NCBI RefSeq assembly: GCF_020532675.1
Contig: NZ_JAJAVE010000003.1
Span: 620,001-684,000, forward strand
Direction: 5' to 3'
Origin: Methylobacillus gramineus
Lineage (GTDB): Bacteria > Pseudomonadota > Gammaproteobacteria > Burkholderiales > Methylophilaceae
DNA: 64,000 nt
In this document: piece by piece, positions 1 to 64,000 of the stretch
How positions within the stretch are numbered: the stretch's first letter is position 1
How the letters are laid out: the number at the start of each line of letters is the position of its first letter
Made by a program: the position numbers and the translations under genes
The notes under the pieces: generated by a model
Databases searched by the model: none
Told to the model about the DNA's origin: nothing
What the model saw: the letters and a program-made list of their open reading frames with translations, nothing else

Positions 1-720
1 CATGGCCGCTATGGTGAAGACGGGACTATCCAGGGTGCACTGGAGCTGATGGGCATTCCTTACACCGGCAGCGGTGTCATGGCATCCAGCGTGGGCATGG
101 ACAAATGGCGCACCAAGTTGTTATGGCGTTCTGCCGGTGTGGCAACACCGGATTTTGAATTGGTGACGGCAGACAGTGATTTTGCTGCGATAGAAAACCG
201 GTTGGGTTTGCCCTTGTTTGTCAAACCCGCCAATGAAGGTTCGAGCATAGGGATCAGCAAGGTGAAGCAGGCGGGTGAATTGAAAGCTGCTTATAAGCTG
301 GCCGCCAAGTCTGATCCCTTGGTGATTGCCGAGCAGTTTGTCGGTGGGGGGGAGTATACGGTGGGCATACTTGGCGATACGGCATTGCCCATTATCCGTA
401 TCGTGCCAGCCAATGAGTTTTACGATTATGACGCCAAGTATCTGCGTGACGATACGCAATATCTCTGCCCGTGTGGATTGCCTACCGAGCAGGAGTTGCA
501 GATTCGTGAGCAGGCATTGCAGGCGTTTCGCACCGTGGGTGGTCGCGGTTGGGGCCGGGTGGATTTCCTTATGGATGAAGCAGGCAAGCATTATTTCCTG
601 GAGGTGAATACCTCGCCAGGCATGACGGATCATAGCCTGGTGCCTATGGGTGCCCGGGCAGCAGGGCTTGGTTTTGATACATTGGTATTGAAAGTGCTGG
701 AGTCTGCGCATGTGGGATAA
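1..720 (+). CDS. ddlB: D-alanine--D-alanine ligase, 5' end outside window
   Basis: Cytoplasmic ATP-grasp ligase that makes D-Ala-D-Ala for the peptidoglycan pentapeptide. The reading frame is open from base 1 ([12 protein letters not shown]...), so the gene begins upstream of the window and about 239 C-terminal residues remain; the Met codon at 49 is internal. Visible family features are the ATP-grasp segment [15 protein letters not shown], the conserved GRGWGRVDF stretch and the metal-binding [12 protein letters not shown] near the C-terminus. The stop overlaps the start of ftsQ by 11 bases, the usual murC/ddl-ftsQ-ftsA-ftsZ order of the dcw cluster. Identification is secure; only the B suffix rests on context. 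Confidence 0.95.
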
Positions 721-1441
721 GCCGCGCGTCCTGAACTGGATCGCGAATTTCCTCAACGCACTGGCGGCGGTGATGTTTGTATATGGCCTGGTGTATGTCG
801 TGGTGCACTTGCCCATATTTCCACTGAAGGAAGTGCGGGTGGAAGGGCATCTTGATCATGTGACACGTGAGCAGATCAAGTGGATTGTGGACCGGCATTT
901 GCAAGGTAATTTTTTTACCGTGGATGTGGTCAAGGCGCGTGATGCCTTCCAGAAGTTGCCATGGGCACGCAAGGTCAGTGTACGCAAACGCTGGCCTGAC
1001 AAGCTGGAAGTGGTGGTGGAAGAGCATAGAGAGCTGGCGCGCTGGGGCAATATTGCCCTGGTGAATACCTACGGTGAGTTGTTTCATGCGGCTTCTGATA
1101 GTGACTTGCCGGTGTTCTATGGGCCTGGGGATGGTGTGCAGGAAGTGGCGCAGCACTACGGGAAATATAGCCAGGCGCTGGCAGGGGTGAGCGGGATGCG
1201 TATTGCACAGTTGGCACTGACCCCGCGCCGGGCCTGGCAGATCAAGACAGACAAGGGCATGGTGATAGAGCTGGGCCGGGAACAGATGGAAGCACGCTTG
1301 CAGAAATTTGCAGGTGCCTACAACCAGACATTGGGTGGAGTGAAAGTAGGCATCAGTTATGCCGATTTGCGCTACCCGAATGGTTTTGCGGTGCGTAAGC
1401 CTGAAGTGGCAGTACCCAAACGAAAGACAGGCGCGGCCTGA
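710..1441 (+). CDS. ftsQ: Cell division protein FtsQ
   Basis: Bitopic inner-membrane divisome protein that links cytoplasmic FtsA/FtsZ to FtsB/FtsL in the periplasm. The 243-residue product has a short basic N-terminus, one membrane segment at about residues 13-35 ([19 protein letters not shown]), then a POTRA domain starting [16 protein letters not shown] and the FtsQ-type beta domain ([18 protein letters not shown]). The ATG lies inside the end of ddl, which suggests translational coupling. ftsA follows 25 bases later. Length and order fit the family well. Confidence 0.95.
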
Positions 1442-1466
1442 GTACTATGGAAAAATGGAGAGATAA

Positions 1467-2705
1467 ATGAGCAGGGTCAGGGAAGATAAAAATCTCATTG
1501 TCGGGCTGGATATTGGGACATCAAAGATCGTTGCTATCGTTGCTGAGTTACAGCCCGAGGGTAGTCTCAAGGTCATAGGCCTGGGGCAAGGAACATCACG
1601 CGGCCTGAAAAAGGGCGTGGTGGTAAATATCGATTCCACGGTGCAGGCGATTCAGCGAGCGCTGGAGGAGGCTGAGCTGATGGCGGATTGCAAGATCAGC
1701 ACGGTGTTTACCGGCATTGCGGGCAGCCATATCAAGAGCCTTAACTCGCATGGCATGGTCAAGATCAAGGATGCCGAAGTAACGCAGATGGATGTAGATC
1801 GCGTGATTGAAACCGCGCGCGCGATTGCACTACCGTCTGATCAGCAGATCCTGCATATCCTGACCCAGGAATTCATCATCGATGGGCAGGAAGATGTGCG
1901 CGAGCCGCTGGGCATGAGCGGAATGAAGCTGGAGGTCAAGGTGCATATCGTCACCGGGGCCGTGTCAGCTGCGCAGAATATCGTCAAGTGCATCAAGCGT
2001 TGTGGCCTGGAAGTGAGTGATCTCATTCTACAGCCACTGGCATCCAGCATGGCGGTCTTGACTGAAGATGAAAAGGAACTGGGTGTATGCCTGGTGGATA
2101 TCGGTGGTGGTACGACGGATATTGCGGTGTTCAAACAAGGTGCGATTCGCCATACCGCGGTGGTGCCGATTGCCGGTGACCAGATTACGAATGATGTGGC
2201 TGTGGCTTTCCGCACGCCTACGCAATCCGCAGAGGAAATCAAGATCAAGCATGGTTGCGCATTGCGCCAACTGGCAGACCCGCGGGAAGTGGTGGAAGTG
2301 CCAGGTGTTGATGGGCGTGACCCGCGTCAGTTGTCCGTGCAGACCCTGGCTGAGGTGATAGAGCCTCGGGTTGTCGAGCTGTATGAGTTTGTCTTGGGAG
2401 AGCTTAGACGTAGCGGTATGGAAGAGATGATTGCTTCCGGCATCGTGATTACGGGAGGTTCCTCGATGATGAAGGGCATGGTCGAATTGGGTGAAGAAAT
2501 ATTCCACATGCCGGTACGCCTAGGCATGCCGCGCTATGTGGGAGGGTTGTCCGAGGTGGTGGGAAATCCGCGTTACGCCACCGGAGTGGGTTTGGTCCTG
2601 ATGGGCAAGCAGCAGGTGGAACGGCAGTTCCAGGGCCAGATGGAGTCCAATTCCTTCAGTCAGGTGTTTAGCCGGATGAAGAGTTGGTTCCAGGGGAATT
2701 TTTAG
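1467..2705 (+). CDS. ftsA: Cell division protein FtsA
   Basis: Actin-like ATPase that anchors FtsZ filaments to the membrane. The 412-residue protein shows the phosphate-1 motif VGLDIGTSKIVAIV near residues 13-26, the phosphate-2 region CLVDIGGGTTDIAVF about residues 203-217 and the adenosine motif VITGGSSMMKGM near residue 330. The last 16 residues (FSQVFSRMKSWFQGNF) look like the amphipathic membrane-targeting helix typical of FtsA. A GGAGAG ribosome site sits just before the ATG. It lies between ftsQ and ftsZ, as in most proteobacteria. Confidence 0.97.
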   Translation: MSRVREDKNLIVGLDIGTSKIVAIVAELQPEGSLKVIGLGQGTSRGLKKGVVVNIDSTVQAIQRALEEAELMADCKISTVFTGIAGSHIKSLNSHGMVKIKDAEVTQMDVDRVIETARAIALPSDQQILHILTQEFIIDGQEDVREPLGMSGMKLEVKVHIVTGAVSAAQNIVKCIKRCGLEVSDLILQPLASSMAVLTEDEKELGVCLVDIGGGTTDIAVFKQGAIRHTAVVPIAGDQITNDVAVAFRTPTQSAEEIKIKHGCALRQLADPREVVEVPGVDGRDPRQLSVQTLAEVIEPRVVELYEFVLGELRRSGMEEMIASGIVITGGSSMMKGMVELGEEIFHMPVRLGMPRYVGGLSEVVGNPRYATGVGLVLMGKQQVERQFQGQMESNSFSQVFSRMKSWFQGNF

Positions 2706-2763
2706 TAGTGCACATGAGTTGTAGTGTGTTTTCAGAATTTTTCGCGTTTAGGCAGACGTAACT

Positions 2764-2772
2764 TAAGGAGGT
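2764..2772 (+). promoter_or_regulatory. Very strong ribosome binding site of ftsZ
   Basis: The nine bases TAAGGAGGT are a full complement to the 3' end of 16S rRNA and end six bases before the ftsZ ATG at 2779. Neighbouring genes have weaker sites, which fits the need for far more FtsZ than FtsA or FtsQ. Confidence 0.8.
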
Positions 2773-2778
2773 TTTAAC

Positions 2779-3942
2779 ATGTTTGAGATTATGGACAGGG
2801 ACTCACAAGAGGCCGTGATCAAGGTTATAGGTGTGGGAGGTTGCGGTGGTAACGCCGTAGCACACATGATCGAAAAGAATGTCGGTGGCGTGGAGTTCAT
2901 TTGCGCTAACACTGACATGCAGGCACTGAAGAAGAGCCAGGCCAAGACTGTATTGCAGATTGGTACTGACATCACCAAGGGCCTTGGCGCTGGCGCGCGT
3001 CCCGAGATTGGCCGTGAGGCTGCACTGGAAGACCGCGACCGTATTGCCGAAATCATTGATGGTGCAGACATGCTGTTCATCACCGCGGGTATGGGTGGTG
3101 GCACAGGTACCGGCGCTGCGCCTATCATCGCTGAAGTTGCCAAGGAAATGGGTATTCTGACAGTGGCCGTGGTGACCAAGCCTTTCTCTTTTGAAGGCAA
3201 GCGCACCAAGGTAGCACAGGAAGGCCTGGACGAACTTTCCAAGCATGTTGACTCTCTTATCATTATCCCTAATGAAAAGTTGATGCAGGTGCTGGGTGAG
3301 GATGTACCTTTCCTGGATGCATTCAAGGCGGCCAATGATGTGTTGCACAATGCGGTGTCTGGAATTGCTGAAATCATCAATTGCCCAGGCATGGTGAACG
3401 TCGACTTTGCTGACGTACGCACCGTGATGTCTGAAATGGGTATGGCAATGATGGGATCTGCGACGGCCACTGGTAGTGAACGTGCCCGTATTGCCGCTGA
3501 GCAAGCCGTTGCCAGCCCATTGCTGGAAGATGTCAATCTGGCCAATGCACGTGGCGTGTTGGTGAATATCACTGCCAGCAGCTCCTTCAAGATGAAGGAG
3601 TACTATGACGTGATGAATACCATCAAGGAATTCACCGCTGATGATGCGACTGTGATTGTCGGCAATGTATTCGATGAGTCGATTGGGGATGGTCTGCGTG
3701 TGACCATGGTGGCTACTGGTCTTAACGGTGTTGTCAGCCGTCGCCAGCAAAAACCAGAGTTGCGTGTGATGACACAGGTGCGTGATGGTACGACCAATCA
3801 GCCTATATATGTAGGCGGTGTGGATGAAGAAGGCCCTGCCGTATTCAGTTCCAATGGCCGTCGTGCACAGGTTGAAGCCATGAAGATGTCAGGCGTGGAG
3901 GAATATGACATTCCTGCATTCCTGCGTAAACAGGCTGACTAA
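2779..3942 (+). CDS. ftsZ: Cell division protein FtsZ
   Basis: Tubulin-like GTPase that forms the division ring. The 387-residue product has the N-terminal nucleotide motif GVGGCGGNAVAHM (about residues 18-30), the tubulin signature GGGTGTG near residues 105-112, the T7-loop region MVNVDFADVRTVM and the conserved C-terminal tail EYDIPAFLRKQAD that binds FtsA and other partners (ZapD also binds this tail; a zapD gene lies at 41.9 kb). An unstructured linker precedes the tail. Start is fixed by the strong ribosome site and 73-base gap after ftsA. Confidence 0.98.
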   Translation: MFEIMDRDSQEAVIKVIGVGGCGGNAVAHMIEKNVGGVEFICANTDMQALKKSQAKTVLQIGTDITKGLGAGARPEIGREAALEDRDRIAEIIDGADMLFITAGMGGGTGTGAAPIIAEVAKEMGILTVAVVTKPFSFEGKRTKVAQEGLDELSKHVDSLIIIPNEKLMQVLGEDVPFLDAFKAANDVLHNAVSGIAEIINCPGMVNVDFADVRTVMSEMGMAMMGSATATGSERARIAAEQAVASPLLEDVNLANARGVLVNITASSSFKMKEYYDVMNTIKEFTADDATVIVGNVFDESIGDGLRVTMVATGLNGVVSRRQQKPELRVMTQVRDGTTNQPIYVGGVDEEGPAVFSSNGRRAQVEAMKMSGVEEYDIPAFLRKQAD

Positions 3943-4021
3943 GTAACAAGTGGCAAGCTGGATAGGCTACCCGTATGGGGCTCGAGGATACTGACGCCTG
4001 CCACGGCGGGTGCGGCCAGCA

Positions 4022-4030
4022 TGTTATAAT
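4022..4030 (+). promoter_or_regulatory. Extended -10 promoter element before lpxC
   Basis: TGTTATAAT is a perfect extended -10 box (TGn plus TATAAT) in the 131-base gap between ftsZ and lpxC. I see no good -35 box at the right distance, which is common for extended -10 promoters. Transcription would begin near 4037, giving a leader of about 37 bases before the GTG start. A 10-base palindrome (CTCTCGAGAG, 4053-4062) lies in that leader next to the ribosome site. Confidence 0.55.
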
Positions 4031-4073
4031 CAGGCAATTAAACGAATGAGGGCTCTCGAGAGAGGGGGCGACA

Positions 4074-5003
4074 GTGCTTAAACAAAGAACACTGAAAACG
4101 ACTATTAGTGCTACCGGTGTAGGATTGCATTCGGGCGACAAGGTTACCCTGACCTTGCGACCGGCTGCACCTGATACCGGGATTGTCTTCCGTCGGGTCG
4201 ATCTGCCCGATACCGCGGAATTCAGGGTGCAACCTCATCTCGTCACTGACACCAAGCTCTGCTCCGCACTAGATTGCGGAGGGGCCAGGGTTGCCACGAT
4301 TGAACATCTGATGTCTGCACTTGCCGGACTTGGCATAGACAATATCCATATCGATCTCAATGCGGGCGAAGTGCCTATTATGGACGGCAGTGCCGGGCCT
4401 TTTGTTTTTCTTCTGCAACAGGCCGGCATTGTCGAACAACCCGCGATGAAGAGATTCATCCGCATCAAGAAAACGGTTGAATATCGCGAAGGCGATAAAT
4501 GGGTGCGTTTCGACCCTTATTTTGGCTTCAAGCTGGATTTCACGATTGATTTTGACCACCCTGCCGTGGAACATACCGGGCAGAAGGTGTCTATTGATTT
4601 TGCTGACAACTCCTATATCAAGGAGATCAGTCGGGCCCGTACCTTTGGCTTTATGCATGAGGTTGAAGCCTTGCGCTCCATGGGCTTGGCCCGTGGTGGT
4701 AGCCTGGACAATGCGATTGTGCTGGATGAGTACCGTGTGCTGAACAGTGATGGCTTGCGTTACGACGATGAGTTCGTCAAACACAAAATGCTGGATGCGA
4801 TTGGCGACCTGTATGTATTGGGCCATCCCTTAATTGGGGCATTCAGTGCTTTCAAGGCCGGGCATTACATGAATAATCAATTGCTGCGAACCTTGCTCGC
4901 CGATGCTGATGCCTGGGAATACGCTACTTTCGACAAGTTCGAAGAAGCCCCCGGTGCATTCCAGACGCCAATAGGTGTACCGCCAGCCTTGCATTACACA
5001 TAA
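4074..5003 (+). CDS. lpxC: UDP-3-O-acyl-N-acetylglucosamine deacetylase
   Basis: Zinc hydrolase for the committed step of lipid A synthesis. The 309-residue protein shows the zinc ligand His in EHLMSAL (about residue 78) and the HKMLD motif near residues 237-241 that supplies His and Asp, plus the family stretches [10 protein letters not shown] and [10 protein letters not shown]. Translation starts at GTG preceded by an AGGGGG ribosome site; the product begins [15 protein letters not shown] as in other LpxC proteins. It follows ftsZ, the classical end of the dcw cluster, and probably has its own promoter at 4022. Confidence 0.97.
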
Positions 5004-5012
5004 GTCGCTAGC

Positions 5013-5195
5013 ATGCTGGTCTTGCGCATTCTTCTAGTATTGGGGCTGATTTCAGTCGCAGTATCACTGGGTATTTACATTATTTCAGGTGACAAGCGTT
5101 ACCTGAAATTCACCTGGCAGCTGACCAAGTTCACACTGGTCATGCTATTGGTGGTGGCGCTTGTCATTGCCATGGGCCGCATCATTCTCTATTAG
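5013..5195 (+). CDS. Small two-helix membrane protein, function unknown
   Basis: A 60-residue protein made almost entirely of two predicted membrane helices (about residues 2-23 and 40-58) joined by a short basic hydrophilic loop (SGDKRYLKFTWQ). It begins nine bases after the lpxC stop, so it is probably cotranscribed with lpxC. I do not recognise a family and give no function. Support for it being a gene: ATG start, clean hydrophobic pattern and tight spacing; against: no strong ribosome site. Confidence 0.7.
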   Translation: MLVLRILLVLGLISVAVSLGIYIISGDKRYLKFTWQLTKFTLVMLLVVALVIAMGRIILY

Positions 5196-5271
5196 TCTGG
5201 GCGTGGGCTAGCCATTTATCTGAATGGCTATGCTATGCTTGATTGAGCTTCATGGAGTTGGGTAATACAAA

Positions 5272-7308
5272 ATGCAGTTGAGAGAGGCTAATACAAGCAA
5301 TATAGCAGGGCATAGCAACACTCCGTTTGCAAGGAAGGCAGTCGCTAGCTGCCTCAAATCTGGCGGCCAACTCTTGAGTATATGGGGCCGGATGGCGCTG
5401 GTAATGTCGCTGTTCTGTAGCACCATGCTATGGGCAGCCAGTCCGGATGACCTCTTCATCAGTGCGCGCACTGCCTATAACTCCCGCAATACCACCGTGC
5501 TGGCAGATGCTGCGCAGAAACTGCAAGCGCAGAACCATGTGCTGGCCCCTTATGCCGACTACTGGTTAATGTTGCTCAATCTAAGTCAGGCGGATAATCA
5601 AACCGTACGTCATTTCCTCGAGCGGTATGCTGACCTGCCATTTGCCGACCGTGTGCGAGGCGAGTGGCTCAAGGCATTGGCGCGGCGCCAGGACTGGCAG
5701 ACCTTCTTTGAAGAATATCCCAAATTCAAGCGCGATGATGCCAGCGTCAATTGCTATGCAATCGATGCCGGTATCCAGCAGGGCCTTGAGTCTTCTGTAT
5801 TGGAAGGCAAGACCTTGTGGATGACGGGTAGTGAACTGCCTGCCAATTGCGAGGCGGTATTTGATCGCCTGCAGAAAGGCGGTGTATTGCGCGATGACGA
5901 TATCTGGGCGCGTACACGGTTGCTATTGCAGGGGTCAAAAATGACCGTGGTCAAGGTTGTGCTGCAGCGTATTCCCGGTGTTGATAAGACCAACCTCAAG
6001 CTGTTGGATCGTGTTTACCAGAATCCACAGCAAGTCCTGGAAAAAGGGCAGATTTCCTTTAAAAGTCGCTTGGGTAAAGAGCTCAATCTGTATGCACTGG
6101 AGCGCTTGAGCAAAAGTCAGCCAGCTCTGGCGCTGGATATATGGGAAAAAGTCCATACCAGTTTTGAGCCAGTCGATCGTGATTATTTCTGGGGACGGTT
6201 TGCGCTGCATGCAGCCCGCAAGCATGACCCAATGGCATTAACCTATTACAACCGCGCCGGAAATACTGCGCTGGACAAGGATCAGCGTGAGTGGAAAGCG
6301 CGCTCTGCGTTGCGCAATGCTGAATGGAAAGCCTTGCAAGCTGCGATTGCCGAGATGCCTGAGGCGCAGCAGGAAGAGGGTGTATGGCGTTATTGGAAAG
6401 CGCGCGCGCTGAAAGAGCAAAAGCAGCTGGTAGCGGCTAATCTCATACTGGTCGGCTTGTCCAGGGAAAACAATTATTATGGCTTGCTGGCCGAAGAGGA
6501 AATGGGAGACGTAGTGGCTGCCCCTCCCGCTTTTTACAAGACAACACCAGAGGAAGTACGGATTGCGCTGGCTTCTCCCGGTGTGCAGCGCTCGCTGGCA
6601 CTCCGGCGCCTGGATATGCGCTGGGAGTCGAGGGCGGAATGGGTGTACGCAACCAGCAATTTTGACGACAAGCAATTGATTGCCGCGGCCGAAGTGGCTT
6701 TCCGTGAAGGCTGGTATGACATTGCCATCAGTACGGCGGACCGTACCAAGCTACTGCATGATTTTGCCTTGCGTTACCCGACACCATATCGAGACATGAT
6801 GCAAGGATATGCCGCCGATAATGCACTGGATGAAGCATGGGTATACGGCCTGATCCGGCAGGAAAGCCGTTTTGTCAGCTGGGCCAAATCTTCGGTAGGC
6901 GCCTCAGGCCTGATGCAGGTGATGCCAGCCACCGCCAAGTGGATAGCCAAGCGGCTGGGCATGGGCAGTTTCGAGCCTTCCATGATTAATCAACTGGATA
7001 CCAACCTGAAGTTTGGGACACATTATCTGCGCTACACCATGGATCAGATGAGTGATCAGTCACTGATGGCAACGGCTGCTTATAATGCGGGGCCAGGCCG
7101 GCCCAAGCGCTGGGCATCCAACCGGCCACTGGAAGGGGCAGTCTATGCTGAAACAATCCCTTTTAGCGAAACACGCGACTATGTGAAAAAGGTACTGGGT
7201 AACGCCTACTACTACTCACAACAGCTCGGAACCAAAAAACTGACCCTGAAAGAGCGTCTGGGCGTGGTGCCTGGCGTGGGTGCTGCAGTCAGCGCAGAAG
7301 AAGACTGA
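5272..7308 (+). CDS. slt: Soluble lytic murein transglycosylase
   Basis: Periplasmic enzyme that cleaves the MurNAc-GlcNAc bond of peptidoglycan to give 1,6-anhydro products. The long N-terminal part (about residues 60-480) is the alpha-superhelical repeat region of Slt70; the C-terminal catalytic domain carries GLIRQESRF with the catalytic Glu near residue 530, followed by SSVGASGLMQVMPATAK and TAAYNAGPGRPKRW. The signal peptide core MALVMSLFCSTMLWAAS begins at about residue 41, so the n-region is unusually long; an in-frame ATG at 5392 is an alternative start that would give a normal signal sequence. Size otherwise matches the family. Confidence 0.93.
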   Translation: MQLREANTSNIAGHSNTPFARKAVASCLKSGGQLLSIWGRMALVMSLFCSTMLWAASPDDLFISARTAYNSRNTTVLADAAQKLQAQNHVLAPYADYWLMLLNLSQADNQTVRHFLERYADLPFADRVRGEWLKALARRQDWQTFFEEYPKFKRDDASVNCYAIDAGIQQGLESSVLEGKTLWMTGSELPANCEAVFDRLQKGGVLRDDDIWARTRLLLQGSKMTVVKVVLQRIPGVDKTNLKLLDRVYQNPQQVLEKGQISFKSRLGKELNLYALERLSKSQPALALDIWEKVHTSFEPVDRDYFWGRFALHAARKHDPMALTYYNRAGNTALDKDQREWKARSALRNAEWKALQAAIAEMPEAQQEEGVWRYWKARALKEQKQLVAANLILVGLSRENNYYGLLAEEEMGDVVAAPPAFYKTTPEEVRIALASPGVQRSLALRRLDMRWESRAEWVYATSNFDDKQLIAAAEVAFREGWYDIAISTADRTKLLHDFALRYPTPYRDMMQGYAADNALDEAWVYGLIRQESRFVSWAKSSVGASGLMQVMPATAKWIAKRLGMGSFEPSMINQLDTNLKFGTHYLRYTMDQMSDQSLMATAAYNAGPGRPKRWASNRPLEGAVYAETIPFSETRDYVKKVLGNAYYYSQQLGTKKLTLKERLGVVPGVGAAVSAEED

Positions 7309-7321
7309 GGTTACGGCGGCC

Positions 7322-7369
7322 CTGCTACCATATAATGGTACAGGAATTGACCGAGCAATTCGGTAGCAG
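7322..7369 (+). repeat. Inverted repeat in leader of the dehydrogenase gene
   Basis: CTGCTACC (7322-7329) is the exact reverse complement of GGTAGCAG (7362-7369). Inside it, ACCGA and TCGGT form a second, competing hairpin that shares the GGT bases, so the two pairings are mutually exclusive. It lies between slt and the next gene. No U-run follows, so it does not look like a simple terminator. Confidence 0.4.
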
Positions 7370-7394
7370 ACTAATCAAGTAAGGACTGTATTTG

Positions 7395-8360
7395 ATGCAA
7401 CGTATCAGACAAATATGTGTATTGGGTGGCTCTGGTTTTGTTGGCAGTGCCATCGTGCAACGCCTCAGCACTGCAGGGTACGACGTGAAGGTACTGACAC
7501 GCCGCCGGGAGAGCAGCAAGCATCTGATCTTGTTGCCCAATGTGCAGGTGGTGGAGTGTGATCTTTTTAACAATACTGCCTTGTCTGGTCATTTACATGG
7601 CCAGGATGCCGTCATAAACCTAGTGGGCATATTGCACGAGTCCGGCAATGCCACATTCCAGGCCTTGCATGTCGATTTGCCGCGTCGCGTTGCAGATATC
7701 TGTTGCAAACAGGGGGTCAGCCGCCTAGTGCACATGGGGGCCTTGAAAGCCAGTAGCTCTGCCAAGAGTGAATATCTAAAATCCAAGGCTGCCGGTGAGG
7801 CTGCGGTGCTTGCTCGTGCTGGTGAAATCCAGGTGACGGTGTTCCGCCCTTCCGTCATTTTTGGTCGGGGAGACAGTTTTCTCAGCCTGTTTGCCAGTCT
7901 GGTCAAGATATTGCCCGTGATTGCAGTGGCCAAGCCACAAGCAAAGTTCCAGCCTATCTGGGTGGAGGATGTTGCTCATGCTTTTGTCAGCACGCTTGAA
8001 AACATCAGTACCTATGGCCGTGCATTTGATCTAGGTGGCCCGCACATTTATACCCTGAAGGAATTGATCGAGTTTGTGGCGTTTATTCTGGGTAAAAAAC
8101 GCCGCATCATTTCCCTTAACGATACGCTTTCCTACTATCAGGCTTATGCGCTGGAGTTGATGCCTGTCAAATTGATGACGCGGGATAACTTGTTCTCCAT
8201 GGAAGTGGACAGCGTCTGCGATGGCGATGTGTCCAATCTGTTTGGTATACAACCCACCGCACTGGAAGCAGTCGCGGCGGAGTACCTTGCTGGCGATACG
8301 CCCAGAAGCGCTTATGATCGCTTTCGTAGTCTGGCTGGGCGTAGTTTCAGCAAACGGTAA
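7395..8360 (+). CDS. NAD(P)-binding SDR protein, complex I NDUFA9-like
   Basis: Extended short-chain dehydrogenase/reductase of the group related to the 39-kDa (NDUFA9) subunit of complex I. The Rossmann motif CVLGGSGFVGSAIVQRL sits at about residues 7-23, followed by the NAD-binding acidic region after LTRR, and VFRPSVIFGRGDSFLSLF is the typical substrate-side stretch. I chose the ATG at 7395 over a TTG three bases upstream; AAGGAC at 7381 is the ribosome site. Real substrate unknown. It is followed after five bases by cca, a pairing seen in other betaproteobacteria. Confidence 0.88.
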   Translation: MQRIRQICVLGGSGFVGSAIVQRLSTAGYDVKVLTRRRESSKHLILLPNVQVVECDLFNNTALSGHLHGQDAVINLVGILHESGNATFQALHVDLPRRVADICCKQGVSRLVHMGALKASSSAKSEYLKSKAAGEAAVLARAGEIQVTVFRPSVIFGRGDSFLSLFASLVKILPVIAVAKPQAKFQPIWVEDVAHAFVSTLENISTYGRAFDLGGPHIYTLKELIEFVAFILGKKRRIISLNDTLSYYQAYALELMPVKLMTRDNLFSMEVDSVCDGDVSNLFGIQPTALEAVAAEYLAGDTPRSAYDRFRSLAGRSFSKR

Positions 8361-8365
8361 GCACC

Positions 8366-9589
8366 ATGGACATATTCTCGGTAGGCGGTGCGGTACGGGA
8401 TGAGCTGTTGGGCCTGCCGGTCAAGGATCGTGATTATGTCGTGGTGGGCAGTACGCCAGAAGCAATGGTTGCGCTAGGCTATCGTCCGGTAGGCAAGGAC
8501 TTTCCCGTGTTCCTGCATCCGCAAACTCATGAGGAATATGCGCTTGCTCGTACCGAGCGCAAGACTGGCAAAGGGTATAAAGGGTTTCAGGTACATGCTT
8601 CACCTGACGTCACGTTGGAGCAAGATCTTGCCCGTCGTGATCTCACCATCAATGCCATTGCCAAGGATTCCGCTGGCAAGCTGATCGACCCATATCACGG
8701 CATGGCTGACATCCAGGCAAAACAGTTGCGCCATGTCAGTGCTGCCTTTAGCGAAGATCCAGTACGCATCCTGCGGGCAGCCCGCTTCGCAGCCCGGTTT
8801 ACTGAATTCAGTGTCGCAGATGAGACCATGCAGCTGATGCGACAGATGGTGGCAGACGGCGAGGTTGATGCCCTGGTCCCGGAGCGCGTCTGGCAAGAGC
8901 TGGCCAAAGGACTGATGGAGTCGCGTCCCAGCCGCATGTTTGATGTCTTGCGTTCCTGTGGCGCACTGCAGCGTATATTGCCTGAGCTTGATCGCCTGTT
9001 TGGTGTGCCGCAAACGGCAAAATATCATCCTGAAGTGGATACGGGCATTCATATCATGCTGGTGATTGATTACGCCGCTAGCCAGGGTTTCTCTCTTCCT
9101 GTCAGGTTTGCCGCCTTGACCCATGATCTGGGCAAGGGCACTACCCCCGCAGATATGCTGCCACGGCATATCGGGCATGAAGAGCGCAGCGTGAGTTTGC
9201 TCAAGGAGGTAGTCCAGCGCTTGCGTGTGCCTAATGATTGCAAGGAGCTGGCGCAGGTCGTGGCCAAATTTCATGGCAAAGTGCATCAGGTGAATGAAAT
9301 GCGTCCTGATACTGTGTTACGCTTTCTGCTGGAAACTGATGCGATACGTCAGCCGCAGCGTTTTCGTGACTTTCTCTCTGCATGTGAGGCCGATGCAAGA
9401 GGACGTACCAGCTTTGAACAACAGGAGTTGCCGCATTTTCAGTATTTGCTGGAGGTGCTGAAAATAGTCATGCAGGTCGATGCCGGGGTAATTGCTGCTG
9501 CCCAGGAAAATCCGGCCAATATCAAGGATGCCGTGTTTGATGCACGGGTTGCAGCCATCAAACAACAGCTTGAACCACTAAAACTATAA
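8366..9589 (+). CDS. cca: CCA-adding tRNA nucleotidyltransferase with HD domain
   Basis: Adds or repairs the 3'-CCA end of tRNA. The N-terminal nucleotidyltransferase domain shows VGGAVRDELLGLPVKDRDYV with the GGxxR motif and catalytic Asp pair, followed by RDLTINAIAKD and the RILRAARFAARF stretch. The C-terminal half carries an HD phosphohydrolase motif, THDLGKG at about residues 251-257, which marks the multifunctional gammaproteobacterial/betaproteobacterial type with 2',3'-cyclic phosphodiesterase and phosphatase activity. Length of 407 residues is normal. Confidence 0.95.
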   Translation: MDIFSVGGAVRDELLGLPVKDRDYVVVGSTPEAMVALGYRPVGKDFPVFLHPQTHEEYALARTERKTGKGYKGFQVHASPDVTLEQDLARRDLTINAIAKDSAGKLIDPYHGMADIQAKQLRHVSAAFSEDPVRILRAARFAARFTEFSVADETMQLMRQMVADGEVDALVPERVWQELAKGLMESRPSRMFDVLRSCGALQRILPELDRLFGVPQTAKYHPEVDTGIHIMLVIDYAASQGFSLPVRFAALTHDLGKGTTPADMLPRHIGHEERSVSLLKEVVQRLRVPNDCKELAQVVAKFHGKVHQVNEMRPDTVLRFLLETDAIRQPQRFRDFLSACEADARGRTSFEQQELPHFQYLLEVLKIVMQVDAGVIAAAQENPANIKDAVFDARVAAIKQQLEPLKL

Positions 9590-9642
9590 AGAAGTGATCA
9601 CAAAGTAGCGGTACCAAAGGGGTTAACACTATTCAAGCGAAT

Positions 9643-9672
9643 GGAGGACTGATAAAATGAGAATTGTTCTCA
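9643..9672 (+). promoter_or_regulatory. Ribosome site plus Fur-like box over sigma gene start
   Basis: GGAGGA at 9643-9648 is eight bases before the ATG at 9657 and fixes that start. Directly over the start codon lies TGAGAATTGTTCTCA (9658-9672), a 7-1-7 palindrome with one mismatch that matches the Fur operator pattern. Iron-bound Fur there would block the promoter's early transcript. Its position inside the coding start rather than upstream is unusual. Confidence 0.65.
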
Positions 9673-10268
9673 ATAAATGTCTCTCAGCACTTCAGATATT
9701 CATGCGCAAAACCCAGCACAATGTATTGCACACCATATACAGCAGCCAGCATCAATGGCTGCAGGGGTGGTTGCGCAAAAAACTTGGCTGCCCTGACAAT
9801 GCGGCGGATATTGCCCAGGATACCTTTACCCGGATTCTTGGCCAACAAGATACGCGTCCCATCCATGAAATTCAGGAGTCCCGTGCTTACCTGACCACTA
9901 TCGCCAAACGCTTGATGGTGGATTTCTTCCGTCGTGCCGATCTTGAGCGTGCTTACCTCGACGAGCTGGCACAAACCACTGAAGCCTTACAACCCTCGCC
10001 TGAAGCACGGCTGGAAACGCTGCAAATGTTGCAGCAAATGGATAGCCTGTTAGCTGGGCTGAGTCCAAAAGCCAGGGCTGCCTGGCTATATAGTCGTCTT
10101 GATGGCCTCAAGCATGCTGATATTGCCGAGTCGCTGGGGGTATCTGTGCCAAGAGTCAGGCAATACCTTGCCAAGGCTGCACGTCAGGCTTATCTGTTGC
10201 GTTTTGGCTCAATCGACCATATGACGGACGATGTGCTAGCCGTGAGTCCTGTTATATCCCATGAGTAA
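9657..10268 (+). CDS. FecI-family ECF sigma factor
   Basis: Extracytoplasmic-function RNA polymerase sigma factor of the iron-starvation (FecI) group. Region 2 covers about residues 25-90 (LHTIYSSQHQWLQGWLRKKLG, then AADIAQDTFTRIL and YLTTIAKRLMVDFFRR), and region 4 covers about residues 135-190 (LDGLKHADIAESLGVSVPRVRQYLAKAARQ), the DNA-reading helix-turn-helix. The N-terminus is about 15 residues longer than many relatives; an in-frame ATG at 9702 would match better, but only 9657 has a ribosome site. It overlaps the anti-sigma gene by eight bases, and a Fur-like box covers the start. The receptor that should signal to it is a broken gene downstream. Confidence 0.92.
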   Translation: MRIVLNKCLSALQIFMRKTQHNVLHTIYSSQHQWLQGWLRKKLGCPDNAADIAQDTFTRILGQQDTRPIHEIQESRAYLTTIAKRLMVDFFRRADLERAYLDELAQTTEALQPSPEARLETLQMLQQMDSLLAGLSPKARAAWLYSRLDGLKHADIAESLGVSVPRVRQYLAKAARQAYLLRFGSIDHMTDDVLAVSPVISHE

Positions 10269-11283
10269 TGAACATTTGCCTGTGTCCCAGCGCGTGCTGG
10301 ATCAGGCCATAGATTGGCAGTTACGCATGAGCTCCGGCGAAAGTACAGAGCGAGACACAATAGCGCTTGAGTTCTGGCTTTCTGCACATTCAGATCATGC
10401 GCGTGCCTGGCGCCAACTGGGCGCGCTGGATGCTGAGCTTGCTCCGGCAAGATCCTCCACCTTGCGCTCTATCTTGACCAAGCCGCTGAAAGCACGTCGT
10501 ATCAAGCGGGTTGCCACGACATTGGCTACTGTGCTGGCAATGATGTGCAGCCTGACATTGTTCAACCAGTATCAGCCGCTGGGTGGCTTGCTGGCGGATT
10601 ATCATACGACGACTGGTGAACGCCAGTTGATTGTGTTACCTGATAATACGGTGATACGTCTCAATACCCGTAGCGCGATTGATATTGCTTATGATGAGAC
10701 TCAGCGTGCTGTTATCTTGCGTGAAGGCGAAATTGAAGTGGAAACCGGCCATAACGAGACCGAGTCCAGGCCTTTTGTGATATTGAACGCAGCGGGTAGT
10801 ATGCGCGCGCTAGGCACTCGGTTTAGTGTACGTACGCTGGACGATGGCAGCGCCTTGCTGAGCGTCAGCGAATCAGCCGTGATTGCGAGGCCAGCCAGCT
10901 GCCAGCCACAGACGGTTGCTGAGTGTGATCCTCAGCAACTGGTGGAAGAAGGGCAATCCATTATCCTGCATGGGGATGCGTTATCCCCGATCCTGAACAG
11001 TCCTGCTTATCTGGATGCCTGGAAAGATGGCATGCTGGTGGTGGAAAATGCGGCCCTGGAAGATGTGGCTGCCGAGTTGTCACGCTATCGTTTTGGACGT
11101 ATCAAGGTAGATCCTGAAGTGGCTCAATTACGGATTACTGGTACATTCTCGGTGGATGATACTGATTTTGCGATTGCTGCCTTGGCGGCGGCTTTGCCAG
11201 TCCGCCTGACCAAACTAGGCGGTTTCTGGGTGAGTTTTGACCCACCCAAAGAAATAGGCTTTGTCCAGACTCGCGCCAAATAA
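10261..11283 (+). CDS. FecR-family transmembrane anti-sigma factor
   Basis: Inner-membrane regulator that holds and activates its FecI-type sigma factor in response to a TonB-dependent receptor. The cytoplasmic N-terminus (residues 1-80) has the DUF4880-type pattern with EFWLSAHSDHARAWRQLGAL; a membrane helix lies at about residues 83-103; the periplasmic FecR domain follows (IVLPDNTVIRLNTRSAIDI, then FSVRTLDDGSALLSVSESAV); the C-terminus ends with an STN-like part, AALEDVAAELSRYRFGRIKV. Coupled to the sigma gene by an eight-base overlap. All domains look intact. Confidence 0.93.
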   Translation: MSNEHLPVSQRVLDQAIDWQLRMSSGESTERDTIALEFWLSAHSDHARAWRQLGALDAELAPARSSTLRSILTKPLKARRIKRVATTLATVLAMMCSLTLFNQYQPLGGLLADYHTTTGERQLIVLPDNTVIRLNTRSAIDIAYDETQRAVILREGEIEVETGHNETESRPFVILNAAGSMRALGTRFSVRTLDDGSALLSVSESAVIARPASCQPQTVAECDPQQLVEEGQSIILHGDALSPILNSPAYLDAWKDGMLVVENAALEDVAAELSRYRFGRIKVDPEVAQLRITGTFSVDDTDFAIAALAAALPVRLTKLGGFWVSFDPPKEIGFVQTRAK

Positions 11284-11386
11284 TCTAAACAAGAATTTTT
11301 TTTCATTCCCCTCTATCACTTTCCTTATCTCGTTCGGCAAACAGGGGAAAGCGTTTGCTTTTCCATTATTGATAAGGGGATTCACT

Positions 11387-11673
11387 TTGTTTGCTGTTCG
11401 TCCAGACTCTAATGCTCACTATTGTGCTCAATTAGCACCGATGCTCCCCATCCTGTTGGCCGTCATGCTCGCAAGCTCAATGGTTGGCGCTACTGTGCAT
11501 TCCGCGATGGCGGCTGACGCCATAGAAAAAATGACATGCGTCACTATGATTTGCCAGCAAGTTCGCTTGCCGCTGGGGACCACAGATATAGGTAGTTTCA
11601 GTTTGAAGGTGGCCACTATGGTGAGCCGAGTAGCCTGATGTTGACGCTACGTTATACACCGCGCCTTAAGTAG
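11387..11673 (+). pseudogene. Remnant of a TonB-dependent siderophore receptor gene
   Basis: Three receptor pieces survive in about 290 bases where a gene of 2.3-2.5 kb would be expected. First, after the ribosome site AAGGGGA (11374-11380) a TTG at 11387 opens a signal peptide-like stretch (PILLAVMLASSMVGATVHSAM) in frame 2. Second, in frame 1, from 11536, MRHYDLPASSLAAG resembles the start of the signalling STN domain. Third, after a TAG at 11593, the same frame reads FQFEGGHYGEPSSLMLTLRY and TPRLK then stop, a typical receptor C-terminal beta strand ending at 11673. So the gene has a frameshift, a stop and an internal deletion of about 2 kb. It sits where the receptor of a FecI/FecR pair normally lies. 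Confidence 0.75.
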
Positions 11674-11680
11674 ACGAAGA

Positions 11681-11706
11681 AAAGCCCCGCAATGCGGGGC
11701 TTTTTA
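11681..11706 (+). terminator. Bidirectional rho-independent terminator
   Basis: AGCCCCGC (11683-11690), loop AAT, GCGGGGCT (11694-11701), followed by TTTT on the plus strand and by a T-rich run on the minus strand. It closes the FecI/FecR/receptor unit and, on the other strand, the argB-HAD-slmA unit. Confidence 0.88.
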
Positions 11707-11737
11707 TTGCTTTAGCCAGCTTGGCTGGGGCAGGGTG

Positions 11738-12316
11738 CTATTCCTCTAGACCATATAGCAACGTCAGTTGCTGCTGCACAAACTCCATGGGCTTGCGTTT
11801 ATATCCGCTCTTGGCAAACTGGTGCCAGCGACCAATCACGAAGCACAATAGCAGGTTGGCTTGAGATTCAGGATCAAGCTTGCGGCCAGTTTGAGTCTCG
11901 GCAATGCGCAGGCTTTGCTTGAGTGTCGACTCAATACGGTCGAATAGTTGGTTGATCCGGGTTTGCAGGCTCTCATCTTCATTGACTAAGGCATCGCCGA
12001 TCAATACGCGGGTCATACCATGGTTTTTTTCCGCAAAGAGCAACAGGATGGTGACAATACGGCGTGCTTGGCGCAGGCCTTCGGTTTCTTCGGTGGTGAT
12101 CTTGTTGATCAGGCCAAACAGCGTTTGCTCGATGAATTCGATCAGGCCATCAAACATTCTGGCTTTGCTGGGAAAGTGGCGGTAAAGCGCCGCTTCGCTG
12201 ACTTCAAGTCTGGCGGCCAAGGATGCCGTGGTAATTTTCTCACGCTTGGGCGACTCCAGCATTTTTGCTAGTGTCTCCAGTATTTGCTGCTTGCGTTCTC
12301 CGGGTTTAAGCGCCAT
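11738..12316 (-). CDS. slmA: Nucleoid occlusion factor SlmA (TetR family)
   Basis: DNA-binding protein that blocks FtsZ ring assembly over the chromosome. The 192-residue product starts MALKPGERKQQILETLAKML, with a TetR helix-turn-helix at about residues 28-50 (ITTASLAARLEVSEAALYRHFPSK), and its C-terminal half has the SlmA-specific RWHQFAKSGYKRKP segment. It is the third gene of argB-HAD-slmA, ten bases after the HAD gene. A general TetR regulator is the alternative, but the full-length match in style and the context favour SlmA. Confidence 0.9.
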   Translation of the reverse strand: MALKPGERKQQILETLAKMLESPKREKITTASLAARLEVSEAALYRHFPSKARMFDGLIEFIEQTLFGLINKITTEETEGLRQARRIVTILLLFAEKNHGMTRVLIGDALVNEDESLQTRINQLFDRIESTLKQSLRIAETQTGRKLDPESQANLLLCFVIGRWHQFAKSGYKRKPMEFVQQQLTLLYGLEE

Positions 12317-12325
12317 GGGTTTACC

Positions 12326-13012
12326 TCACTCTCTGGGCGAAATGCTGCTAGGGCATTTTGCGTTGTTATATGTTTTGTAAATCTGTGTTGTTGGCAAATC
12401 CAGAATGGTGGAAATGCGTGCATCGACATAACTTGGCTTGTGCAGACGCTTGGAGACATGGATGGTTTTCATGCCCAGTCGCTTGGCGGTCATCAAGGCG
12501 GGCAGGCTGTCTTCCAATAGTATGCAGTTGCCTGTGTTCACCTTGAGCGCTCCCAATAAATGCTGGAAGCCGCGCATTGCAGGTTTTGGATGAAAGCCTG
12601 AGGATTCCACACTGAATACCTGCTCAAACAAGTCGTCGATAGCGAGTAATTTTAGCACTCTTTTTGCATAACTCATCGGCCCGTTAGTGAATACTACCTT
12701 ACGGCCAGAGAGTTGCTGGAGCGTGTGTCGCAGTCTTTTTGTGGTTATAACCATGGCAGGCAACTGTTCCAGCTGGTGGGTCTGCTGCAGGAAATGGCGG
12801 GGTGAAATACGGTGGTGGCGCATAAGGCCTTTGAGCGTGGCTCCGTAGGTGTGCCAGTAATGCTCGCGCAACGCGCAGGCAGCATGTTCCTCTAGGGCGA
12901 GCTCGGTCATGATGTATCGGGTCATCTCCACATGCAGATGCGGGAATATGGCCGCATCTGCATTGTGCAAGGTATTGTCCAGATCAAAAATCCAAACGTT
13001 AGCGCTCATCAC
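12326..13012 (-). CDS. HAD hydrolase, pyrimidine 5'-nucleotidase type
   Basis: Haloacid dehalogenase-superfamily phosphatase of the Pyr-5-nucleotidase group. The nucleophile motif is WIFDLDNTLHNAD at about residues 7-19; the second motif is VVFTNGPMSYA near residue 100; the third and fourth are covered by KPAMRGFQHLL and CILLEDSLPALMTAKRLGM. It lies between argB and slmA in a tight minus-strand operon; this order recurs in betaproteobacteria. Substrate is inferred to be a nucleoside monophosphate or similar small phosphoester; it has not been shown here. Confidence 0.88.
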   Translation of the reverse strand: MMSANVWIFDLDNTLHNADAAIFPHLHVEMTRYIMTELALEEHAACALREHYWHTYGATLKGLMRHHRISPRHFLQQTHQLEQLPAMVITTKRLRHTLQQLSGRKVVFTNGPMSYAKRVLKLLAIDDLFEQVFSVESSGFHPKPAMRGFQHLLGALKVNTGNCILLEDSLPALMTAKRLGMKTIHVSKRLHKPSYVDARISTILDLPTTQIYKTYNNAKCPSSISPRE

Positions 13013-13029
13013 ATTGTGTTAATGCGTGC

Positions 13030-13953
<924 letters not shown>

Positions 13954-14089
13954 TTAACCTGATTGATATGAAAATCGTGTGTCAGCGTGACAAACTCGCT
14001 GTTAAAGCCTGGGTCTGGCAGGTAGACTGCATTGATCTTTAGATGAATTCTAGCAGCGTCACCCCACTTGATTGCTTAAAGGATGCGGC

Positions 14090-15763
14090 ATGCCCAGTGA
14101 TATAGAGATTGCCCAGCAGGCTCAGATGAGGAGGATTACGGAGATTGCGCTTCAACTAGGGTTGAAGGAAGACTCGGTCGAGAATTATGGGCTATATAAG
14201 GCCAAGATAGATCTCGCTGCTAATCCCGAATTACAGGCCAGGCCGGACGGCAAGTTGATTTTAGTGACCGCGATCAGTCCCAGCCCGCCAGGGGAAGGCA
14301 AGACTACTACTACCGTGGGCTTGGGAGATGCACTAAACAAGATTGGCAGGCGCGCTATGATCTGTTTGCGTGAGCCATCAATGGGCCCTGTGTTTGGCAT
14401 GAAGGGAGGTGCCGCTGGTGGGGGGTATGCCCAAGTGGTACCGATGGAAGATATCAACCTACATTTCACCGGTGATTTTGCTGCGATAGCGCTTGCCCAT
14501 AACTTGCTGGCCGCGATGATAGACAATCATATTCATCATGGAAATGCCCTGGGCATAGACCCGCGGCAGGTTAGCTGGAAGCGCGTTGTAGACATGAATG
14601 ACCGGGCACTACGCCAAGTCGTGGTGGGCCTGGGTGGCAAGGTCAATGGCCAGCCGCGCGAAGAGGGGTTTGATATCGTGGTTGCTTCCGAGGTGATGGC
14701 GGTATTCTGTCTTGCCACTTCGCTGAAGGATTTGCGCTCCAGACTGGGTAATATCGTGATTGGCTATCGCCAAGATGGTGTTGCCATCACCGCGCGTGAT
14801 TTGCAGGCACATGGCGCCATGACAGTGTTGTTGAAAGACGCCATCAAGCCTAATTTAGTGCAAACCCTGGAACATACTCCCGCATTTGTCCATGGCGGTC
14901 CTTTCGCCAATATTGCCCATGGCTGCAACTCAGTGATAGCCACCAGCGCGGCACTCAAGTTGGCCGATTATGTGGTCACTGAGGCTGGTTTTGGTGCTGA
15001 CCTGGGCGCAGAAAAATTTATTGATATCAAATGCAGAAAATCCGGCTTGAGACCCGATGTCTGTGTGGTGGTAGCGACCATGCGTGCACTCAAGTATCAC
15101 GGCGGGGTGGATGTTTCCGCACTTGATCAGGAAAACCTGCAAGCGCTGCAGGCTGGGTTAGCCAACCTGGAAAAGCATGTGGACAATGTGACCCGGCATT
15201 ATGGCCTGTCCTGTGTGGTGGCCATTAATCGGTTTGATCACGATACGGATGCCGAGATCGGCTTGGTCCAATCCCATATGCAGAAACTCGGTGTGAATGT
15301 GGTGTTGGCGGAGCATTGGGCCAACGGGGGCGAAGGGGCTGTGTCTCTTGCTAATGAGGTGGTGAGGTTGGCAGCGGGGCAAAATATCACGATGCGTTAT
15401 GTATATGAGGACGCGGATGATCTTTGGGAAAAACTGCGTAAAGTAGCGACCCATATCTATGGAGCCACTGATGTATATGCCCCGCGTCGTGTCCGCTCCA
15501 TCATCGATAAGTTGCAGGCCGATGGCTATGGTCATTATCCAATCTGCATTGCAAAAACCCAGTATTCATTCTCTACAGATGCGGCACAACGCGGTTTGCC
15601 GCATGAGCATGTGGTGACGGTGAGGGCGGTGCGGTTATGTGCAGGGGCTGAGTTTGTGGTGATGATTTGTGATGACATCATGACAATGCCAGGATTGCCC
15701 AAAGAGCCTTGTGCAATGCGTATTGATATCGACGATGATGGGCGGGTAGTGGGATTGTATTAA
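14090..15763 (+). CDS. fhs: Formate--tetrahydrofolate ligase
   Basis: ATP-dependent enzyme joining formate to tetrahydrofolate, giving 10-formyl-THF for purine, formyl-Met and one-carbon metabolism. Motifs: the ATP-binding [19 protein letters not shown] (about residues 63-81), [20 protein letters not shown] and the C-terminal [11 protein letters not shown] set the start at ATG 14090, preceded by AAAGGA seven bases upstream, giving 557 residues; a TTG at 14072 is open but has no ribosome site. It stands alone, divergent from argB. In a methylotroph it links formate from formaldehyde oxidation back to assimilation. Confidence 0.97.
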
Positions 15764-15779
15764 TGCATGAAAAGCAAAA

Positions 15780-15816
15780 GCGGCAATCTCCCCGTTAATA
15801 CTGGGGAGATTGCCGC
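15780..15816 (-). terminator. Stem-loop between fhs and PEP-CTERM gene
   Basis: A perfect 14-base stem (15780-15793 with 15803-15816, GC-rich) and nine-base loop. On the minus strand it is followed by TTTTGCTTTT, so it should terminate the PEP-CTERM transcript; it may also stop fhs transcripts, although no U-run follows on the plus strand. Confidence 0.75.
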
Positions 15817-15842
15817 ACCGGGGTAAAACGTTGTTATTTCAA

Positions 15843-16598
15843 TTAGGCTTGTGTATTTTTCTTGCGACGTGCCATAAATCCGACTAGGGCCAGACCACCC
15901 AGCAATAATGCGTACTCAGAAGGTTCTGGTACGGCTGCAATCTGGTCAACCTGGAATGCTACAACGCTGCTGTGCAGGTGTACCAGGAAGGAAATTTCGT
16001 AAGAGGTGATCGGGTCACTGATACCACTGAAATCCCAAGTAAAGTAACCAACAGCGCCTTCAGCAACTGGGTTTGCAGGGTCGTAAAAAGGTGAGTCTTC
16101 ATTGACCGGTGCATCCGACAGGCTGAAGCTGCTTGCTGCCAGAAGTTGAGTACCGCCGTTATAGCTCAGGTATACATCGGAAATCGCTGCAGCAAGGCCA
16201 CCCTGGCCACCTAGCGACTGATTGCCACCAGGGAATACTTCACTCTGGAACACAATTGAACCGAGGTTTGGAAGTAGCGTAGCATCAGAAATGCTGAATG
16301 TTGAGTAGGGTGTACCCGACCATTGATATAAACCGAGAGAAGCGGGATATGCATTGCCATAAGTACGCTTAAATTCAGCATCGCCAGCAGGTACATTGCT
16401 GTTGATGCCATCCACAATGGCTGCAATGCCGGTTGTGCCAGCACCTAAGCGGCTGGCCGTCAGTTGATTGAACCCATCAGTCGTCAGAGAGCCTGTGACA
16501 TCAGAAAAGTATTGGCTAGTTGGAGTTGCCGCTTGAGAGAGTGATGTGGCTACCAGCATGGTTAAAGCAAGAATGCTTTGGGAGTATGCAATGTTCAT
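15843..16598 (-). CDS. PEP-CTERM sorting domain exported protein
   Basis: Secreted protein with N-terminal signal peptide (ILALTMLVATSLSQAA, cleavage near residue 23), an acidic, Gly/Ser/Thr-rich middle of unknown fold, and a C-terminal PEP-CTERM signal: VPEPSEYALLLGGLALVG followed by FMARRKK. That signal is recognised by an exosortase and is typical of Gram-negative bacteria that make exopolysaccharide. No exosortase gene is in this window. A GAAGGGGA ribosome site precedes the ATG. Function beyond sorting is unknown. The 5' intergenic region to the next gene is strikingly AT-rich. Confidence 0.9.
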   Translation of the reverse strand: MNIAYSQSILALTMLVATSLSQAATPTSQYFSDVTGSLTTDGFNQLTASRLGAGTTGIAAIVDGINSNVPAGDAEFKRTYGNAYPASLGLYQWSGTPYSTFSISDATLLPNLGSIVFQSEVFPGGNQSLGGQGGLAAAISDVYLSYNGGTQLLAASSFSLSDAPVNEDSPFYDPANPVAEGAVGYFTWDFSGISDPITSYEISFLVHLHSSVVAFQVDQIAAVPEPSEYALLLGGLALVGFMARRKKNTQA

Positions 16599-16767
16599 TT
16601 ATTTCCCCTTCAAGAACTATTATGGTCGGATGCCTAACACTATGAGCGTGATTGGCAAAGCAATTTAATGAATAAAAACTATTATTATTTATATTCATCT
16701 ATTGATAGTAATAATTATCATTTAAAAGGTCAACATTATTTTTGAGGGGTGGATATCTGCGGGTATG

Positions 16768-18342
16768 TTAGATGCGCTTGCTGAATACCTTGGAGCGGCG
16801 TTGCAGGTTGTAGAATTTCTGTTTTTCGCCTGGTAGTTTTTCAACATCAGTTTCTGTGAAGCCGCGTTCAAGAAACCAGTGTTCGGTACGGGTAGTCAGG
16901 ACAAAGACCGATTGCAGGCCAAGTTCGCTAGCCTGTTCTTCGCAGTAGCTGAGCAGGCGGTCGCCACGTCCACCACGGCGGAATGAAGCATGAATCGCCA
17001 TGCAGGCCAGCTCGGCGGTTTTTTCGGCAGGGAATGGGTAGAGTGCTGCACAGCCTATGATTTTGCCATCGTGTTCCATGACGTGGAATCGATCAATTTC
17101 CATTTCCAAGCGTTCGCGCCCACGTCTTACCAGTATGCCTTCGTTTTCCAGTGGTTCTATAAGCTGCAATATGCCACCGACATCGCCAATGTCTGCCTTG
17201 CGCATGGCTTCCAGGGAGGCTTCGGTGACCATGGTGCCTATACCATCATGCGTGAAGAGTTCTTGCAGGATGGCACCATCGGTATGGCGGCTGATCAGGT
17301 GTGTGCGGGCAACCCCTTGATCGCATGCCCTGACAGCGGCCGGCAAATAATACAGTTCATCTTCGGTAATGTTCTGGCCGCCGTTTACTTCTGTATGGCG
17401 CAAAAGATTTTTGGCTTTATCCGCGGTCATTTCCCGCAGCAATTCACCACGGATGTTATGCACACCTGAAGAGTCCATCAGGAAGATCAGTTTGTCGGCA
17501 TCCAGCGCGATCGCGGCGCTGGTGGCAACATCTTCCAGTGTCAGGTTGAATACTTCGCCGGTTGGCGAGTAGCCCAGTGGTGAAAGGAGCACCAGTTCTC
17601 CATCGTCCAGCCGCTTCTGGATGCCGATGGCATCGACTTTGCGCACCTCTCCGGTATGTTGCAGGTCTACACCTTCTATCACCCCCAGTGGTTTTGCCGT
17701 GACAAAATTCCCGCTTGCGACCCGGATATCAGCGCCCGCCATCGGCGAATTGATGAGCCCCATGGAAAGAAGGGACTCGATTTCGACGCGCACTGAGCCA
17801 TTGGCTTCCTTGACGGCTTCCATGGCTTCGTCATCTGTGACGCGCAAACCATTCACCAGGCGGGTCTTCAGCTTGGCGCGTTTGAGCCGGGTTTCAATTT
17901 GAGGGCGAGAGCCATGCACCAATACCAGCCTGACTTCCAGGCTGGCAAGCAGATTGAGGTCGTGGGATAGCGTCACAAACTGTCCATCGTCTACGACCTC
18001 CCCACCAAAGGCGATCACAAAGGTTCGTCCGCCAAAGGCATGTATATAGGGAGCAGCCGAGCGAAACCAGCGGACAAATTCCTGAGGTTGATGCAGGTTG
18101 AGTCGCGACGTGGAGGTGGATTTGCCGGTTTCTCTTTCGCTTTGGGCATAAAGAAACGCAGCAGTGCAGTCCAGGGCAGTGCATAGCTTGTGCAGCATGG
18201 CTTCTGACACCCCTTGCGAGCCGCGTTCTATACGGGAGAGATTGCCGCTGTTTGCGTCCACCTTGCGCGCCAACTCTTGCAAGGTCATATTGAGGGCTTT
18301 ACGGCGCTTGCGCAGGGCATTGCCTAGGGACATGGCAGGCAT
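16768..18342 (-). CDS. argA: HTH-domain fused N-acetylglutamate synthase (ArgA type)
   Basis: First enzyme of arginine synthesis: acetyl-CoA plus glutamate to N-acetylglutamate. The C-terminal 440 residues are a standard ArgA: an amino acid kinase-like domain from about residue 87 (EFVRWFRSAAPYIHAFGGRT, then RLVLVHGSRPQIE) and a GNAT acetyltransferase domain from about residue 385 with the acetyl-CoA loop ASFRRGGRGDRLLSYCEE. In front, residues 5-62 form an XRE/Cro helix-turn-helix: LRKRRKALNMTLQELARKVD then ANSGNLSRIERGSQGVSEAM. All in one uninterrupted frame, so the gene encodes a fusion of about 524 residues against about 440 for normal ArgA. The HTH suggests DNA binding, perhaps arginine-responsive autoregulation; this is inference. 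Confidence 0.9.
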   Translation of the reverse strand: MPAMSLGNALRKRRKALNMTLQELARKVDANSGNLSRIERGSQGVSEAMLHKLCTALDCTAAFLYAQSERETGKSTSTSRLNLHQPQEFVRWFRSAAPYIHAFGGRTFVIAFGGEVVDDGQFVTLSHDLNLLASLEVRLVLVHGSRPQIETRLKRAKLKTRLVNGLRVTDDEAMEAVKEANGSVRVEIESLLSMGLINSPMAGADIRVASGNFVTAKPLGVIEGVDLQHTGEVRKVDAIGIQKRLDDGELVLLSPLGYSPTGEVFNLTLEDVATSAAIALDADKLIFLMDSSGVHNIRGELLREMTADKAKNLLRHTEVNGGQNITEDELYYLPAAVRACDQGVARTHLISRHTDGAILQELFTHDGIGTMVTEASLEAMRKADIGDVGGILQLIEPLENEGILVRRGRERLEMEIDRFHVMEHDGKIIGCAALYPFPAEKTAELACMAIHASFRRGGRGDRLLSYCEEQASELGLQSVFVLTTRTEHWFLERGFTETDVEKLPGEKQKFYNLQRRSKVFSKRI

Positions 18343-18415
18343 CCAAAGAAGTGGTTGGGAAACTGCGTTTAAAGCATATTTTTATACAAAATTACTTTTA
18401 ATGCAATTGTTCTGC

Positions 18416-19153
18416 TTAAACAGTAAAGTCGCCCCATAATATTTGCATGGCAGCAATCGCGGCAAGTGCCGCCGTTTCGGTGCGGAGAATGCGTTTGCCC
18501 ATGCGCACCGGGATAAATCCATGGGTGGCACCCAACGAGATTTCCTCAGTGGTGAAGCCGCCTTCTGCACCAATCAAAAAACAAATGTCGCCGGTCGGTG
18601 GTGCTAAGTCTGCCAGTGTTTTTTCAGCGCCCGGGGCTAAGGTAATGAAGGTGGTGGCTTGAGGTTTCTGCGCCAGCCATTCGGGTAAGGAGAGTGGCAT
18701 GGCTACTTGAGGCACAGTCGCTCGACCAGATTGTTCGCAAGCTGAAATGACCACATTCTGCCAGTGCTCGCGCCGTTTTTCTGCACGCTCACCGGTGAGT
18801 TTGACCACGCTGCGGCGGCTCGCAATCGGTTGAATTGCGCTGACGCCCATTTCAACCGTTTTTTGGATGGTGAAATCCATGCGGTCGCCAGATGAAATGG
18901 CTTGCGCCAGTGTGATACGTAAGGGGGATTCTGTATCGGCTGGCGCAATCGAGCGAACAACCGCGCTGACGCTGGATTTGCGGACATCGGTTAATTCACA
19001 GGTGTAATTGTGGCCATCCCCATTGAATAAAATGGCCATGTCACCTGTTTGCATGCGTAATGCGCGACTTGCATGCGCAGCTGCGCTCTCAGGCAAGTTG
19101 ATGTGTGCTCCTGAAGAAAGCGAATCAGGGCAGTAGAAGCGTGGAGTGCTCAT
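18416..19153 (-). CDS. rsmE: 16S rRNA (uracil(1498)-N(3))-methyltransferase
   Basis: SPOUT-family methyltransferase acting on helix 44 of 16S rRNA. The 245-residue protein starts MSTPRFYCPDSLSSGAHINL with an N-terminal PUA-like domain; the C-terminal knotted SAM-binding part shows FLIGAEGGFTTEEI and LGKRILRTETAALAAIAAMQ-like sequence (MGKRILRTETAALAA). It lies upstream of the HTH-argA gene on the same strand with a 73-base gap, and is divergent from the redoxin gene. Confidence 0.95.
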   Translation of the reverse strand: MSTPRFYCPDSLSSGAHINLPESAAAHASRALRMQTGDMAILFNGDGHNYTCELTDVRKSSVSAVVRSIAPADTESPLRITLAQAISSGDRMDFTIQKTVEMGVSAIQPIASRRSVVKLTGERAEKRREHWQNVVISACEQSGRATVPQVAMPLSLPEWLAQKPQATTFITLAPGAEKTLADLAPPTGDICFLIGAEGGFTTEEISLGATHGFIPVRMGKRILRTETAALAAIAAMQILWGDFTV

Positions 19154-19196
19154 GAGTGTGCGGTGTTACTATTGATATGAATATGGATTTTAATTG

Positions 19197-19777
19197 AAGG
19201 AGGCTGAAAAATGGCAAGTCTTAATCCGCCGGTATGTGATTTTGGCTGGCAAGCGCCGGAATTCAAGTTGCCGGGCGTTGATGGCAAGGATTGGGCTTTA
19301 TCTGATATCAAAGGTGTCAACGGTACGCTGGTGATGTTTATCTGTAACCACTGCCCCTATGTTCAGGCGATACGCGAGCGCTTGGTGGCGGATATCAAGG
19401 CGCTACGTAGTATGGGTGTCAATACCGTAGCGATTTCATCAAATGATACGGTGACGTATCCTGATGATGGTTTCGATAAAATGCAGGAAGTAGCGAGGGA
19501 GTTCAAGTTTCCGTTTCCTTACTTATTGGATGAAAGTCAGGAAGTTGCCAAGGCCTATGGCGCGGTGTGTACACCAGACTTTTTTGGCTTCAATGCCCAT
19601 CTTGAGCTGCAGTATCGTGGCCGTTTTGATGAGCAGGGCCGCAATATGATACCTCTGGAGACATCCTCGCGCGATCTTTACCATGCAATGAAACTGGTGG
19701 CGGAAACTGGTCATGGGCCGGTTGAGCAAGTGCCCTCAATCGGATGCTCGATCAAGTGGTTCAGTGACGACAAATAA
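19197..19777 (+). CDS. Thioredoxin-fold (AhpC/TSA-like) protein
   Basis: Coding starts at ATG 19211 (188 residues); the entry includes its AAGGAGG ribosome site at 19197. The protein has a redoxin fold: PEFKLPGVDGKDWALSDIKG, then the CxxC-bearing FICNHCPYVQAIRERL at about residues 46-61, and DETYPDDGFDKM-like peroxiredoxin surface (TYPDDGFDKMQEVA). This subgroup (CNHCPYV) is widespread and largely uncharacterised; it is related to thiol peroxidases and TlpA-like proteins and is probably cytoplasmic, since there is no signal peptide. Stands alone before the tkt gene. Confidence 0.87.
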
Positions 19778-19801
19778 GTAGATGAAATTTTTGAGATAAA
19801 G

Positions 19802-19817
19802 GCATTAATATTAATGC
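19802..19817. promoter_or_regulatory. 16-base perfect palindrome before tkt
   Basis: GCATTAATATTAATGC reads the same on both strands. It lies 181 bases before the transketolase start. Its TTA-TAA symmetry resembles LysR-type operator halves, but it could also be a weak terminator of the redoxin gene. No regulator gene is adjacent. Confidence 0.45.
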
Positions 19818-19939
19818 TGGTATTGCTGAAAAGCTCTATCTAAGGAATAATTACGGGCTAAATACCTCTGCGAAACTGTGATTTTTGGCAGTTTCAGCAT
19901 CTTGTTGTAGTTCAAGGGGTTTTCAAAGAATTTGAGGTG

Positions 19940-19975
19940 AGGCTTCGTCCAGCCGTGCTGGTGAGGCCTTTTTCT
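19940..19975 (+). promoter_or_regulatory. Terminator-like hairpin in tkt leader
   Basis: AGGC (19940-19943) pairs with GCCT (19966-19969) around an inner stem CCAGC/GCTGG (19949-19953, 19957-19961); a T-rich run follows to 19975. It ends about 22 bases before the tkt ATG. A second hairpin, GAAACTG/CAGTTTC, lies at 19872-19895. The layout allows attenuation of tkt, which is inference. Confidence 0.4.
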
Positions 19976-19997
19976 CTTCAACCGTAGGGAGATATGT

Positions 19998-21989
19998 ATG
20001 GCAGCAACTCGTCAAGACTTAGCAAACGCCATCCGTGCGCTATCCATGGACGCAGTTCAGAAGGCAAATTCTGGACACCCTGGCGCACCGATGGGTATGG
20101 CAGATATTGCAGAGGTTCTCTGGAACCACCATCTGCGTCACAACCCAACCAACCCGAACTGGGCAGACCGCGACCGTTTCATTCTGTCTAATGGTCACGG
20201 CTCCATGTTGCTCTACTCCTTGTTGCATCTGACTGGCTACGATCTGCCAATTGATGAAATCAAGACTTTCCGCCAACTGCATTCCAAGTGTGCTGGTCAC
20301 CCTGAGTATAGCTATGCTCCTGGTATTGAAACCACCACTGGTCCTCTGGGCCAGGGCATCACCAATGCCGTCGGCTTTGCGATGGCTGAAAAGTTGCTGG
20401 CTGACCAGTTCAACAAGCCAGGCCACGAAATCGTTGACCACTACACTTACGTGTTCCTGGGTGATGGCTGCCTGATGGAAGGCGTTTCCCACGAAGCTGC
20501 TGCGCTGGCTGGTACTTGGGGTCTGGGCAAGCTGATCGCCGTTTGGGATGACAATGGCATCTCTATTGATGGTCATATTGAAGGCTGGTACACAGATGAT
20601 ACTGCCAAGCGTTTTGAAGCATACGGCTGGCACGTGATTCCTAACGTTGACGGTCACGATGCTGCTGCGGTTGAAGCGGCTATTCAAGAAGCCAAGAAGG
20701 TAACTGACAAGCCAACTTTCATCGCTGCCAAGACTATCATCGGTAAGGGTTCACCAAACAAGTCCGGTTCACATGACTGCCACGGTTCTGCCCTGGGTCT
20801 GGAAGAAGTGGCTGCTACGCGTGAAGCTATCGGTTGGTCACACGAGCCATTTGTGATTCCTCAAGAAGTCTATGACGGTTGGAATGGTAAAGCCAAGGGT
20901 TCCGAGCTGGAAAGCGAATGGAACGCCAAGTTCGACGCTTATGCCAAGATCTATCCAGCTGAAGCTGCTGAATTCAAGCGCCGTACTGCCGGTGACCTGC
21001 CAGCAAACTGGAAGGAATTCACCAATGCCTTCATCAAGGCAACCAACGAAAAAGCTGAGGCCGTGGCAACCCGTAAGGCGTCACAAAACGCGATTGCTGC
21101 CCTGGCACCAATCCTGCCAGAATTCCTTGGCGGTTCTGCTGACCTGACAGGTTCCAACCTGACTAGCTACTCCGGTTTCAAGCATGTTGATGGCAAGAAG
21201 CCAGGTAACTACATCTCTTACGGTGTACGTGAATTCGGTATGTTCGCGATCATGAACGGTATCGCACTGCACGGTGGTTTGTTGCCATTTGGTGGTACTT
21301 TCCACATGTTCTCTGATTACGCCAAGAGCGCACTGCGCATGGCAGCACTGATGAAGCAGCGCACTATTGCTGTTCTGACCCACGATTCTATCGGTCAGGG
21401 CGAAGATGGTCCTACTCACCAGCCTATCGAGAACACTGCTGGCCTGCGTTACATTCCTCGTATGGATGTATGGCGTCCTGCTGATTCCGTTGAAACAGCA
21501 ATCTCCTGGGTAGCTGCGATTGAGCGTCACGATGGCCCATCCAGCTTGGTATTGAGCCGTCAGAACGTACCTGGCATCAAGCACGACGAGAAGCACTTTG
21601 ACCTGATCCGCAAGGGTGGTTATGTATTCTCCGACGTTGAAGGCAAGGCTGACGTGATCATCATCAGTAACGGTTCCGAGCTGGATCTGGCGATCAAGGC
21701 TGCTGCTGAGCTGAATGCTGCTGGTACCAAGGTGCGTGTGGTTTCCATGCCATCTACCAACGTATTTGACCGTCAAGATCAAGCATACAAGGACAGCGTA
21801 CTGACTCCAGGCGTGAAGCGTGTAGCAGTTGAAGCCGGTGTTACCGACTTCTGGCGCAAGTATGTTGGTCTGGAAGGTGCAGTCGTTGGTATCGATACTT
21901 TCGGCGAATCCGCTCCAGGCGGCGTGTTGTTCAAGCACTTCGGTTTCACTGTTGAAAATGTAGTGAAGACCGTCAAGTCCGTGCTGTAA
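19998..21989 (+). CDS. tkt: Transketolase
   Basis: Thiamine diphosphate enzyme moving two-carbon units between sugar phosphates; in this organism it serves the rearrangement half of the ribulose monophosphate cycle. The 663-residue protein has [20 protein letters not shown], the ThDP motif [18 protein letters not shown] (about residues 155-172), [16 protein letters not shown] and the C-terminal [14 protein letters not shown]. Codon use is very even and optimised (CTG, GGT, AAG), suggesting high expression. GGGAGAT precedes the ATG. A long structured leader of about 200 bases is described separately. Confidence 0.97.
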
Positions 21990-22004
21990 TGACAGGTAGT
22001 AACT

Positions 22005-22045
22005 AAAAAAGGGGGCCAGTTATGCTGGCTCCCTTTTTGTTTTTG
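22005..22045 (+). terminator. Rho-independent terminator after tkt
   Basis: GGGGGCCAG (22011-22019), loop TTATG, CTGGCTCCC (22025-22033), then TTTTTGTTTTT; one G-T pair in the stem. It separates tkt from gap. Confidence 0.85.
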
Positions 22046-22046
22046 A

Positions 22047-23075
<1,029 letters not shown>

Positions 23076-23087
23076 GCTGGAGAGTAT

Positions 23088-24269
23088 ATGACCGTAATCA
23101 ACATGACCGATCTGGACCTCAAGGGCAAGCGCGTATTCATACGTGCTGATCTCAACGTGCCAGTCAATGACGGCAAAGTTACCTCTGATGCGCGTATTAC
23201 CGCCTCACTGCCCACAATACGTCAGGCGCTGGAAGCGGGTGCACGCGTGATGGTGACATCGCACCTGGGGCGCCCGGAAGAGGGAGTCTATTCTGCAGAG
23301 AACTCATTGCAACCTGTCGCAGATGTGCTGGCTGAAAAGCTGGGCAAGCCTGTGCGCCTCATCAAGGACTGGATGAATGGTGGTTTCGATGTGGCAGAAG
23401 GTGAGGTTGTCTTGCTGGAAAATTGCCGTTTCAACAAAGGTGAGAAGAAAAACCTGGAAGAAACTGCACGCAAATATGCCGCCTTGTGCGATGTATTTGT
23501 CATGGATGCTTTTGGTACCGCGCACCGTGCGGAAGCTTCCACCTATGGAATCGCCCAGTATGCGCCAGTGGCCGCTGCAGGCAGCTTGTTGGTGGGTGAG
23601 CTGGACGCGCTGGGTAAGGCCTTGTGTGAACCTGCCCGTCCTATGGTGGCGATTGTCGGAGGCTCCAAGGTTTCAACCAAGCTGACCGTGCTGGAAAGCC
23701 TGGCAGGAAAAGTGGATCAGATGGTGGTGGGCGGCGGCATTGCCAACACTTTCCTTAAGGCTGCTGGCAAGCCGATTGGCCGCTCATTGAGCGAGGATGA
23801 TCTTGTGCCCACTGCACAAGCTCTCATGAAAACCATGGCCGATCGTGGCGCTGCGGTGCCGATTGCTGTGGATGTGGTCTGCGGCAAGCAGTTTGATCCT
23901 GATGAGCCTGCTGTCTTGAAAAAGGCTGACCAGGTACAAGCCGATGACATGATCTTCGACATTGGCCCTGAATCCGCCAAGCAATTGGCTGACATCATCA
24001 TGAATGCAGGCACCGTGGTCTGGAATGGCCCGGTTGGCGTATTCGAGTTTGACCAATTCGGTGAAGGCACCAAGACCATCGCCGAAGCTATTGCCAAAAC
24101 CAAAGCCTTCACTTTGGCTGGTGGCGGCGACACCATTGCCGCTATCCAGAAATATGACATCTATGACAAGGTGTCGTATATCTCGACAGCGGGTGGGGCG
24201 TTCCTGGAGTTTCTTGAAGGCAAGAAATTGCCTGCGGTGGACATTCTGGAGCAACGCGCTAAAGGTTGA
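23088..24269 (+). CDS. pgk: Phosphoglycerate kinase
   Basis: Transfers phosphate from 1,3-bisphosphoglycerate to ADP. The 393-residue product shows the N-terminal [18 protein letters not shown] motif, [33 protein letters not shown] and the C-terminal [15 protein letters not shown] with the ATP-binding GGGDT. GGAGAG precedes the ATG. Forms a tight pair with gap and ends at a terminator, after which an apparent insertion separates it from pyk and fba. Confidence 0.97.
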
Positions 24270-24288
24270 TTGCAATCAACCTGACAAT

Positions 24289-24315
24289 AAAGGAGCCTGT
24301 GGGCTCCTTTATTTT
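24289..24315 (+). terminator. Rho-independent terminator after pgk
   Basis: AAAGGAGCC (24289-24297), loop TGTG, GGCTCCTTT (24302-24310), then ATTTTT. A dispersed repeat begins about 30 bases further on. Confidence 0.88.
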
Positions 24316-24344
24316 TGCTATTTTGCTGGACCATGAGTCATTAG

Positions 24345-24595
24345 GGCGAGCGTAGCAATGCCACGAGTTGGCCTATCCTCCCGTCTGACTGCGCCGAGTA
24401 GCGCAGCTTTTTATGGATTAGGGCTTGCGTTTGTCTGAGCGATAGCGAGTTCAGCAAGACCCCATTAAAAGCGAGCAACGCAGGTTGCCCGGAACGAAGT
24501 TTCGGGACGCAGACAATCGGGCCGCCTTTTCTTTGGTATCTTTCTTTTGGCGAAGCAAAAGAAAGATACTCGCTGGCAAGCGAAAAAGGTCCTCC
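24345..24595 (+). repeat. Dispersed repeat, copy A (left arm of inverted pair)
   Basis: About 250 bases, non-coding. It contains recognisable blocks GCGAGCGTAGCAATGCCAC, GAGCGATAGCGAGTTCAGCA, AAGCGAGCAACGC and CCGCCTTTTCTTTGG. Inside is a perfect 13-base stem (24536-24548 with 24557-24569, GTATCTTTCTTTT and its complement) with an eight-base loop. Copy B at 24698 is the same element in reverse. Reading frames through it (for example 24341-24670 minus) are made of repeat sequence and are not supported as genes. Confidence 0.8.
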
Positions 24596-24697
24596 CGCAG
24601 TTGCTCTCATTACCTTATTCTCAAGAGTTATGTCATTTAATGCCTTTAAAAGTGATCTGGCGTTACTCAATACTCTGATGCAATACCTCTATGGCAA

Positions 24698-24940
24698 GAG
24701 GATGGGTTTCGCCCCGCAGGGCGAGTCCATTTCTTTTGTCTCGCCAAAAGAAACAGGACCAAAGAAAAGGCGACCCAACTGCCCGCGACATCCCCTATGC
24801 TGCTCGCTTTCAGCGGGCCTTGCAGAACTCGCTATCGCTCAAACATGCTGCAAGACTTTTCCCGCTAAAAGCTCCGCTGCTCGGCGTGGTCAGATGGGAG
24901 TGCAACAGCCACTGCGACGTCACATCGCTATGCTAGCCGC
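24698..24940 (-). repeat. Dispersed repeat, copy B (right arm, inverted)
   Basis: Read on the minus strand this matches copy A block by block: GACCACGCCGAGCAGCGGAG, GAGCGATAGCGAGTTCTGCA, AAAGCGAGCAGC, TCGCCTTTTCTTTGG and TTTCTTTTGGCGAGACAAAAG. Scattered substitutions and small indels separate the two. The arms face each other across a spacer of about 100 bases (24596-24697) in which I see no gene. The 24630-24998 plus frame crossing it (GFAPQGESISFVSPKETG) is repeat-derived. From the pgk stop to the GIY-YIG gene (750 bases) nothing else was found. Confidence 0.8.
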
Positions 24941-25022
24941 AATTGCTTTCCATAGAGAATGTCGTAGAGAAAAGCTAATATGGCATACTTTATTTTAACT
25001 GTTGAATTCTAAGAAAATATAT

Positions 25023-25751
25023 ATGAACGAGCCAATCCAGAAGGTCTTAGAGGCGTACAAAAATCTCCGGAATGTACTTGGGAAACCTCCATCCTCGAGA
25101 GAGTTTTATGAAGTCTTCTCAAAGAGAGAGCTTTGTAAAGCTTTTGAGGGAGGTAATGCTTATAGTCGTCTTCAAAATTTAGCTGGAGACTCTCCAAATA
25201 AATTCTCCTCTAAGAAGTCTGATCTTCGAGAAATTCTTATTAATTGGGGAGGATTGGCTCGAAAAACATTAAGTGAATATAACAAACTTCCTATTGCTTC
25301 AGATTGGTTAATCAATAACCTTTCTCCATCTATAAGTGGCATAGAGAAAAGCCACAAAGTTAAATGGTCAGATATTCCATTGCTATTTTGTTCTGAATTT
25401 TCAAATGTGGCGGAATGGGGGGATGTATTATTATCGATACCCGCTTCGGTTAATAACACAGAAATTAAAGAGTTGGCTAATGAGGAGTGTTTTGTCTACC
25501 TAATGAAAGATATTCGTAATGGTTTATACAAAATTGGAATTTCTAATAATCCTGGTATTCGCGAAAAAACTTTACAAAGTGAGCAGCCTAAAATCCAGCT
25601 TGTGGCCGCAAAGAAATACATAAATAGAAAAATTGCTTTAAATATTGAGAAGGCACTTCACCAAACATACAGCCATAAAAGAAAGCGCGGAGAATGGTTC
25701 CATCTTGACTACGAGGATATAGGTGAAATCACAATAACTTTGAACAATTGA
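25023..25751 (+). CDS. GIY-YIG (T5orf172/MUG113-like) protein with N-terminal repeat
   Basis: Predicted nuclease-fold protein, function unknown. The C-terminal 85 residues read CFVYLMKDIRNGLYKIGISN, then IEKALHQTYSHKRKRGEWFHL: the VYL and YKIG strands, an Arg (GIREKTL) and the family-typical Glu-x6-His-GEWF pattern of the T5orf172/MUG113 branch of the GIY-YIG superfamily. The N-terminal part has VLGKPPSSREFYEVFSKREL resembling the repeat found in homing endonucleases and other HNH/GIY proteins, which would bind DNA. Start set at ATG 25023; a TTG at 25002 is open. The gene is clearly AT-rich (17 G/C in the 60 bases 25261-25320), unlike its neighbours, which suggests recent transfer. Confidence 0.8.
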   Translation: MNEPIQKVLEAYKNLRNVLGKPPSSREFYEVFSKRELCKAFEGGNAYSRLQNLAGDSPNKFSSKKSDLREILINWGGLARKTLSEYNKLPIASDWLINNLSPSISGIEKSHKVKWSDIPLLFCSEFSNVAEWGDVLLSIPASVNNTEIKELANEECFVYLMKDIRNGLYKIGISNNPGIREKTLQSEQPKIQLVAAKKYINRKIALNIEKALHQTYSHKRKRGEWFHLDYEDIGEITITLNN

Positions 25752-25989
25752 AAACTACTCGAAAAGTCACCATCGATAATACTTTTCTTACAATAGATGC
25801 AATAACCAACGGGCATTGCGCTGTATCCTGACTATCCAATACATTGGTTGATAGGCATCACTGCGGCCTCGACATTCCAGATCATTGACCCACCCCTGCC
25901 ATATTCATGGCACAAAATATGCACGATTCCTCCTTAATGCTGTCAGGCTTATGATGAATACCTGAGAAATCGCAAGGAAAGGCAGTCAT

Positions 25990-27432
25990 ATGGCATTACG
26001 AAAAACCAAGATAGTAGCTACATTGGGGCCTTCATCCAGTGAGGAAGGCATCCTAGAGCGGATGATTGATGCTGGGGTGGATGTGGTGCGGCTTAATTTC
26101 TCGCATGGGACTGCGGCGGATCATATTGCGCGGGCTGAATTGGTGCGGGATATTTGTCGCCGCAGTGGCAAGCCAGTGGGCATTTTGTGTGACTTGCAAG
26201 GCCCGAAGATTCGTATAGGCAAGTTTGAGAATGATCGCATCCTACTCAAGGTGGGAGATCCATTTATTCTGGATGCGGCTTGCAAGCTGGGCAACCAGCA
26301 ACGGGTAGGCCTGGATTACAAGACGCTGCCTTCGGAAGTGGTGCCAGGTGCGGTATTGCTGCTGGATGATGGGCGCATTGTCATGCATGTGGACGATGTG
26401 CAGAATGCAGAGATTTTTTGTACGGTCACTGCCGGGGGCATGCTCTCCAACAACAAGGGGATTAATCGCCAGGGAGGCGGGCTTTCAGCCACCGCACTGA
26501 CGCTCAAGGATAGAGAAGACATCAGGACCGCTGTGGCGCTGGAGGCGGATTATATTGCGGTCTCCTTCCCGCGCAGTGGAGCTGATATCGAGATAGCGCG
26601 CCAGCTGGTGGTAGATGCCGGCGGGCATGCAGCCATCGTCGCCAAGATAGAGCGTGCAGAGGCAATTGATGCATTGGAAGAGATTATTGATGCTTCCGAT
26701 GTGATCATGGTGGCGCGTGGTGACCTGGGGGTGGAAGTGGGGGATGCAGCAGTGCCTGGATTGCAAAAGCGCATGATACGCATGGCACGCTTGCGCAATA
26801 AGCTGGTGATTACGGCTACGCAGATGCTGGAATCCATGATCAGTAATCCGATTCCAACTCGTGCCGAGGTGTCCGATGTGGCGAATGCGGTGCTGGATGG
26901 TACCGATGCCGTCATGCTGTCGGCAGAAACTGCAGCGGGGCATTATCCGCTGGAGTCCATACAGGCGATGCACCGCGTGTGCATAGAGGCAGAAAAGGAA
27001 TATGACAGCCAGCATTTGCAGCAACAGATTAACGACGAATTTGGCTTCATTGATGAAGCGATTGCCATGGCAGCCATCCACGCGGCGGAGCATTTGAATG
27101 TAAAGGCCATTGCTGCGCTGACCAAGTCGGGTTCTTCCGTCACGTGGCTGTCACGCTCAAATACTAATGTGCCTATTTATGCCCTTACGACAGAGCGCAA
27201 TACCAGGCGAAAGCTCACCTTGTATCGAGGGGTTTATCCTTATCACATAGAACAACCTAATGATGATCTGGGTCACATTCTCTACGATGCGGAAGAAACG
27301 CTACTCAGGCTTGGCGCAGTGCAAAGGGATGACCTCATGATGCTGACGTTTGGCGAACCCATAGGCAAGGCTGGTGGTACCAATACCTTGCAGATCGTCA
27401 AGGTGGGCGAACATAGACGGGAGCATCGTTAG
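25990..27432 (+). CDS. pyk: Pyruvate kinase
   Basis: Converts phosphoenolpyruvate and ADP to pyruvate and ATP. The 480-residue protein has KIVATLGPSSSEEGILERMI, VDVVRLNFSHGT, the metal/K+ and active-site stretch AIVAKIERAEAIDALEEII (about residues 215-233), MVARGDLGVEVG and TATQMLESMISNPIPTRAEV. AAGGAAAGG precedes the ATG. It follows the apparent insertion at 24.3-25.8 kb and precedes fba by 176 bases. Confidence 0.97.
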   Translation: MALRKTKIVATLGPSSSEEGILERMIDAGVDVVRLNFSHGTAADHIARAELVRDICRRSGKPVGILCDLQGPKIRIGKFENDRILLKVGDPFILDAACKLGNQQRVGLDYKTLPSEVVPGAVLLLDDGRIVMHVDDVQNAEIFCTVTAGGMLSNNKGINRQGGGLSATALTLKDREDIRTAVALEADYIAVSFPRSGADIEIARQLVVDAGGHAAIVAKIERAEAIDALEEIIDASDVIMVARGDLGVEVGDAAVPGLQKRMIRMARLRNKLVITATQMLESMISNPIPTRAEVSDVANAVLDGTDAVMLSAETAAGHYPLESIQAMHRVCIEAEKEYDSQHLQQQINDEFGFIDEAIAMAAIHAAEHLNVKAIAALTKSGSSVTWLSRSNTNVPIYALTTERNTRRKLTLYRGVYPYHIEQPNDDLGHILYDAEETLLRLGAVQRDDLMMLTFGEPIGKAGGTNTLQIVKVGEHRREHR

Positions 27433-27608
27433 CGCCCGGGAGTGAATGGTCTGTAGGGTTGGCGGTAATTCTACTGGCGGAATTTATAGTGTTCGGTCAG
27501 AAGTCATTCTAATATGTCCAGCACCTATTGCTGGCTAAATGCTGGATTGCAGGAGGCGAGGCAAGTGCAACAAGCTCAGGTTCTCATCCAGGAAGATAGG
27601 AGTGCATC

Positions 27609-28658
27609 ATGGCGCTAATCAGCTTACGTCAATTGCTGGATCATGCTGCTGAGCATGGGTATGGTGTCCCCGCATTCAATATCAATAACCTGGAACAGGT
27701 GCAGGCCATCATGCAGGCGGCAGATGCCTGTGATAGCCCGGTGATCCTGCAGGCCTCTGCCGGGGCCAGGCAATATGCAGGCGAAGCCTTTCTGCTCAAG
27801 CTAGTTGAGGCTGCCATTCAAAGTTATCCTCATCTCCCGGTAGTCTTGCACCAGGATCATGGTGCTTCGCCAGACGTCTGTCTGCACTCGATTGAAACAG
27901 GGTTTACCAGTGTCATGATGGATGGTTCTTTGCTAGCAGATGCCAAGACGCCTGCCAGCTATGAGTACAACGTGATGGTGACTCAGACTGTGGTGCAGGC
28001 TGCTCATGCAGCAGGGGTGTCGGTGGAGGGTGAGCTGGGCGTGCTTGGATCCCTGGAAACAGGTCAGGCAGGAGATGAAGATGGCGTGGGTGCGCAAGGC
28101 CAGCTAGATATGTCCCAACTGCTAACTAGCCCAGATGAGGCCGTGGACTTTGTGGCTCGCACAGGTGTAGATGCTTTGGCGATTGCTATTGGCACCTCGC
28201 ATGGGGCTTATAAGTTTACCCGCCCACCAACCGGTGAAACCCTCTCAATTGCCCGGATACGGGAGATTCATCAGCGTTTGCCCAATACCCATTTGGTGAT
28301 GCATGGCTCATCTTCCGTACCGCAAGAGTGGCTGCATATCATCAATCAGTATGGCGGTGAGATTCCTGAAACCTATGGCGTGCCGGTGGAAGAAATTGTG
28401 AAGGGGATCCAGAGTGGGGTGCGCAAGGTCAATATCGATACGGATTTACGCATCGCGTTTACTGGTGCGGTACGTCGTTTTCTAGGGCAGGAAAAAAATC
28501 GTAGTGAGTTTGATCCACGCAAGTTCCTGCTGGATGCTACCAGTGCCATGCAGGCACTGTGCCAATTGCGGTTCGAGGCATTTGGCTCTGCAGGTCATGG
28601 TTCCCGCATCAAGCCACTCACACTTGCAGAGATGGCATTCAGATACAAACAAGAGTGA
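27609..28658 (+). CDS. fba: Class II fructose-bisphosphate aldolase (Calvin-cycle subtype)
   Basis: Zinc-dependent aldolase joining or splitting fructose 1,6-bisphosphate (and, for this subtype, sedoheptulose bisphosphate). Zinc ligand and substrate motifs visible: [12 protein letters not shown] (about residues 78-89), [26 protein letters not shown] and [12 protein letters not shown], with [19 protein letters not shown] further on. The ordering and length of 349 residues fit the CbbA/FbaA long form. GGAAGATAGGAG precedes the ATG. It closes the carbon block together with pyk. Confidence 0.95.
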
Positions 28659-28773
28659 CAGCCGAGTTCTGTATTTGCCCACAAAAATATATGCTTGCAG
28701 GCTTTGCCAGTCATCTGCCGCTTGCAGCCATCAGGTATAATTGTGCCCATTATGAGCCTTGCAAAGCCTTGGT

Positions 28774-29193
28774 ATGCAACCCAATAAATTCAGTAAGATA
28801 GGTCAGCGCGGTATCGGTTTCGTTGAGCAGGCGATGCTGGTGTTCATCACATTCGCCACTATCGTTGCCACGGGTCAAGCCGTCATGCATATCTGGGTGG
28901 CAGGTTCTGTGACAGTGGCGGATTTATTGCTGCTGTTCCTCTACATGGAAATCCTCACTATGCTCAACCATTATCTGGGCTCAGGCAACTTGCCGGTCAG
29001 GTATCCACTGTATATCGGTATTATCGCGCTGGCGCGCTATCTGGTGCTGGATATCAAGGAACTGGAAGCCTGGCGCATCTTTGCTGTTTCAGTCTCCATT
29101 TTGTTGATCGCCGTCGCGATTCTGGTCGTGCGTTATGGCCATGTAAGATTTCCGTATGCCGATGGTCCTGAGCAAGACCATCATTCAAGATAG
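28774..29193 (+). CDS. psiE: PsiE-like inner-membrane protein
   Basis: Small membrane protein of the phosphate-starvation-inducible PsiE family, role unclear. Four hydrophobic segments are visible: FVEQAMLVFITFATIVATG, VTVADLLLLFLYMEILTML, YPLYIGIIALARYLVLDI and IFAVSVSILLIAVAILVV. The conserved MLNHYL and RYLVLD stretches fit the family. I prefer ATG 28774; a TTG at 28759 is open, and neither has a good ribosome site. No pho-box was recognised upstream. Confidence 0.82.
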   Translation: MQPNKFSKIGQRGIGFVEQAMLVFITFATIVATGQAVMHIWVAGSVTVADLLLLFLYMEILTMLNHYLGSGNLPVRYPLYIGIIALARYLVLDIKELEAWRIFAVSVSILLIAVAILVVRYGHVRFPYADGPEQDHHSR

Positions 29194-29217
29194 TCATTAG
29201 AGATAAAGGTAATTGTT

Positions 29218-30114
29218 TTGACGACACCCCTTATGCAATCAAGCATCAAAAGCCTCAAGCTGATCAATCAGGGCAAGGTGCGAGATATTTACGATATTGA
29301 TGAAAACACCATGCTGCTGGTAGCGAGTGATCGCCTGTCAGCATTTGATGTCATCCTGCCGACTCCTATTGCAGGCAAAGGGGCTGTGCTGACAGAGATT
29401 GCCAATTTCTGGTTTGAGAAGCTCCAGCATGTGGTGCCTAACCACCTGACAGGCATTGATCCTGACAGCGTGGTGACTGATCCTGCGGAAAAAGCGCAAT
29501 TGGGTAGTCGAGCCCTGGTGGTGAAAAAACTCAAGCCACTGCCCATAGAAGCGATTGTGCGTGGCTACCTTGCCGGCTCAGGCTGGAAAGAGTACAAGGC
29601 AAGCCAGACCGTATGCGGTATCAATCTACCCGCGCATCTGCAAGAAGCCTCCAAGTTGCCCGAGCCATTATTTACGCCATCCAGCAAAGCGGAAGTTGGC
29701 GATCATGATGAAAATATCACGCTGGAAAAATGCGCCCAGCTTCTGGGGCAGGCACTTGCGGATAAAGTGGCCCGCATCAGCGTACAGCTATACAAGGAAG
29801 CCGCAGAGTATGCCTTGACGCGAGGCATCATTATTGCAGATACCAAGTTCGAGTTCGGCCTGGACGATCAAGGCCAGTTGTACCTCATTGATGAGGTGCT
29901 GACCCCTGATTCATCACGCTTCTGGCCTGCAGATCAATATCAGGTCGGCAAGAATCCTCCCAGTTTTGACAAGCAATATGTGCGTGACTGGCTGGAATCC
30001 ACAGGCTGGGACAAGACGCCGCCTGGCCCAGATTTGCCAGCAGATATAGCGGCAAAAACTGGCGAAAAATACCGCGAAGCTTTTGAGCGGTTAACCGGGA
30101 AAGCGATCTCCTGA
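29218..30114 (+). CDS. purC: SAICAR synthetase
   Basis: Phosphoribosylaminoimidazole-succinocarboxamide synthase, purine synthesis step joining CAIR and aspartate with ATP. The 298-residue protein shows [59 protein letters not shown] and [11 protein letters not shown]. Translation appears to start at TTG 29218, six to seven bases after AAAGGT; ATG 29233 is the alternative. The stop overlaps the probable start of the following DUF1232 gene. Confidence 0.96.
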
Positions 30115-30413
30115 AGCAGCTCAAGCAGATAGCCCAGCGCCTCAAGACCGAACTGGCAGTGTATCGGCTGGTGCTGGGCCATCCGCAAACACCATGGCTG
30201 GCAAAGGCTTTGTTAGGCCTTGCAATTGGCTATCTCCTGCTGCCGTTTGACCTGATTCCAGATTTTATCCCTGTGCTGGGGCAGCTTGATGATCTGGTGA
30301 TCGTGCCCGGCCTGATTTATCTTGGGCTGAAATGCGTTCCTGAACACCTGATTCATGATTGCAGACAGCAGGTGGCCGCTGCTAGTGTGTCGCCAGCTCG
30401 ATCTGAAGACTGA
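30111..30413 (+). CDS. DUF1232 small membrane protein
   Basis: Short protein with the YkvA/DUF1232 core: [20 protein letters not shown] then [16 protein letters not shown], where a helix before and after the PDFIPVLG turn spans the membrane. Residues before it ([29 protein letters not shown]) also match the family's usual N-terminus, but the only ATG/GTG/TTG start available is GTG 30159, which would cut that part off. CTG at 30111 overlaps the purC stop as CTGA and would restore it; I use it. Function unknown. Confidence 0.72.
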
Positions 30414-30464
30414 CTCGTGACTGGGGTATGTGCTGCAATGATGATTTTTATCGTGGATTTGCGC

Positions 30465-30470
30465 TAAAAT
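30465..30470 (+). promoter_or_regulatory. Possible -10 box before ppa
   Basis: TAAAAT (in GCGCTAAAATCCCGCG) lies 51 bases before the ppa start, with only a poor -35 candidate (TGATTT, 30442-30447) 17 bases upstream. Confidence 0.35.
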
Positions 30471-30520
30471 CCCGCGTGATCAATAAATATACTACCAACG
30501 AACTTAATAAGGATTGACCG

Positions 30521-31048
30521 ATGTCCCTCTGTAATGTGCCGGCAGGCAAAGATATCCCTAACGACTTTAACGTCATCATCGAAATCTCCATGCGTGGCGA
30601 GCCCATCAAGTTTGAAGTGGACAAGGATTCTGGCGCGGTATTCGTGGATCGTTTCATGGGCACCTCCATGCATTATCCATGCAACTATGGCTACATTCCC
30701 CAAACTCTGTCTGAAGATGGAGACCCGGTGGATGTGCTGGTGATTACCCCCATTCCATTGCAGCCAGGTGTGGTGATCCGTTGCCGCCCGATTGGCGTAT
30801 TGACCATGGAAGATGATGGCGGTATTGATGCCAAGGTATTGGCAGTGCCGGTAGACAAGATCTGCCCACAATACAAAGACATTAAAACCTACCAGGATAT
30901 CCCTGAATTTCAGCTGGCACCTATTGCCCACTTCTTTGAACATTACAAGGATCTGGAAAAGGGTAAGTGGGTTAAGGTTGGTGAGTGGAAAGGTGTTGAC
31001 GAAGCCAAGGCGGAAATCGTCGCTGGTGTTGAGCGTCACGGCAAGTAA
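30521..31048 (+). CDS. ppa: Inorganic pyrophosphatase
   Basis: Family I soluble pyrophosphatase, hydrolysing PPi to drive biosynthesis. The 175-residue protein has the family signature region with metal-binding Asp residues: [13 protein letters not shown] (DGDPVDVL, about residues 65-72), [15 protein letters not shown] and ISEFQL-like [27 protein letters not shown] precedes the ATG. It is a single-gene unit ending at a strong terminator. Confidence 0.96.
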
Positions 31049-31073
31049 GCCAACACTTACACATTAGGATATT

Positions 31074-31112
31074 CAATCAAAACGGCGCTTCAAGCGCCGT
31101 TTTGATTGTTAG
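31074..31112 (+). terminator. Terminator after ppa
   Basis: Near-perfect 17-base stem (31074-31090 with 31092-31108) around a tiny loop; CGGCGCTT/AAGCGCCG core with A-run before and T-run after. Symmetric, so likely to work in both directions. Confidence 0.88.
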
Positions 31113-31115
31113 AGC

Positions 31116-31205
31116 ATGATGTCTAATGAGTGCGAGCGTAGCGATGCCACATCATGTTGGAGCGATAGCGAAGTTCTACAAGACGCGCTGAAAGCTCCGC
31201 TCCCC
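31116..31205 (+). repeat. Dispersed repeat, copy C (internally deleted)
   Basis: Contains GCGAGCGTAGCGATGCCAC, GAGCGATAGCGAAGTTCTAC and GACGCGCTGAAAGC in the same order and orientation as copy A at 24345, but lacks the middle and the CCTTTTCTTTGG end. Like copy A it begins just after a terminator. Confidence 0.7.
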
Positions 31206-31248
31206 TCTTCTGGTAATACAGTGCATTCAGGACGGTGATGAAGAAACT

Positions 31249-32061
31249 TTACTCACCTACCTGCAGTAGCAATCCCTTCTTCCTGGCGGTATGAAAATAA
31301 CCCAGGAATATAGCGATGCCTATTCCAAGGTACAGGACATTCAGTAGGGCTGCCCATTGCATGTGGGCAGTATTGAGGGTGTGGTGCAAGAGTAGTTCGC
31401 GCATGCCTTCAAACACATGGCTGGCTGGCAATGCCCAGGCGATGGGTTGTAGCCAGCTTGGCAGGATGGCCACGGGATAGTAAATGGCACACAGCGGCTG
31501 GATGGCAAACACGCTGACCCAGGCAATACTTTCTGCCCCCATGCCATAGCGCAGGACAATGCCTGAGACAATCAGACCTATGGCCCAGCCCATGATGATG
31601 AGGTTGAGGAAGAAGGCGATGAGGGGCAGCCCGATATCGTAAATATTGTAGTGGAACAGCGGAATGGCAATGAGGGTGGCACCACCTATACCTATCAGTG
31701 TACGGATCAGGCTCATGAGCAGAAGTGAGGCGACCATTTCGTAGGGGCGTAGCGGGCTGACAAACAGATGCCCCAAATTACGTGACCACATTTCTTCCAT
31801 GAATACCAGGGCAATGCCCAGCTGACCGCGGAACAGCACATCCCAAAGCAATACGCCAGAGAGCAGGACACCACTGGCCTGGGCGATGAAGCTGCTATTG
31901 TTCTGCAAAAACAAAGTGATAAATCCCCACAGTATCATTTGTACTGTGGGCCAGTAGACCATTTCCACCACCCGCGGCCATGAGGATTGCATGAGGTACA
32001 GATGGCGCAAGGCCACAGCGCCGATGCGACGCACAGAAAAATGCACGTCCTGCACGGCCAT
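31249..32061 (-). CDS. ABC-2 type exporter permease
   Basis: Integral membrane subunit of an ABC-2 family exporter: about six hydrophobic segments (for example MILWGFITLFLQ, LLLSGVLLWDVLF, IALVFMEEMWSRN region, PLIAFFLNLIIMGWAIGLIV) and the conserved MWSRNLGHLFVSPLRP segment of the ABC-2 fold. It starts one base inside the stop of the upstream ATPase gene (TGATG), so the pair is coupled. Substrate unknown; ABC-2 systems commonly move polysaccharides, lipids or drugs. Confidence 0.85.
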   Translation of the reverse strand: MAVQDVHFSVRRIGAVALRHLYLMQSSWPRVVEMVYWPTVQMILWGFITLFLQNNSSFIAQASGVLLSGVLLWDVLFRGQLGIALVFMEEMWSRNLGHLFVSPLRPYEMVASLLLMSLIRTLIGIGGATLIAIPLFHYNIYDIGLPLIAFFLNLIIMGWAIGLIVSGIVLRYGMGAESIAWVSVFAIQPLCAIYYPVAILPSWLQPIAWALPASHVFEGMRELLLHHTLNTAHMQWAALLNVLYLGIGIAIFLGYFHTARKKGLLLQVGE

Positions 32062-32816
32062 CAGTTGGACTCCTTGTGCCGGGCGATGTCGATAAAGACC
32101 TCTTCCAGATTGTTCCTGCCGTACTCTGCAATCAGGTCCTGTGGCGAGCCGCTATTCACCACTTGTCCCTGACGCAGCATGATTACTTCGCCGGCCATGC
32201 GCTCAACCTCTGCCATGTTGTGTGAAGCAAGCAGGATGCTGGCGCCGGTGCGTTGCTGGTACTGTTCCAGGTAAGTGCGGATGGAGTCTGCGGTATCCGG
32301 ATCCAGGGATGCGGTGGGCTCGTCCATCAGTAAAAGCTCTGGCTCGTTCAATAAGGCTTTGGCCAGGGATACCCGGGTTTTTTGCCCTGCAGACAGTTGG
32401 CCGTATTTCCTGTCCAGTAGCTTGGATAAATTCAATGCTTCTGCCAGCTCCTCAATGCGCTGTTTGAGTTTGGGCAGGCGATAAAGGTGACCATAAACAG
32501 TGAGGTTTTGCCGGATGGTGAGGCGTTGTGGCAGGTCTACATATGGGGAAGAGAAGTTCATGCGATGTAGCAGACGGTAACGATGCTGCAGCATATTTTC
32601 ACCCAATATCCTGATCTGTCCGCTAGTGGGTAACAACAGGCCCAGCAGCATGGCAATGGTTGTGGTCTTTCCAGCACCATTACCGCCTAGCAGTGCGGTG
32701 GTAGTGCCACGTCTGGCCTTGAAACTCAGATTGTTAACGGCGCATACCTGGTCAAAGTACTTGTACAGGCCAGTCACCTCAATCACGTGATCGTCGGCGA
32801 CTAGGGGGGTGGTCAT
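32061..32816 (-). CDS. ABC transporter ATP-binding protein
   Basis: Soluble ATPase of an ABC-2 exporter. Motifs in the 251 residues: Walker A LLGGNGAGKTTT (about residues 42-53), signature LSAGQKTRVSLAKAL (about 142-156), Walker B LLLMDEPTASLD and H-loop LASHNMAEV, so all catalytic motifs are present. Gene overlaps the following permease by one base and the upstream TauE gene by four (ATGA). Partner of the permease at 31249. Confidence 0.92.
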   Translation of the reverse strand: MTTPLVADDHVIEVTGLYKYFDQVCAVNNLSFKARRGTTTALLGGNGAGKTTTIAMLLGLLLPTSGQIRILGENMLQHRYRLLHRMNFSSPYVDLPQRLTIRQNLTVYGHLYRLPKLKQRIEELAEALNLSKLLDRKYGQLSAGQKTRVSLAKALLNEPELLLMDEPTASLDPDTADSIRTYLEQYQQRTGASILLASHNMAEVERMAGEVIMLRQGQVVNSGSPQDLIAEYGRNNLEEVFIDIARHKESN

Positions 32817-33604
32817 AACAGGCTCCAGAGCATTTTCAATCCCACGATGTAAAGCAATAAGGCAAATAGTCGCTTGAGGGTAGCGACAGGTAGTTGATGG
32901 GCAAGGTAAGCGCCAATCGGGGCGGTCAGCATGCTGGTCAATGCAATGCCCAGGAATGCCGGTAAATAGATATAACCTATGCTATAAGCAGGAAGCGCAG
33001 AGCCTGCATATCCAGCCAGCATGAACCCTGCAGTTCCTGCAATCGCGATTGGTATGCCAATCGCGGAAGAGGTGCCTATGGCATACCGGGCATTGAAATT
33101 GCAGTAGATCAAGTAAGGTACAGACACTGAGCCGCCGCCTATCCCGACCAGACTGGAAATCACGCCGATCATGCTTCCCATCATCAAGATGCCTGCCTTG
33201 CCCGGCAATTGCCGGTGGGCGGCCGGAGTGAAGTTAATGATCATCTGGGTAGCGATCAGCAAGACAAATACGGCGAATATACTTTTAAGCAGCGTGGTAT
33301 TCATTTGCCCGGCAAGCAATGCGCCGAGGAGGGTGCCGATGATAATACCAGGGGCAATTTGCCTGACTACTCCCCAGTGCACATTCTGCTTTTTATGATG
33401 AGCGCGGGCTGAGGAGATTGACGTCAGAATGATGGTGGCGAGAGACGTGCCCAATGCCATATGCATCACATGCTGTTCAGGGACGTGTTGCGCAGTGAAG
33501 ATAAATACCAGTATCGGCACGATGACTGTACCGCCGCCTACACCTAGTAATCCTGAAAGAATGCCAGCTCCGGCACCTGCAATAAAGTAGAGTAGAAATT
33601 CCAT
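32813..33604 (-). CDS. TauE/SafE-family membrane protein
   Basis: Predicted anion permease of the TauE/SafE (DUF81) family, often linked to sulfite or sulfoacetate export. The two repeated halves each begin with a glycine-rich motif: GLLGVGGGTVIVPILV (about residues 19-34) and SLVGIGGGSVSVPYLIY (about 150-166). Seven to eight membrane segments are visible. First gene of a three-gene unit with the ABC ATPase and permease, overlapping by four bases; whether it belongs to the same function is uncertain. Confidence 0.88.
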   Translation of the reverse strand: MEFLLYFIAGAGAGILSGLLGVGGGTVIVPILVFIFTAQHVPEQHVMHMALGTSLATIILTSISSARAHHKKQNVHWGVVRQIAPGIIIGTLLGALLAGQMNTTLLKSIFAVFVLLIATQMIINFTPAAHRQLPGKAGILMMGSMIGVISSLVGIGGGSVSVPYLIYCNFNARYAIGTSSAIGIPIAIAGTAGFMLAGYAGSALPAYSIGYIYLPAFLGIALTSMLTAPIGAYLAHQLPVATLKRLFALLLYIVGLKMLWSLL

Positions 33605-33652
33605 GAGATAGCTACAAAAAATCCATAATGACAGAGGAATGTGGTGGCTGGA

Positions 33653-34069
33653 TCAGCGTCGCCGTGACAGTCTGGCAATTGCATCGCCGAGTGCAGAACC
33701 TTTCAGCTCACCTGCCAGTTTTTCCAGGCTGGCAGCCGCTACGGGACTGATCACGCGCAGTTTTTTGCTGGCTTTCGCCGGGGAAGATTTGACTTGCACT
33801 TCCACACGAATTGAAGTAACTTCAAGCCCTTGTTTTTGCAGCCCAACCATCAGGCTGGGTAGCAATAATTTGATTTTGGCAGCCACGGCACCGTTGTCGG
33901 CATACACCGTCAACCGCTTATGGCTGACGCTACCTGCCTGGGTGTAAGGCTTGAGCGGGGCGGGGACGATAGCGTTCCATTGTTGTTGCGATAGCGTCAG
34001 TTTTTCTGCCTGCTCCGACAAGGCAGCCAGTTCGGCATTTTCAGTAAATAGTGCGCTAATGCGGAGCAT
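33653..34069 (-). CDS. DUF721 / DciA-like protein
   Basis: A 138-residue basic protein of the DUF721 family, to which the replicative-helicase loader DciA belongs: ALSEQAEKLTLSQQQWNAIV then PAPLKPYTQAGSVSHKRLTV and a basic tail ending SRRR. I start it at ATG 34069, preceded on the minus strand by TTGGGAGA; upstream in-frame Mets at 34105 and 34402 are open but would overlap the M23 gene on the other strand. Such genes usually sit near secA in this order. Molecular role here is inferred from the family. Confidence 0.78.
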   Translation of the reverse strand: MLRISALFTENAELAALSEQAEKLTLSQQQWNAIVPAPLKPYTQAGSVSHKRLTVYADNGAVAAKIKLLLPSLMVGLQKQGLEVTSIRVEVQVKSSPAKASKKLRVISPVAAASLEKLAGELKGSALGDAIARLSRRR

Positions 34070-34094
34070 GCCGACAATCTCCCAAGGGGAAGCA

Positions 34095-34979
34095 ATGAAC
34101 ATCATTTTTGTTTCAAACAGCATGGCAAGACCAAAGACGGTGTCCTTGAGTCTGCTGCTGCTTGCAGTTTCATTCTTGAGCCTGGTGCCAGCAGCGCTGA
34201 TCTGGGCTTTTATTGTGCCACATGGCGTACAAGAGCACCAAGGACAAGGCGTAAAAACCTTGTTGCCAACTACCTTGAAATTTGTGTCGGCGACCGAGCA
34301 GGAACATATTGATGCCCTGGCCATGCAGCTGGGTGAAATACAGGCCAAGGTAATGCGGCTGGATGCACTGGGCGCCCGCCTCTCCACGCTTGCAGGCGTC
34401 AAGGAAAGTGAGGCCGATGTGCTGCCGCCTGGCCGTGGCGGTCCGGCAGTTGATGCTTATGGCATGTCGGAGCAGGAGCTCAAGGAAAAGCTGGCTGAGC
34501 TGGTGCAGGATATTGATGTGCGTAGTGACAAGTTGAGCATGCTGGAAGCGCTGATGCTGCAGCAACGGCTCAAGGCCAATACCTTGCCAAGCACGATGCC
34601 AACCAATGTGTCTTACAACTCATCCAGCTATGGCTGGCGGGTAGACCCATTTTCAGGGCAAATGGCATTTCATGAGGGTTTGGATTTTGTAGCGGAGAGT
34701 GGCACGCCTGTGTATGCTTCTGCCGGGGGAATTGTAACGGCTTCTGAGCAAACATCTGACTATGGTAGAATCGTCAAGATTGACCATGGGTCAGGCTTGG
34801 AAACCCGCTATGCGCATGCTTCCGAGTTGCTGGTTAAAGCCGGAGATCGCGTGGAAAGAGGTCAGTTGATTGCGCGGGTTGGCAGTACGGGGCGTTCTAC
34901 GGGCGCCCATCTGCATTTTGAAGTGCGATTGAACGGGGCTGCACTTGATCCTCGAAAGTATCTGCAGAGTATGAAGTAA
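34095..34979 (+). CDS. M23-family (LytM) peptidoglycan peptidase-like protein
   Basis: Membrane-anchored periplasmic metallopeptidase or a LytM-type activator. N-terminal membrane helix at about residues 15-37 (LSLLLLAVSFLSLVPAALIWAF), a coiled region with many Leu/Glu/Lys, then the LytM domain from about residue 180: SYGWRVDPFSGQMAFHEGLD, YGRIVKIDHGSGLETRYAH and GRSTGAHLHFEVRLNGAALDP (the HxH zinc ligands are present, as is the D of HEGLD). I start at ATG 34095 after AAGGGGA; a longer frame from 33951 has no support. Divergent from the DciA-like gene with 25 bases between starts; secA is downstream. Confidence 0.9.
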   Translation: MNIIFVSNSMARPKTVSLSLLLLAVSFLSLVPAALIWAFIVPHGVQEHQGQGVKTLLPTTLKFVSATEQEHIDALAMQLGEIQAKVMRLDALGARLSTLAGVKESEADVLPPGRGGPAVDAYGMSEQELKEKLAELVQDIDVRSDKLSMLEALMLQQRLKANTLPSTMPTNVSYNSSSYGWRVDPFSGQMAFHEGLDFVAESGTPVYASAGGIVTASEQTSDYGRIVKIDHGSGLETRYAHASELLVKAGDRVERGQLIARVGSTGRSTGAHLHFEVRLNGAALDPRKYLQSMK

Positions 34980-35050
34980 GTATTTAAACGAATTATTAAG
35001 AGTTTTTGTAATTATCCTGAGATGTTTCATTATCAAAGCTAACCTAGAGG

Positions 35051-35068
35051 TTTCCGCGTAGGCGGAAA
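35051..35068 (+). promoter_or_regulatory. Hairpin immediately before secA start
   Basis: TTTCCGC (35051-35057), loop GTAG, GCGGAAA (35062-35068), ending 14 bases before the ATG. The region between has only a weak ribosome-like TTGGTG. A translational control element is possible; no secM gene precedes secA here. Confidence 0.4.
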
Positions 35069-35082
35069 ATTGGTGTCACTTC

Positions 35083-37812
35083 ATGTTATCCGCGTTGTTC
35101 AAAAAATTCTTCGGTAGCCGTAATGACCGGCTGGTAAAACAATATGCACAGAACGTCCGTGCCATCAACGATCTTGAAAGTACCATGCAGGCACTGACGG
35201 ATGAGCAGTTGCGTGGCAAGACGGAAGAATTCAAGCAGCGTTACCAGCAGGGTGAAACTCTGGAGAAACTGTTGCCAGAAGCCTTTGCCGTCGTACGTGA
35301 AGGCGGACGGCGTGCATTGAATATGCGCCATTTTGATGTGCAGCTGATTGGCGGCATGGTGCTGCATGCGGGCAAGATTGCTGAAATGCGCACCGGTGAA
35401 GGCAAGACCTTGGTGGCGACGCTGCCTGCTTATCTGAATGCGATCAGCGGCAAGGGCGTGCATGTGGTGACGGTGAATGATTACCTGGCGCGCCGCGATG
35501 CGGAATGGATGTCCCGTCTGTATAACTTCCTGGGCCTGACAGTAGGCATCAATCTTTCCCAGATGCCACATGATGAAAAGCAGCAGGCCTATGCCGCTGA
35601 TATCACTTATGGCACCAATAACGAATTCGGTTTTGACTATCTGCGCGACAACATGGTGTTTACCGCAGAGGAGCGTGTGCAACGCAGTCTTAATTATGCG
35701 CTGGTGGATGAAGTTGACTCCATCCTGATTGATGAAGCCCGTACCCCATTGATTATCTCTGGTCAGGCGGATGATAGTGTAGATCTCTATCTGCAGATGA
35801 ATGGCATCGCAGCCAACCTGGTGCGCCAGACCGAGGAGGAGGGTGAAGGCGATTTCTGGGTGGATGAGAAATCGCACCAGGTATTACTTTCAGAGCAGGG
35901 CCATGAGCATGCTGAAGCTTTGTTGGCAGAGGCTGGCCTGCTGCCAGAGGGTGGTAGCCTGTATGACGCAGCCAACATCAGCCTGGTGCATCATATGTAT
36001 GCTTCCCTGCGTGCGCAGGCGTTGTATCACCGTGACCAGCACTATGTCGTGCGCGATGGTGAAATCGTCATTGTGGATGAATTCACTGGCCGTATGATGG
36101 CAGGTCGTCGCTGGTCTGATGGCTTGCATCAGGCAGTTGAAGCCAAGGAAGGGGTCACGATCCAGAAGGAAAACCAGACGCTGGCTTCCATCACTTTCCA
36201 GAACTTCTTCCGTATGTACGGCAAGCTGTCTGGGATGACCGGGACTGCCGATACTGAAGCCTATGAATTCAACCAGATTTACAATCTTGAAACTGTCGTC
36301 ATTCCTCCTCATCGCAGTCTGCAACGTAAAGACCAGATGGATAAGGTCTACCGGACTGCCAAGGAAAAATATGCGGCGGTGGTTGAGGACATCAAAGAAT
36401 GCCAGAAGCGTGGTCAGCCAGTGTTGGTGGGGACCACCTCCATTGAGAACTCCGAGCTGATTTCCACCTTGCTGGATCAGGCTAACCTTCAGCATCAGGT
36501 ATTGAACGCCAAGCAGCATGAACGTGAAGCGCATATCATTGTGCAGGCGGGTCGCCCGGGCGTAATTACCATTGCCACCAATATGGCGGGTCGTGGTACA
36601 GACATTGTGCTCGGAGGCAATCCAGAACCTGAGATTGCGGCGGTTGAGCAGGATGAAGCGCTATCGGATGCTGACAAGGCTGCAAAAATCGCCACGATCA
36701 AATCTGAATGGCAAGTGCAGCATGATGCTGTGCTTGCGGCAGGAGGCTTGCATATCATTGGTACTGAGCGGCATGAATCTCGCCGTGTAGATAACCAGTT
36801 GCGTGGGCGTGCTGGTCGTCAGGGTGATCCTGGTTCCAGTCGTTTCTATTTGTCGCTGGAAGATCAGTTGCTGCGTATTTTTGCCTCCGACCGTGTATCT
36901 GCCATCATGGAACGTCTCAAAATGCCTGAAGGTGAAGCGATTGAGCACCCATGGGTGACGCGTGCCATTGAGAATGCACAGCGCAAGGTGGAAGGTCGTA
37001 ACTTCGATATCCGCAAGCAACTACTGGAATACGATGATGTGTCCAATGACCAGCGTAAGGTGATCTATCAACAGCGTAATGATTTGCTTGAGGCGGCAGA
37101 TGTGGGTGAAACCATCGCCGTGATGCGCGCCGATGTGATCCAGGATACCGTGACCACCTATATCCCGCCGCAAAGTCTGGAAGAGCAATGGGATGTCTCT
37201 GGCCTTGAGAAGGCGTTGCAGGCTGAGCTTGGTCTGGAAATTCCGTTGCAGAAAATGCTGGAAGATAATCCTAATCTGCATGAAGAAACTGTGCGTGAGC
37301 ATATTAAGGATGCCGCTGATGCCGCTTACAAGGCCAAAGAAGACCAGGCTTCACCCAGTGTAATCCGTCAGTTCGAACGTGCTGTGATGCTGCAAAGCCT
37401 GGATAATCACTGGCGCGAACATCTCGCGGCGCTGGATCACTTGCGTCAAGGCATACACCTGCGCTCTTATGCGCAGAAGAATCCCAAGCAGGAATATAAG
37501 CGTGAAGCATTTACTCTGTTCTCCAACTTGCTGGATACCGTCAAGCGTGAAGTGACGCAGGTGACTATGCTGGTCAAGGTGCAGAGCGAGGCGGATGTTG
37601 AGGCGGTTGAAAAACCGATTGAACTCGAAAATGTGCAATATCAGCATGCTAGCTATGGCGAGGCTTTAGAGAGTGAGGCCGGGGATAGTGCTGAAGATAA
37701 TGATTTGGCAATCCGACCGTTCGAACGTGACAGCAACAAGGTGGGCCGCAACGATCCATGCCCTTGTGGCTCTGGCAAGAAATATAAACAGTGCCACGGC
37801 AAGCTCAGCTAA
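35083..37812 (+). CDS. secA: Protein translocase ATPase SecA
   Basis: Peripheral motor that pushes preproteins through SecYEG. The 909-residue protein starts [20 protein letters not shown]; Walker [18 protein letters not shown] (about residues 103-119), Walker [21 protein letters not shown], the NBD2 motif [23 protein letters not shown]-like sequence ([20 protein letters not shown]) and the C-terminal zinc finger [17 protein letters not shown], which binds SecB. All standard domains are intact. Followed directly by a DUF1289 gene. Confidence 0.98.
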
Positions 37813-38001
37813 ATGGAACAGGCAATGACTGTGGTGGCTTCTCCTTGCGTCGGTGTTTGTGTGATTGGCGATGAGCACGGCTTTTGTGAGGGATGTTTCC
37901 GTACCATTGATGAAATTCGAGCATGGCGCACCATGGAGAATGGTGAGCGCCAGCAAGTGCTGGATAAAGTCACAGAGCGGGAAGCCGCCCTATTGAGCTA
38001 G
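37813..38001 (+). CDS. DUF1289 cysteine-motif small protein
   Basis: A 62-residue protein with four cysteines in the DUF1289 pattern, SPCVGVCVIGDEHGFCEGCF, followed by RTIDEIRAWRTMENGERQQV. Probably binds metal or Fe-S; function unknown. Its ATG is the base after the secA stop, so it is cotranscribed with secA and ends at a terminator. Confidence 0.85.
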   Translation: MEQAMTVVASPCVGVCVIGDEHGFCEGCFRTIDEIRAWRTMENGERQQVLDKVTEREAALLS

Positions 38002-38018
38002 ATTCATGGAGTCAGAAT

Positions 38019-38046
38019 AAAAAAGCCGGGAATTCCCGGCTTTTTT
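38019..38046 (+). terminator. Terminator after the secA unit
   Basis: AAAAAAGCCGGG (38019-38030), loop AATT, CCCGGCTTTTTT (38035-38046). Works in both directions. Confidence 0.92.
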
Positions 38047-38227
38047 GCATTTGGGCAAGGCCGTGTGGGATTGATCAGTGTTACTGATAAATATGATCAT
38101 CCCCAGGATATCGAATGGATATTTTAGGCTTTGGTTGGCGTATTTCGACCAAGGAAAGACTGTTCGGCGGACATCAAACCCCTGCTGAATACGGTAGAAT
38201 CAATCTTTTGTCATTCTCAAGCCTATC

Positions 38228-39457
38228 ATGCCAGTCAATCTAGTCGCGCCTGAAGCGCAATCTCTTCTAGCTGTACCAGGTCTCAAGCTCGGTATTGCCA
38301 AAGCCCGTATCCGTAAACCTGACCGCAAGGACATGCTGGTGATGTTGCTGGCGGAGGGTAGTCGTGTGGCGGGTGTATTCACAAAAAATCGTTTCTGTGC
38401 TGCTCCCGTCACCTTGTGCAAGGAGCATCTGGCCCAGCCTGATGGCATACGGGCATTGGTGGTCAATACAGGTAATGCCAACGCAGGTACGGGTGATCAG
38501 GGCATGCAGAATGCGCGTGCTACCTGTGACGCCTTGGCAGATTTGTTGCAGATCAAGCCCGCGCAAGTGCTGCCTTTCTCTACAGGTGTCATTCTCGAGC
38601 AATTGCCGATCGATCGCTTGATTGCCGGTTTGCCGCAATGTGTGGCTGACTTGCAAGAGAGCCACTGGTTTGATGCGGCGGAAGCGATTATGACAACGGA
38701 TATTGTCTCCAAGGGCACTTCGCGCCAAATCACGCTGGACGGCAAGCAGGTCACCATCACTGGTATTTCCAAGGGCTCGGGCATGATCCATCCCAATATG
38801 GCGACCATGCTAGGCTATATTGCTACCGATGCCGCCATCAGCCAGGCTGCATTGCAGGCATTGATTGATCATGCGGTGAATCGCTCATTCAACTGTATTA
38901 CCGTAGATGGCGATACATCGACCAATGATTCCCTGATCCTGGTTGCGACTGGCAAGGCAGGTAACAGCGAAATTACGGACACTACCAGTGCTGATTACCT
39001 GACATTACGCGATGCCATGACTGACGTGGCAGTAGAGCTGGCACAAGCGATTGTACGAGATGGTGAAGGTGCCACCAAGTTCATGACCATACAAGTGGAA
39101 GCTGGTCGCGATGAGGATGAATGCCGTCAGGTGGCCTATGCCATTGCCCATTCACCATTGATCAAGACAGCCTTCTTTGCTTCTGATCCTAATCTGGGAC
39201 GTATTCTTGCCGCCATTGGCTACGCAGGCGTGGATGACCTTGATGTCAACAGCATGCAATTATATTTGGGAGATGTACTGGTGGCTGAGCATGGCGGGCG
39301 GGCAGTCAGCTATGTCGAGGAGTTAGGTGCCGCTGTGATGAAGGAATCCGAGATTACTGTGCGCGTGGTGCTGAATCGGGGCCAGGCAAGTGCGACAGTC
39401 TGGACCTGTGATTTTTCCTATGACTATGTTCGTATCAATGCAGATTATCGCAGCTAA
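38228..39457 (+). CDS. argJ: Bifunctional ornithine acetyltransferase / N-acetylglutamate synthase
   Basis: Transfers acetyl from N-acetylornithine to glutamate (and can also use acetyl-CoA), recycling the acetyl group in arginine synthesis. The 409-residue precursor self-cleaves before a Thr; that site, [19 protein letters not shown], has Thr at about residue 192. Other motifs: [19 protein letters not shown] and [12 protein letters not shown]. It coexists with an ArgA-type synthase at 16.8 kb. No obvious strong promoter seen. Confidence 0.97.
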
Positions 39458-39482
39458 TCTCACACAGGATATTGAGTAACAG

Positions 39483-40358
39483 ATGGCGGACTTTGAGCAA
39501 TTAATCGAGCGGGCCGAGCGTGTGCTGGCCAGGCTGGAAAGTTTTTTACCTCCTCCCGTGACCGAGCCTGACTGGTCGGCTATTGCCTGGCGCTGGCAAC
39601 ATGTGAATGGTCGTGGTTTTCTGCAGGCGGTGCCCCATCCACATCATATCCAGCTGGACGATATCCGTAACGTGGATGAGCAAAAAGCTGAGATTGTGCG
39701 CAATACTGAACAGTTTGTGCATGGATATCCCGCCAATAATGTCTTGCTGACCGGGGCCAGGGGCACGGGGAAGTCTTCGCTGGTCAAAGCCGTGTTAAGC
39801 CGGTTTGCAGCGCAAGGCTTACGCCTGGTGGAAGTGGACAAGCAGGACTTGGTCGCTTTGCCAGAGATCGTGAGCTTGCTCCGGGATCGTAAAGAACGCT
39901 TTATTGTGTTTTGTGATGATCTTTCGTTTGAGTCCAGTGAGCCTGGATACAAGGCCCTCAAAGTAGTGCTGGATGGTTCGATTGCCACGACTTCAGACAA
40001 TGTGGTGGTGTATGCCACGTCGAATCGTCGTCACCTGATGCCTGAGTTTATGTCTGAGAACCTGCAAGTGCAGCACGATGGGGATGAGATCCGGCCAGGA
40101 GATACGACTGAAGAAAAAGTGTCTTTATCTGAGCGTTTTGGTCTATGGCTGTCATTTTACTCGTTTAGTCAGGACGAATACCTGGCAGTGGTGCAGCAAT
40201 GGCTGCAACATGCAGGTGTCAACGAGCTGAATGAGGATATTCGCGCAGCTGCCCTGTTGTTCTCGCATACCCGCGGTGCACGCAGTGGTCGGGTCGCGTA
40301 CCAGTTTTCACGCGACTATATTGGACGTGCTGCCCTCGCCGGGAAATTAACATCATGA
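39483..40358 (+). CDS. ATP-binding protein, DUF815 family
   Basis: P-loop AAA-type protein of the DUF815 group, function unknown. Walker A is TGARGTGKSSLVKAVL (about residues 89-104), Walker B FIVFCDDLSFE (about residues 140-150) and the sensor-like YATSNRRHLMPEF follows. The C-terminal part resembles an AAA lid. It follows argJ by 25 bases and overlaps the MutT-ThiE gene by four (ATGA), so the three may be one operon; this says little about function. Confidence 0.85.
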   Translation: MADFEQLIERAERVLARLESFLPPPVTEPDWSAIAWRWQHVNGRGFLQAVPHPHHIQLDDIRNVDEQKAEIVRNTEQFVHGYPANNVLLTGARGTGKSSLVKAVLSRFAAQGLRLVEVDKQDLVALPEIVSLLRDRKERFIVFCDDLSFESSEPGYKALKVVLDGSIATTSDNVVVYATSNRRHLMPEFMSENLQVQHDGDEIRPGDTTEEKVSLSERFGLWLSFYSFSQDEYLAVVQQWLQHAGVNELNEDIRAAALLFSHTRGARSGRVAYQFSRDYIGRAALAGKLTS

Positions 40359-41290
40359 AGGTGGTAGATGCAGCCGTGGCTGTTTTACAGCGTGATGATG
40401 GACAGGTGTTGTTGGCAGAAAGGCCTGCAGGCAAGCCGTGGGCTGGTTGGTGGGAGTTTCCTGGTGGCAAGATAGAGGTGGGTGAAACACCGTTACATGC
40501 TTTGAAACGCGAATTGCAGGAGGAGCTGGGGATAGAGGTAACGCAGGCCTATCCTTGGCTTACCCGTAGTTTTGAATACCCTGATCGCCATGTCAGGCTA
40601 CATTTTTTCATGGTGCGTGAGTGGCGCAACGAACCCCAGGGTTGTGAGGGGCAATCGCTCAGCTGGCAGTCGCCTGCGGGCTTGTCGGTGGGGCCCATGT
40701 TGCCTGCGAATGAGCCAATATTGGCAGCATTGAATCTACCATCGGTCTATGCGATCACCAATTTGCAGGCGCTGGGGGAGGCCAGGTTTTTCGTTGGGTT
40801 GCAACATGCCTTAGACAATGGCTTAGGTTTGATCCAGGTACGTGAAAAACACCTCGATCAGGGTGCACTGGAGCAATTTGTCAGTCAGGTGCTGGAAAAG
40901 TGTGCATCTTATCAGGCGCGTATATTGCTGAATGGCAGCGTCGATATGGCCAAGCAATTGGGCACGCATGGCGTGCACTTGGCATCAGAGCGCCTGTGGG
41001 CACTGGAAGCTAAGCCCGCAGGCTTGCTGTGCGCTGCCTCATGCCATCAACAGAAAGACCTGGAAAAAGCTGGGCAGCTGGAACTGGATTTTGCCGTGCT
41101 TTCACCAGTACAGAACACCTTGAGTCATCCTGGTGCCGCTATTCTAGGCTGGGAAGGTTTTGCCCACGAAGTGAGCGGTAATTCATTGCCTGTATACGCA
41201 CTGGGAGGCATGCAGTTGTCGGACCTGGAGCAGGCATGGAGCCACGGTGCCCATGGCCTGGCTATGCAACGTGCGGTGTGGTCAGTGTGA
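40355..41290 (+). CDS. mutT: Nudix (MutT) - thiamine phosphate synthase-like fusion
   Basis: N-terminal 8-oxo-dGTP diphosphatase fused to a ThiE-like TIM-barrel. The Nudix box GKIEVGETPLHALKRELQEE then LGI sits at about residues 36-58, preceded by PWAGWWEFPG. From about residue 130 the chain turns into a ThiE-related part: VYAITNLQALGEARFFVGLQ, LGLIQVREKHLD, LLNGSVDMAKQLGTHGVHLAS, PVYALGGMQL. This fusion is known in several betaproteobacteria and gammaproteobacteria. Whether the ThiE half is active is open. The stop overlaps the next start by one base. Confidence 0.9.
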   Translation: MKVVDAAVAVLQRDDGQVLLAERPAGKPWAGWWEFPGGKIEVGETPLHALKRELQEELGIEVTQAYPWLTRSFEYPDRHVRLHFFMVREWRNEPQGCEGQSLSWQSPAGLSVGPMLPANEPILAALNLPSVYAITNLQALGEARFFVGLQHALDNGLGLIQVREKHLDQGALEQFVSQVLEKCASYQARILLNGSVDMAKQLGTHGVHLASERLWALEAKPAGLLCAASCHQQKDLEKAGQLELDFAVLSPVQNTLSHPGAAILGWEGFAHEVSGNSLPVYALGGMQLSDLEQAWSHGAHGLAMQRAVWSV

Positions 41291-41715
41291 TGCGTGTGCA
41301 ACGTTTTTGGGTCATCCTATTGTTGCTTTTTGGTGTGTCCGGCGTTGTTGCCTGGTGGTGGTTTAAGCAGCCTCAGGAGGCTTTGCCAGAGCTGTTGCCA
41401 TGTGCTGATCTTGTAAACGGCTGTGGCAATGCTGAGGTCTCGGTTCAGTCTGACCAGATGCCTAAGGTCATGCAGGTATTTGAGCTAAGGCTCAAGGCTC
41501 AAGATGCTCAGTCAGTGCGTGCCAGGTTTGATATGCGCGAGATGCAGATGGGATTAAACCAGTACAGATTCTTGCGCCAGCAGAATGGTGATTGGCTGGC
41601 AAAGGTCACATTGCCAGTATGTGTGAGTGGGAGCAGTGATTGGGTGATGAATATTGAAATGGATACTGGTGCAGGTAAACGTCGTTATCAGTTGCCGTTT
41701 ACTGCTGGCGATTAA
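41290..41715 (+). CDS. Hypothetical exported or membrane-anchored protein
   Basis: A 141-residue product with an N-terminal hydrophobic segment (FWVILLLLFGVSGVVAWWWF, about residues 6-25) that may be a signal anchor, then a soluble part with two close cysteines (LPCADLVNGCGNAEV) and another near VCVSGSSDW. I recognise no family. The ATG overlaps the TGA of the MutT-ThiE gene by one base, so it is coupled to that operon; a longer frame from 41236 is not needed. Confidence 0.72.
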   Translation: MRVQRFWVILLLLFGVSGVVAWWWFKQPQEALPELLPCADLVNGCGNAEVSVQSDQMPKVMQVFELRLKAQDAQSVRARFDMREMQMGLNQYRFLRQQNGDWLAKVTLPVCVSGSSDWVMNIEMDTGAGKRRYQLPFTAGD

Positions 41716-41733
41716 ATCACTGCTTGGCGTAGC

Positions 41734-41937
41734 TTACTCTTCATCATCCAGTGAAGTGCCTGGTTTTGCTGTATCTGGAATGCGATAGCTTTCGCTTGCC
41801 CATTGTCCCAGGTCTATCAAGCGGCAACGTTTGGAACAGAATGGGCGATACTCGTTACTGCTTGAGAACTCGGACAATTCGCCACATTGTGGACAGGAAA
41901 CCAGGCGTTTTTTTTCGGAAGTGTTTACAGGTTGCAC
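41734..41937 (-). CDS. yacG: DNA gyrase inhibitor YacG
   Basis: Small zinc-ribbon protein that binds GyrB and inhibits it in E. coli. The zinc ligands are CPQCGELSEF and then PFCSKRCRLIDLG, a CxxC/CxxxC pair, followed by an acidic C-terminal tail (DDEE). I start at GTG 41937, which gives 67 residues, close to the family's usual size; a TTG at 41970 is open too. It overlaps zapD's end and finishes the pilD-coaE-zapD-yacG cluster, the usual place of this gene. Confidence 0.88.
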   Translation of the reverse strand: MQPVNTSEKKRLVSCPQCGELSEFSSSNEYRPFCSKRCRLIDLGQWASESYRIPDTAKPGTSLDDEE

Positions 41938-42704
41938 AGCGTCAGTGAGAAGTTGATGTCTGAGTCGCAAGGACGAGGTCTTTGCGCGTTGTCCAGACTG
42001 TTGAATCGAATATTGATAGCATATTTGTTGGCGCTGACTTCAGGAAAGCACGGCAGGTCATCATGAATCTCCACGCGCAGCATCTGGGCAGGCTTAGCAC
42101 CCCCCAGCATTTGCTGGTAAGCGCCGTGAATGGCTGTTAATGAAGTGGTGGCTCCACTGCCTCTCAGGATATGCAGGATGATGCGTATGGCATCGTATAG
42201 CGGCATGAGGGGGCTTAACCAGAAGCTGAGGTCTGTCTGTCTGCGTGTTTCGCTGAGGCCCAGCCAGTAGTGATATGACGGTAAGTCAAATTCGCATACG
42301 CCACCAGGGATCGCTGAACGCTGCTTGATGCTCATGAGCCATTCATTATCGCGTAGCGTTTGCCCCAGTTTTCCAGGCGTGCCGCGTAATGGTTTTGCGG
42401 CTGATTCGATATCGTTGACCAGGTCATTGAGGACTTGCTCTTCAATCGAAGGATTGCCGCGCAAGTTGTTCATGACAATCTTCTGTCGGTCTAACTCTTG
42501 TAGCAGGTCCACCTTTAGCTCAGCGCGTTCAATCACGTCCAGAATCTGGAAAATCGAGAGTAGCGCACAGTGATGGTTGAACTCATGTTCCCCTTCAATA
42601 TTATGCAAGACCTTGATAAACAGGTCTTCCAGGCGCAGCATGGTACGGATACGTTCGTTGAAAGGGTAATCGTAGCTGGGCACGGGCTTCTCGGGGCTGA
42701 GCAA
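41925..42704 (-). CDS. zapD: Cell division protein ZapD
   Basis: FtsZ-binding protein that bundles Z-ring filaments (old name DUF1342/YacF). The 259-residue product shows SYDYPFNERIRTMLRLEDLF, IFQILDVIERAELKVDLLQE and PRNEW-type SIKQRSAIPGGVCEFDLPSYHYWL. No ATG precedes the conserved start; TTG 42704 or GTG 42683 are the candidates, and I keep the longer. Context with coaE, yacG and pilD is the typical one. Confidence 0.92.
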   Translation of the reverse strand: MLSPEKPVPSYDYPFNERIRTMLRLEDLFIKVLHNIEGEHEFNHHCALLSIFQILDVIERAELKVDLLQELDRQKIVMNNLRGNPSIEEQVLNDLVNDIESAAKPLRGTPGKLGQTLRDNEWLMSIKQRSAIPGGVCEFDLPSYHYWLGLSETRRQTDLSFWLSPLMPLYDAIRIILHILRGSGATTSLTAIHGAYQQMLGGAKPAQMLRVEIHDDLPCFPEVSANKYAINIRFNSLDNAQRPRPCDSDINFSLTLCNL

Positions 42705-42737
42705 CTAGGGTAATGAAGTTGTGGTGGATTATGAGAT

Positions 42738-43346
42738 TTATTCGCTAACTATGCAAGCCTGAATGAATTTTTCATGTATTTGCAGAATATTGGCTTGCAA
42801 TTCATCCAGTGTGCCATTGTTGTCAATAATGTCATTGGCAAGGGCGCGCCGGAAGCTTCTGGAGGCCTGAGTGGCAATAATCGAACGTACCATTTTCTCC
42901 GAGAACCCATTGCGATCAGCAACCCGACTGATTTGCTTGTCTTCGGTACAATCGATCAGCAAGGTACGGTTGACGATGCCTTCATAACGATTGGACTCAA
43001 AAAACAAGGGGATGGCCAGAATCTGGTATGGCGCATTGTTATAGCTATCCAGTTCACGTAGAGCCTCTGTGTGAATCGCTGGATGGAGTATGGATTCCAG
43101 CAGCCTGCGGTCTGCATCGCTGGAGAAAATACGATCACGAATCTTTGCCCTGTCCATGGCGCCATCAGCGGTGACATATTCCTGGCCAAAGGCTTCAGCT
43201 ATCTTGGCCACCAATGGTTTGCCGGCAGAAGTCAGGTTGCGGGAAATGACATCCACATCCACGACGGGTACCCCAATGTTGGCAAACATTTTTGCAGCTT
43301 CACTTTTGCCTGCGCCAATACCGCCAGTCAGTCCAACAACATACAT
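42738..43346 (-). CDS. coaE: Dephospho-CoA kinase
   Basis: Final step of CoA synthesis, phosphorylating dephospho-CoA. The 202-residue protein begins with the P-loop VVGLTGGIGAGKSEAAKMF (about residues 3-21), then VPVVDVDVISRNL, and AIPLFFESNRYEGIVNRTLL. The gene starts one base after the pilD stop region, i.e. the two are coupled. Confidence 0.96.
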   Translation of the reverse strand: MYVVGLTGGIGAGKSEAAKMFANIGVPVVDVDVISRNLTSAGKPLVAKIAEAFGQEYVTADGAMDRAKIRDRIFSSDADRRLLESILHPAIHTEALRELDSYNNAPYQILAIPLFFESNRYEGIVNRTLLIDCTEDKQISRVADRNGFSEKMVRSIIATQASRSFRRALANDIIDNNGTLDELQANILQIHEKFIQACIVSE

Positions 43347-43347
43347 A

Positions 43348-44220
43348 TCAGGTTCCTAAATACAGTTGCGACAATTGATTGCCGAAAAACAGGGCAGCGA
43401 TTCCACCCAGTGCGAGATAAGGCCCAAAAGGCATAGGCTTGCCGCGGCCTTGTCTGGCAGACACGATAAGGATTATGCCTATTATAGAGCCTGCGAGGGA
43501 TGATAATAAAATGACGGCAGGCAGTAGCTGCCAGCCAAACCAGGCGCCCAGTGCTGCCAGTAATTTGAAATCTCCATATCCCATGCCCTCCTTGCCCGTG
43601 ACCAGTTTGAACAGCCAATAGACTGACCAGAGCGTGAGATAGCCTGCTGCTGCACCTACTACGGCAGATTCCAGGTCGGTAAACCCGGTATTGAGGTTGT
43701 AGAGCAAGCCCAGCCACAGTAAAGGCAAGGTAATATCGTCTGGAAGTAATTGTGTATCCAGGTCGATAAAGGTGAGTGCAATCAGTGCGAAGATGAATAT
43801 CCAGGCGGCTACTGCCATGCCTGAGTAGCCGAAATGCCAACTCACCAAGCCTGTCAGAATGCCCGTGGCAGCCTCTACCAATGGATAACGCAGGCTGATG
43901 TGAGTTTTGCATCCACGGCATTTACCACCCAGAAACAGATAGCTGATGACGGGTATGTTCTCTAGGGCCGTGATTGGATGTTTGCAATGCGGACAAGCTG
44001 AACGTGGTTTGACCAGATTGTAGGCGGGCGAATTTTCTGTACTTATACCCTGTAATTCTGCGCAGTTTCTATGCCACTCCATTTCCATCATGCGTGGCAG
44101 TCTATGAATCACGACGTTAAGAAAACTGCCAACAAGTAATCCCAGCAAGACGGAAAAGCCGATAAAGAAAGGTGGATTTTCGCGCAGGAGATTAAGGAAT
44201 TCAAAAATAAAATCGGGCAT
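43348..44220 (-). CDS. pilD: Prepilin peptidase / N-methyltransferase PilD
   Basis: Inner-membrane aspartic peptidase that cleaves and methylates type IV pilins and type II secretion pseudopilins. Motifs of the 290-residue protein: two CxxC pairs, PRSACPHCKHPITALENIPV and GGKCRGCKTHISLRYPLVE; the catalytic Asp pair in FIDLDTQLLPDDITLPLLW (about residues 160-180) and GYGDFKLLAALGAW. Eight or so hydrophobic segments. First gene of the pilD-coaE-zapD-yacG unit. Confidence 0.96.
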   Translation of the reverse strand: MPDFIFEFLNLLRENPPFFIGFSVLLGLLVGSFLNVVIHRLPRMMEMEWHRNCAELQGISTENSPAYNLVKPRSACPHCKHPITALENIPVISYLFLGGKCRGCKTHISLRYPLVEAATGILTGLVSWHFGYSGMAVAAWIFIFALIALTFIDLDTQLLPDDITLPLLWLGLLYNLNTGFTDLESAVVGAAAGYLTLWSVYWLFKLVTGKEGMGYGDFKLLAALGAWFGWQLLPAVILLSSLAGSIIGIILIVSARQGRGKPMPFGPYLALGGIAALFFGNQLSQLYLGT

Positions 44221-44367
44221 AGGGTCGTTATGAGTAAACTTTTCGCATCATCCCACCGTTATATCAGTATGGCAACCGCATCTATGAAACTTGCCATCTA
44301 TCCTTGAAATAAGGAAAACCGCCGCCAACTAAGCGTTGAGTGATCACTAACCTGAAAGGAAACGCAA

Positions 44368-44688
44368 ATGATAGAGACTGGAACTCAAGCAGCATGGGAT
44401 GCTCCCGTTGTTTGCCGTGTAGAAGTAGATTTGTCGGGTTGGTTGGAACAATTGACAGGCAATTCAAACTGGGAACTTTATGATGAGTCCGAGGATGAGA
44501 CTTACATGAGTTTTGCCATGAGGCATGGTCTGCGGCAGGCGGAGGTGACGCTATATCATAATGGTTATGCCATGGTGGATGTGGACGGTGAGTCTTTATT
44601 TGACGGAGCTTTGACACCGGCAACCAGTCTCTGTGCTCACTTAAGCTATTATCGGGCTGATAGCGGAGATCTTATAACACTGAATTAA
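44368..44688 (+). CDS. Hypothetical protein, 106 residues
   Basis: A soluble, acidic protein (no membrane segment or signal peptide) with AAAGGAAA seven bases before the ATG and its own terminator downstream. Sequence begins MIETGTQAAWDAPVVCRVEV; I recognise no family, and give no function. It stands alone between divergent blocks. The presence of a good ribosome site and terminator supports that it is expressed. Confidence 0.72.
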   Translation: MIETGTQAAWDAPVVCRVEVDLSGWLEQLTGNSNWELYDESEDETYMSFAMRHGLRQAEVTLYHNGYAMVDVDGESLFDGALTPATSLCAHLSYYRADSGDLITLN

Positions 44689-44696
44689 GCGTATGC

Positions 44697-44722
44697 AAAA
44701 AGCCCTGCTTGCAGGGCTTTTT
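44697..44722 (+). terminator. Terminator after the 106-residue gene
   Basis: AAAAAGCCCTGC (44697-44708), TT, GCAGGGCTTTTT (44711-44722). Good U-run, symmetric A-run. Confidence 0.92.
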
Positions 44723-44802
44723 CATGCTGGCATTGTTCATTATTTCTGGAACTAAACTTGTTGAGCTGCTGTCGGTTTTCTGGGCTTAATTAATGAGTAA
44801 AA

Positions 44803-46455
44803 ATGAACAATAACGCGGGTCATAAAATGCCACCAAGACAAAGGTTGATTAATCTCCTTAGTCTGGAGCGCAAAGATATATTGCTGGTTATTCTCTTGAT
44901 GGGCGCGGTTGGTTTTATCAACCTGGCTATCCCCATTTCCGTCCAGGCTTTGATCAATACGGTCACCATGGGCAGCTTGATGAAGCCACTCCTCATCATC
45001 TCCTTCATGCTGTTCATCTTCCTGTTTCTTGCGGGTCTGTTTTATGTGCTGGAAATTTTTATTGTCGAACTCATACAGCGGCGTATCTTTTGCCGGATTG
45101 CCACCGAGGCAGCCAGTAAGACACAGGGGGCAAGATACGATGTAGCCGATGACCTGCAGGAGCTGGTCAACCGCTTTTTTGAGGTGACCTCAGTACAAAA
45201 GTCGGTGGCCACATTGTTGACCATCGGGGTGGCCACCATCCTGCAAGGCGTGGTCGGTAGCATCATCCTGGTCTTCTACAGCGTCTATTTCGCGGTGGTG
45301 GTAGCCCTGGTCATGCTGATCATCCTGGTGATTGTCTATGTCATTGGGCGCAAGGCCTCACTGACGGCAATCGCGGAGTCCCATGCCAAGTTTGAGCTGG
45401 CAGCCTGGCTCGAGACGATTGCGCGCAACCTTAATACCTTTAAGTTTTCTTCTGGAGTCAGCCTTGCGCAAGAGCGCACAGACCAGCTGGCTGCTGAATA
45501 CCTGAAAAAGCGCAGTGCGCATTTCCGTATCCTGATCAAGCAATACCTGGGCGGCGTGCTGATCTATGCACTGGGTGGCACCGCCATGCTGGCCCTGGGT
45601 GGGACCCTGGTCATCCAGGGGCAGATCAATTTGGGGCAGTTCGTTGCAGCGGAGCTGATCATTTTTGCGGTGCTGGCTTCATTTCTGCGCTTCATTGGTC
45701 AGCTGGAATACTATTACGACCTGCTCGCCAGCCTGGACAAGATTGGTTATATCCAGGATCTGCCACAGGAGAAAATACCGACACGCGAGATTGAGGTGCA
45801 AAGGCCTATCAAATTGAGTGCGGTTAATCTTGGTTATGATTACCTGCGGCATACAGCATCGCAGTCGGGCATCAGCTTCACCCTGCAGCCGGGCAGCAGT
45901 CTTGCTGTGCTCGGCGTGGCTGGTAGTGGAAAGTCCTCCCTGGCTTCATTGCTCACGGGTTTGAAGCAGCCAGTGAAGGGGCATGTCGAGTTTAATGATA
46001 TTGCCATTGATCAATTCAACTTGAATCAACTGCGCAAGCATATCGGATGTGTTGGCAAGCTGGAGGTCATTGAAGGTGACATTATCGACAATGTGCTGAT
46101 TGGGCGCGATGACATTACGCTGGGGCAGGTGACACAGCTATTGGCTAAGATGGGCTTGATGTCCAGTATTAACCGGCTTCCACAGGGCTTGAATACACCG
46201 CTTTCCGTCAATGGTGCTCCGTTTTCCACCACCCAGATCAATCTCCTGATGCTGGCCAGAGGCATCATTGGCCAACCAGGCCTCCTGATCGTGGATGGCT
46301 TGCTGGATTACCTGGATGATGCAGATCTGCAACGTGCTCTGCCTTTGCTGCTGGATCTGCCTGCATGCAGTGTCGTGATCATGACGCGCCATGCCGCGAT
46401 TGCTCAGCACTTCGAGAATATATTGACGTTGGAACTGCTTGATCATGTTGCATAA
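44803..46455 (+). CDS. ABC exporter (permease + degenerate ATPase domain)
   Basis: Half-transporter of the type I secretion/HlyB type, without an N-terminal peptidase domain. Membrane part spans about residues 25-320 with six helices. The ATPase domain has an intact Walker A, VLGVAGSGKSSLASLLTG (about residues 369-386), but the Q-loop Gln is absent (CVGKLEVIEGD, about 415), the signature LSGGQ reads FSTTQ (about 473-477), the Walker B Glu is Gly (LLIVDGLLDYLDD, about 493-505) and the His of the H-loop is shifted (IMTRHAAIA). So ATP hydrolysis is doubtful. Its stop overlaps the HlyD gene by 11 bases; a TolC gene follows. Confidence 0.85.
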   Translation: MNNNAGHKMPPRQRLINLLSLERKDILLVILLMGAVGFINLAIPISVQALINTVTMGSLMKPLLIISFMLFIFLFLAGLFYVLEIFIVELIQRRIFCRIATEAASKTQGARYDVADDLQELVNRFFEVTSVQKSVATLLTIGVATILQGVVGSIILVFYSVYFAVVVALVMLIILVIVYVIGRKASLTAIAESHAKFELAAWLETIARNLNTFKFSSGVSLAQERTDQLAAEYLKKRSAHFRILIKQYLGGVLIYALGGTAMLALGGTLVIQGQINLGQFVAAELIIFAVLASFLRFIGQLEYYYDLLASLDKIGYIQDLPQEKIPTREIEVQRPIKLSAVNLGYDYLRHTASQSGISFTLQPGSSLAVLGVAGSGKSSLASLLTGLKQPVKGHVEFNDIAIDQFNLNQLRKHIGCVGKLEVIEGDIIDNVLIGRDDITLGQVTQLLAKMGLMSSINRLPQGLNTPLSVNGAPFSTTQINLLMLARGIIGQPGLLIVDGLLDYLDDADLQRALPLLLDLPACSVVIMTRHAAIAQHFENILTLELLDHVA

Positions 46456-47746
46456 CCGTATCGATAACCAGCAGTTCCTGAAATACACAGCGACGCCAAC
46501 AGTGGTCAAGCGCATCCTGTTTGGCATTGTGGTGTTGTGCTTTATCGTGCCGACTCTGATGCTGTTCTTGCCCTGGCAACAGAATGTACAGGCCATGGGA
46601 GCAGTCACCGCATTTGCGCCGCTGGAAAGGCGGCAAAGCGTGGATGCGCCGGTAGGCGGAGTCATCAAGCAGTGGTTTGTGCGTGAGGGTACACGCGTGA
46701 ATGCAGGTGACCCATTGCTGGAAATCAGTGATGTCGACCCCAGGTTCAAGGAGAGGCTGGCGGCACAGCAGCAAACCAGTGCCGTCAAGCTCAAGGCCAA
46801 GCAAGATGAACTCCGTGCGTATGAGGTGCAATTGCAGAATCTGATTGCCGTGCGCCAGGCTAGAGGAAATGCTGCAGAGTACGGTCTTGATGTTGCCAGG
46901 CAAAAAGTGGTGGCGTCCACAGAAAATGTGGCCTCGTCCCAGGCCACGCTGGATGCTGCGGATTTTCAGGTCACCAGGATGAAACGTCTGGTGGACGAGG
47001 GGCTGGTATCCAGGCGAGATGTGGAAGTGGCCGAGCGGGATCGTGCTGTGGCATTGCGCAGTGTCAATAGCGCCAAGGCAGCACTCGATTCAGCACGTGC
47101 AGAAGAAAAAACTGCGCAGGCCAACTTGTTGCAGGTGAAGGCTGAAGCCCAGGCTGATATTGATGCAAGCCATGCCTTGATCAGCAAGATAGGCTCCGAG
47201 GTGGCCGACACGCAAAATGAATTGACCGCCCTGGACATCAGTCTTTCACGCCAGGAATCCCAGTTGGTCAAGGCGCCTCGTGCAGGCACAGTATTTCAGG
47301 TGCCGGTCAATTCGCAATCCCAGGTGATCAGTCAGGGTCAGCCGCTGTTGGTGATCATTCCTGATGCAGGGCAGCAGGCTGTGGAGTTGATGGTCAGTGG
47401 CCTCAATGCTGCCTTGATTCTCCCAGGCACGCGGGTCAGGCTGGAGTTTGATGGCTGGCCTGCCTTGCAGGTTTCCGGCTGGCCAAATGTGGCGATAGGG
47501 ACATTTGGCGGCAAGGTGGCATTTGTGGATGCTAGCGATGATGGTACCGGGCGGTTCCGCGTCATGGTGGTGCCGGATGAGGATGTACAAAAGTGGCCTA
47601 CTGAAAGATTCCTCAGGCAGGGAGGCTCGGCACGTGGCTGGATATTGCTGGAAGAAGTGTCGATAGGCTATGAAATCTGGCGGATATTGAACGGTTTCCC
47701 GCCGCGCGTGCCACAACCCCCTGCCACTCCGGGGCAGCGGAGTTGA
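46445..47746 (+). CDS. HlyD-family periplasmic adaptor
   Basis: Membrane fusion protein linking an inner-membrane exporter to TolC. N-terminal membrane helix at about residues 20-45 (LFGIVVLCFIVPTLMLFLPW), lipoyl-like/biotinyl half domains (VDAPVGGVIKQWFVREGT), a long coiled-coil with LKAKQDELRAYEVQLQN and RSVNSAKAALDSAR, and the beta-barrel part VKAPRAGTVFQVPVNSQSQV. I start at ATG 46445; the TTG six bases upstream is less likely. Overlaps the ABC gene by 11 bases and the TolC gene by one, so the three form one transcript. Confidence 0.9.
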   Translation: MLHNRIDNQQFLKYTATPTVVKRILFGIVVLCFIVPTLMLFLPWQQNVQAMGAVTAFAPLERRQSVDAPVGGVIKQWFVREGTRVNAGDPLLEISDVDPRFKERLAAQQQTSAVKLKAKQDELRAYEVQLQNLIAVRQARGNAAEYGLDVARQKVVASTENVASSQATLDAADFQVTRMKRLVDEGLVSRRDVEVAERDRAVALRSVNSAKAALDSARAEEKTAQANLLQVKAEAQADIDASHALISKIGSEVADTQNELTALDISLSRQESQLVKAPRAGTVFQVPVNSQSQVISQGQPLLVIIPDAGQQAVELMVSGLNAALILPGTRVRLEFDGWPALQVSGWPNVAIGTFGGKVAFVDASDDGTGRFRVMVVPDEDVQKWPTERFLRQGGSARGWILLEEVSIGYEIWRILNGFPPRVPQPPATPGQRS

Positions 47747-49521
47747 TGGTGCAGCGCATAAAGCCAGGATTTTCCATTGCATGCTCCAAGCTATTGGTTT
47801 GCCTCGGCTTGGTGGCAGGCGGGGCTGGGTTGCCTGCCTGGGCTGAGTCGGTCATCACTGGGACTGAGCGTACTCCGGATATCAGCCTGCCCGGTAGCCT
47901 CGACTTGAACACGATAAGCCGACGTCCTGCGCAGACTCTGGACGAAGGAGCCGCTGATGCGCAGCAGCAATACAAATTATCGCCACCGAAAAAGCTCAAG
48001 ATCAACCTTGATGAGGTGTTGGCCCAGGGTCGTACAACACAGAACTTGCTGCCCGGAGGGGTTGAGCATGGCCTGAGCATTGTGGATGTCCGTGCCAAGG
48101 CCTTACAGAACAATCTTTCACTGAAGGTGGTGCAGTTCGACCCACAAATGGCCGAAAGCGCACTGGGTGCCGAGCGTGCCAAGTTTGACAATATTATTTA
48201 TGCCAGCTTGCGCCGCAGCCGCGAGAACCGGCCACTGACCAGCGGAGATATTGTGCAGCTCAAGGCCGAGGATGCCCAGCTGGACGGGCAACTGGTCAAG
48301 TTGAACAAGGCCGAACAGCAGATTGATTATCTGGATGGGGAGGCTGGCATTGCCATTCCGTTGCGCACGGGCGGCATGGTGAGAGTGAGTACACCGTTCG
48401 AGCGCAAGCTGACGGAAGGTAGCCTGGGGACTGACGAGTACAGGCGAGCCACACGCTTTTCGATCAGCCAGCCTTTGTTGCGCAATGCTGGCGTCAAGGT
48501 CAATGAAGCCAGCATCCGCATTGCCGAGCTGGATCGCCAGGCCATAGATGCCAAGACGCGCTTGCAATCGATACGCGTGGTTTCGCTGATAGACAAGGCG
48601 TATTGGGATGTATATGCGGCCTGGGCTGAGCTGGATGTCAGGCATCAGCAATACGAGCTGGCTGCGCGCAATCTTGACATGGTACGCCGCAAGGTGGAAG
48701 AAGGGCTGGTCGCGAGCATTGAGGGCAGTCGGGCCGAAATTGGGGTTTCGGACAAAGTGGAAGCATTGATCATGGCAAAGACGCGCTTGCAACTCAGCCA
48801 GCGTCAATTGCAGTTCCTGCTCAATGATCCGCAATATGCCATTGGCGGGAGTACCTTGATTCGTCCGCAATCTGAGCCGATTCTGGTGAATTACGAGTTT
48901 GACAGGGACAGGCTGGTCGACTCGGCCATGCAGGGCCGCCTGGAGCTGTTGGAACTGGAAGTGAAGCTCGCAGCCGATATCAACAAGATTGAATACCTGC
49001 AAAACCAGACCTTGCCGCTGTTTACCCTGGATTACAGCTATGGTGCCTTGTCGGCGGGCACCAGTAGCTTGTCTCGAGCGTATGACAGTCCGTTTGATAA
49101 TCGTTTCAATGAATGGTCGGTAGGGGTGCGTTTCGAGCTCCCCATGACGAATGAGGCGCGCCGCAATCAATTGCAGCAAGCGGTGCAGCAGCGCATGCAA
49201 CGGCTTTCAACCAAGGAGTTGCAGGTCTTAACGGTCAAGCGAGAAATTTATGATGTGGTGGACCAGGCAGAGCAGCACTGGCAACGTATTCTTGCGGCAC
49301 GCCAACAGGTGATGCTGGCCGGGGTCAATTACGACGGTGAGCTCAAGCAATTCAACGAGGGTTTGCGTAACATGACCGAGGTGCTAGAGATGCTGGGGCG
49401 GCTTGGTGAATCGCAGATCAAGGAAATACGGGCGATTGAGGATTATCAGGCTGCGCTGATTGATATTGCCTATGCCACCGGTACCCTGCTGGGATATGGC
49501 CATGTGGAGTTTGGCTCTTAA
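47746..49521 (+). CDS. TolC-family outer-membrane channel
   Basis: Outer-membrane efflux protein forming the exit duct for the adjacent exporter. Signal peptide: KLLVCLGLVAGGAGLPAWAES, cleaved near residue 28. The OEP pattern appears twice: NNLSLKVVQFDPQMAESALG and, near the C-terminus, RGVRFELPMTNEARRNQLQQ-like SVGVRFELPMTNEARR, with long helical stretches of Glu/Leu/Lys. I start at ATG 47746 (TGATG coupling). No substrate gene is apparent beside the trio. Confidence 0.88.
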   Translation: MVQRIKPGFSIACSKLLVCLGLVAGGAGLPAWAESVITGTERTPDISLPGSLDLNTISRRPAQTLDEGAADAQQQYKLSPPKKLKINLDEVLAQGRTTQNLLPGGVEHGLSIVDVRAKALQNNLSLKVVQFDPQMAESALGAERAKFDNIIYASLRRSRENRPLTSGDIVQLKAEDAQLDGQLVKLNKAEQQIDYLDGEAGIAIPLRTGGMVRVSTPFERKLTEGSLGTDEYRRATRFSISQPLLRNAGVKVNEASIRIAELDRQAIDAKTRLQSIRVVSLIDKAYWDVYAAWAELDVRHQQYELAARNLDMVRRKVEEGLVASIEGSRAEIGVSDKVEALIMAKTRLQLSQRQLQFLLNDPQYAIGGSTLIRPQSEPILVNYEFDRDRLVDSAMQGRLELLELEVKLAADINKIEYLQNQTLPLFTLDYSYGALSAGTSSLSRAYDSPFDNRFNEWSVGVRFELPMTNEARRNQLQQAVQQRMQRLSTKELQVLTVKREIYDVVDQAEQHWQRILAARQQVMLAGVNYDGELKQFNEGLRNMTEVLEMLGRLGESQIKEIRAIEDYQAALIDIAYATGTLLGYGHVEFGS

Positions 49522-49582
49522 GGTTTGGCTGTTTTACTTAATTAACTGGGCTGGCTGGAGTGTTGGTCTGGGGCTGGGCAGA

Positions 49583-50551
49583 TTAATAGCTTCTGGAAAC
49601 AGCAAACTCGGCAAGCTGCAGCAAGGCTTGCTTGTACATGGACGCTGGAAGGTGGGCAATTGCTTCGCAGCCTGTTGCGGCTTCAGCCTTGGCGACTGCA
49701 CGTACGTGTTCCAATGCGCCAGTTGCCTTGACTGCATCAATCACGGCGGGTAACTCATCCAGGCCACCCTGCTCGATCGCGTGGCGGATGATGTTGCGCT
49801 GGGCCTCTGTGCCATGGCGCATGGCATACAGCAATGGCAATGTCGGCTTGCCTTCAGCAAGATCATCTCCCAGATTCTTGCCTATTTCCGAGCTATCGCC
49901 GCTGAGATCGAGTACATCATCAATTAGCTGGAATGCGGTGCCTAAGCGCATTCCATACTCAGCCATGGCGGCTTCGTCTTCTTTGCTGGCTTCGCAGATG
50001 ATGGCACCAAGGCGCGTCGCGGCCTCAAATAGCTTGGCCGTTTTATAATGAATCACCTTGAGGTAGGCCTCGTCGGTGATATCGGCATCGTGTACATTCA
50101 ACAGTTGCAGCACTTCACCTTCTGCAATGGTATTGGTGGCTTCTGACAACACTTCCATGACACGCATGTTCCGCACTGCGACCATCATCTGGAAAGTCCG
50201 GGAATAGACAAAATCGCCGACCAATACGCTGGCCGCATTGCCAAACAGTGTGTTGGCGGTAGCTTTTCCTCGGCGCAGGGCAGATTCATCCACTACATCA
50301 TCATGCAGCAGGGTGGAGGTGTGGATGAGTTCAATCACCGCAGCCAGCTCATGGTGGCGGTGCTCGATATGTCCAAAGGTACCGGCTGAAAGCAAGACCA
50401 ATGCGGGTCGCAGTCTTTTGCCGCCGCTATTGACGATATAATCTGCTACCTGGTTGATCAGGACTACATCGGAGTGCAATGATTTTCTGATGACCGCGTC
50501 GACTTGTTGCATGTCTTCTGCGATACAGGATTGAATAAAAGCTAAGGACAC
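49583..50551 (-). CDS. ispB: Octaprenyl diphosphate synthase
   Basis: Trans-isoprenyl diphosphate synthase that makes the C40 side chain of ubiquinone. The 322-residue protein has both Asp-rich motifs: LLHDDVVDESALRRGKATA (DDxxD at about residues 84-88) and LIDDVLDLSGDSSEIGKNLG. The first Arg cluster GGKRLRPALVLL is also present. Divergent from rplU with a 190-base gap. Confidence 0.95.
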   Translation of the reverse strand: MSLAFIQSCIAEDMQQVDAVIRKSLHSDVVLINQVADYIVNSGGKRLRPALVLLSAGTFGHIEHRHHELAAVIELIHTSTLLHDDVVDESALRRGKATANTLFGNAASVLVGDFVYSRTFQMMVAVRNMRVMEVLSEATNTIAEGEVLQLLNVHDADITDEAYLKVIHYKTAKLFEAATRLGAIICEASKEDEAAMAEYGMRLGTAFQLIDDVLDLSGDSSEIGKNLGDDLAEGKPTLPLLYAMRHGTEAQRNIIRHAIEQGGLDELPAVIDAVKATGALEHVRAVAKAEAATGCEAIAHLPASMYKQALLQLAEFAVSRSY

Positions 50552-50676
50552 GTCTGGCTGCCAAAAATAAGTCAGCAGATTCTAACATAGGCATCAGCGA
50601 AACTGCGCTTTGAGCCGCATCGCTGGTATGTTTGCCTGGTGTTTGAATCATTTGGGCATGGTGTGGCAGATTGCAT

Positions 50677-50704
50677 TTGCTTTCCTGAGTAATTTCCGTA
50701 TAAT
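50677..50704 (+). promoter_or_regulatory. Promoter of rplU-rpmA
   Basis: -35 TTGCTT (50677-50682), 16-base spacer, -10 TATAAT (50699-50704). Transcription from about 50711 gives a 33-base leader before rplU. The -10 is a perfect consensus; the -35 matches in the first half only. Confidence 0.7.
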
Positions 50705-50743
50705 GCCCGATTCATTTGAATGCGTAGCAAACGAGGCATAACC

Positions 50744-51058
50744 ATGTATGCAGTTATCAAAACTGGTGGCAAACAATATCGCGTAGCCGCTGGTGATAAG
50801 CTTAAGGTAGAGAAGTTGGTTGGTGACGTCGGCAGTGAAATCACTCTCGACAAGGTATTGTTGGTTTCCGATGGTGAGAACACCACTGTTGGTGCTCCTT
50901 TGGTGCAAGGCGCAAGCGTGCAAGCCAAGGTTGTTTCACACGGTCGTGGCGATAAGGTTATGATTTTCAAGTTTCGCCGTCGTAAGCATTATCGTAAGAC
51001 TCAAGGCCATCGCCAGAGTTTTACTGAAATCCAGATCGAAAAGATTGCTGCTAAGTAA
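50744..51058 (+). CDS. rplU: Ribosomal protein L21
   Basis: Large-subunit ribosomal protein. The 104-residue product begins [20 protein letters not shown] and has the basic [16 protein letters not shown] segment that contacts 23S rRNA. Start at ATG 50744; an in-frame ATG at 50720 adds residues not seen in the family. Cotranscribed with rpmA 12 bases later. Confidence 0.97.
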
Positions 51059-51070
51059 GGGGTAATATAA

Positions 51071-51328
51071 ATGGCACATAAAAAAGCAGGCGGTAGTTCC
51101 CGTAACGGTCGCGACTCACATGCTCAGCGACTTGGTGTTAAGGCTTTCGGTGAGCAGTTAGTTTCAGCTGGTAGCATCATTGTTCGTCAGCGTGGTACAC
51201 GTATGCACCCAGGCGAAAATGTTGGTATTGGTAAGGATCACACCTTGTTTGCCAAGGTTGACGGCAAAGTGGCTTTTTCTATAAAAGGTGCACTGCGTCG
51301 CAAGCTGGTTAGCATTATTCCAGCTTAA
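51071..51328 (+). CDS. rpmA: Ribosomal protein L27
   Basis: Large-subunit protein whose N-terminal tail reaches the peptidyl-transferase centre. The 85-residue product starts [20 protein letters not shown], the conserved form, with [19 protein letters not shown]. Pairs with rplU and ends at a terminator; obgE follows, as is usual. Confidence 0.98.
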
Positions 51329-51345
51329 GTTTTAAGCGATTCAGG

Positions 51346-51376
51346 AAAAGCCCTATCGATCCGATAGGGCTTTTTT
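51346..51376 (+). terminator. Terminator after rpmA
   Basis: AAAAGCCCTATCG (51346-51358), loop ATC, CGATAGGGCTTTT (51362-51374) with further T. Confidence 0.92.
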
Positions 51377-51423
51377 ATTTCAGGCGGTATTATGCTGAAG
51401 ATGCAAATTCTTTCGATACTTAA

Positions 51424-52479
<1,056 letters not shown>

Positions 52480-52503
52480 TCAAAACATGAGTCGAGTGTG
52501 AGC

Positions 52504-53622
52504 ATGACGTCTTTGCTATTAAACGCTAAATGCCTGGTGGTGAAAGTCGGCTCCAGCCTGGTAACCAATAATGGTGCGGGCTTGGACCGTCAGGCGATTG
52601 CTGCATGGGCCGAACAGATTGCGCAACTGGTCAAGAATGGCAAGCAGGTGGTGCTGGTGTCCAGCGGAGCAGTAGCCGAAGGCATGCAGCGCTTGGGCTG
52701 GAAAAAACGGCCAGTGGCGATTCATGAATTGCAGGCTGCTGCCGCTGTTGGACAAATGGGGCTGGTGCAGATGTATGAAACCTGCTTCAGCAAGCATGGT
52801 TTGCATACGGCTCAGATATTGCTCACCCATGCTGATCTTGCTGACCGTAAACGATATCTCAACGCGCGCAAGACGCTACGTAGCTTGCTGGACTTAGGCG
52901 TGATCCCGGTGATTAATGAAAATGATACCGTGGTGACAGATGAAATCCGGTTTGGTGACAATGATACGCTTGGATCCTTGGTTGCCAACCTGATTGAGGC
53001 TGATGCTCTGGTGATATTGACCGACCAGTCAGGTCTTTATTCTGCCGATCCGCGCAAGCATGCAGATGCAAAATTTATTCAATATGAAACAGCAGGTAAT
53101 CCTGCCCTGGAACAAATGGCGGGTGGTGCGGGTACATTAATTGGCAGTGGCGGTATGCTGACTAAGATATTGGCAGCCAAGCGTGCCGCACGCAGTGGTG
53201 CGCATACGATTATTGCCTCAGGGCGCGAACAGGATGTGCTGGTTCGTCTGGCCTCGGGTGAAGTCGTCGGGACGCATTTGCAAGCTGGACAGATCAAGAC
53301 GTTGGCGCGCAAACAATGGCTGGCGGATCATCTGCGCCTTGCTGGTAAGGTTGTGCTGGATGAGGGCGCTGCCAAGGCATTGCAGCAAGGTGGTAAAAGC
53401 TTGTTGCCTATTGGTGTGACTGCGGTCGAGGGGGCTTTTGAGCGTGGCGAAGTGGTCGCCTGTGTCAATCCGTCTGGGCATGAAATCGCACGCGGTTTGG
53501 TCAATTACAGTGCGGTGGAAACAGCACGTATCCTGCGCAAGCCGAGTAATGAAATTGAACGCATACTGGGTTATGTCGATGAGCTGGAGCTGATTCATCG
53601 CGATAACCTGATTCTGGTGTAA
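52504..53622 (+). CDS. proB: Glutamate 5-kinase
   Basis: First step of proline synthesis. Amino acid kinase fold with [10 protein letters not shown] (about residues 10-19), [38 protein letters not shown], then [20 protein letters not shown]; the C-terminal ~100 residues form a PUA domain ending [13 protein letters not shown]. The preferred start is ATG 52504 (372 residues); GTG 52498 is an alternative. The following purE is 9 bases away but functionally unrelated. Confidence 0.96.
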
Positions 53623-53631
53623 GGGGAAAAA

Positions 53632-54126
53632 ATGTCTCAAGCGTTGGTAGCCATCATCATGGGGTCGGATAGTGATTGGCCTGTGATGCGGGCAGCAGCA
53701 CAAATGCTGTCTGATCTGGGAGTTGCATATGAGGCGCGGGTGGTATCTGCACATCGCACGCCGGACCTGATGTTTGAATTTGCCGAGCAAGCCGCACAGC
53801 GAGGTTTTCGTGCGATTATCGCTGGTGCTGGAGGCGCTGCCCACTTGCCTGGCATGGTGGCAGCCAAGACGATATTGCCTGTATTGGGTGTGCCGGTGCC
53901 TTCCAGGCATTTGCAGGGCCAGGACTCCTTGCTGTCTATTGTGCAAATGCCCAAGGGCATCCCGGTGGCAACCTTTGCCATTGGTGAGGCTGGAGCGGCC
54001 AATGCAGGCTTGTTCGCGGCGTCTATTCTGGCAACGACCGATGCGGTGCTGGCGCAAAAGCTGGTTGAGTTCCGTGAGGCGCAAACTGCGCGCGTGCTGG
54101 TGATGGAATTGCCGGATCAGCCCTGA
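53632..54126 (+). CDS. purE: N5-carboxyaminoimidazole ribonucleotide mutase PurE
   Basis: Purine synthesis: interconverts N5-CAIR and CAIR. The 164-residue protein shows [20 protein letters not shown] and [20 protein letters not shown], and the [20 protein letters not shown] active-site stretch with [18 protein letters not shown] precedes the ATG. Class I type, working with the purK partner that follows after 36 bases. Confidence 0.97.
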
Positions 54127-54162
54127 TTTGATTGTGTTGAAATCTAGTGTGAGGAATTTTTT

Positions 54163-55302
54163 GTGAGTGCTAACACCATTCTGCCTCCAGCCATGCTGGG
54201 GATGTTGGGCGGCGGACAATTAGGCCGGTTTTTTGTAGTGGCAGCTCATGAAATGGGCTACCGGGTCGCAGTCCTTGACCCGGACAAGAATAGTCCTGCT
54301 GGCAAGATTGCTGATCTGCATATCTGTGCCGCGTATGGTGATGAGGCAGCATTGGCTCGTATGGCTGAGCATTGTGTGGCTGTTACGACAGAGTTTGAGA
54401 ATGTGCCTGCCAGTACGCTGGAGTTTCTTGCGCAGCATTGTACTGTACGTCCTGCGGCTGCTGCCGTGGCGATTGCGCAAAATCGCGTGGCGGAAAAGCA
54501 TTTCCTCCGGGATGCAGGGTTGCCTGTAGCGCCTTATGCTGTGATTCAGCAGGCGGCGGACATTCCTGCCTTGGATAGCGGTTTGTACCCGGCGATTCTC
54601 AAAGTGGCGCGTTTTGGTTATGACGGCAAGGGTCAGGCCCGAGTGGCTAACCAGGATGAAGCACGTGCCGCATTTGAGCAGTTCCGCAGTGAAACCTGCG
54701 TGCTGGAGCGTATGCTCAAGCTGGACTATGAGGTTTCACTGGTACTTGCGCGTGATGTCAATGGGCATGTAGCGGCTTTTCCAGTTGCGGAAAATAGTCA
54801 TCTTAATGGCATACTGGATGTCAGCATCGTGCCAGCGCGTGGCGATGAGGCTATCCGCCAGCAAGCTCAACAACTGGCGATTGAAATCGCGACAAAACTT
54901 GATTATGTCGGTGTGTTGGGTGTGGAGTTCTTTGTCAGTGAAGGCAAGCTCCTGGTCAATGAAATGGCACCACGTCCTCATAATTCCGGTCATTACACGA
55001 TAGATGCTTGTGTCACTAATCAGTTTGAACAACAGGTGCGTGTATTGGCTGGCCTGCCCCTAGGCGATGCTCGCCTGCATAGCCCGGCTGTCATGGTCAA
55101 TATCCTGGGTGATATCTGGCAGGATGGTGAACCGGCATGGAGTGAAGCATTTTCCCAGCCACAGCTCAAGATGCACTTGTACGGCAAGCATGAGGCGCGT
55201 GCTGGTCGCAAGATGGGGCACTTTACTGTGATTGGCGACTCGGCGGATGCAGTGCTGGATGTCGCCATGCGTGCCCGTGATGCCTTGGGTGTGGGTAAGT
55301 AA
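54163..55302 (+). CDS. purK: 5-(carboxyamino)imidazole ribonucleotide synthase PurK
   Basis: ATP-grasp enzyme making N5-CAIR from AIR, bicarbonate and ATP. Seen in the 379 residues: LGMLGGGQLGRFFVVAAHEM, the segment ILKVARFGYDGKGQARV (ATP-binding), and VNEMAPRPHNSGHYTIDACV near residues 266-285. Starts at GTG 54163 after a GAGGAA ribosome site. It is the second gene of a purE-purK pair ending at a terminator. Confidence 0.96.
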   Translation: MSANTILPPAMLGMLGGGQLGRFFVVAAHEMGYRVAVLDPDKNSPAGKIADLHICAAYGDEAALARMAEHCVAVTTEFENVPASTLEFLAQHCTVRPAAAAVAIAQNRVAEKHFLRDAGLPVAPYAVIQQAADIPALDSGLYPAILKVARFGYDGKGQARVANQDEARAAFEQFRSETCVLERMLKLDYEVSLVLARDVNGHVAAFPVAENSHLNGILDVSIVPARGDEAIRQQAQQLAIEIATKLDYVGVLGVEFFVSEGKLLVNEMAPRPHNSGHYTIDACVTNQFEQQVRVLAGLPLGDARLHSPAVMVNILGDIWQDGEPAWSEAFSQPQLKMHLYGKHEARAGRKMGHFTVIGDSADAVLDVAMRARDALGVGK

Positions 55303-55426
55303 AAAGAGGGCGTTATCCGCTCGGGTGTTGGTATGTGACCTGAGTGGGAATTGCCTGCGCGTGTTGGTTAGGCTTGCATGTGTTGTCAGAGCGTAAGCAA
55401 TTTTTCGGTGTAAGCAATTTTAGCCA

Positions 55427-55461
55427 ACAAAAAAGCCGGACATTAAGCCCGGCTTTTTTGT
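55427..55461. terminator. Bidirectional terminator between purK and rpsT
   Basis: ACAAAAAAGCCGG (55427-55439) pairs with CCGGCTTTTTTGT (55449-55461) around ACATTAAGC. Poly-A on one side and poly-T on the other allow both directions; it serves purK (plus) and rpsT (minus). Confidence 0.92.
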
Positions 55462-55483
55462 GTCTACACAAGAGGACTATCGA

Positions 55484-55747
55484 TTAAGCAAGTGCCTTAA
55501 TTGAAGCGCTCAGGCGGCTCTTATGGCGAGCTGCCTTGTTCTTGTGGATGATTTTCTTGTCTGCAATACGATCGATCACGCTAACGTTCTCGTTGTATAT
55601 ACTTTGCGCTGCAGTCTTATCACCGGCTTCAACCGCTTTAATGATCTTTTTGACCGCGGTACGCAAAGCCGAGCGCAAACTTGCATTGTGGGCGCGTTGC
55701 TTGACTGCCTGACGTGCACGCTTTCTCGCTTGTGCGCTATTAGCCAT
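55484..55747 (-). CDS. rpsT: Ribosomal protein S20
   Basis: Small-subunit ribosomal protein, all-alpha, 87 residues, beginning [20 protein letters not shown], with [20 protein letters not shown] basic N-terminus and [21 protein letters not shown]-terminus. The ribosome site AGGGAA (minus strand) precedes the ATG. Transcribed divergently from murJ. The leader holds a 10-base inverted repeat (55759-55801) listed separately. Confidence 0.97.
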
Positions 55748-55758
55748 GGATATTCCCT

Positions 55759-55801
55759 AAATTAGTTAACAAAATACGAAGCCAAGCATAGTAACTAATT
55801 T
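55759..55801 (-). repeat. 10-base inverted repeat in the rpsT leader
   Basis: AAATTAGTTA (55759-55768) and TAACTAATTT (55792-55801) are exact reverse complements, 23 bases apart. They lie within 60 bases upstream of the rpsT start and overlap the most likely promoter (TTGCAT, 17 bases, TACTAT on the minus strand). May form a leader hairpin or act as an operator. Confidence 0.4.
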
Positions 55802-55856
55802 TAAAATCAAATGCAAGGAGCTTGTTGATTTGAGGCATGAGATGATTGCTCAGGCA

Positions 55857-55865
55857 TGCTAAAAT
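55857..55865 (+). promoter_or_regulatory. Extended -10 element before murJ
   Basis: TGCTAAAAT (55857-55865) lies 53 bases before the murJ ATG at 55918 and fits TGnTATAAT with one mismatch. It supports that start, since an upstream in-frame ATG at 55846 would lie before the promoter. Confidence 0.45.
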
Positions 55866-55917
55866 CCTCTTTTTTATTGGCTTGTGCTCATTCCCATTAT
55901 CTCATGATGCGTATGCA

Positions 55918-57459
55918 ATGAATCTGTTGAAAGCGTTGGCTGCTGTCGGGAGCATGACCTTTATTTCCCGAGTGCTGGGTTTTGTCAGGGATACGCTGAT
56001 TGCACGCGTATTTGGCGCAGGTGTCTATACAGATGCCTTCTTTGTTGCGTTCAAGATTCCCAATTTATTACGTCGCTTGTTTGCTGAGGGGGCATTTTCC
56101 CAGGCGTTTGTACCTGTGCTGGCCGAGTATAAAAATCGCCAGGGGCATGAAGCCACGCGTAACCTAATCAGTAATGTAGCCACTGTGCTGGGTTTGGTGC
56201 TGGTGGTCGTGACGGCTGTGGGCATGATCGCCGCCCCCTGGATTGCTTATGTCAGTGCACCCGGGTGGGCACAAAGTGAGCCAGAAACGTTTACCCTCAC
56301 GGTAGACATGCTGCGTATTATTTTTCCTTATATCCTGCTCATTTCTCTGGTGTCATTGGCGGGTGGGGTGCTCAATACCTATAGCAAGTTTTCTGTCCCT
56401 GCGTTTACCCCGGTGTGGCTCAATATTGCCTTTATTGTCGCTGCGCTATTTTTTGCCCCGTATTTTGATCCCCCAATCATGGTTTTGGCTTGGGCTGTGT
56501 TTGCGGGCGGACTGTTGCAACTCGCATTTCAACTGCCATTTCTGCGCAAAATCGGCATGTTGCCGCGCTTCAAGCTTAACTTGAATGATGATGGTGTCTG
56601 GCGCATTTTGCGATTGATGGGCCCCGCGGTGTTTGGCGTATCGATTGCGCAATTATCACTGCTGATCAACACGATTTTTGCTTCATTTCTCGAAAGCGGT
56701 AGTGTTTCCTGGCTTTACTATGCAGACAGACTCATGGAGTTTCCTACCGGCCTCTTGGGGGTGGCACTGGGCACTATCTTGCTGCCCAGTCTTTCCAAGA
56801 GTGTTGCCGATAAGGCTGAGGCTGAATATTCCTCACTGATGGACTGGGGGCTGCGCCTGACACTGATTCTTGCATTGCCTGCAGCGGTGGCGCTGGCTGT
56901 GTTGTCAGTCCCTTTGGTGACGGCACTGTTTCATTATGGTGCGTTCTCCGAACATGATGTCTGGATGACGCGGCAAGCCCTTATGGCTTATAGCCTGGGT
57001 TTGCTGGGGCTGATTCTGGTAAAGGTGCTGGCCCCTGCTTTTTATGCGCGGCAGAACATCAAGACGCCGGTCAAGATTGCCATGTTTACCCTGGTCGCCA
57101 CCCAATTGATGAATCTGGTCTTTATTGGCCCTTTCAAGCATGCCGGGCTGGCATTGGCAATTGGCCTGGGAGCATGTATTAATGCCAGCCTGTTGTATTA
57201 TCACTTGCGCAAGGCGGGTACTTATCAGCCTCAAACAGGCTGGGGTCTATTTTTATTACGCTTGTTGTTTGCGGTAGCGGTGATGGCTATTGCGTTATGG
57301 TGGGCAGCGGGGGATAGCAGTCTATGGATGCATTATCATTTGCTTGCCAAGTTATCGCATTTGGCCGGACTGGTTGTGTTGGGGGCTGTCGTGTATTTCG
57401 GCAGCTTGTGGCTGCTGGGCCTTCGTATGCGTGATTTCATGAAGCGTAGCGCAACTTAA
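55918..57459 (+). CDS. murJ: Lipid II flippase MurJ
   Basis: Moves lipid II across the inner membrane for peptidoglycan synthesis. The 513-residue protein begins [20 protein letters not shown] and [15 protein letters not shown], followed by 14 or so hydrophobic segments of the MviN fold. ATG 55918 is used rather than an in-frame ATG at 55846, whose extra 24 residues do not resemble the family. No ribosome site stands out at 55918. Divergent from rpsT; ribF follows closely. Confidence 0.95.
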
Positions 57460-57468
57460 GGCTAACAC

Positions 57469-58398
57469 ATGCAAATATTCCGGCATTTTCATCAGGCAGC
57501 CAATCATCCCCTGGCCGTGGCTATCGGGAATTTTGATGGCTTGCACCTAGGGCATCAGGCCTTGTTAAAACGCCTGATTGAGGTGGCAAAAACGCAGCAT
57601 CTCAAGTCTGCCGTCATGACGTTTGAGCCGCACCCACGTGAATTTTTCACTCCAGATCGCGCGCCCACCCGCCTCACGTCATTACGTGAAAAGCTGGAGT
57701 TGTTTGCTGAAGCCGGTGTTGAGTATGTCTATGTCTGTCATTTCAATCGCAGGTTTGCTGCGATCAGTGTAGAAGACTTCATGCAGGACATATTGCGTAA
57801 TGCCATGGATGCACGTGCTGTTCTAGTCGGAGAGGATTTCCGCTTTGGGGCAGGGCGTAAGGGCGGTATGGAAGATTTTGTTCGCGGTGGATTCAACCTG
57901 CAAAGCCAGCCACAGATAGACCTGCATGGAAATCGGGTTTCCAGCACGGCGATTCGGGAGGCCTTGGCGAATGGACAGCTTGATATTGCGGCAGAGCTGC
58001 TGGGACGGCCTTACAGCATCAGTGGCAAAGTGGTCCATGGCGACAAGCTGGCACGCGAGCTTGGTTACCCGACGGCAAATATCCATATGTTGCACGACAG
58101 GCCACCGCTTTTTGGCATCTATGCGGTAAAATTAGAGGGTTTGGCAGGCTATGGCAATGACTTGCCCGGTGTTGCCAGCCTGGGTGTCAGGCCTACCGTC
58201 AAGAGTAACGGCAAGCCGACGCTGGAAGTGCATCTGTTCGATTTCTCTGGCGATATCTATGGCCAGCATGTGCGCGTGAAGTTCATGCACAAGATTCGGG
58301 ATGAAATGAAATTCGACAGTCTGGAAACGCTGAAATACTGGATAGCACAGGATGCAGACCAGGCACGTGATTATTTCAAGGCCCACAGTATTCTTTAA
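57469..58398 (+). CDS. ribF: Bifunctional riboflavin kinase / FAD synthetase
   Basis: Phosphorylates riboflavin to FMN and adenylates it to FAD. N-terminal nucleotidyl domain: VAIGNFDGLHLGHQALLKRL (about residues 18-37, with the HxGH motif) and VMTFEPHPREFF; C-terminal kinase: ELLGRPYSISGKVVHGDKLA, LGYPTANIHM, GVASLGVRPTVKSNGKPTLE. Eight bases after murJ and 21 bases before ileS, in the usual order murJ-ribF-ileS-lspA. Confidence 0.97.
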   Translation: MQIFRHFHQAANHPLAVAIGNFDGLHLGHQALLKRLIEVAKTQHLKSAVMTFEPHPREFFTPDRAPTRLTSLREKLELFAEAGVEYVYVCHFNRRFAAISVEDFMQDILRNAMDARAVLVGEDFRFGAGRKGGMEDFVRGGFNLQSQPQIDLHGNRVSSTAIREALANGQLDIAAELLGRPYSISGKVVHGDKLARELGYPTANIHMLHDRPPLFGIYAVKLEGLAGYGNDLPGVASLGVRPTVKSNGKPTLEVHLFDFSGDIYGQHVRVKFMHKIRDEMKFDSLETLKYWIAQDADQARDYFKAHSIL

Positions 58399-58419
58399 AG
58401 TATTTTTGAAAATAGACTA

Positions 58420-61224
58420 ATGAGCGAAAACACCAAATACAAGCTTAACTTGCCGGAAACCACCTTTCCCATGCGTGGTGATCTTGCCAAGCGTGAACCA
58501 GGCTGGCTCAAGGCCTGGCAGGAGAAACAGGTATATCAGCGTATCCGCAACGCGCGCAAGGGTGCCAAGAAGTTCATCCTGCATGATGGCCCACCCTATG
58601 CCAACGGCGCGATTCATCTGGGGCATGCCGTCAATAAAATACTCAAGGACATTATCGTTAAATCCAAGACCTTGTCTGGGTTTGATGCACCGTATGTGCC
58701 TGGTTGGGATTGCCACGGCTTGCCAATTGAACTGGTGGTGGAAAAACAGCATGGCAAGGATATTCCTCCAGCCCGCTTTCGTGAGCTATGTCGCGAGTAT
58801 GCGCAAACCCAGGTAGAGCGGCAGAAGCAGGACTTCATTCGCCTGGGTGTGCTGGGTGACTGGGATAATCCTTACCTCACCATGGATTTCCGCACCGAGG
58901 CCGATATCATGCGGGCTTTAGGTGATATTTACCAAAACGGATATCTTTATCAGGGCTCCAAGCCCGTACATTGGTGCGTGGATTGTGGATCGGCCCTGGC
59001 TGAGGCTGAGGTGGAGTATGAGGACGTTAATTCCCCAGCCATCGATGTCGGTTTCAAGTTTGCTGACGATGCGGCACTGAGCAAGGCTTTCAATACGTCG
59101 GTGACGGGTGATGTTTATGCCGTCATCTGGACTACTACGCCATGGACACTGCCAGCCAATCAGGCTGTGAGTGTCAACGCCGAGCTTGATTATGACCTGA
59201 TCCAGACATCGCGAGGTCTGCTGGTGCTTGCACATGAGTTAGCTGAGGCTACTCTGGCGCGGTATGCCGAGACGGAGAGCCATATCCTGGCAACTACCAA
59301 AGGCGATGCGCTCAAAGGATTGCTGTTGCAGCACCCATTTGATCAGCGCCAGGTGCCTGTGATTACTGGCGAGCATGTGACGACGGATGCAGGTACTGGC
59401 CTGGTGCATACTGCTGCTGCGCATGGTAATGATGACTGGTTGGTGATGCGGGCCAACTATCCTGATGAAAAGCCACGCGTGCTGATCGGGGGAGATGGCA
59501 AATTCTTCAACAGTGAGCTGGTTGAATTAGCCACTATACGCGGGCTGCCACGTCAGGACGCGAACAAGATCATTCTCGCTGTGTTGCAGGAGCGCGGCGT
59601 ATTGTTTGCCAGCGCCCGCCTCAATCATAGTTTTCCGCATTGCTGGCGGCACAAGACGCCGCTTATGCAGCTGGCCACCCATCAGTGGTTTATTGGTATG
59701 AAGCAGGAGGGCAAGGGCGGCAAGACCTTGCGTGAGCTGGCCAATCAGGCGGTCGATGATACCGAGTTCTTCCCCGCATGGGGCCGGGCGCGCCTGGAAG
59801 CCATGGTCAAGAACCGCCCTGACTGGTGTGTGTCACGCCAGCGCAATTGGGGTGTACCCATGCCGTTCTTTGTGCACAAGGAAACGGGTGAGCCTCATCC
59901 TGAGACATTGAGGTTACTGGAGATCGTCGCGCTGGAAGTGGAGAGGCAGGGCATAGAAGCCTGGTTCTCACTGGATGGTGCCGCTTTCCTGGCACAACAT
60001 GCCGCGGATAATGCCGAGCAATACACAAAGGTCACGGATACGCTGGATGTGTGGTTTGATTCCGGGGCGACTCATGCGGCAGTACTGAAACGCAGGGCCG
60101 AATTGCAGAGCCCGGCAGACCTATACCTGGAGGGTTCGGACCAGCATCGTGGCTGGTTCCAGTCTTCACTGCTGACAGGTTGTGCAATTGATGGTCGGGC
60201 ACCTTACCATGCCTTGCTCACGCACGGATTTACCGTGGATGAAAAGGGCTACAAGATGTCCAAGTCTCGTGGCAACGGTATAGAACCGCAGGACATCTGT
60301 AACCGTCTGGGGGCGGATATGTTGCGTCTGTGGATTGCCTCCACGGATTATTCCGGTGAAATGTCCCTGTCTGAGGAAATCCTCAAGCGCGTGACCGATA
60401 GCTATCGTCGCATCCGCAACACCTTGAGATTCCTGCTGGCTAACCTGGCAGACTTTGATGCGACCAAGGATCTGCTGCCGGTGGAACAATGGCTGGAGCT
60501 TGATCGTTTCGGTGTAGCGCTGACCGCGCAACGGCAGCAACAGGTCATTGCCGATTATGATCGCTACGAATTGCATCTGGCAGTGCAAAAGCTGGTGGGA
60601 TTCTGCTCGGAAGAGCTAGGTGGCTTCTATCTGGATATTCTCAAGGACAGACTCTATACCTCTGGTTCTGATTCTCACGCGCGCCGTTCTGCGCAGAGTG
60701 CGCTTTACCACATCACGCATGCCTTAATGCGCCTGATGACACCTATCCTCAGTTTCACCGCAGACGAGGTATGGCAGACCCTGGGCTTGAATCCAGAGGC
60801 TACCGTATTTGAGGAAACCTGGTACAAGTTGCCAGCTCACGGCCTGGATGAGCAGCGCCTGAAATTCTGGCAGAGGGTGATTGAAGTACGCAATGTGGCT
60901 AACAAGGCAATAGAAGCGTTACGTGCAGAAAGCAAGCTGGGCGCTTCCCTGCAGTCTGAGCTCGATATTTATGCGAGCGGTGATACCTATAGTGCGCTCA
61001 AACACTTGGGCGAGGACTTGCACTTTGTGCTCATGACTTCACGCGCCACCCTGCATGAGCGTGCAGGAGATCTGGAAGTGGTAGTGAACCCCAGCAAGTA
61101 CCAAAAATGCGAGCGCTGCTGGCATTATCGCGCGGATGTAGGTGTGGATGCGGCGCATCCTTCCATTTGCAGCCGTTGCGTCAGCAATCTGTTTGGTCAA
61201 GGCGAGTCCAGGCACTATGCGTAA
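58420..61224 (+). CDS. ileS: Isoleucyl-tRNA synthetase
   Basis: Class I aminoacyl-tRNA synthetase charging tRNA-Ile. The 934 residues contain the HIGH motif in [20 protein letters not shown] (about residues 60-79), the KMSKS motif [15 protein letters not shown] near residue 611, an editing domain with [14 protein letters not shown], and a C-terminal zinc finger CERCWHY and [10 protein letters not shown]. Full length. The stop overlaps lspA by eight bases. Confidence 0.98.
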
Positions 61225-61672
61225 ATGGTTAGCGCTCAGCGCTGTTGTTGTAGCGCTCGATCTTTATAGCAAACATTTGGTGCAGAATGCCTTGGCGTAT
61301 GGCGACCATGTGCACTTGACGTCATTTTTTGATCTCGTGCGTTACCATAATGAAGGCGCTGCCTTCAGCTTCCTGGCTGCGGCAGGGGGATGGCAACGCA
61401 TATTCTTCAGTGCTATTGCCCTGATAGCTTCTGCCATCATCATCAATCTTCTACGCAAGCATCCTAAACAAACCTGGTTCTGCCTGGGCCTGTCGTTAGT
61501 GCTGGGTGGTGCGTTGGGAAATTTATATGATCGTGTCACTTTGGGGTATGTGGTGGATTTCCTGTTCTTCTACTATGAAGAATATTACTGGCCCGCGTTC
61601 AATGTGGCGGATTCAGCGATTTGCGTAGGCGTGACGCTGCTGATTCTGGATAGTTTCCGTAAAAAGACATAA
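61217..61672 (+). CDS. lspA: Lipoprotein signal peptidase
   Basis: Inner-membrane aspartic peptidase that removes prolipoprotein signal peptides. Starting at ATG 61217 (151 residues, inside the ileS end), it shows [37 protein letters not shown] (catalytic Asp of YDR) and [18 protein letters not shown] (second catalytic Asp). Four hydrophobic helices. A longer in-frame start at 61142 would only add ileS-overlapping residues. Confidence 0.96.
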
Positions 61673-61915
61673 ACGTTACCCATTGTGTCGCAGTTTGTGA
61701 TGCGCATGGGCTCATCCTTGACATAGGCTGATACGATGCAATCTACATAGTTGTTGATTGACGCCAGATGGTCATTGATCCTGAAATAATGACCATGTTG
61801 ATTGCTTCCACATTAGCAGGAACTGAATAGACAGCGCCAACCGGGCACTTGGTCGCGGTATCAACTAATCAGTTACCATGCCAATGCTGTAGCTCGGAAT
61901 TAATTAGCTGTGGCT

Positions 61916-62851
61916 TTAGCGAGATCCTGTCGATTGTGACAGTGTTAAAAGTTTCTTGCCCAAGGTCACTGCCAGCAACACCAGTCCGCCAGCCACCACC
62001 CCAATCAGGGCATCAAATAATAAAGACACCAACAGGCTGCTGCTTGTGTCAGTGGCACCCAACACATGCGTCAAGGCCTCGTTTGCATGGTGCAGTGGTG
62101 GAATGCCATGACTGAGGATGCCGCCGCCGACCAGAAACATCGCGGCTGTACCGGCAATCGATAATCCCTTCATCAATAACGGTGCTGTCTGGAGCAGGCC
62201 ATGGCCCATCGTGCGTGCGATGCTGCTGGCTCTCTGGCTTAGGTAAATGCCCGCATCATCTAGCTTGACGATGCCAGCGACCAGGCCATACACGCCTACG
62301 GTCATGAGCAGTGCCATGCTGGAGAGCACCAAGACCTGCTCAGTGAGTGTGGCGACGGTGACGGTACCCAGTGTGATGACAATGATTTCTGCAGAGAGTA
62401 TGAAGTCGGTACGGATCGCGCCTTTGATCTTGTCTTTTTCATAGGCGACGATATCAATGCTGGGATCCTCCAATGCCTGCTTGAGCGACTGGTTTTCTGC
62501 CTGTTTGTCGCTATGAGGCAGCCAGCGGTGAGCCAGTTTTTCAAAACCTTCAAAACAGAGGAAAACGCCGCCTAGCATAAGCAGGGGCAATATGGCGGAT
62601 GGCAGCAAGCTGCTGATCAGCAATGCTGTTGGCACCAGGATGGCTTTGTTGAGTAATGATCCCTTGGCGACTGCCCATACCACTGGCAGTTCGCGATCAG
62701 CCCGGATGCCGCTGACTTGCTGCGCATTAAGGGCCAGATCATCACCGAGTACCCCTGCGGTTTTCTTGGCGGCCATTTTGGTCATGACGGAAACGTCATC
62801 TAGCAGACTGGCAATGTCATCAATCAGGGTGAGCAGGTTACTGGCGGCCAT
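61916..62851 (-). CDS. DUF808-family membrane protein
   Basis: Integral membrane protein of the DUF808 (YedI) family, role unknown. Begins MAASNLLTLIDDIASLLDDV and then VSVMTKMAAKKTAGVLGDDL, the conserved N-terminal family stretch; later GVFLCFEGFEKLAHRWL. Four or more membrane segments, e.g. AILVPTALLISSLLPSAILP, VITLGTVTVATLTEQVLVLS, ALIGVVAGGLVLLAV. The region 61673-61915 between lspA and this gene is 243 bases and shows no gene. Confidence 0.85.
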   Translation of the reverse strand: MAASNLLTLIDDIASLLDDVSVMTKMAAKKTAGVLGDDLALNAQQVSGIRADRELPVVWAVAKGSLLNKAILVPTALLISSLLPSAILPLLMLGGVFLCFEGFEKLAHRWLPHSDKQAENQSLKQALEDPSIDIVAYEKDKIKGAIRTDFILSAEIIVITLGTVTVATLTEQVLVLSSMALLMTVGVYGLVAGIVKLDDAGIYLSQRASSIARTMGHGLLQTAPLLMKGLSIAGTAAMFLVGGGILSHGIPPLHHANEALTHVLGATDTSSSLLVSLLFDALIGVVAGGLVLLAVTLGKKLLTLSQSTGSR

Positions 62852-62946
62852 GGCAGGGAATTCATTGAAGAAAGGCGTTCAGCATAGCATGAAGTTGAGA
62901 GTGCTTGTCTGGCCTGTATTTGTTGCAAGTATCAGAAATTTTTTGA

Positions 62947-62980
62947 TAAAAAAGCACACCTGCCAAGGTGTGCTTTTTTA
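62947..62980 (-). terminator. Terminator after the alcohol dehydrogenase gene
   Basis: A 15-base stem with TAAAAAAGCACACCT (62947-62961), loop GCCA, and its complement (62966-62980). It closes the minus-strand dehydrogenase gene that ends at 62995. Confidence 0.9.
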
Positions 62981-62994
62981 TTGCACGTTGAGTA

Positions 62995-64000
62995 TCAGGC
63001 TGCTTGTTTCAGGCTGTCGATATCAATGACAAAACGGTACTTTACATCGCTCTTGAGCATGCGTTCAAAAGCCGTATTGATTTGCTGGATAGGGATTAAC
63101 TCAATATCAGAAGTAATGTTGTGTTCGGCACAGAAATCCAGCATTTCCTGGGTTTCCTCAATGCCACCAATCAAGGAGCCAGCAAGGGTACGGCGCTTGA
63201 AAATCAGATTGCCTACGCTAGGAGACGGATGCGGGCTATCTGGCACACCGACCAGGCACATGGATCCATCGCGTTTCAACAGGCTCATGAACTGGTCAAG
63301 GTCATGGGGAGCCGCTACCGTATTGAGGATGAAATCAAAGCTCTGCAGGTGTTGCTGCATTTCTTCTGGGTTCTTGGAGATGACAACTTCATCCGCGCCC
63401 AGCCGTTTCGCATCTTCGGCTTTGCCGGGAGATGTGGTGAATAGCACAGTATAGGCACCAAATGCATGAGCAAACTTCAAACCCATGTGGCCCAGGCCAC
63501 CCAGGCCGACGATGCCTACCTTATGACCTTTGCCCACTTTCCAATGCTTCAGTGGCGAGTAGGTAGTGATGCCTGCGCAAAGCAAAGGGGCGACAGCAGC
63601 CAGATCCAGCTTTTCCGAGACTTTGAGTGTGAAGTGCTGGTCAACCACAATCAGGTTGGAATAGCCGCCATAGGTGGATTTATTATTGTGTTTGTCTGGG
63701 CTGTTATAGGTAAACACTGAGTTGTTGCAATATTGCTCCAGTCCTTCAGCGCAGTCTGGACAAGTGCCGCAGGAGTCTACTAGGCAACCAACACCAGCCA
63801 GATCGCCTGCTTTGAACTTGGTGACAGCGCTACCCACTTGCGTGACGCGTCCTACAATCTCGTGCCCTGGCACCATGGGGAATGTGGAATTTCCCCATTC
63901 ATCTCTGGCTTGATGCAGATCGGAGTGGCAGACGCCACAGTAGAGGATCTCAATCTGGACATCATTCTCACCCACTGCCCGGCGTTCGAAAGCAAATGGC
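62995..64000 (-). CDS. Zinc-dependent NAD(P) alcohol dehydrogenase, 5' end outside window
   Basis: Medium-chain zinc dehydrogenase of the YahK/aldehyde-reductase type. The frame is open past the window end (PFAFERRAVGENDVQIEILY), so the start is beyond 64000; the GTG at 63975 is internal. Visible: catalytic zinc part YCGVCHSDLH and VPGHEIVGRVTQVG, structural zinc CGTCPDCAEGLEQYC, and Rossmann motif GLGGLGHMGLKFAHA. C-terminus intact. The substrate could be aldehydes; in this organism detoxification is possible but inferred. Confidence 0.92.
   Translation of the reverse strand, partial: PFAFERRAVGENDVQIEILYCGVCHSDLHQARDEWGNSTFPMVPGHEIVGRVTQVGSAVTKFKAGDLAGVGCLVDSCGTCPDCAEGLEQYCNNSVFTYNSPDKHNNKSTYGGYSNLIVVDQHFTLKVSEKLDLAAVAPLLCAGITTYSPLKHWKVGKGHKVGIVGLGGLGHMGLKFAHAFGAYTVLFTTSPGKAEDAKRLGADEVVISKNPEEMQQHLQSFDFILNTVAAPHDLDQFMSLLKRDGSMCLVGVPDSPHPSPSVGNLIFKRRTLAGSLIGGIEETQEMLDFCAEHNITSDIELIPIQQINTAFERMLKSDVKYRFVIDIDSLKQAA

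Follow-up and report, generated by a model that had tools for sequence, protein, structure and literature searches.

A helix-turn-helix domain fused to N-acetylglutamate synthase in the Methylophilaceae, with candidate operators upstream of argA

The argA locus and the fused protein

We analysed a 64,000-nucleotide stretch of the Methylobacillus gramineus genome (the window, whose positions are used below), in which a minus-strand frame at 16768-18342 is open across 524 codons, according to the open reading frame list and its translation. The original prediction had read this frame as a helix-turn-helix (HTH) domain fused to a complete ArgA, the N-acetylglutamate synthase (NAGS), and that reading held: one open frame carries an XRE-type HTH at residues 6 to 63 and ArgA at residues 85 to 523. 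It had also taken 18342 as the start and argued that the HTH could not be removed by restarting the frame. The latter point stands, and the start itself is probably Met4, at 18333, since relatives align from residue 2 to 4 and since the ATG equivalent to Met4 is the sole candidate start in the scanned range at 24 of the 37 family loci described below. From this likely start, which rests on the alignment of relatives and the start scan, the coding sequence occupies 16768..18333 (minus strand) and encodes 521 amino acids. The upstream neighbour is an RsmE-type 16S rRNA methyltransferase gene (18416..19153, minus strand; open reading frame list, Pfam and NCBIfam). Immediately downstream of argA, a PEP-CTERM sorting-signal protein (PF07589) is encoded at 15843-16598 on the minus strand.

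The HTH domain (18154..18327, minus strand) scored over the Pfam cut-offs with HTH_31 (residues 6 to 60, 37.9 bits against 27) and HTH_3 (residues 10 to 63, 35 bits against 23). Small XRE proteins matched inside residues 5 to 71, namely C.BclI (2b5a; residues 6 to 71, E 3.9e-5 by sequence), ClgR and one more. The ArgA part (16771..18090, minus strand; residues 85 to 524 by Pfam, NCBIfam and alignment) consists of a kinase-like domain (AA_kinase, residues 107 to 351) followed by a GNAT domain (Acetyltransf_1, residues 412 to 486), and two ArgA equivalog models span it, NF003641 (residues 85 to 523, 689.5 bits against a cut-off of 344) and TIGR01890 (residues 89 to 523, 584.1 bits against 202.85). 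The best solved relative was the NAGS of Neisseria gonorrhoeae (2r8v), which matched from residue 82 onward. The arginine-site residues K201 and E270 of the gonococcal enzyme (PMC4490483, accessible part) correspond to K284 and E361 of HTH-ArgA, both invariant in a 35-sequence alignment (A2). Judged by these matches, HTH-ArgA is a classical NAGS with a predicted enzyme function. It has the same kinase-like and GNAT domains over residues 85 to 523 as the classical hexameric enzyme (2r8v) and keeps the arginine-site residues, but classical NAGS lacks a DNA-binding domain, and none is mentioned in the accessible part of PMC4490483.

An AlphaFold2 model (monomer, 35 sequences; mean pLDDT of 84, pTM of 0.66) placed five helices in the first 68 residues, numbered from Met4, with the helix pattern of the XRE fold and a predicted recognition helix at residues 29 to 36 of that numbering (32 to 39 of the open frame). 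The NAGS body follows a linker in which residues 70 to 81, again numbered from Met4, have a pLDDT below 50. This linker is disordered in the prediction and varies in length and sequence among relatives. In the model, the HTH is attached just before the helix that matches the moving N-terminal helix of gonococcal NAGS.

Distribution and conservation of the fusion

We compared the domain architecture of ArgA homologues, as had been suggested with the original prediction, for which absence of the fusion from close relatives, owing to a frameshift in this assembly, had been named as a refuting outcome. The main sample of 61 genomes was made up of the window's genome, 5 others of its genus, 31 further members of the methanol-using Methylophilaceae and 24 genomes of other families in the order. 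The family set contained 37 genomes in 24 genera, assigned to the Methylophilaceae by named loci. ArgA was found in all 61 genomes, and an HTH lay ahead of it in 37/37 family genomes, in 35 of them in a single continuous frame, which lays the frameshift concern to rest. HTH and ArgA were recovered as one match in 33 of the 37 (the match in G027 is cut by a contig end). G012 has a fusion with a longer linker and G019 a divergent one (39 percent, matching from residue 11); in G036 the two parts are joined over a 31-base run of N at the linker, and in G002 the frame changes within argA near residue 176.

No HTH was found on ArgA in the 24 genomes of other families of the order, where matches begin at residue 69 or later. 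In a search of named genomes, 44 of 73 loci matched from residue 1 to 4 and carry the fusion, and the remaining 29 matched from residue 53 or later. The fusion loci include Methylobacillus (M. caricis, 96 percent), Methylovorus, Methylotenera, Candidatus Methylopumilus, Novimethylophilus and Pseudomethylobacillus, and from these names we take the Methylophilaceae to be the fusion-bearing family. Inspection by eye of the N-terminal extensions of the 29 other loci revealed no HTH (for L102, L106 and L127, in the first 140 of about 494 residues). At these three loci, ArgA stands at the end of long frames, another way of fusing ArgA; the frames begin like what we take to be argininosuccinate lyase (ArgH). 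Across the class, 107 of 134 genomes, the window's own included, had a match, and among the matches listed, the earliest start of an ArgA-length match, the window aside, was residue 48, with a few beginning between residues 48 and 62.

Mean conservation across 34 of the 37 family proteins (leaving out one locus at a contig end, L021, one with the N run, L028, and one with the frame change, L034) was 0.743 for the HTH and 0.389 for the linker, and 0.845 and 0.766 for the kinase-like and GNAT domains, respectively. Eight residues of the HTH region were invariant (R14, L24, N34, L35, S36, I38, E39 and L64). XRE folds in general share part of this pattern, so that HTH conservation is better evidence for retention of the fold than of the specificity, and much of it could be due to the fold. 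On the sequences compared, the HTH-ArgA fusion is real and fixed in the Methylophilaceae.

Palindromes at argA and other arginine genes

Upstream of argA we found palindromes of the form TGYn7RCA with A/T-rich flanks, mostly in pairs. The pair in the window consists of two candidate operators 29 to 30 bp apart, identified from the site table and profile: O1, AATTGCATTAAAAGTAATT on the minus strand (18390..18408), and O2, ATATGCTTTAAACGCAGTT on the minus strand (18361..18379). The O1 sequence contains a predicted -35 element, TTGCAT (18401-18406, minus strand), and the predicted -10, placed by eye from relatives, is TAAAAA in the window (18379..18384, minus strand). This -10 is poor, and a simple promoter scan did not have the promoter in its list. 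At L021 and L022 a perfect TATAAT lies 16 bp beyond the TTGC of the -35 in O1, at the same place as the window -10, and O2 starts about 2 to 3 bp past it (both by eye). O2 lies over the expected transcription start, which in this predicted layout is the position of a repressor.

The original prediction had proposed an operator of the gene's own in 18343-18415, formed by the near-inverted words GTTTAAAGC and GCTTAAAC. An operator in this interval is supported by candidate sites at 37/37 family loci and at 22/22 further loci, and GTTTAAAGC (18367-18375) falls inside O2. We rejected the pair itself, since GCTTAAAC (18414-18421) shares bases with the upstream gene's stop codon; the conserved second site is O1.

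Sites were tabulated for 34 of the 37 loci, leaving out L035, L036 and L037 for their other spacing (about 50 bp in the first two and 42 bp in L037), and 32 of the 34 rows entered alignment A1 (all except L010 and L032). O2 began with TG in 34/34 genomes, followed by C or T in 34/34, and had the closing C in 33 and the closing A in 33. O1 likewise began with TG in 34/34, with the closing C in 21 and the closing A in 25, and given this loose right arm, part of O1 may be a -35 element only. L029 shows a joint change of the outer bases to TGT/ACA at both its sites, and L020, L025, L031 and L032 show it at O2. The operator of Methylobacillus glycogenes JCM 2850 (L097) is the same as that of L034, the locus of G002.

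For scoring we used a leave-one-genus-out profile, built from the O2 sites of other genera and judged at p<0.05 against shuffles. It found a site in 37/37 family argA upstream regions and a second site 28 to 31 bp away in 32 of the 37 (missing in L009, L010, L028, L030 and L037), with training sites that had been picked by an earlier double-site score. That score, devised after the sequences had been seen and replaced by the profile, had reached p<0.05 in 33/37, with controls at 11.9 or less against a family median of 13.8. Sites of at least 10 bits were spaced 29 bp in 7 pairs and 30 bp in 11, any other distance occurring at most once, and the rest of the same loci held 17 such sites in 154,512 positions. 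A site of at least 10 bits was present in 44/44 fusion loci of the named-genome search, including 22/22 outside the first set, none identical to it and some near relatives of it. Seven loci have three sites, at about -94, -63 and -33: L020 and, outside the first set, L071, L075, L076, L079, L098 and L099, two of these six being Methylopumilus.

At 11 of the 37 family loci an ArgB-like match begins no more than 250 bp past argA, and the argA promoter may therefore drive argB there. In the window, argB lies 2.9 kb from argA with an oppositely directed gene between them. The window also holds a third site-like palindrome (15761-15779, 17.4 bits) between two convergent genes, where a promoter is not expected; it adjoins a strong hairpin, GCGGCAATCTCCCC...GGGGAGATTGCCGC.

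Residue 32 of HTH-ArgA, the first of the recognition helix predicted by AlphaFold2, varies with the outer bases of the sites. In a comparison of 31 rows, made after looking and with few independent changes, the mean number of TGT/ACA outer triplets out of four was 0.5 with Ser32 (20 rows), 1.0 with Thr32 (4 rows) and 2.3 with Ala32 (7 rows). On the ArgA tree, Ala32 appears in two groups that stand apart from each other. Among loci at 41 to 45 percent G+C, the Ser rows L022 and L033 had 0 and 1 such triplets and five Ala rows had 3 to 4; the Ala rows L027 and L030, at 48 and 52 percent G+C, had none. This covariation in part of the genomes is a hint that the fused HTH reads these palindromes.

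We looked for the same sites at other arginine genes, as single and double sites at argC (30 loci from 27 genomes), argG (27) and argJ (27) and as single sites at argF, carA and argH (18 each). Gene starts were taken as the ATG or GTG nearest the model match, so that some upstream regions may sit inside operons. None of the 138 upstream regions reached 13 bits with the leave-one-genus-out profile, and neither did any of 19 argA genes from genomes of other families (20 of the 24 genomes taken, L044 giving no match). At p<0.05 we counted 1/30 for argC, 1/27 for argG, 1/27 for argJ, 0/18 for argF, 0/18 for argH and 1/19 for other-family argA. The sole count that leans toward further targets is carA, with 4/18 loci at p<0.05, all below 13 bits. 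With no site of at least 13 bits at these six genes, a wider arginine regulon of HTH-ArgA is not supported.

A double-site search of all 61 whole genomes used a sequence-only model, R1, with stricter filters; its power is weak in AT-rich genomes, and its figures are those among the matches listed. In 33 of the 37 family genomes argA came out on top (the exceptions being G019, G026, G031 and G035), a score that follows by construction since R1 was built from argA sites, only the lack of other places being informative. Weak matches occurred in 9 of the 24 genomes of other families (best E 0.0147 among the matches listed). Twelve second places were taken, 5 with their frames listed and 7 scored only; among the matches listed and the 5 frames viewed, no second target was common to genomes. 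In G009 and G003, of two genera, the second place (L161 1084-1133 and L164 1265-1314) has two site-like words 30 bp apart inside what is presumably metW. We took it as a coding coincidence rather than an operator, as it lies over a shared peptide, FALIAKWI. The other three second places viewed had no recognised gene in common.

The DNA-binding domain of ArgR (Arg_repressor, PF01316) reached the cut-off in 0/61 genomes, G021 and G028 giving weak matches below it, and in 8 of 14 control genomes. Its absence alone does not explain the fusion, because the other families are also without ArgR. In the window, argJ lies at 38270-39454 (plus strand; contig 658270-659454; genome search), giving this genome a route for acetyl recycling. 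Since argJ was present in 27/27 genomes searched, ArgA probably tops up an acetyl cycle.

Proposed regulation of argA by its own product

From the comparative evidence, we consider it quite probable that HTH-ArgA combines two functions, those of an enzyme and of a repressor of argA, in the manner of a trigger enzyme, and that it lacks a wider arginine regulon. The kinase-like and GNAT domains would make N-acetylglutamate under arginine feedback, and the XRE domains at the N terminus, forming pairs on the NAGS ring, would bind the two (in some relatives three) spaced palindromes; binding over its own promoter would repress argA. Arginine would strengthen DNA binding through the N-terminal helix and a ring movement as in gonococcal NAGS. 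Feedback would then be twofold, on the enzyme and on its synthesis, with no regulon needed. Three links are inferred: the fused HTH as the binder at the palindromes, repression as the outcome of binding, and stronger binding with arginine. Autorepression of argA appears likely, the chances of arginine acting as co-repressor seem about even, and multivalent reading of the spaced operators by the ring is possible.

In the hexameric bacteria-like NAGS of the gonococcus, for which structures exist with and without arginine, arginine moves the N-terminal helix, and the ring becomes about 10 Å wider and, along its axis, about 20 Å shorter (PMC4490483, accessible part). A more speculative version, which we hold to be rather unlikely, would make the NAGS hexamer a multivalent repressor, with six HTHs forming three dimers on operators, two or three in number, spaced about 30 bp. 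The ring widening that arginine drives, which moves the N-terminal helix to which the HTH is joined, would decide whether the dimers fit this spacing. Arginine would close enzyme and gene in one movement, and the three-site arrays of seven loci would match three HTH dimers.

Autorepression could also work without a ligand, HTH-ArgA binding according to its amount and fixing its own level, with arginine acting on activity alone. The sites do occur at argA itself, as in simple self-limiting loops, and the linker, being disordered and differing in length and sequence between relatives, speaks against a tight mechanical coupling. However, the HTH is attached just before the helix that moves with arginine in the gonococcal enzyme, and the checked arginine-site residues, K284 and E361, are kept. 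We regard ligand-free autorepression as a serious possibility that falls somewhat short of even. That the palindromes belong to another regulator, the fused HTH binding elsewhere or serving assembly, is improbable: XRE proteins are common and the pairing of this HTH with these palindromes is drawn from sequence, but HTH and sites co-occur in all family genomes and are both absent from the other-family argA genes tested, the palindromes were not found at the other arginine genes, and residue 32 varies with the outer site base in part of the genomes (a post hoc observation). HTH-ArgA might instead activate its own promoter, or arginine transport or breakdown genes beyond those tested; O1 sits at the -35 and the single-site scan covered six arginine genes, but O2 over the expected transcription start is in a repressor position and the double-site search gave no common second target among the matches listed, which leaves activation very unlikely. 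A frame error joining two neighbouring genes, of which the frame change inside the gene in G002 and the N run at the linker in G036 might be signs, is refuted by the continuous frames of 35/37 family genomes and can be set aside.

The preferred reading, a NAGS repressing its own gene, has partial counterparts. XRE controller proteins such as C.BclI (2b5a) act at paired palindromes over their own promoters; their HTH is alike in sequence, but they are small, stand-alone proteins without an enzyme. ArgR is a hexameric, arginine-sensing repressor of arginine synthesis. It differs from HTH-ArgA in its unrelated DNA-binding domain, and its regulon is broad (PMC5343134, accessible part). The trigger enzymes BirA, NadR and PutA are likewise metabolic enzymes with a DNA-binding domain (PMC8249747, accessible part), but they are other enzymes of other pathways. 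A trait of such enzymes, conserved candidate sites before a metabolically linked target, is present here (37/37 and 22/22 argA upstream regions). PutA, an enzyme that targets no locus other than its own, is by analogy the nearest in logic. Its binding is confined to the spacer that separates its gene from putP, and it quits the DNA when its substrate is present (PMC8249747, accessible part), whereas binding by HTH-ArgA would follow the end product, and no target past argA was found. Our literature searches, whose scope excluded subscription journals and bioRxiv preprints, turned up neither a fusion of an HTH to NAGS nor a NAGS that binds at its own gene, and the fusion is not mentioned in the accessible parts of PMC4490483, PMC5343134, PMC8249747 and PMC6978683.

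With ArgR over the cut-off in 0/61 genomes of the order, the question is raised how arginine gene expression tracks the arginine level there. The genetic parts of the proposed system are few and clear, one domain and two short sites, and the NAGS structures with and without arginine (PMC4490483, accessible part) make the link between ring movement and DNA binding directly testable. If the proposal is true, one protein would be the sensor, the enzyme and the repressor of the first step of arginine synthesis.
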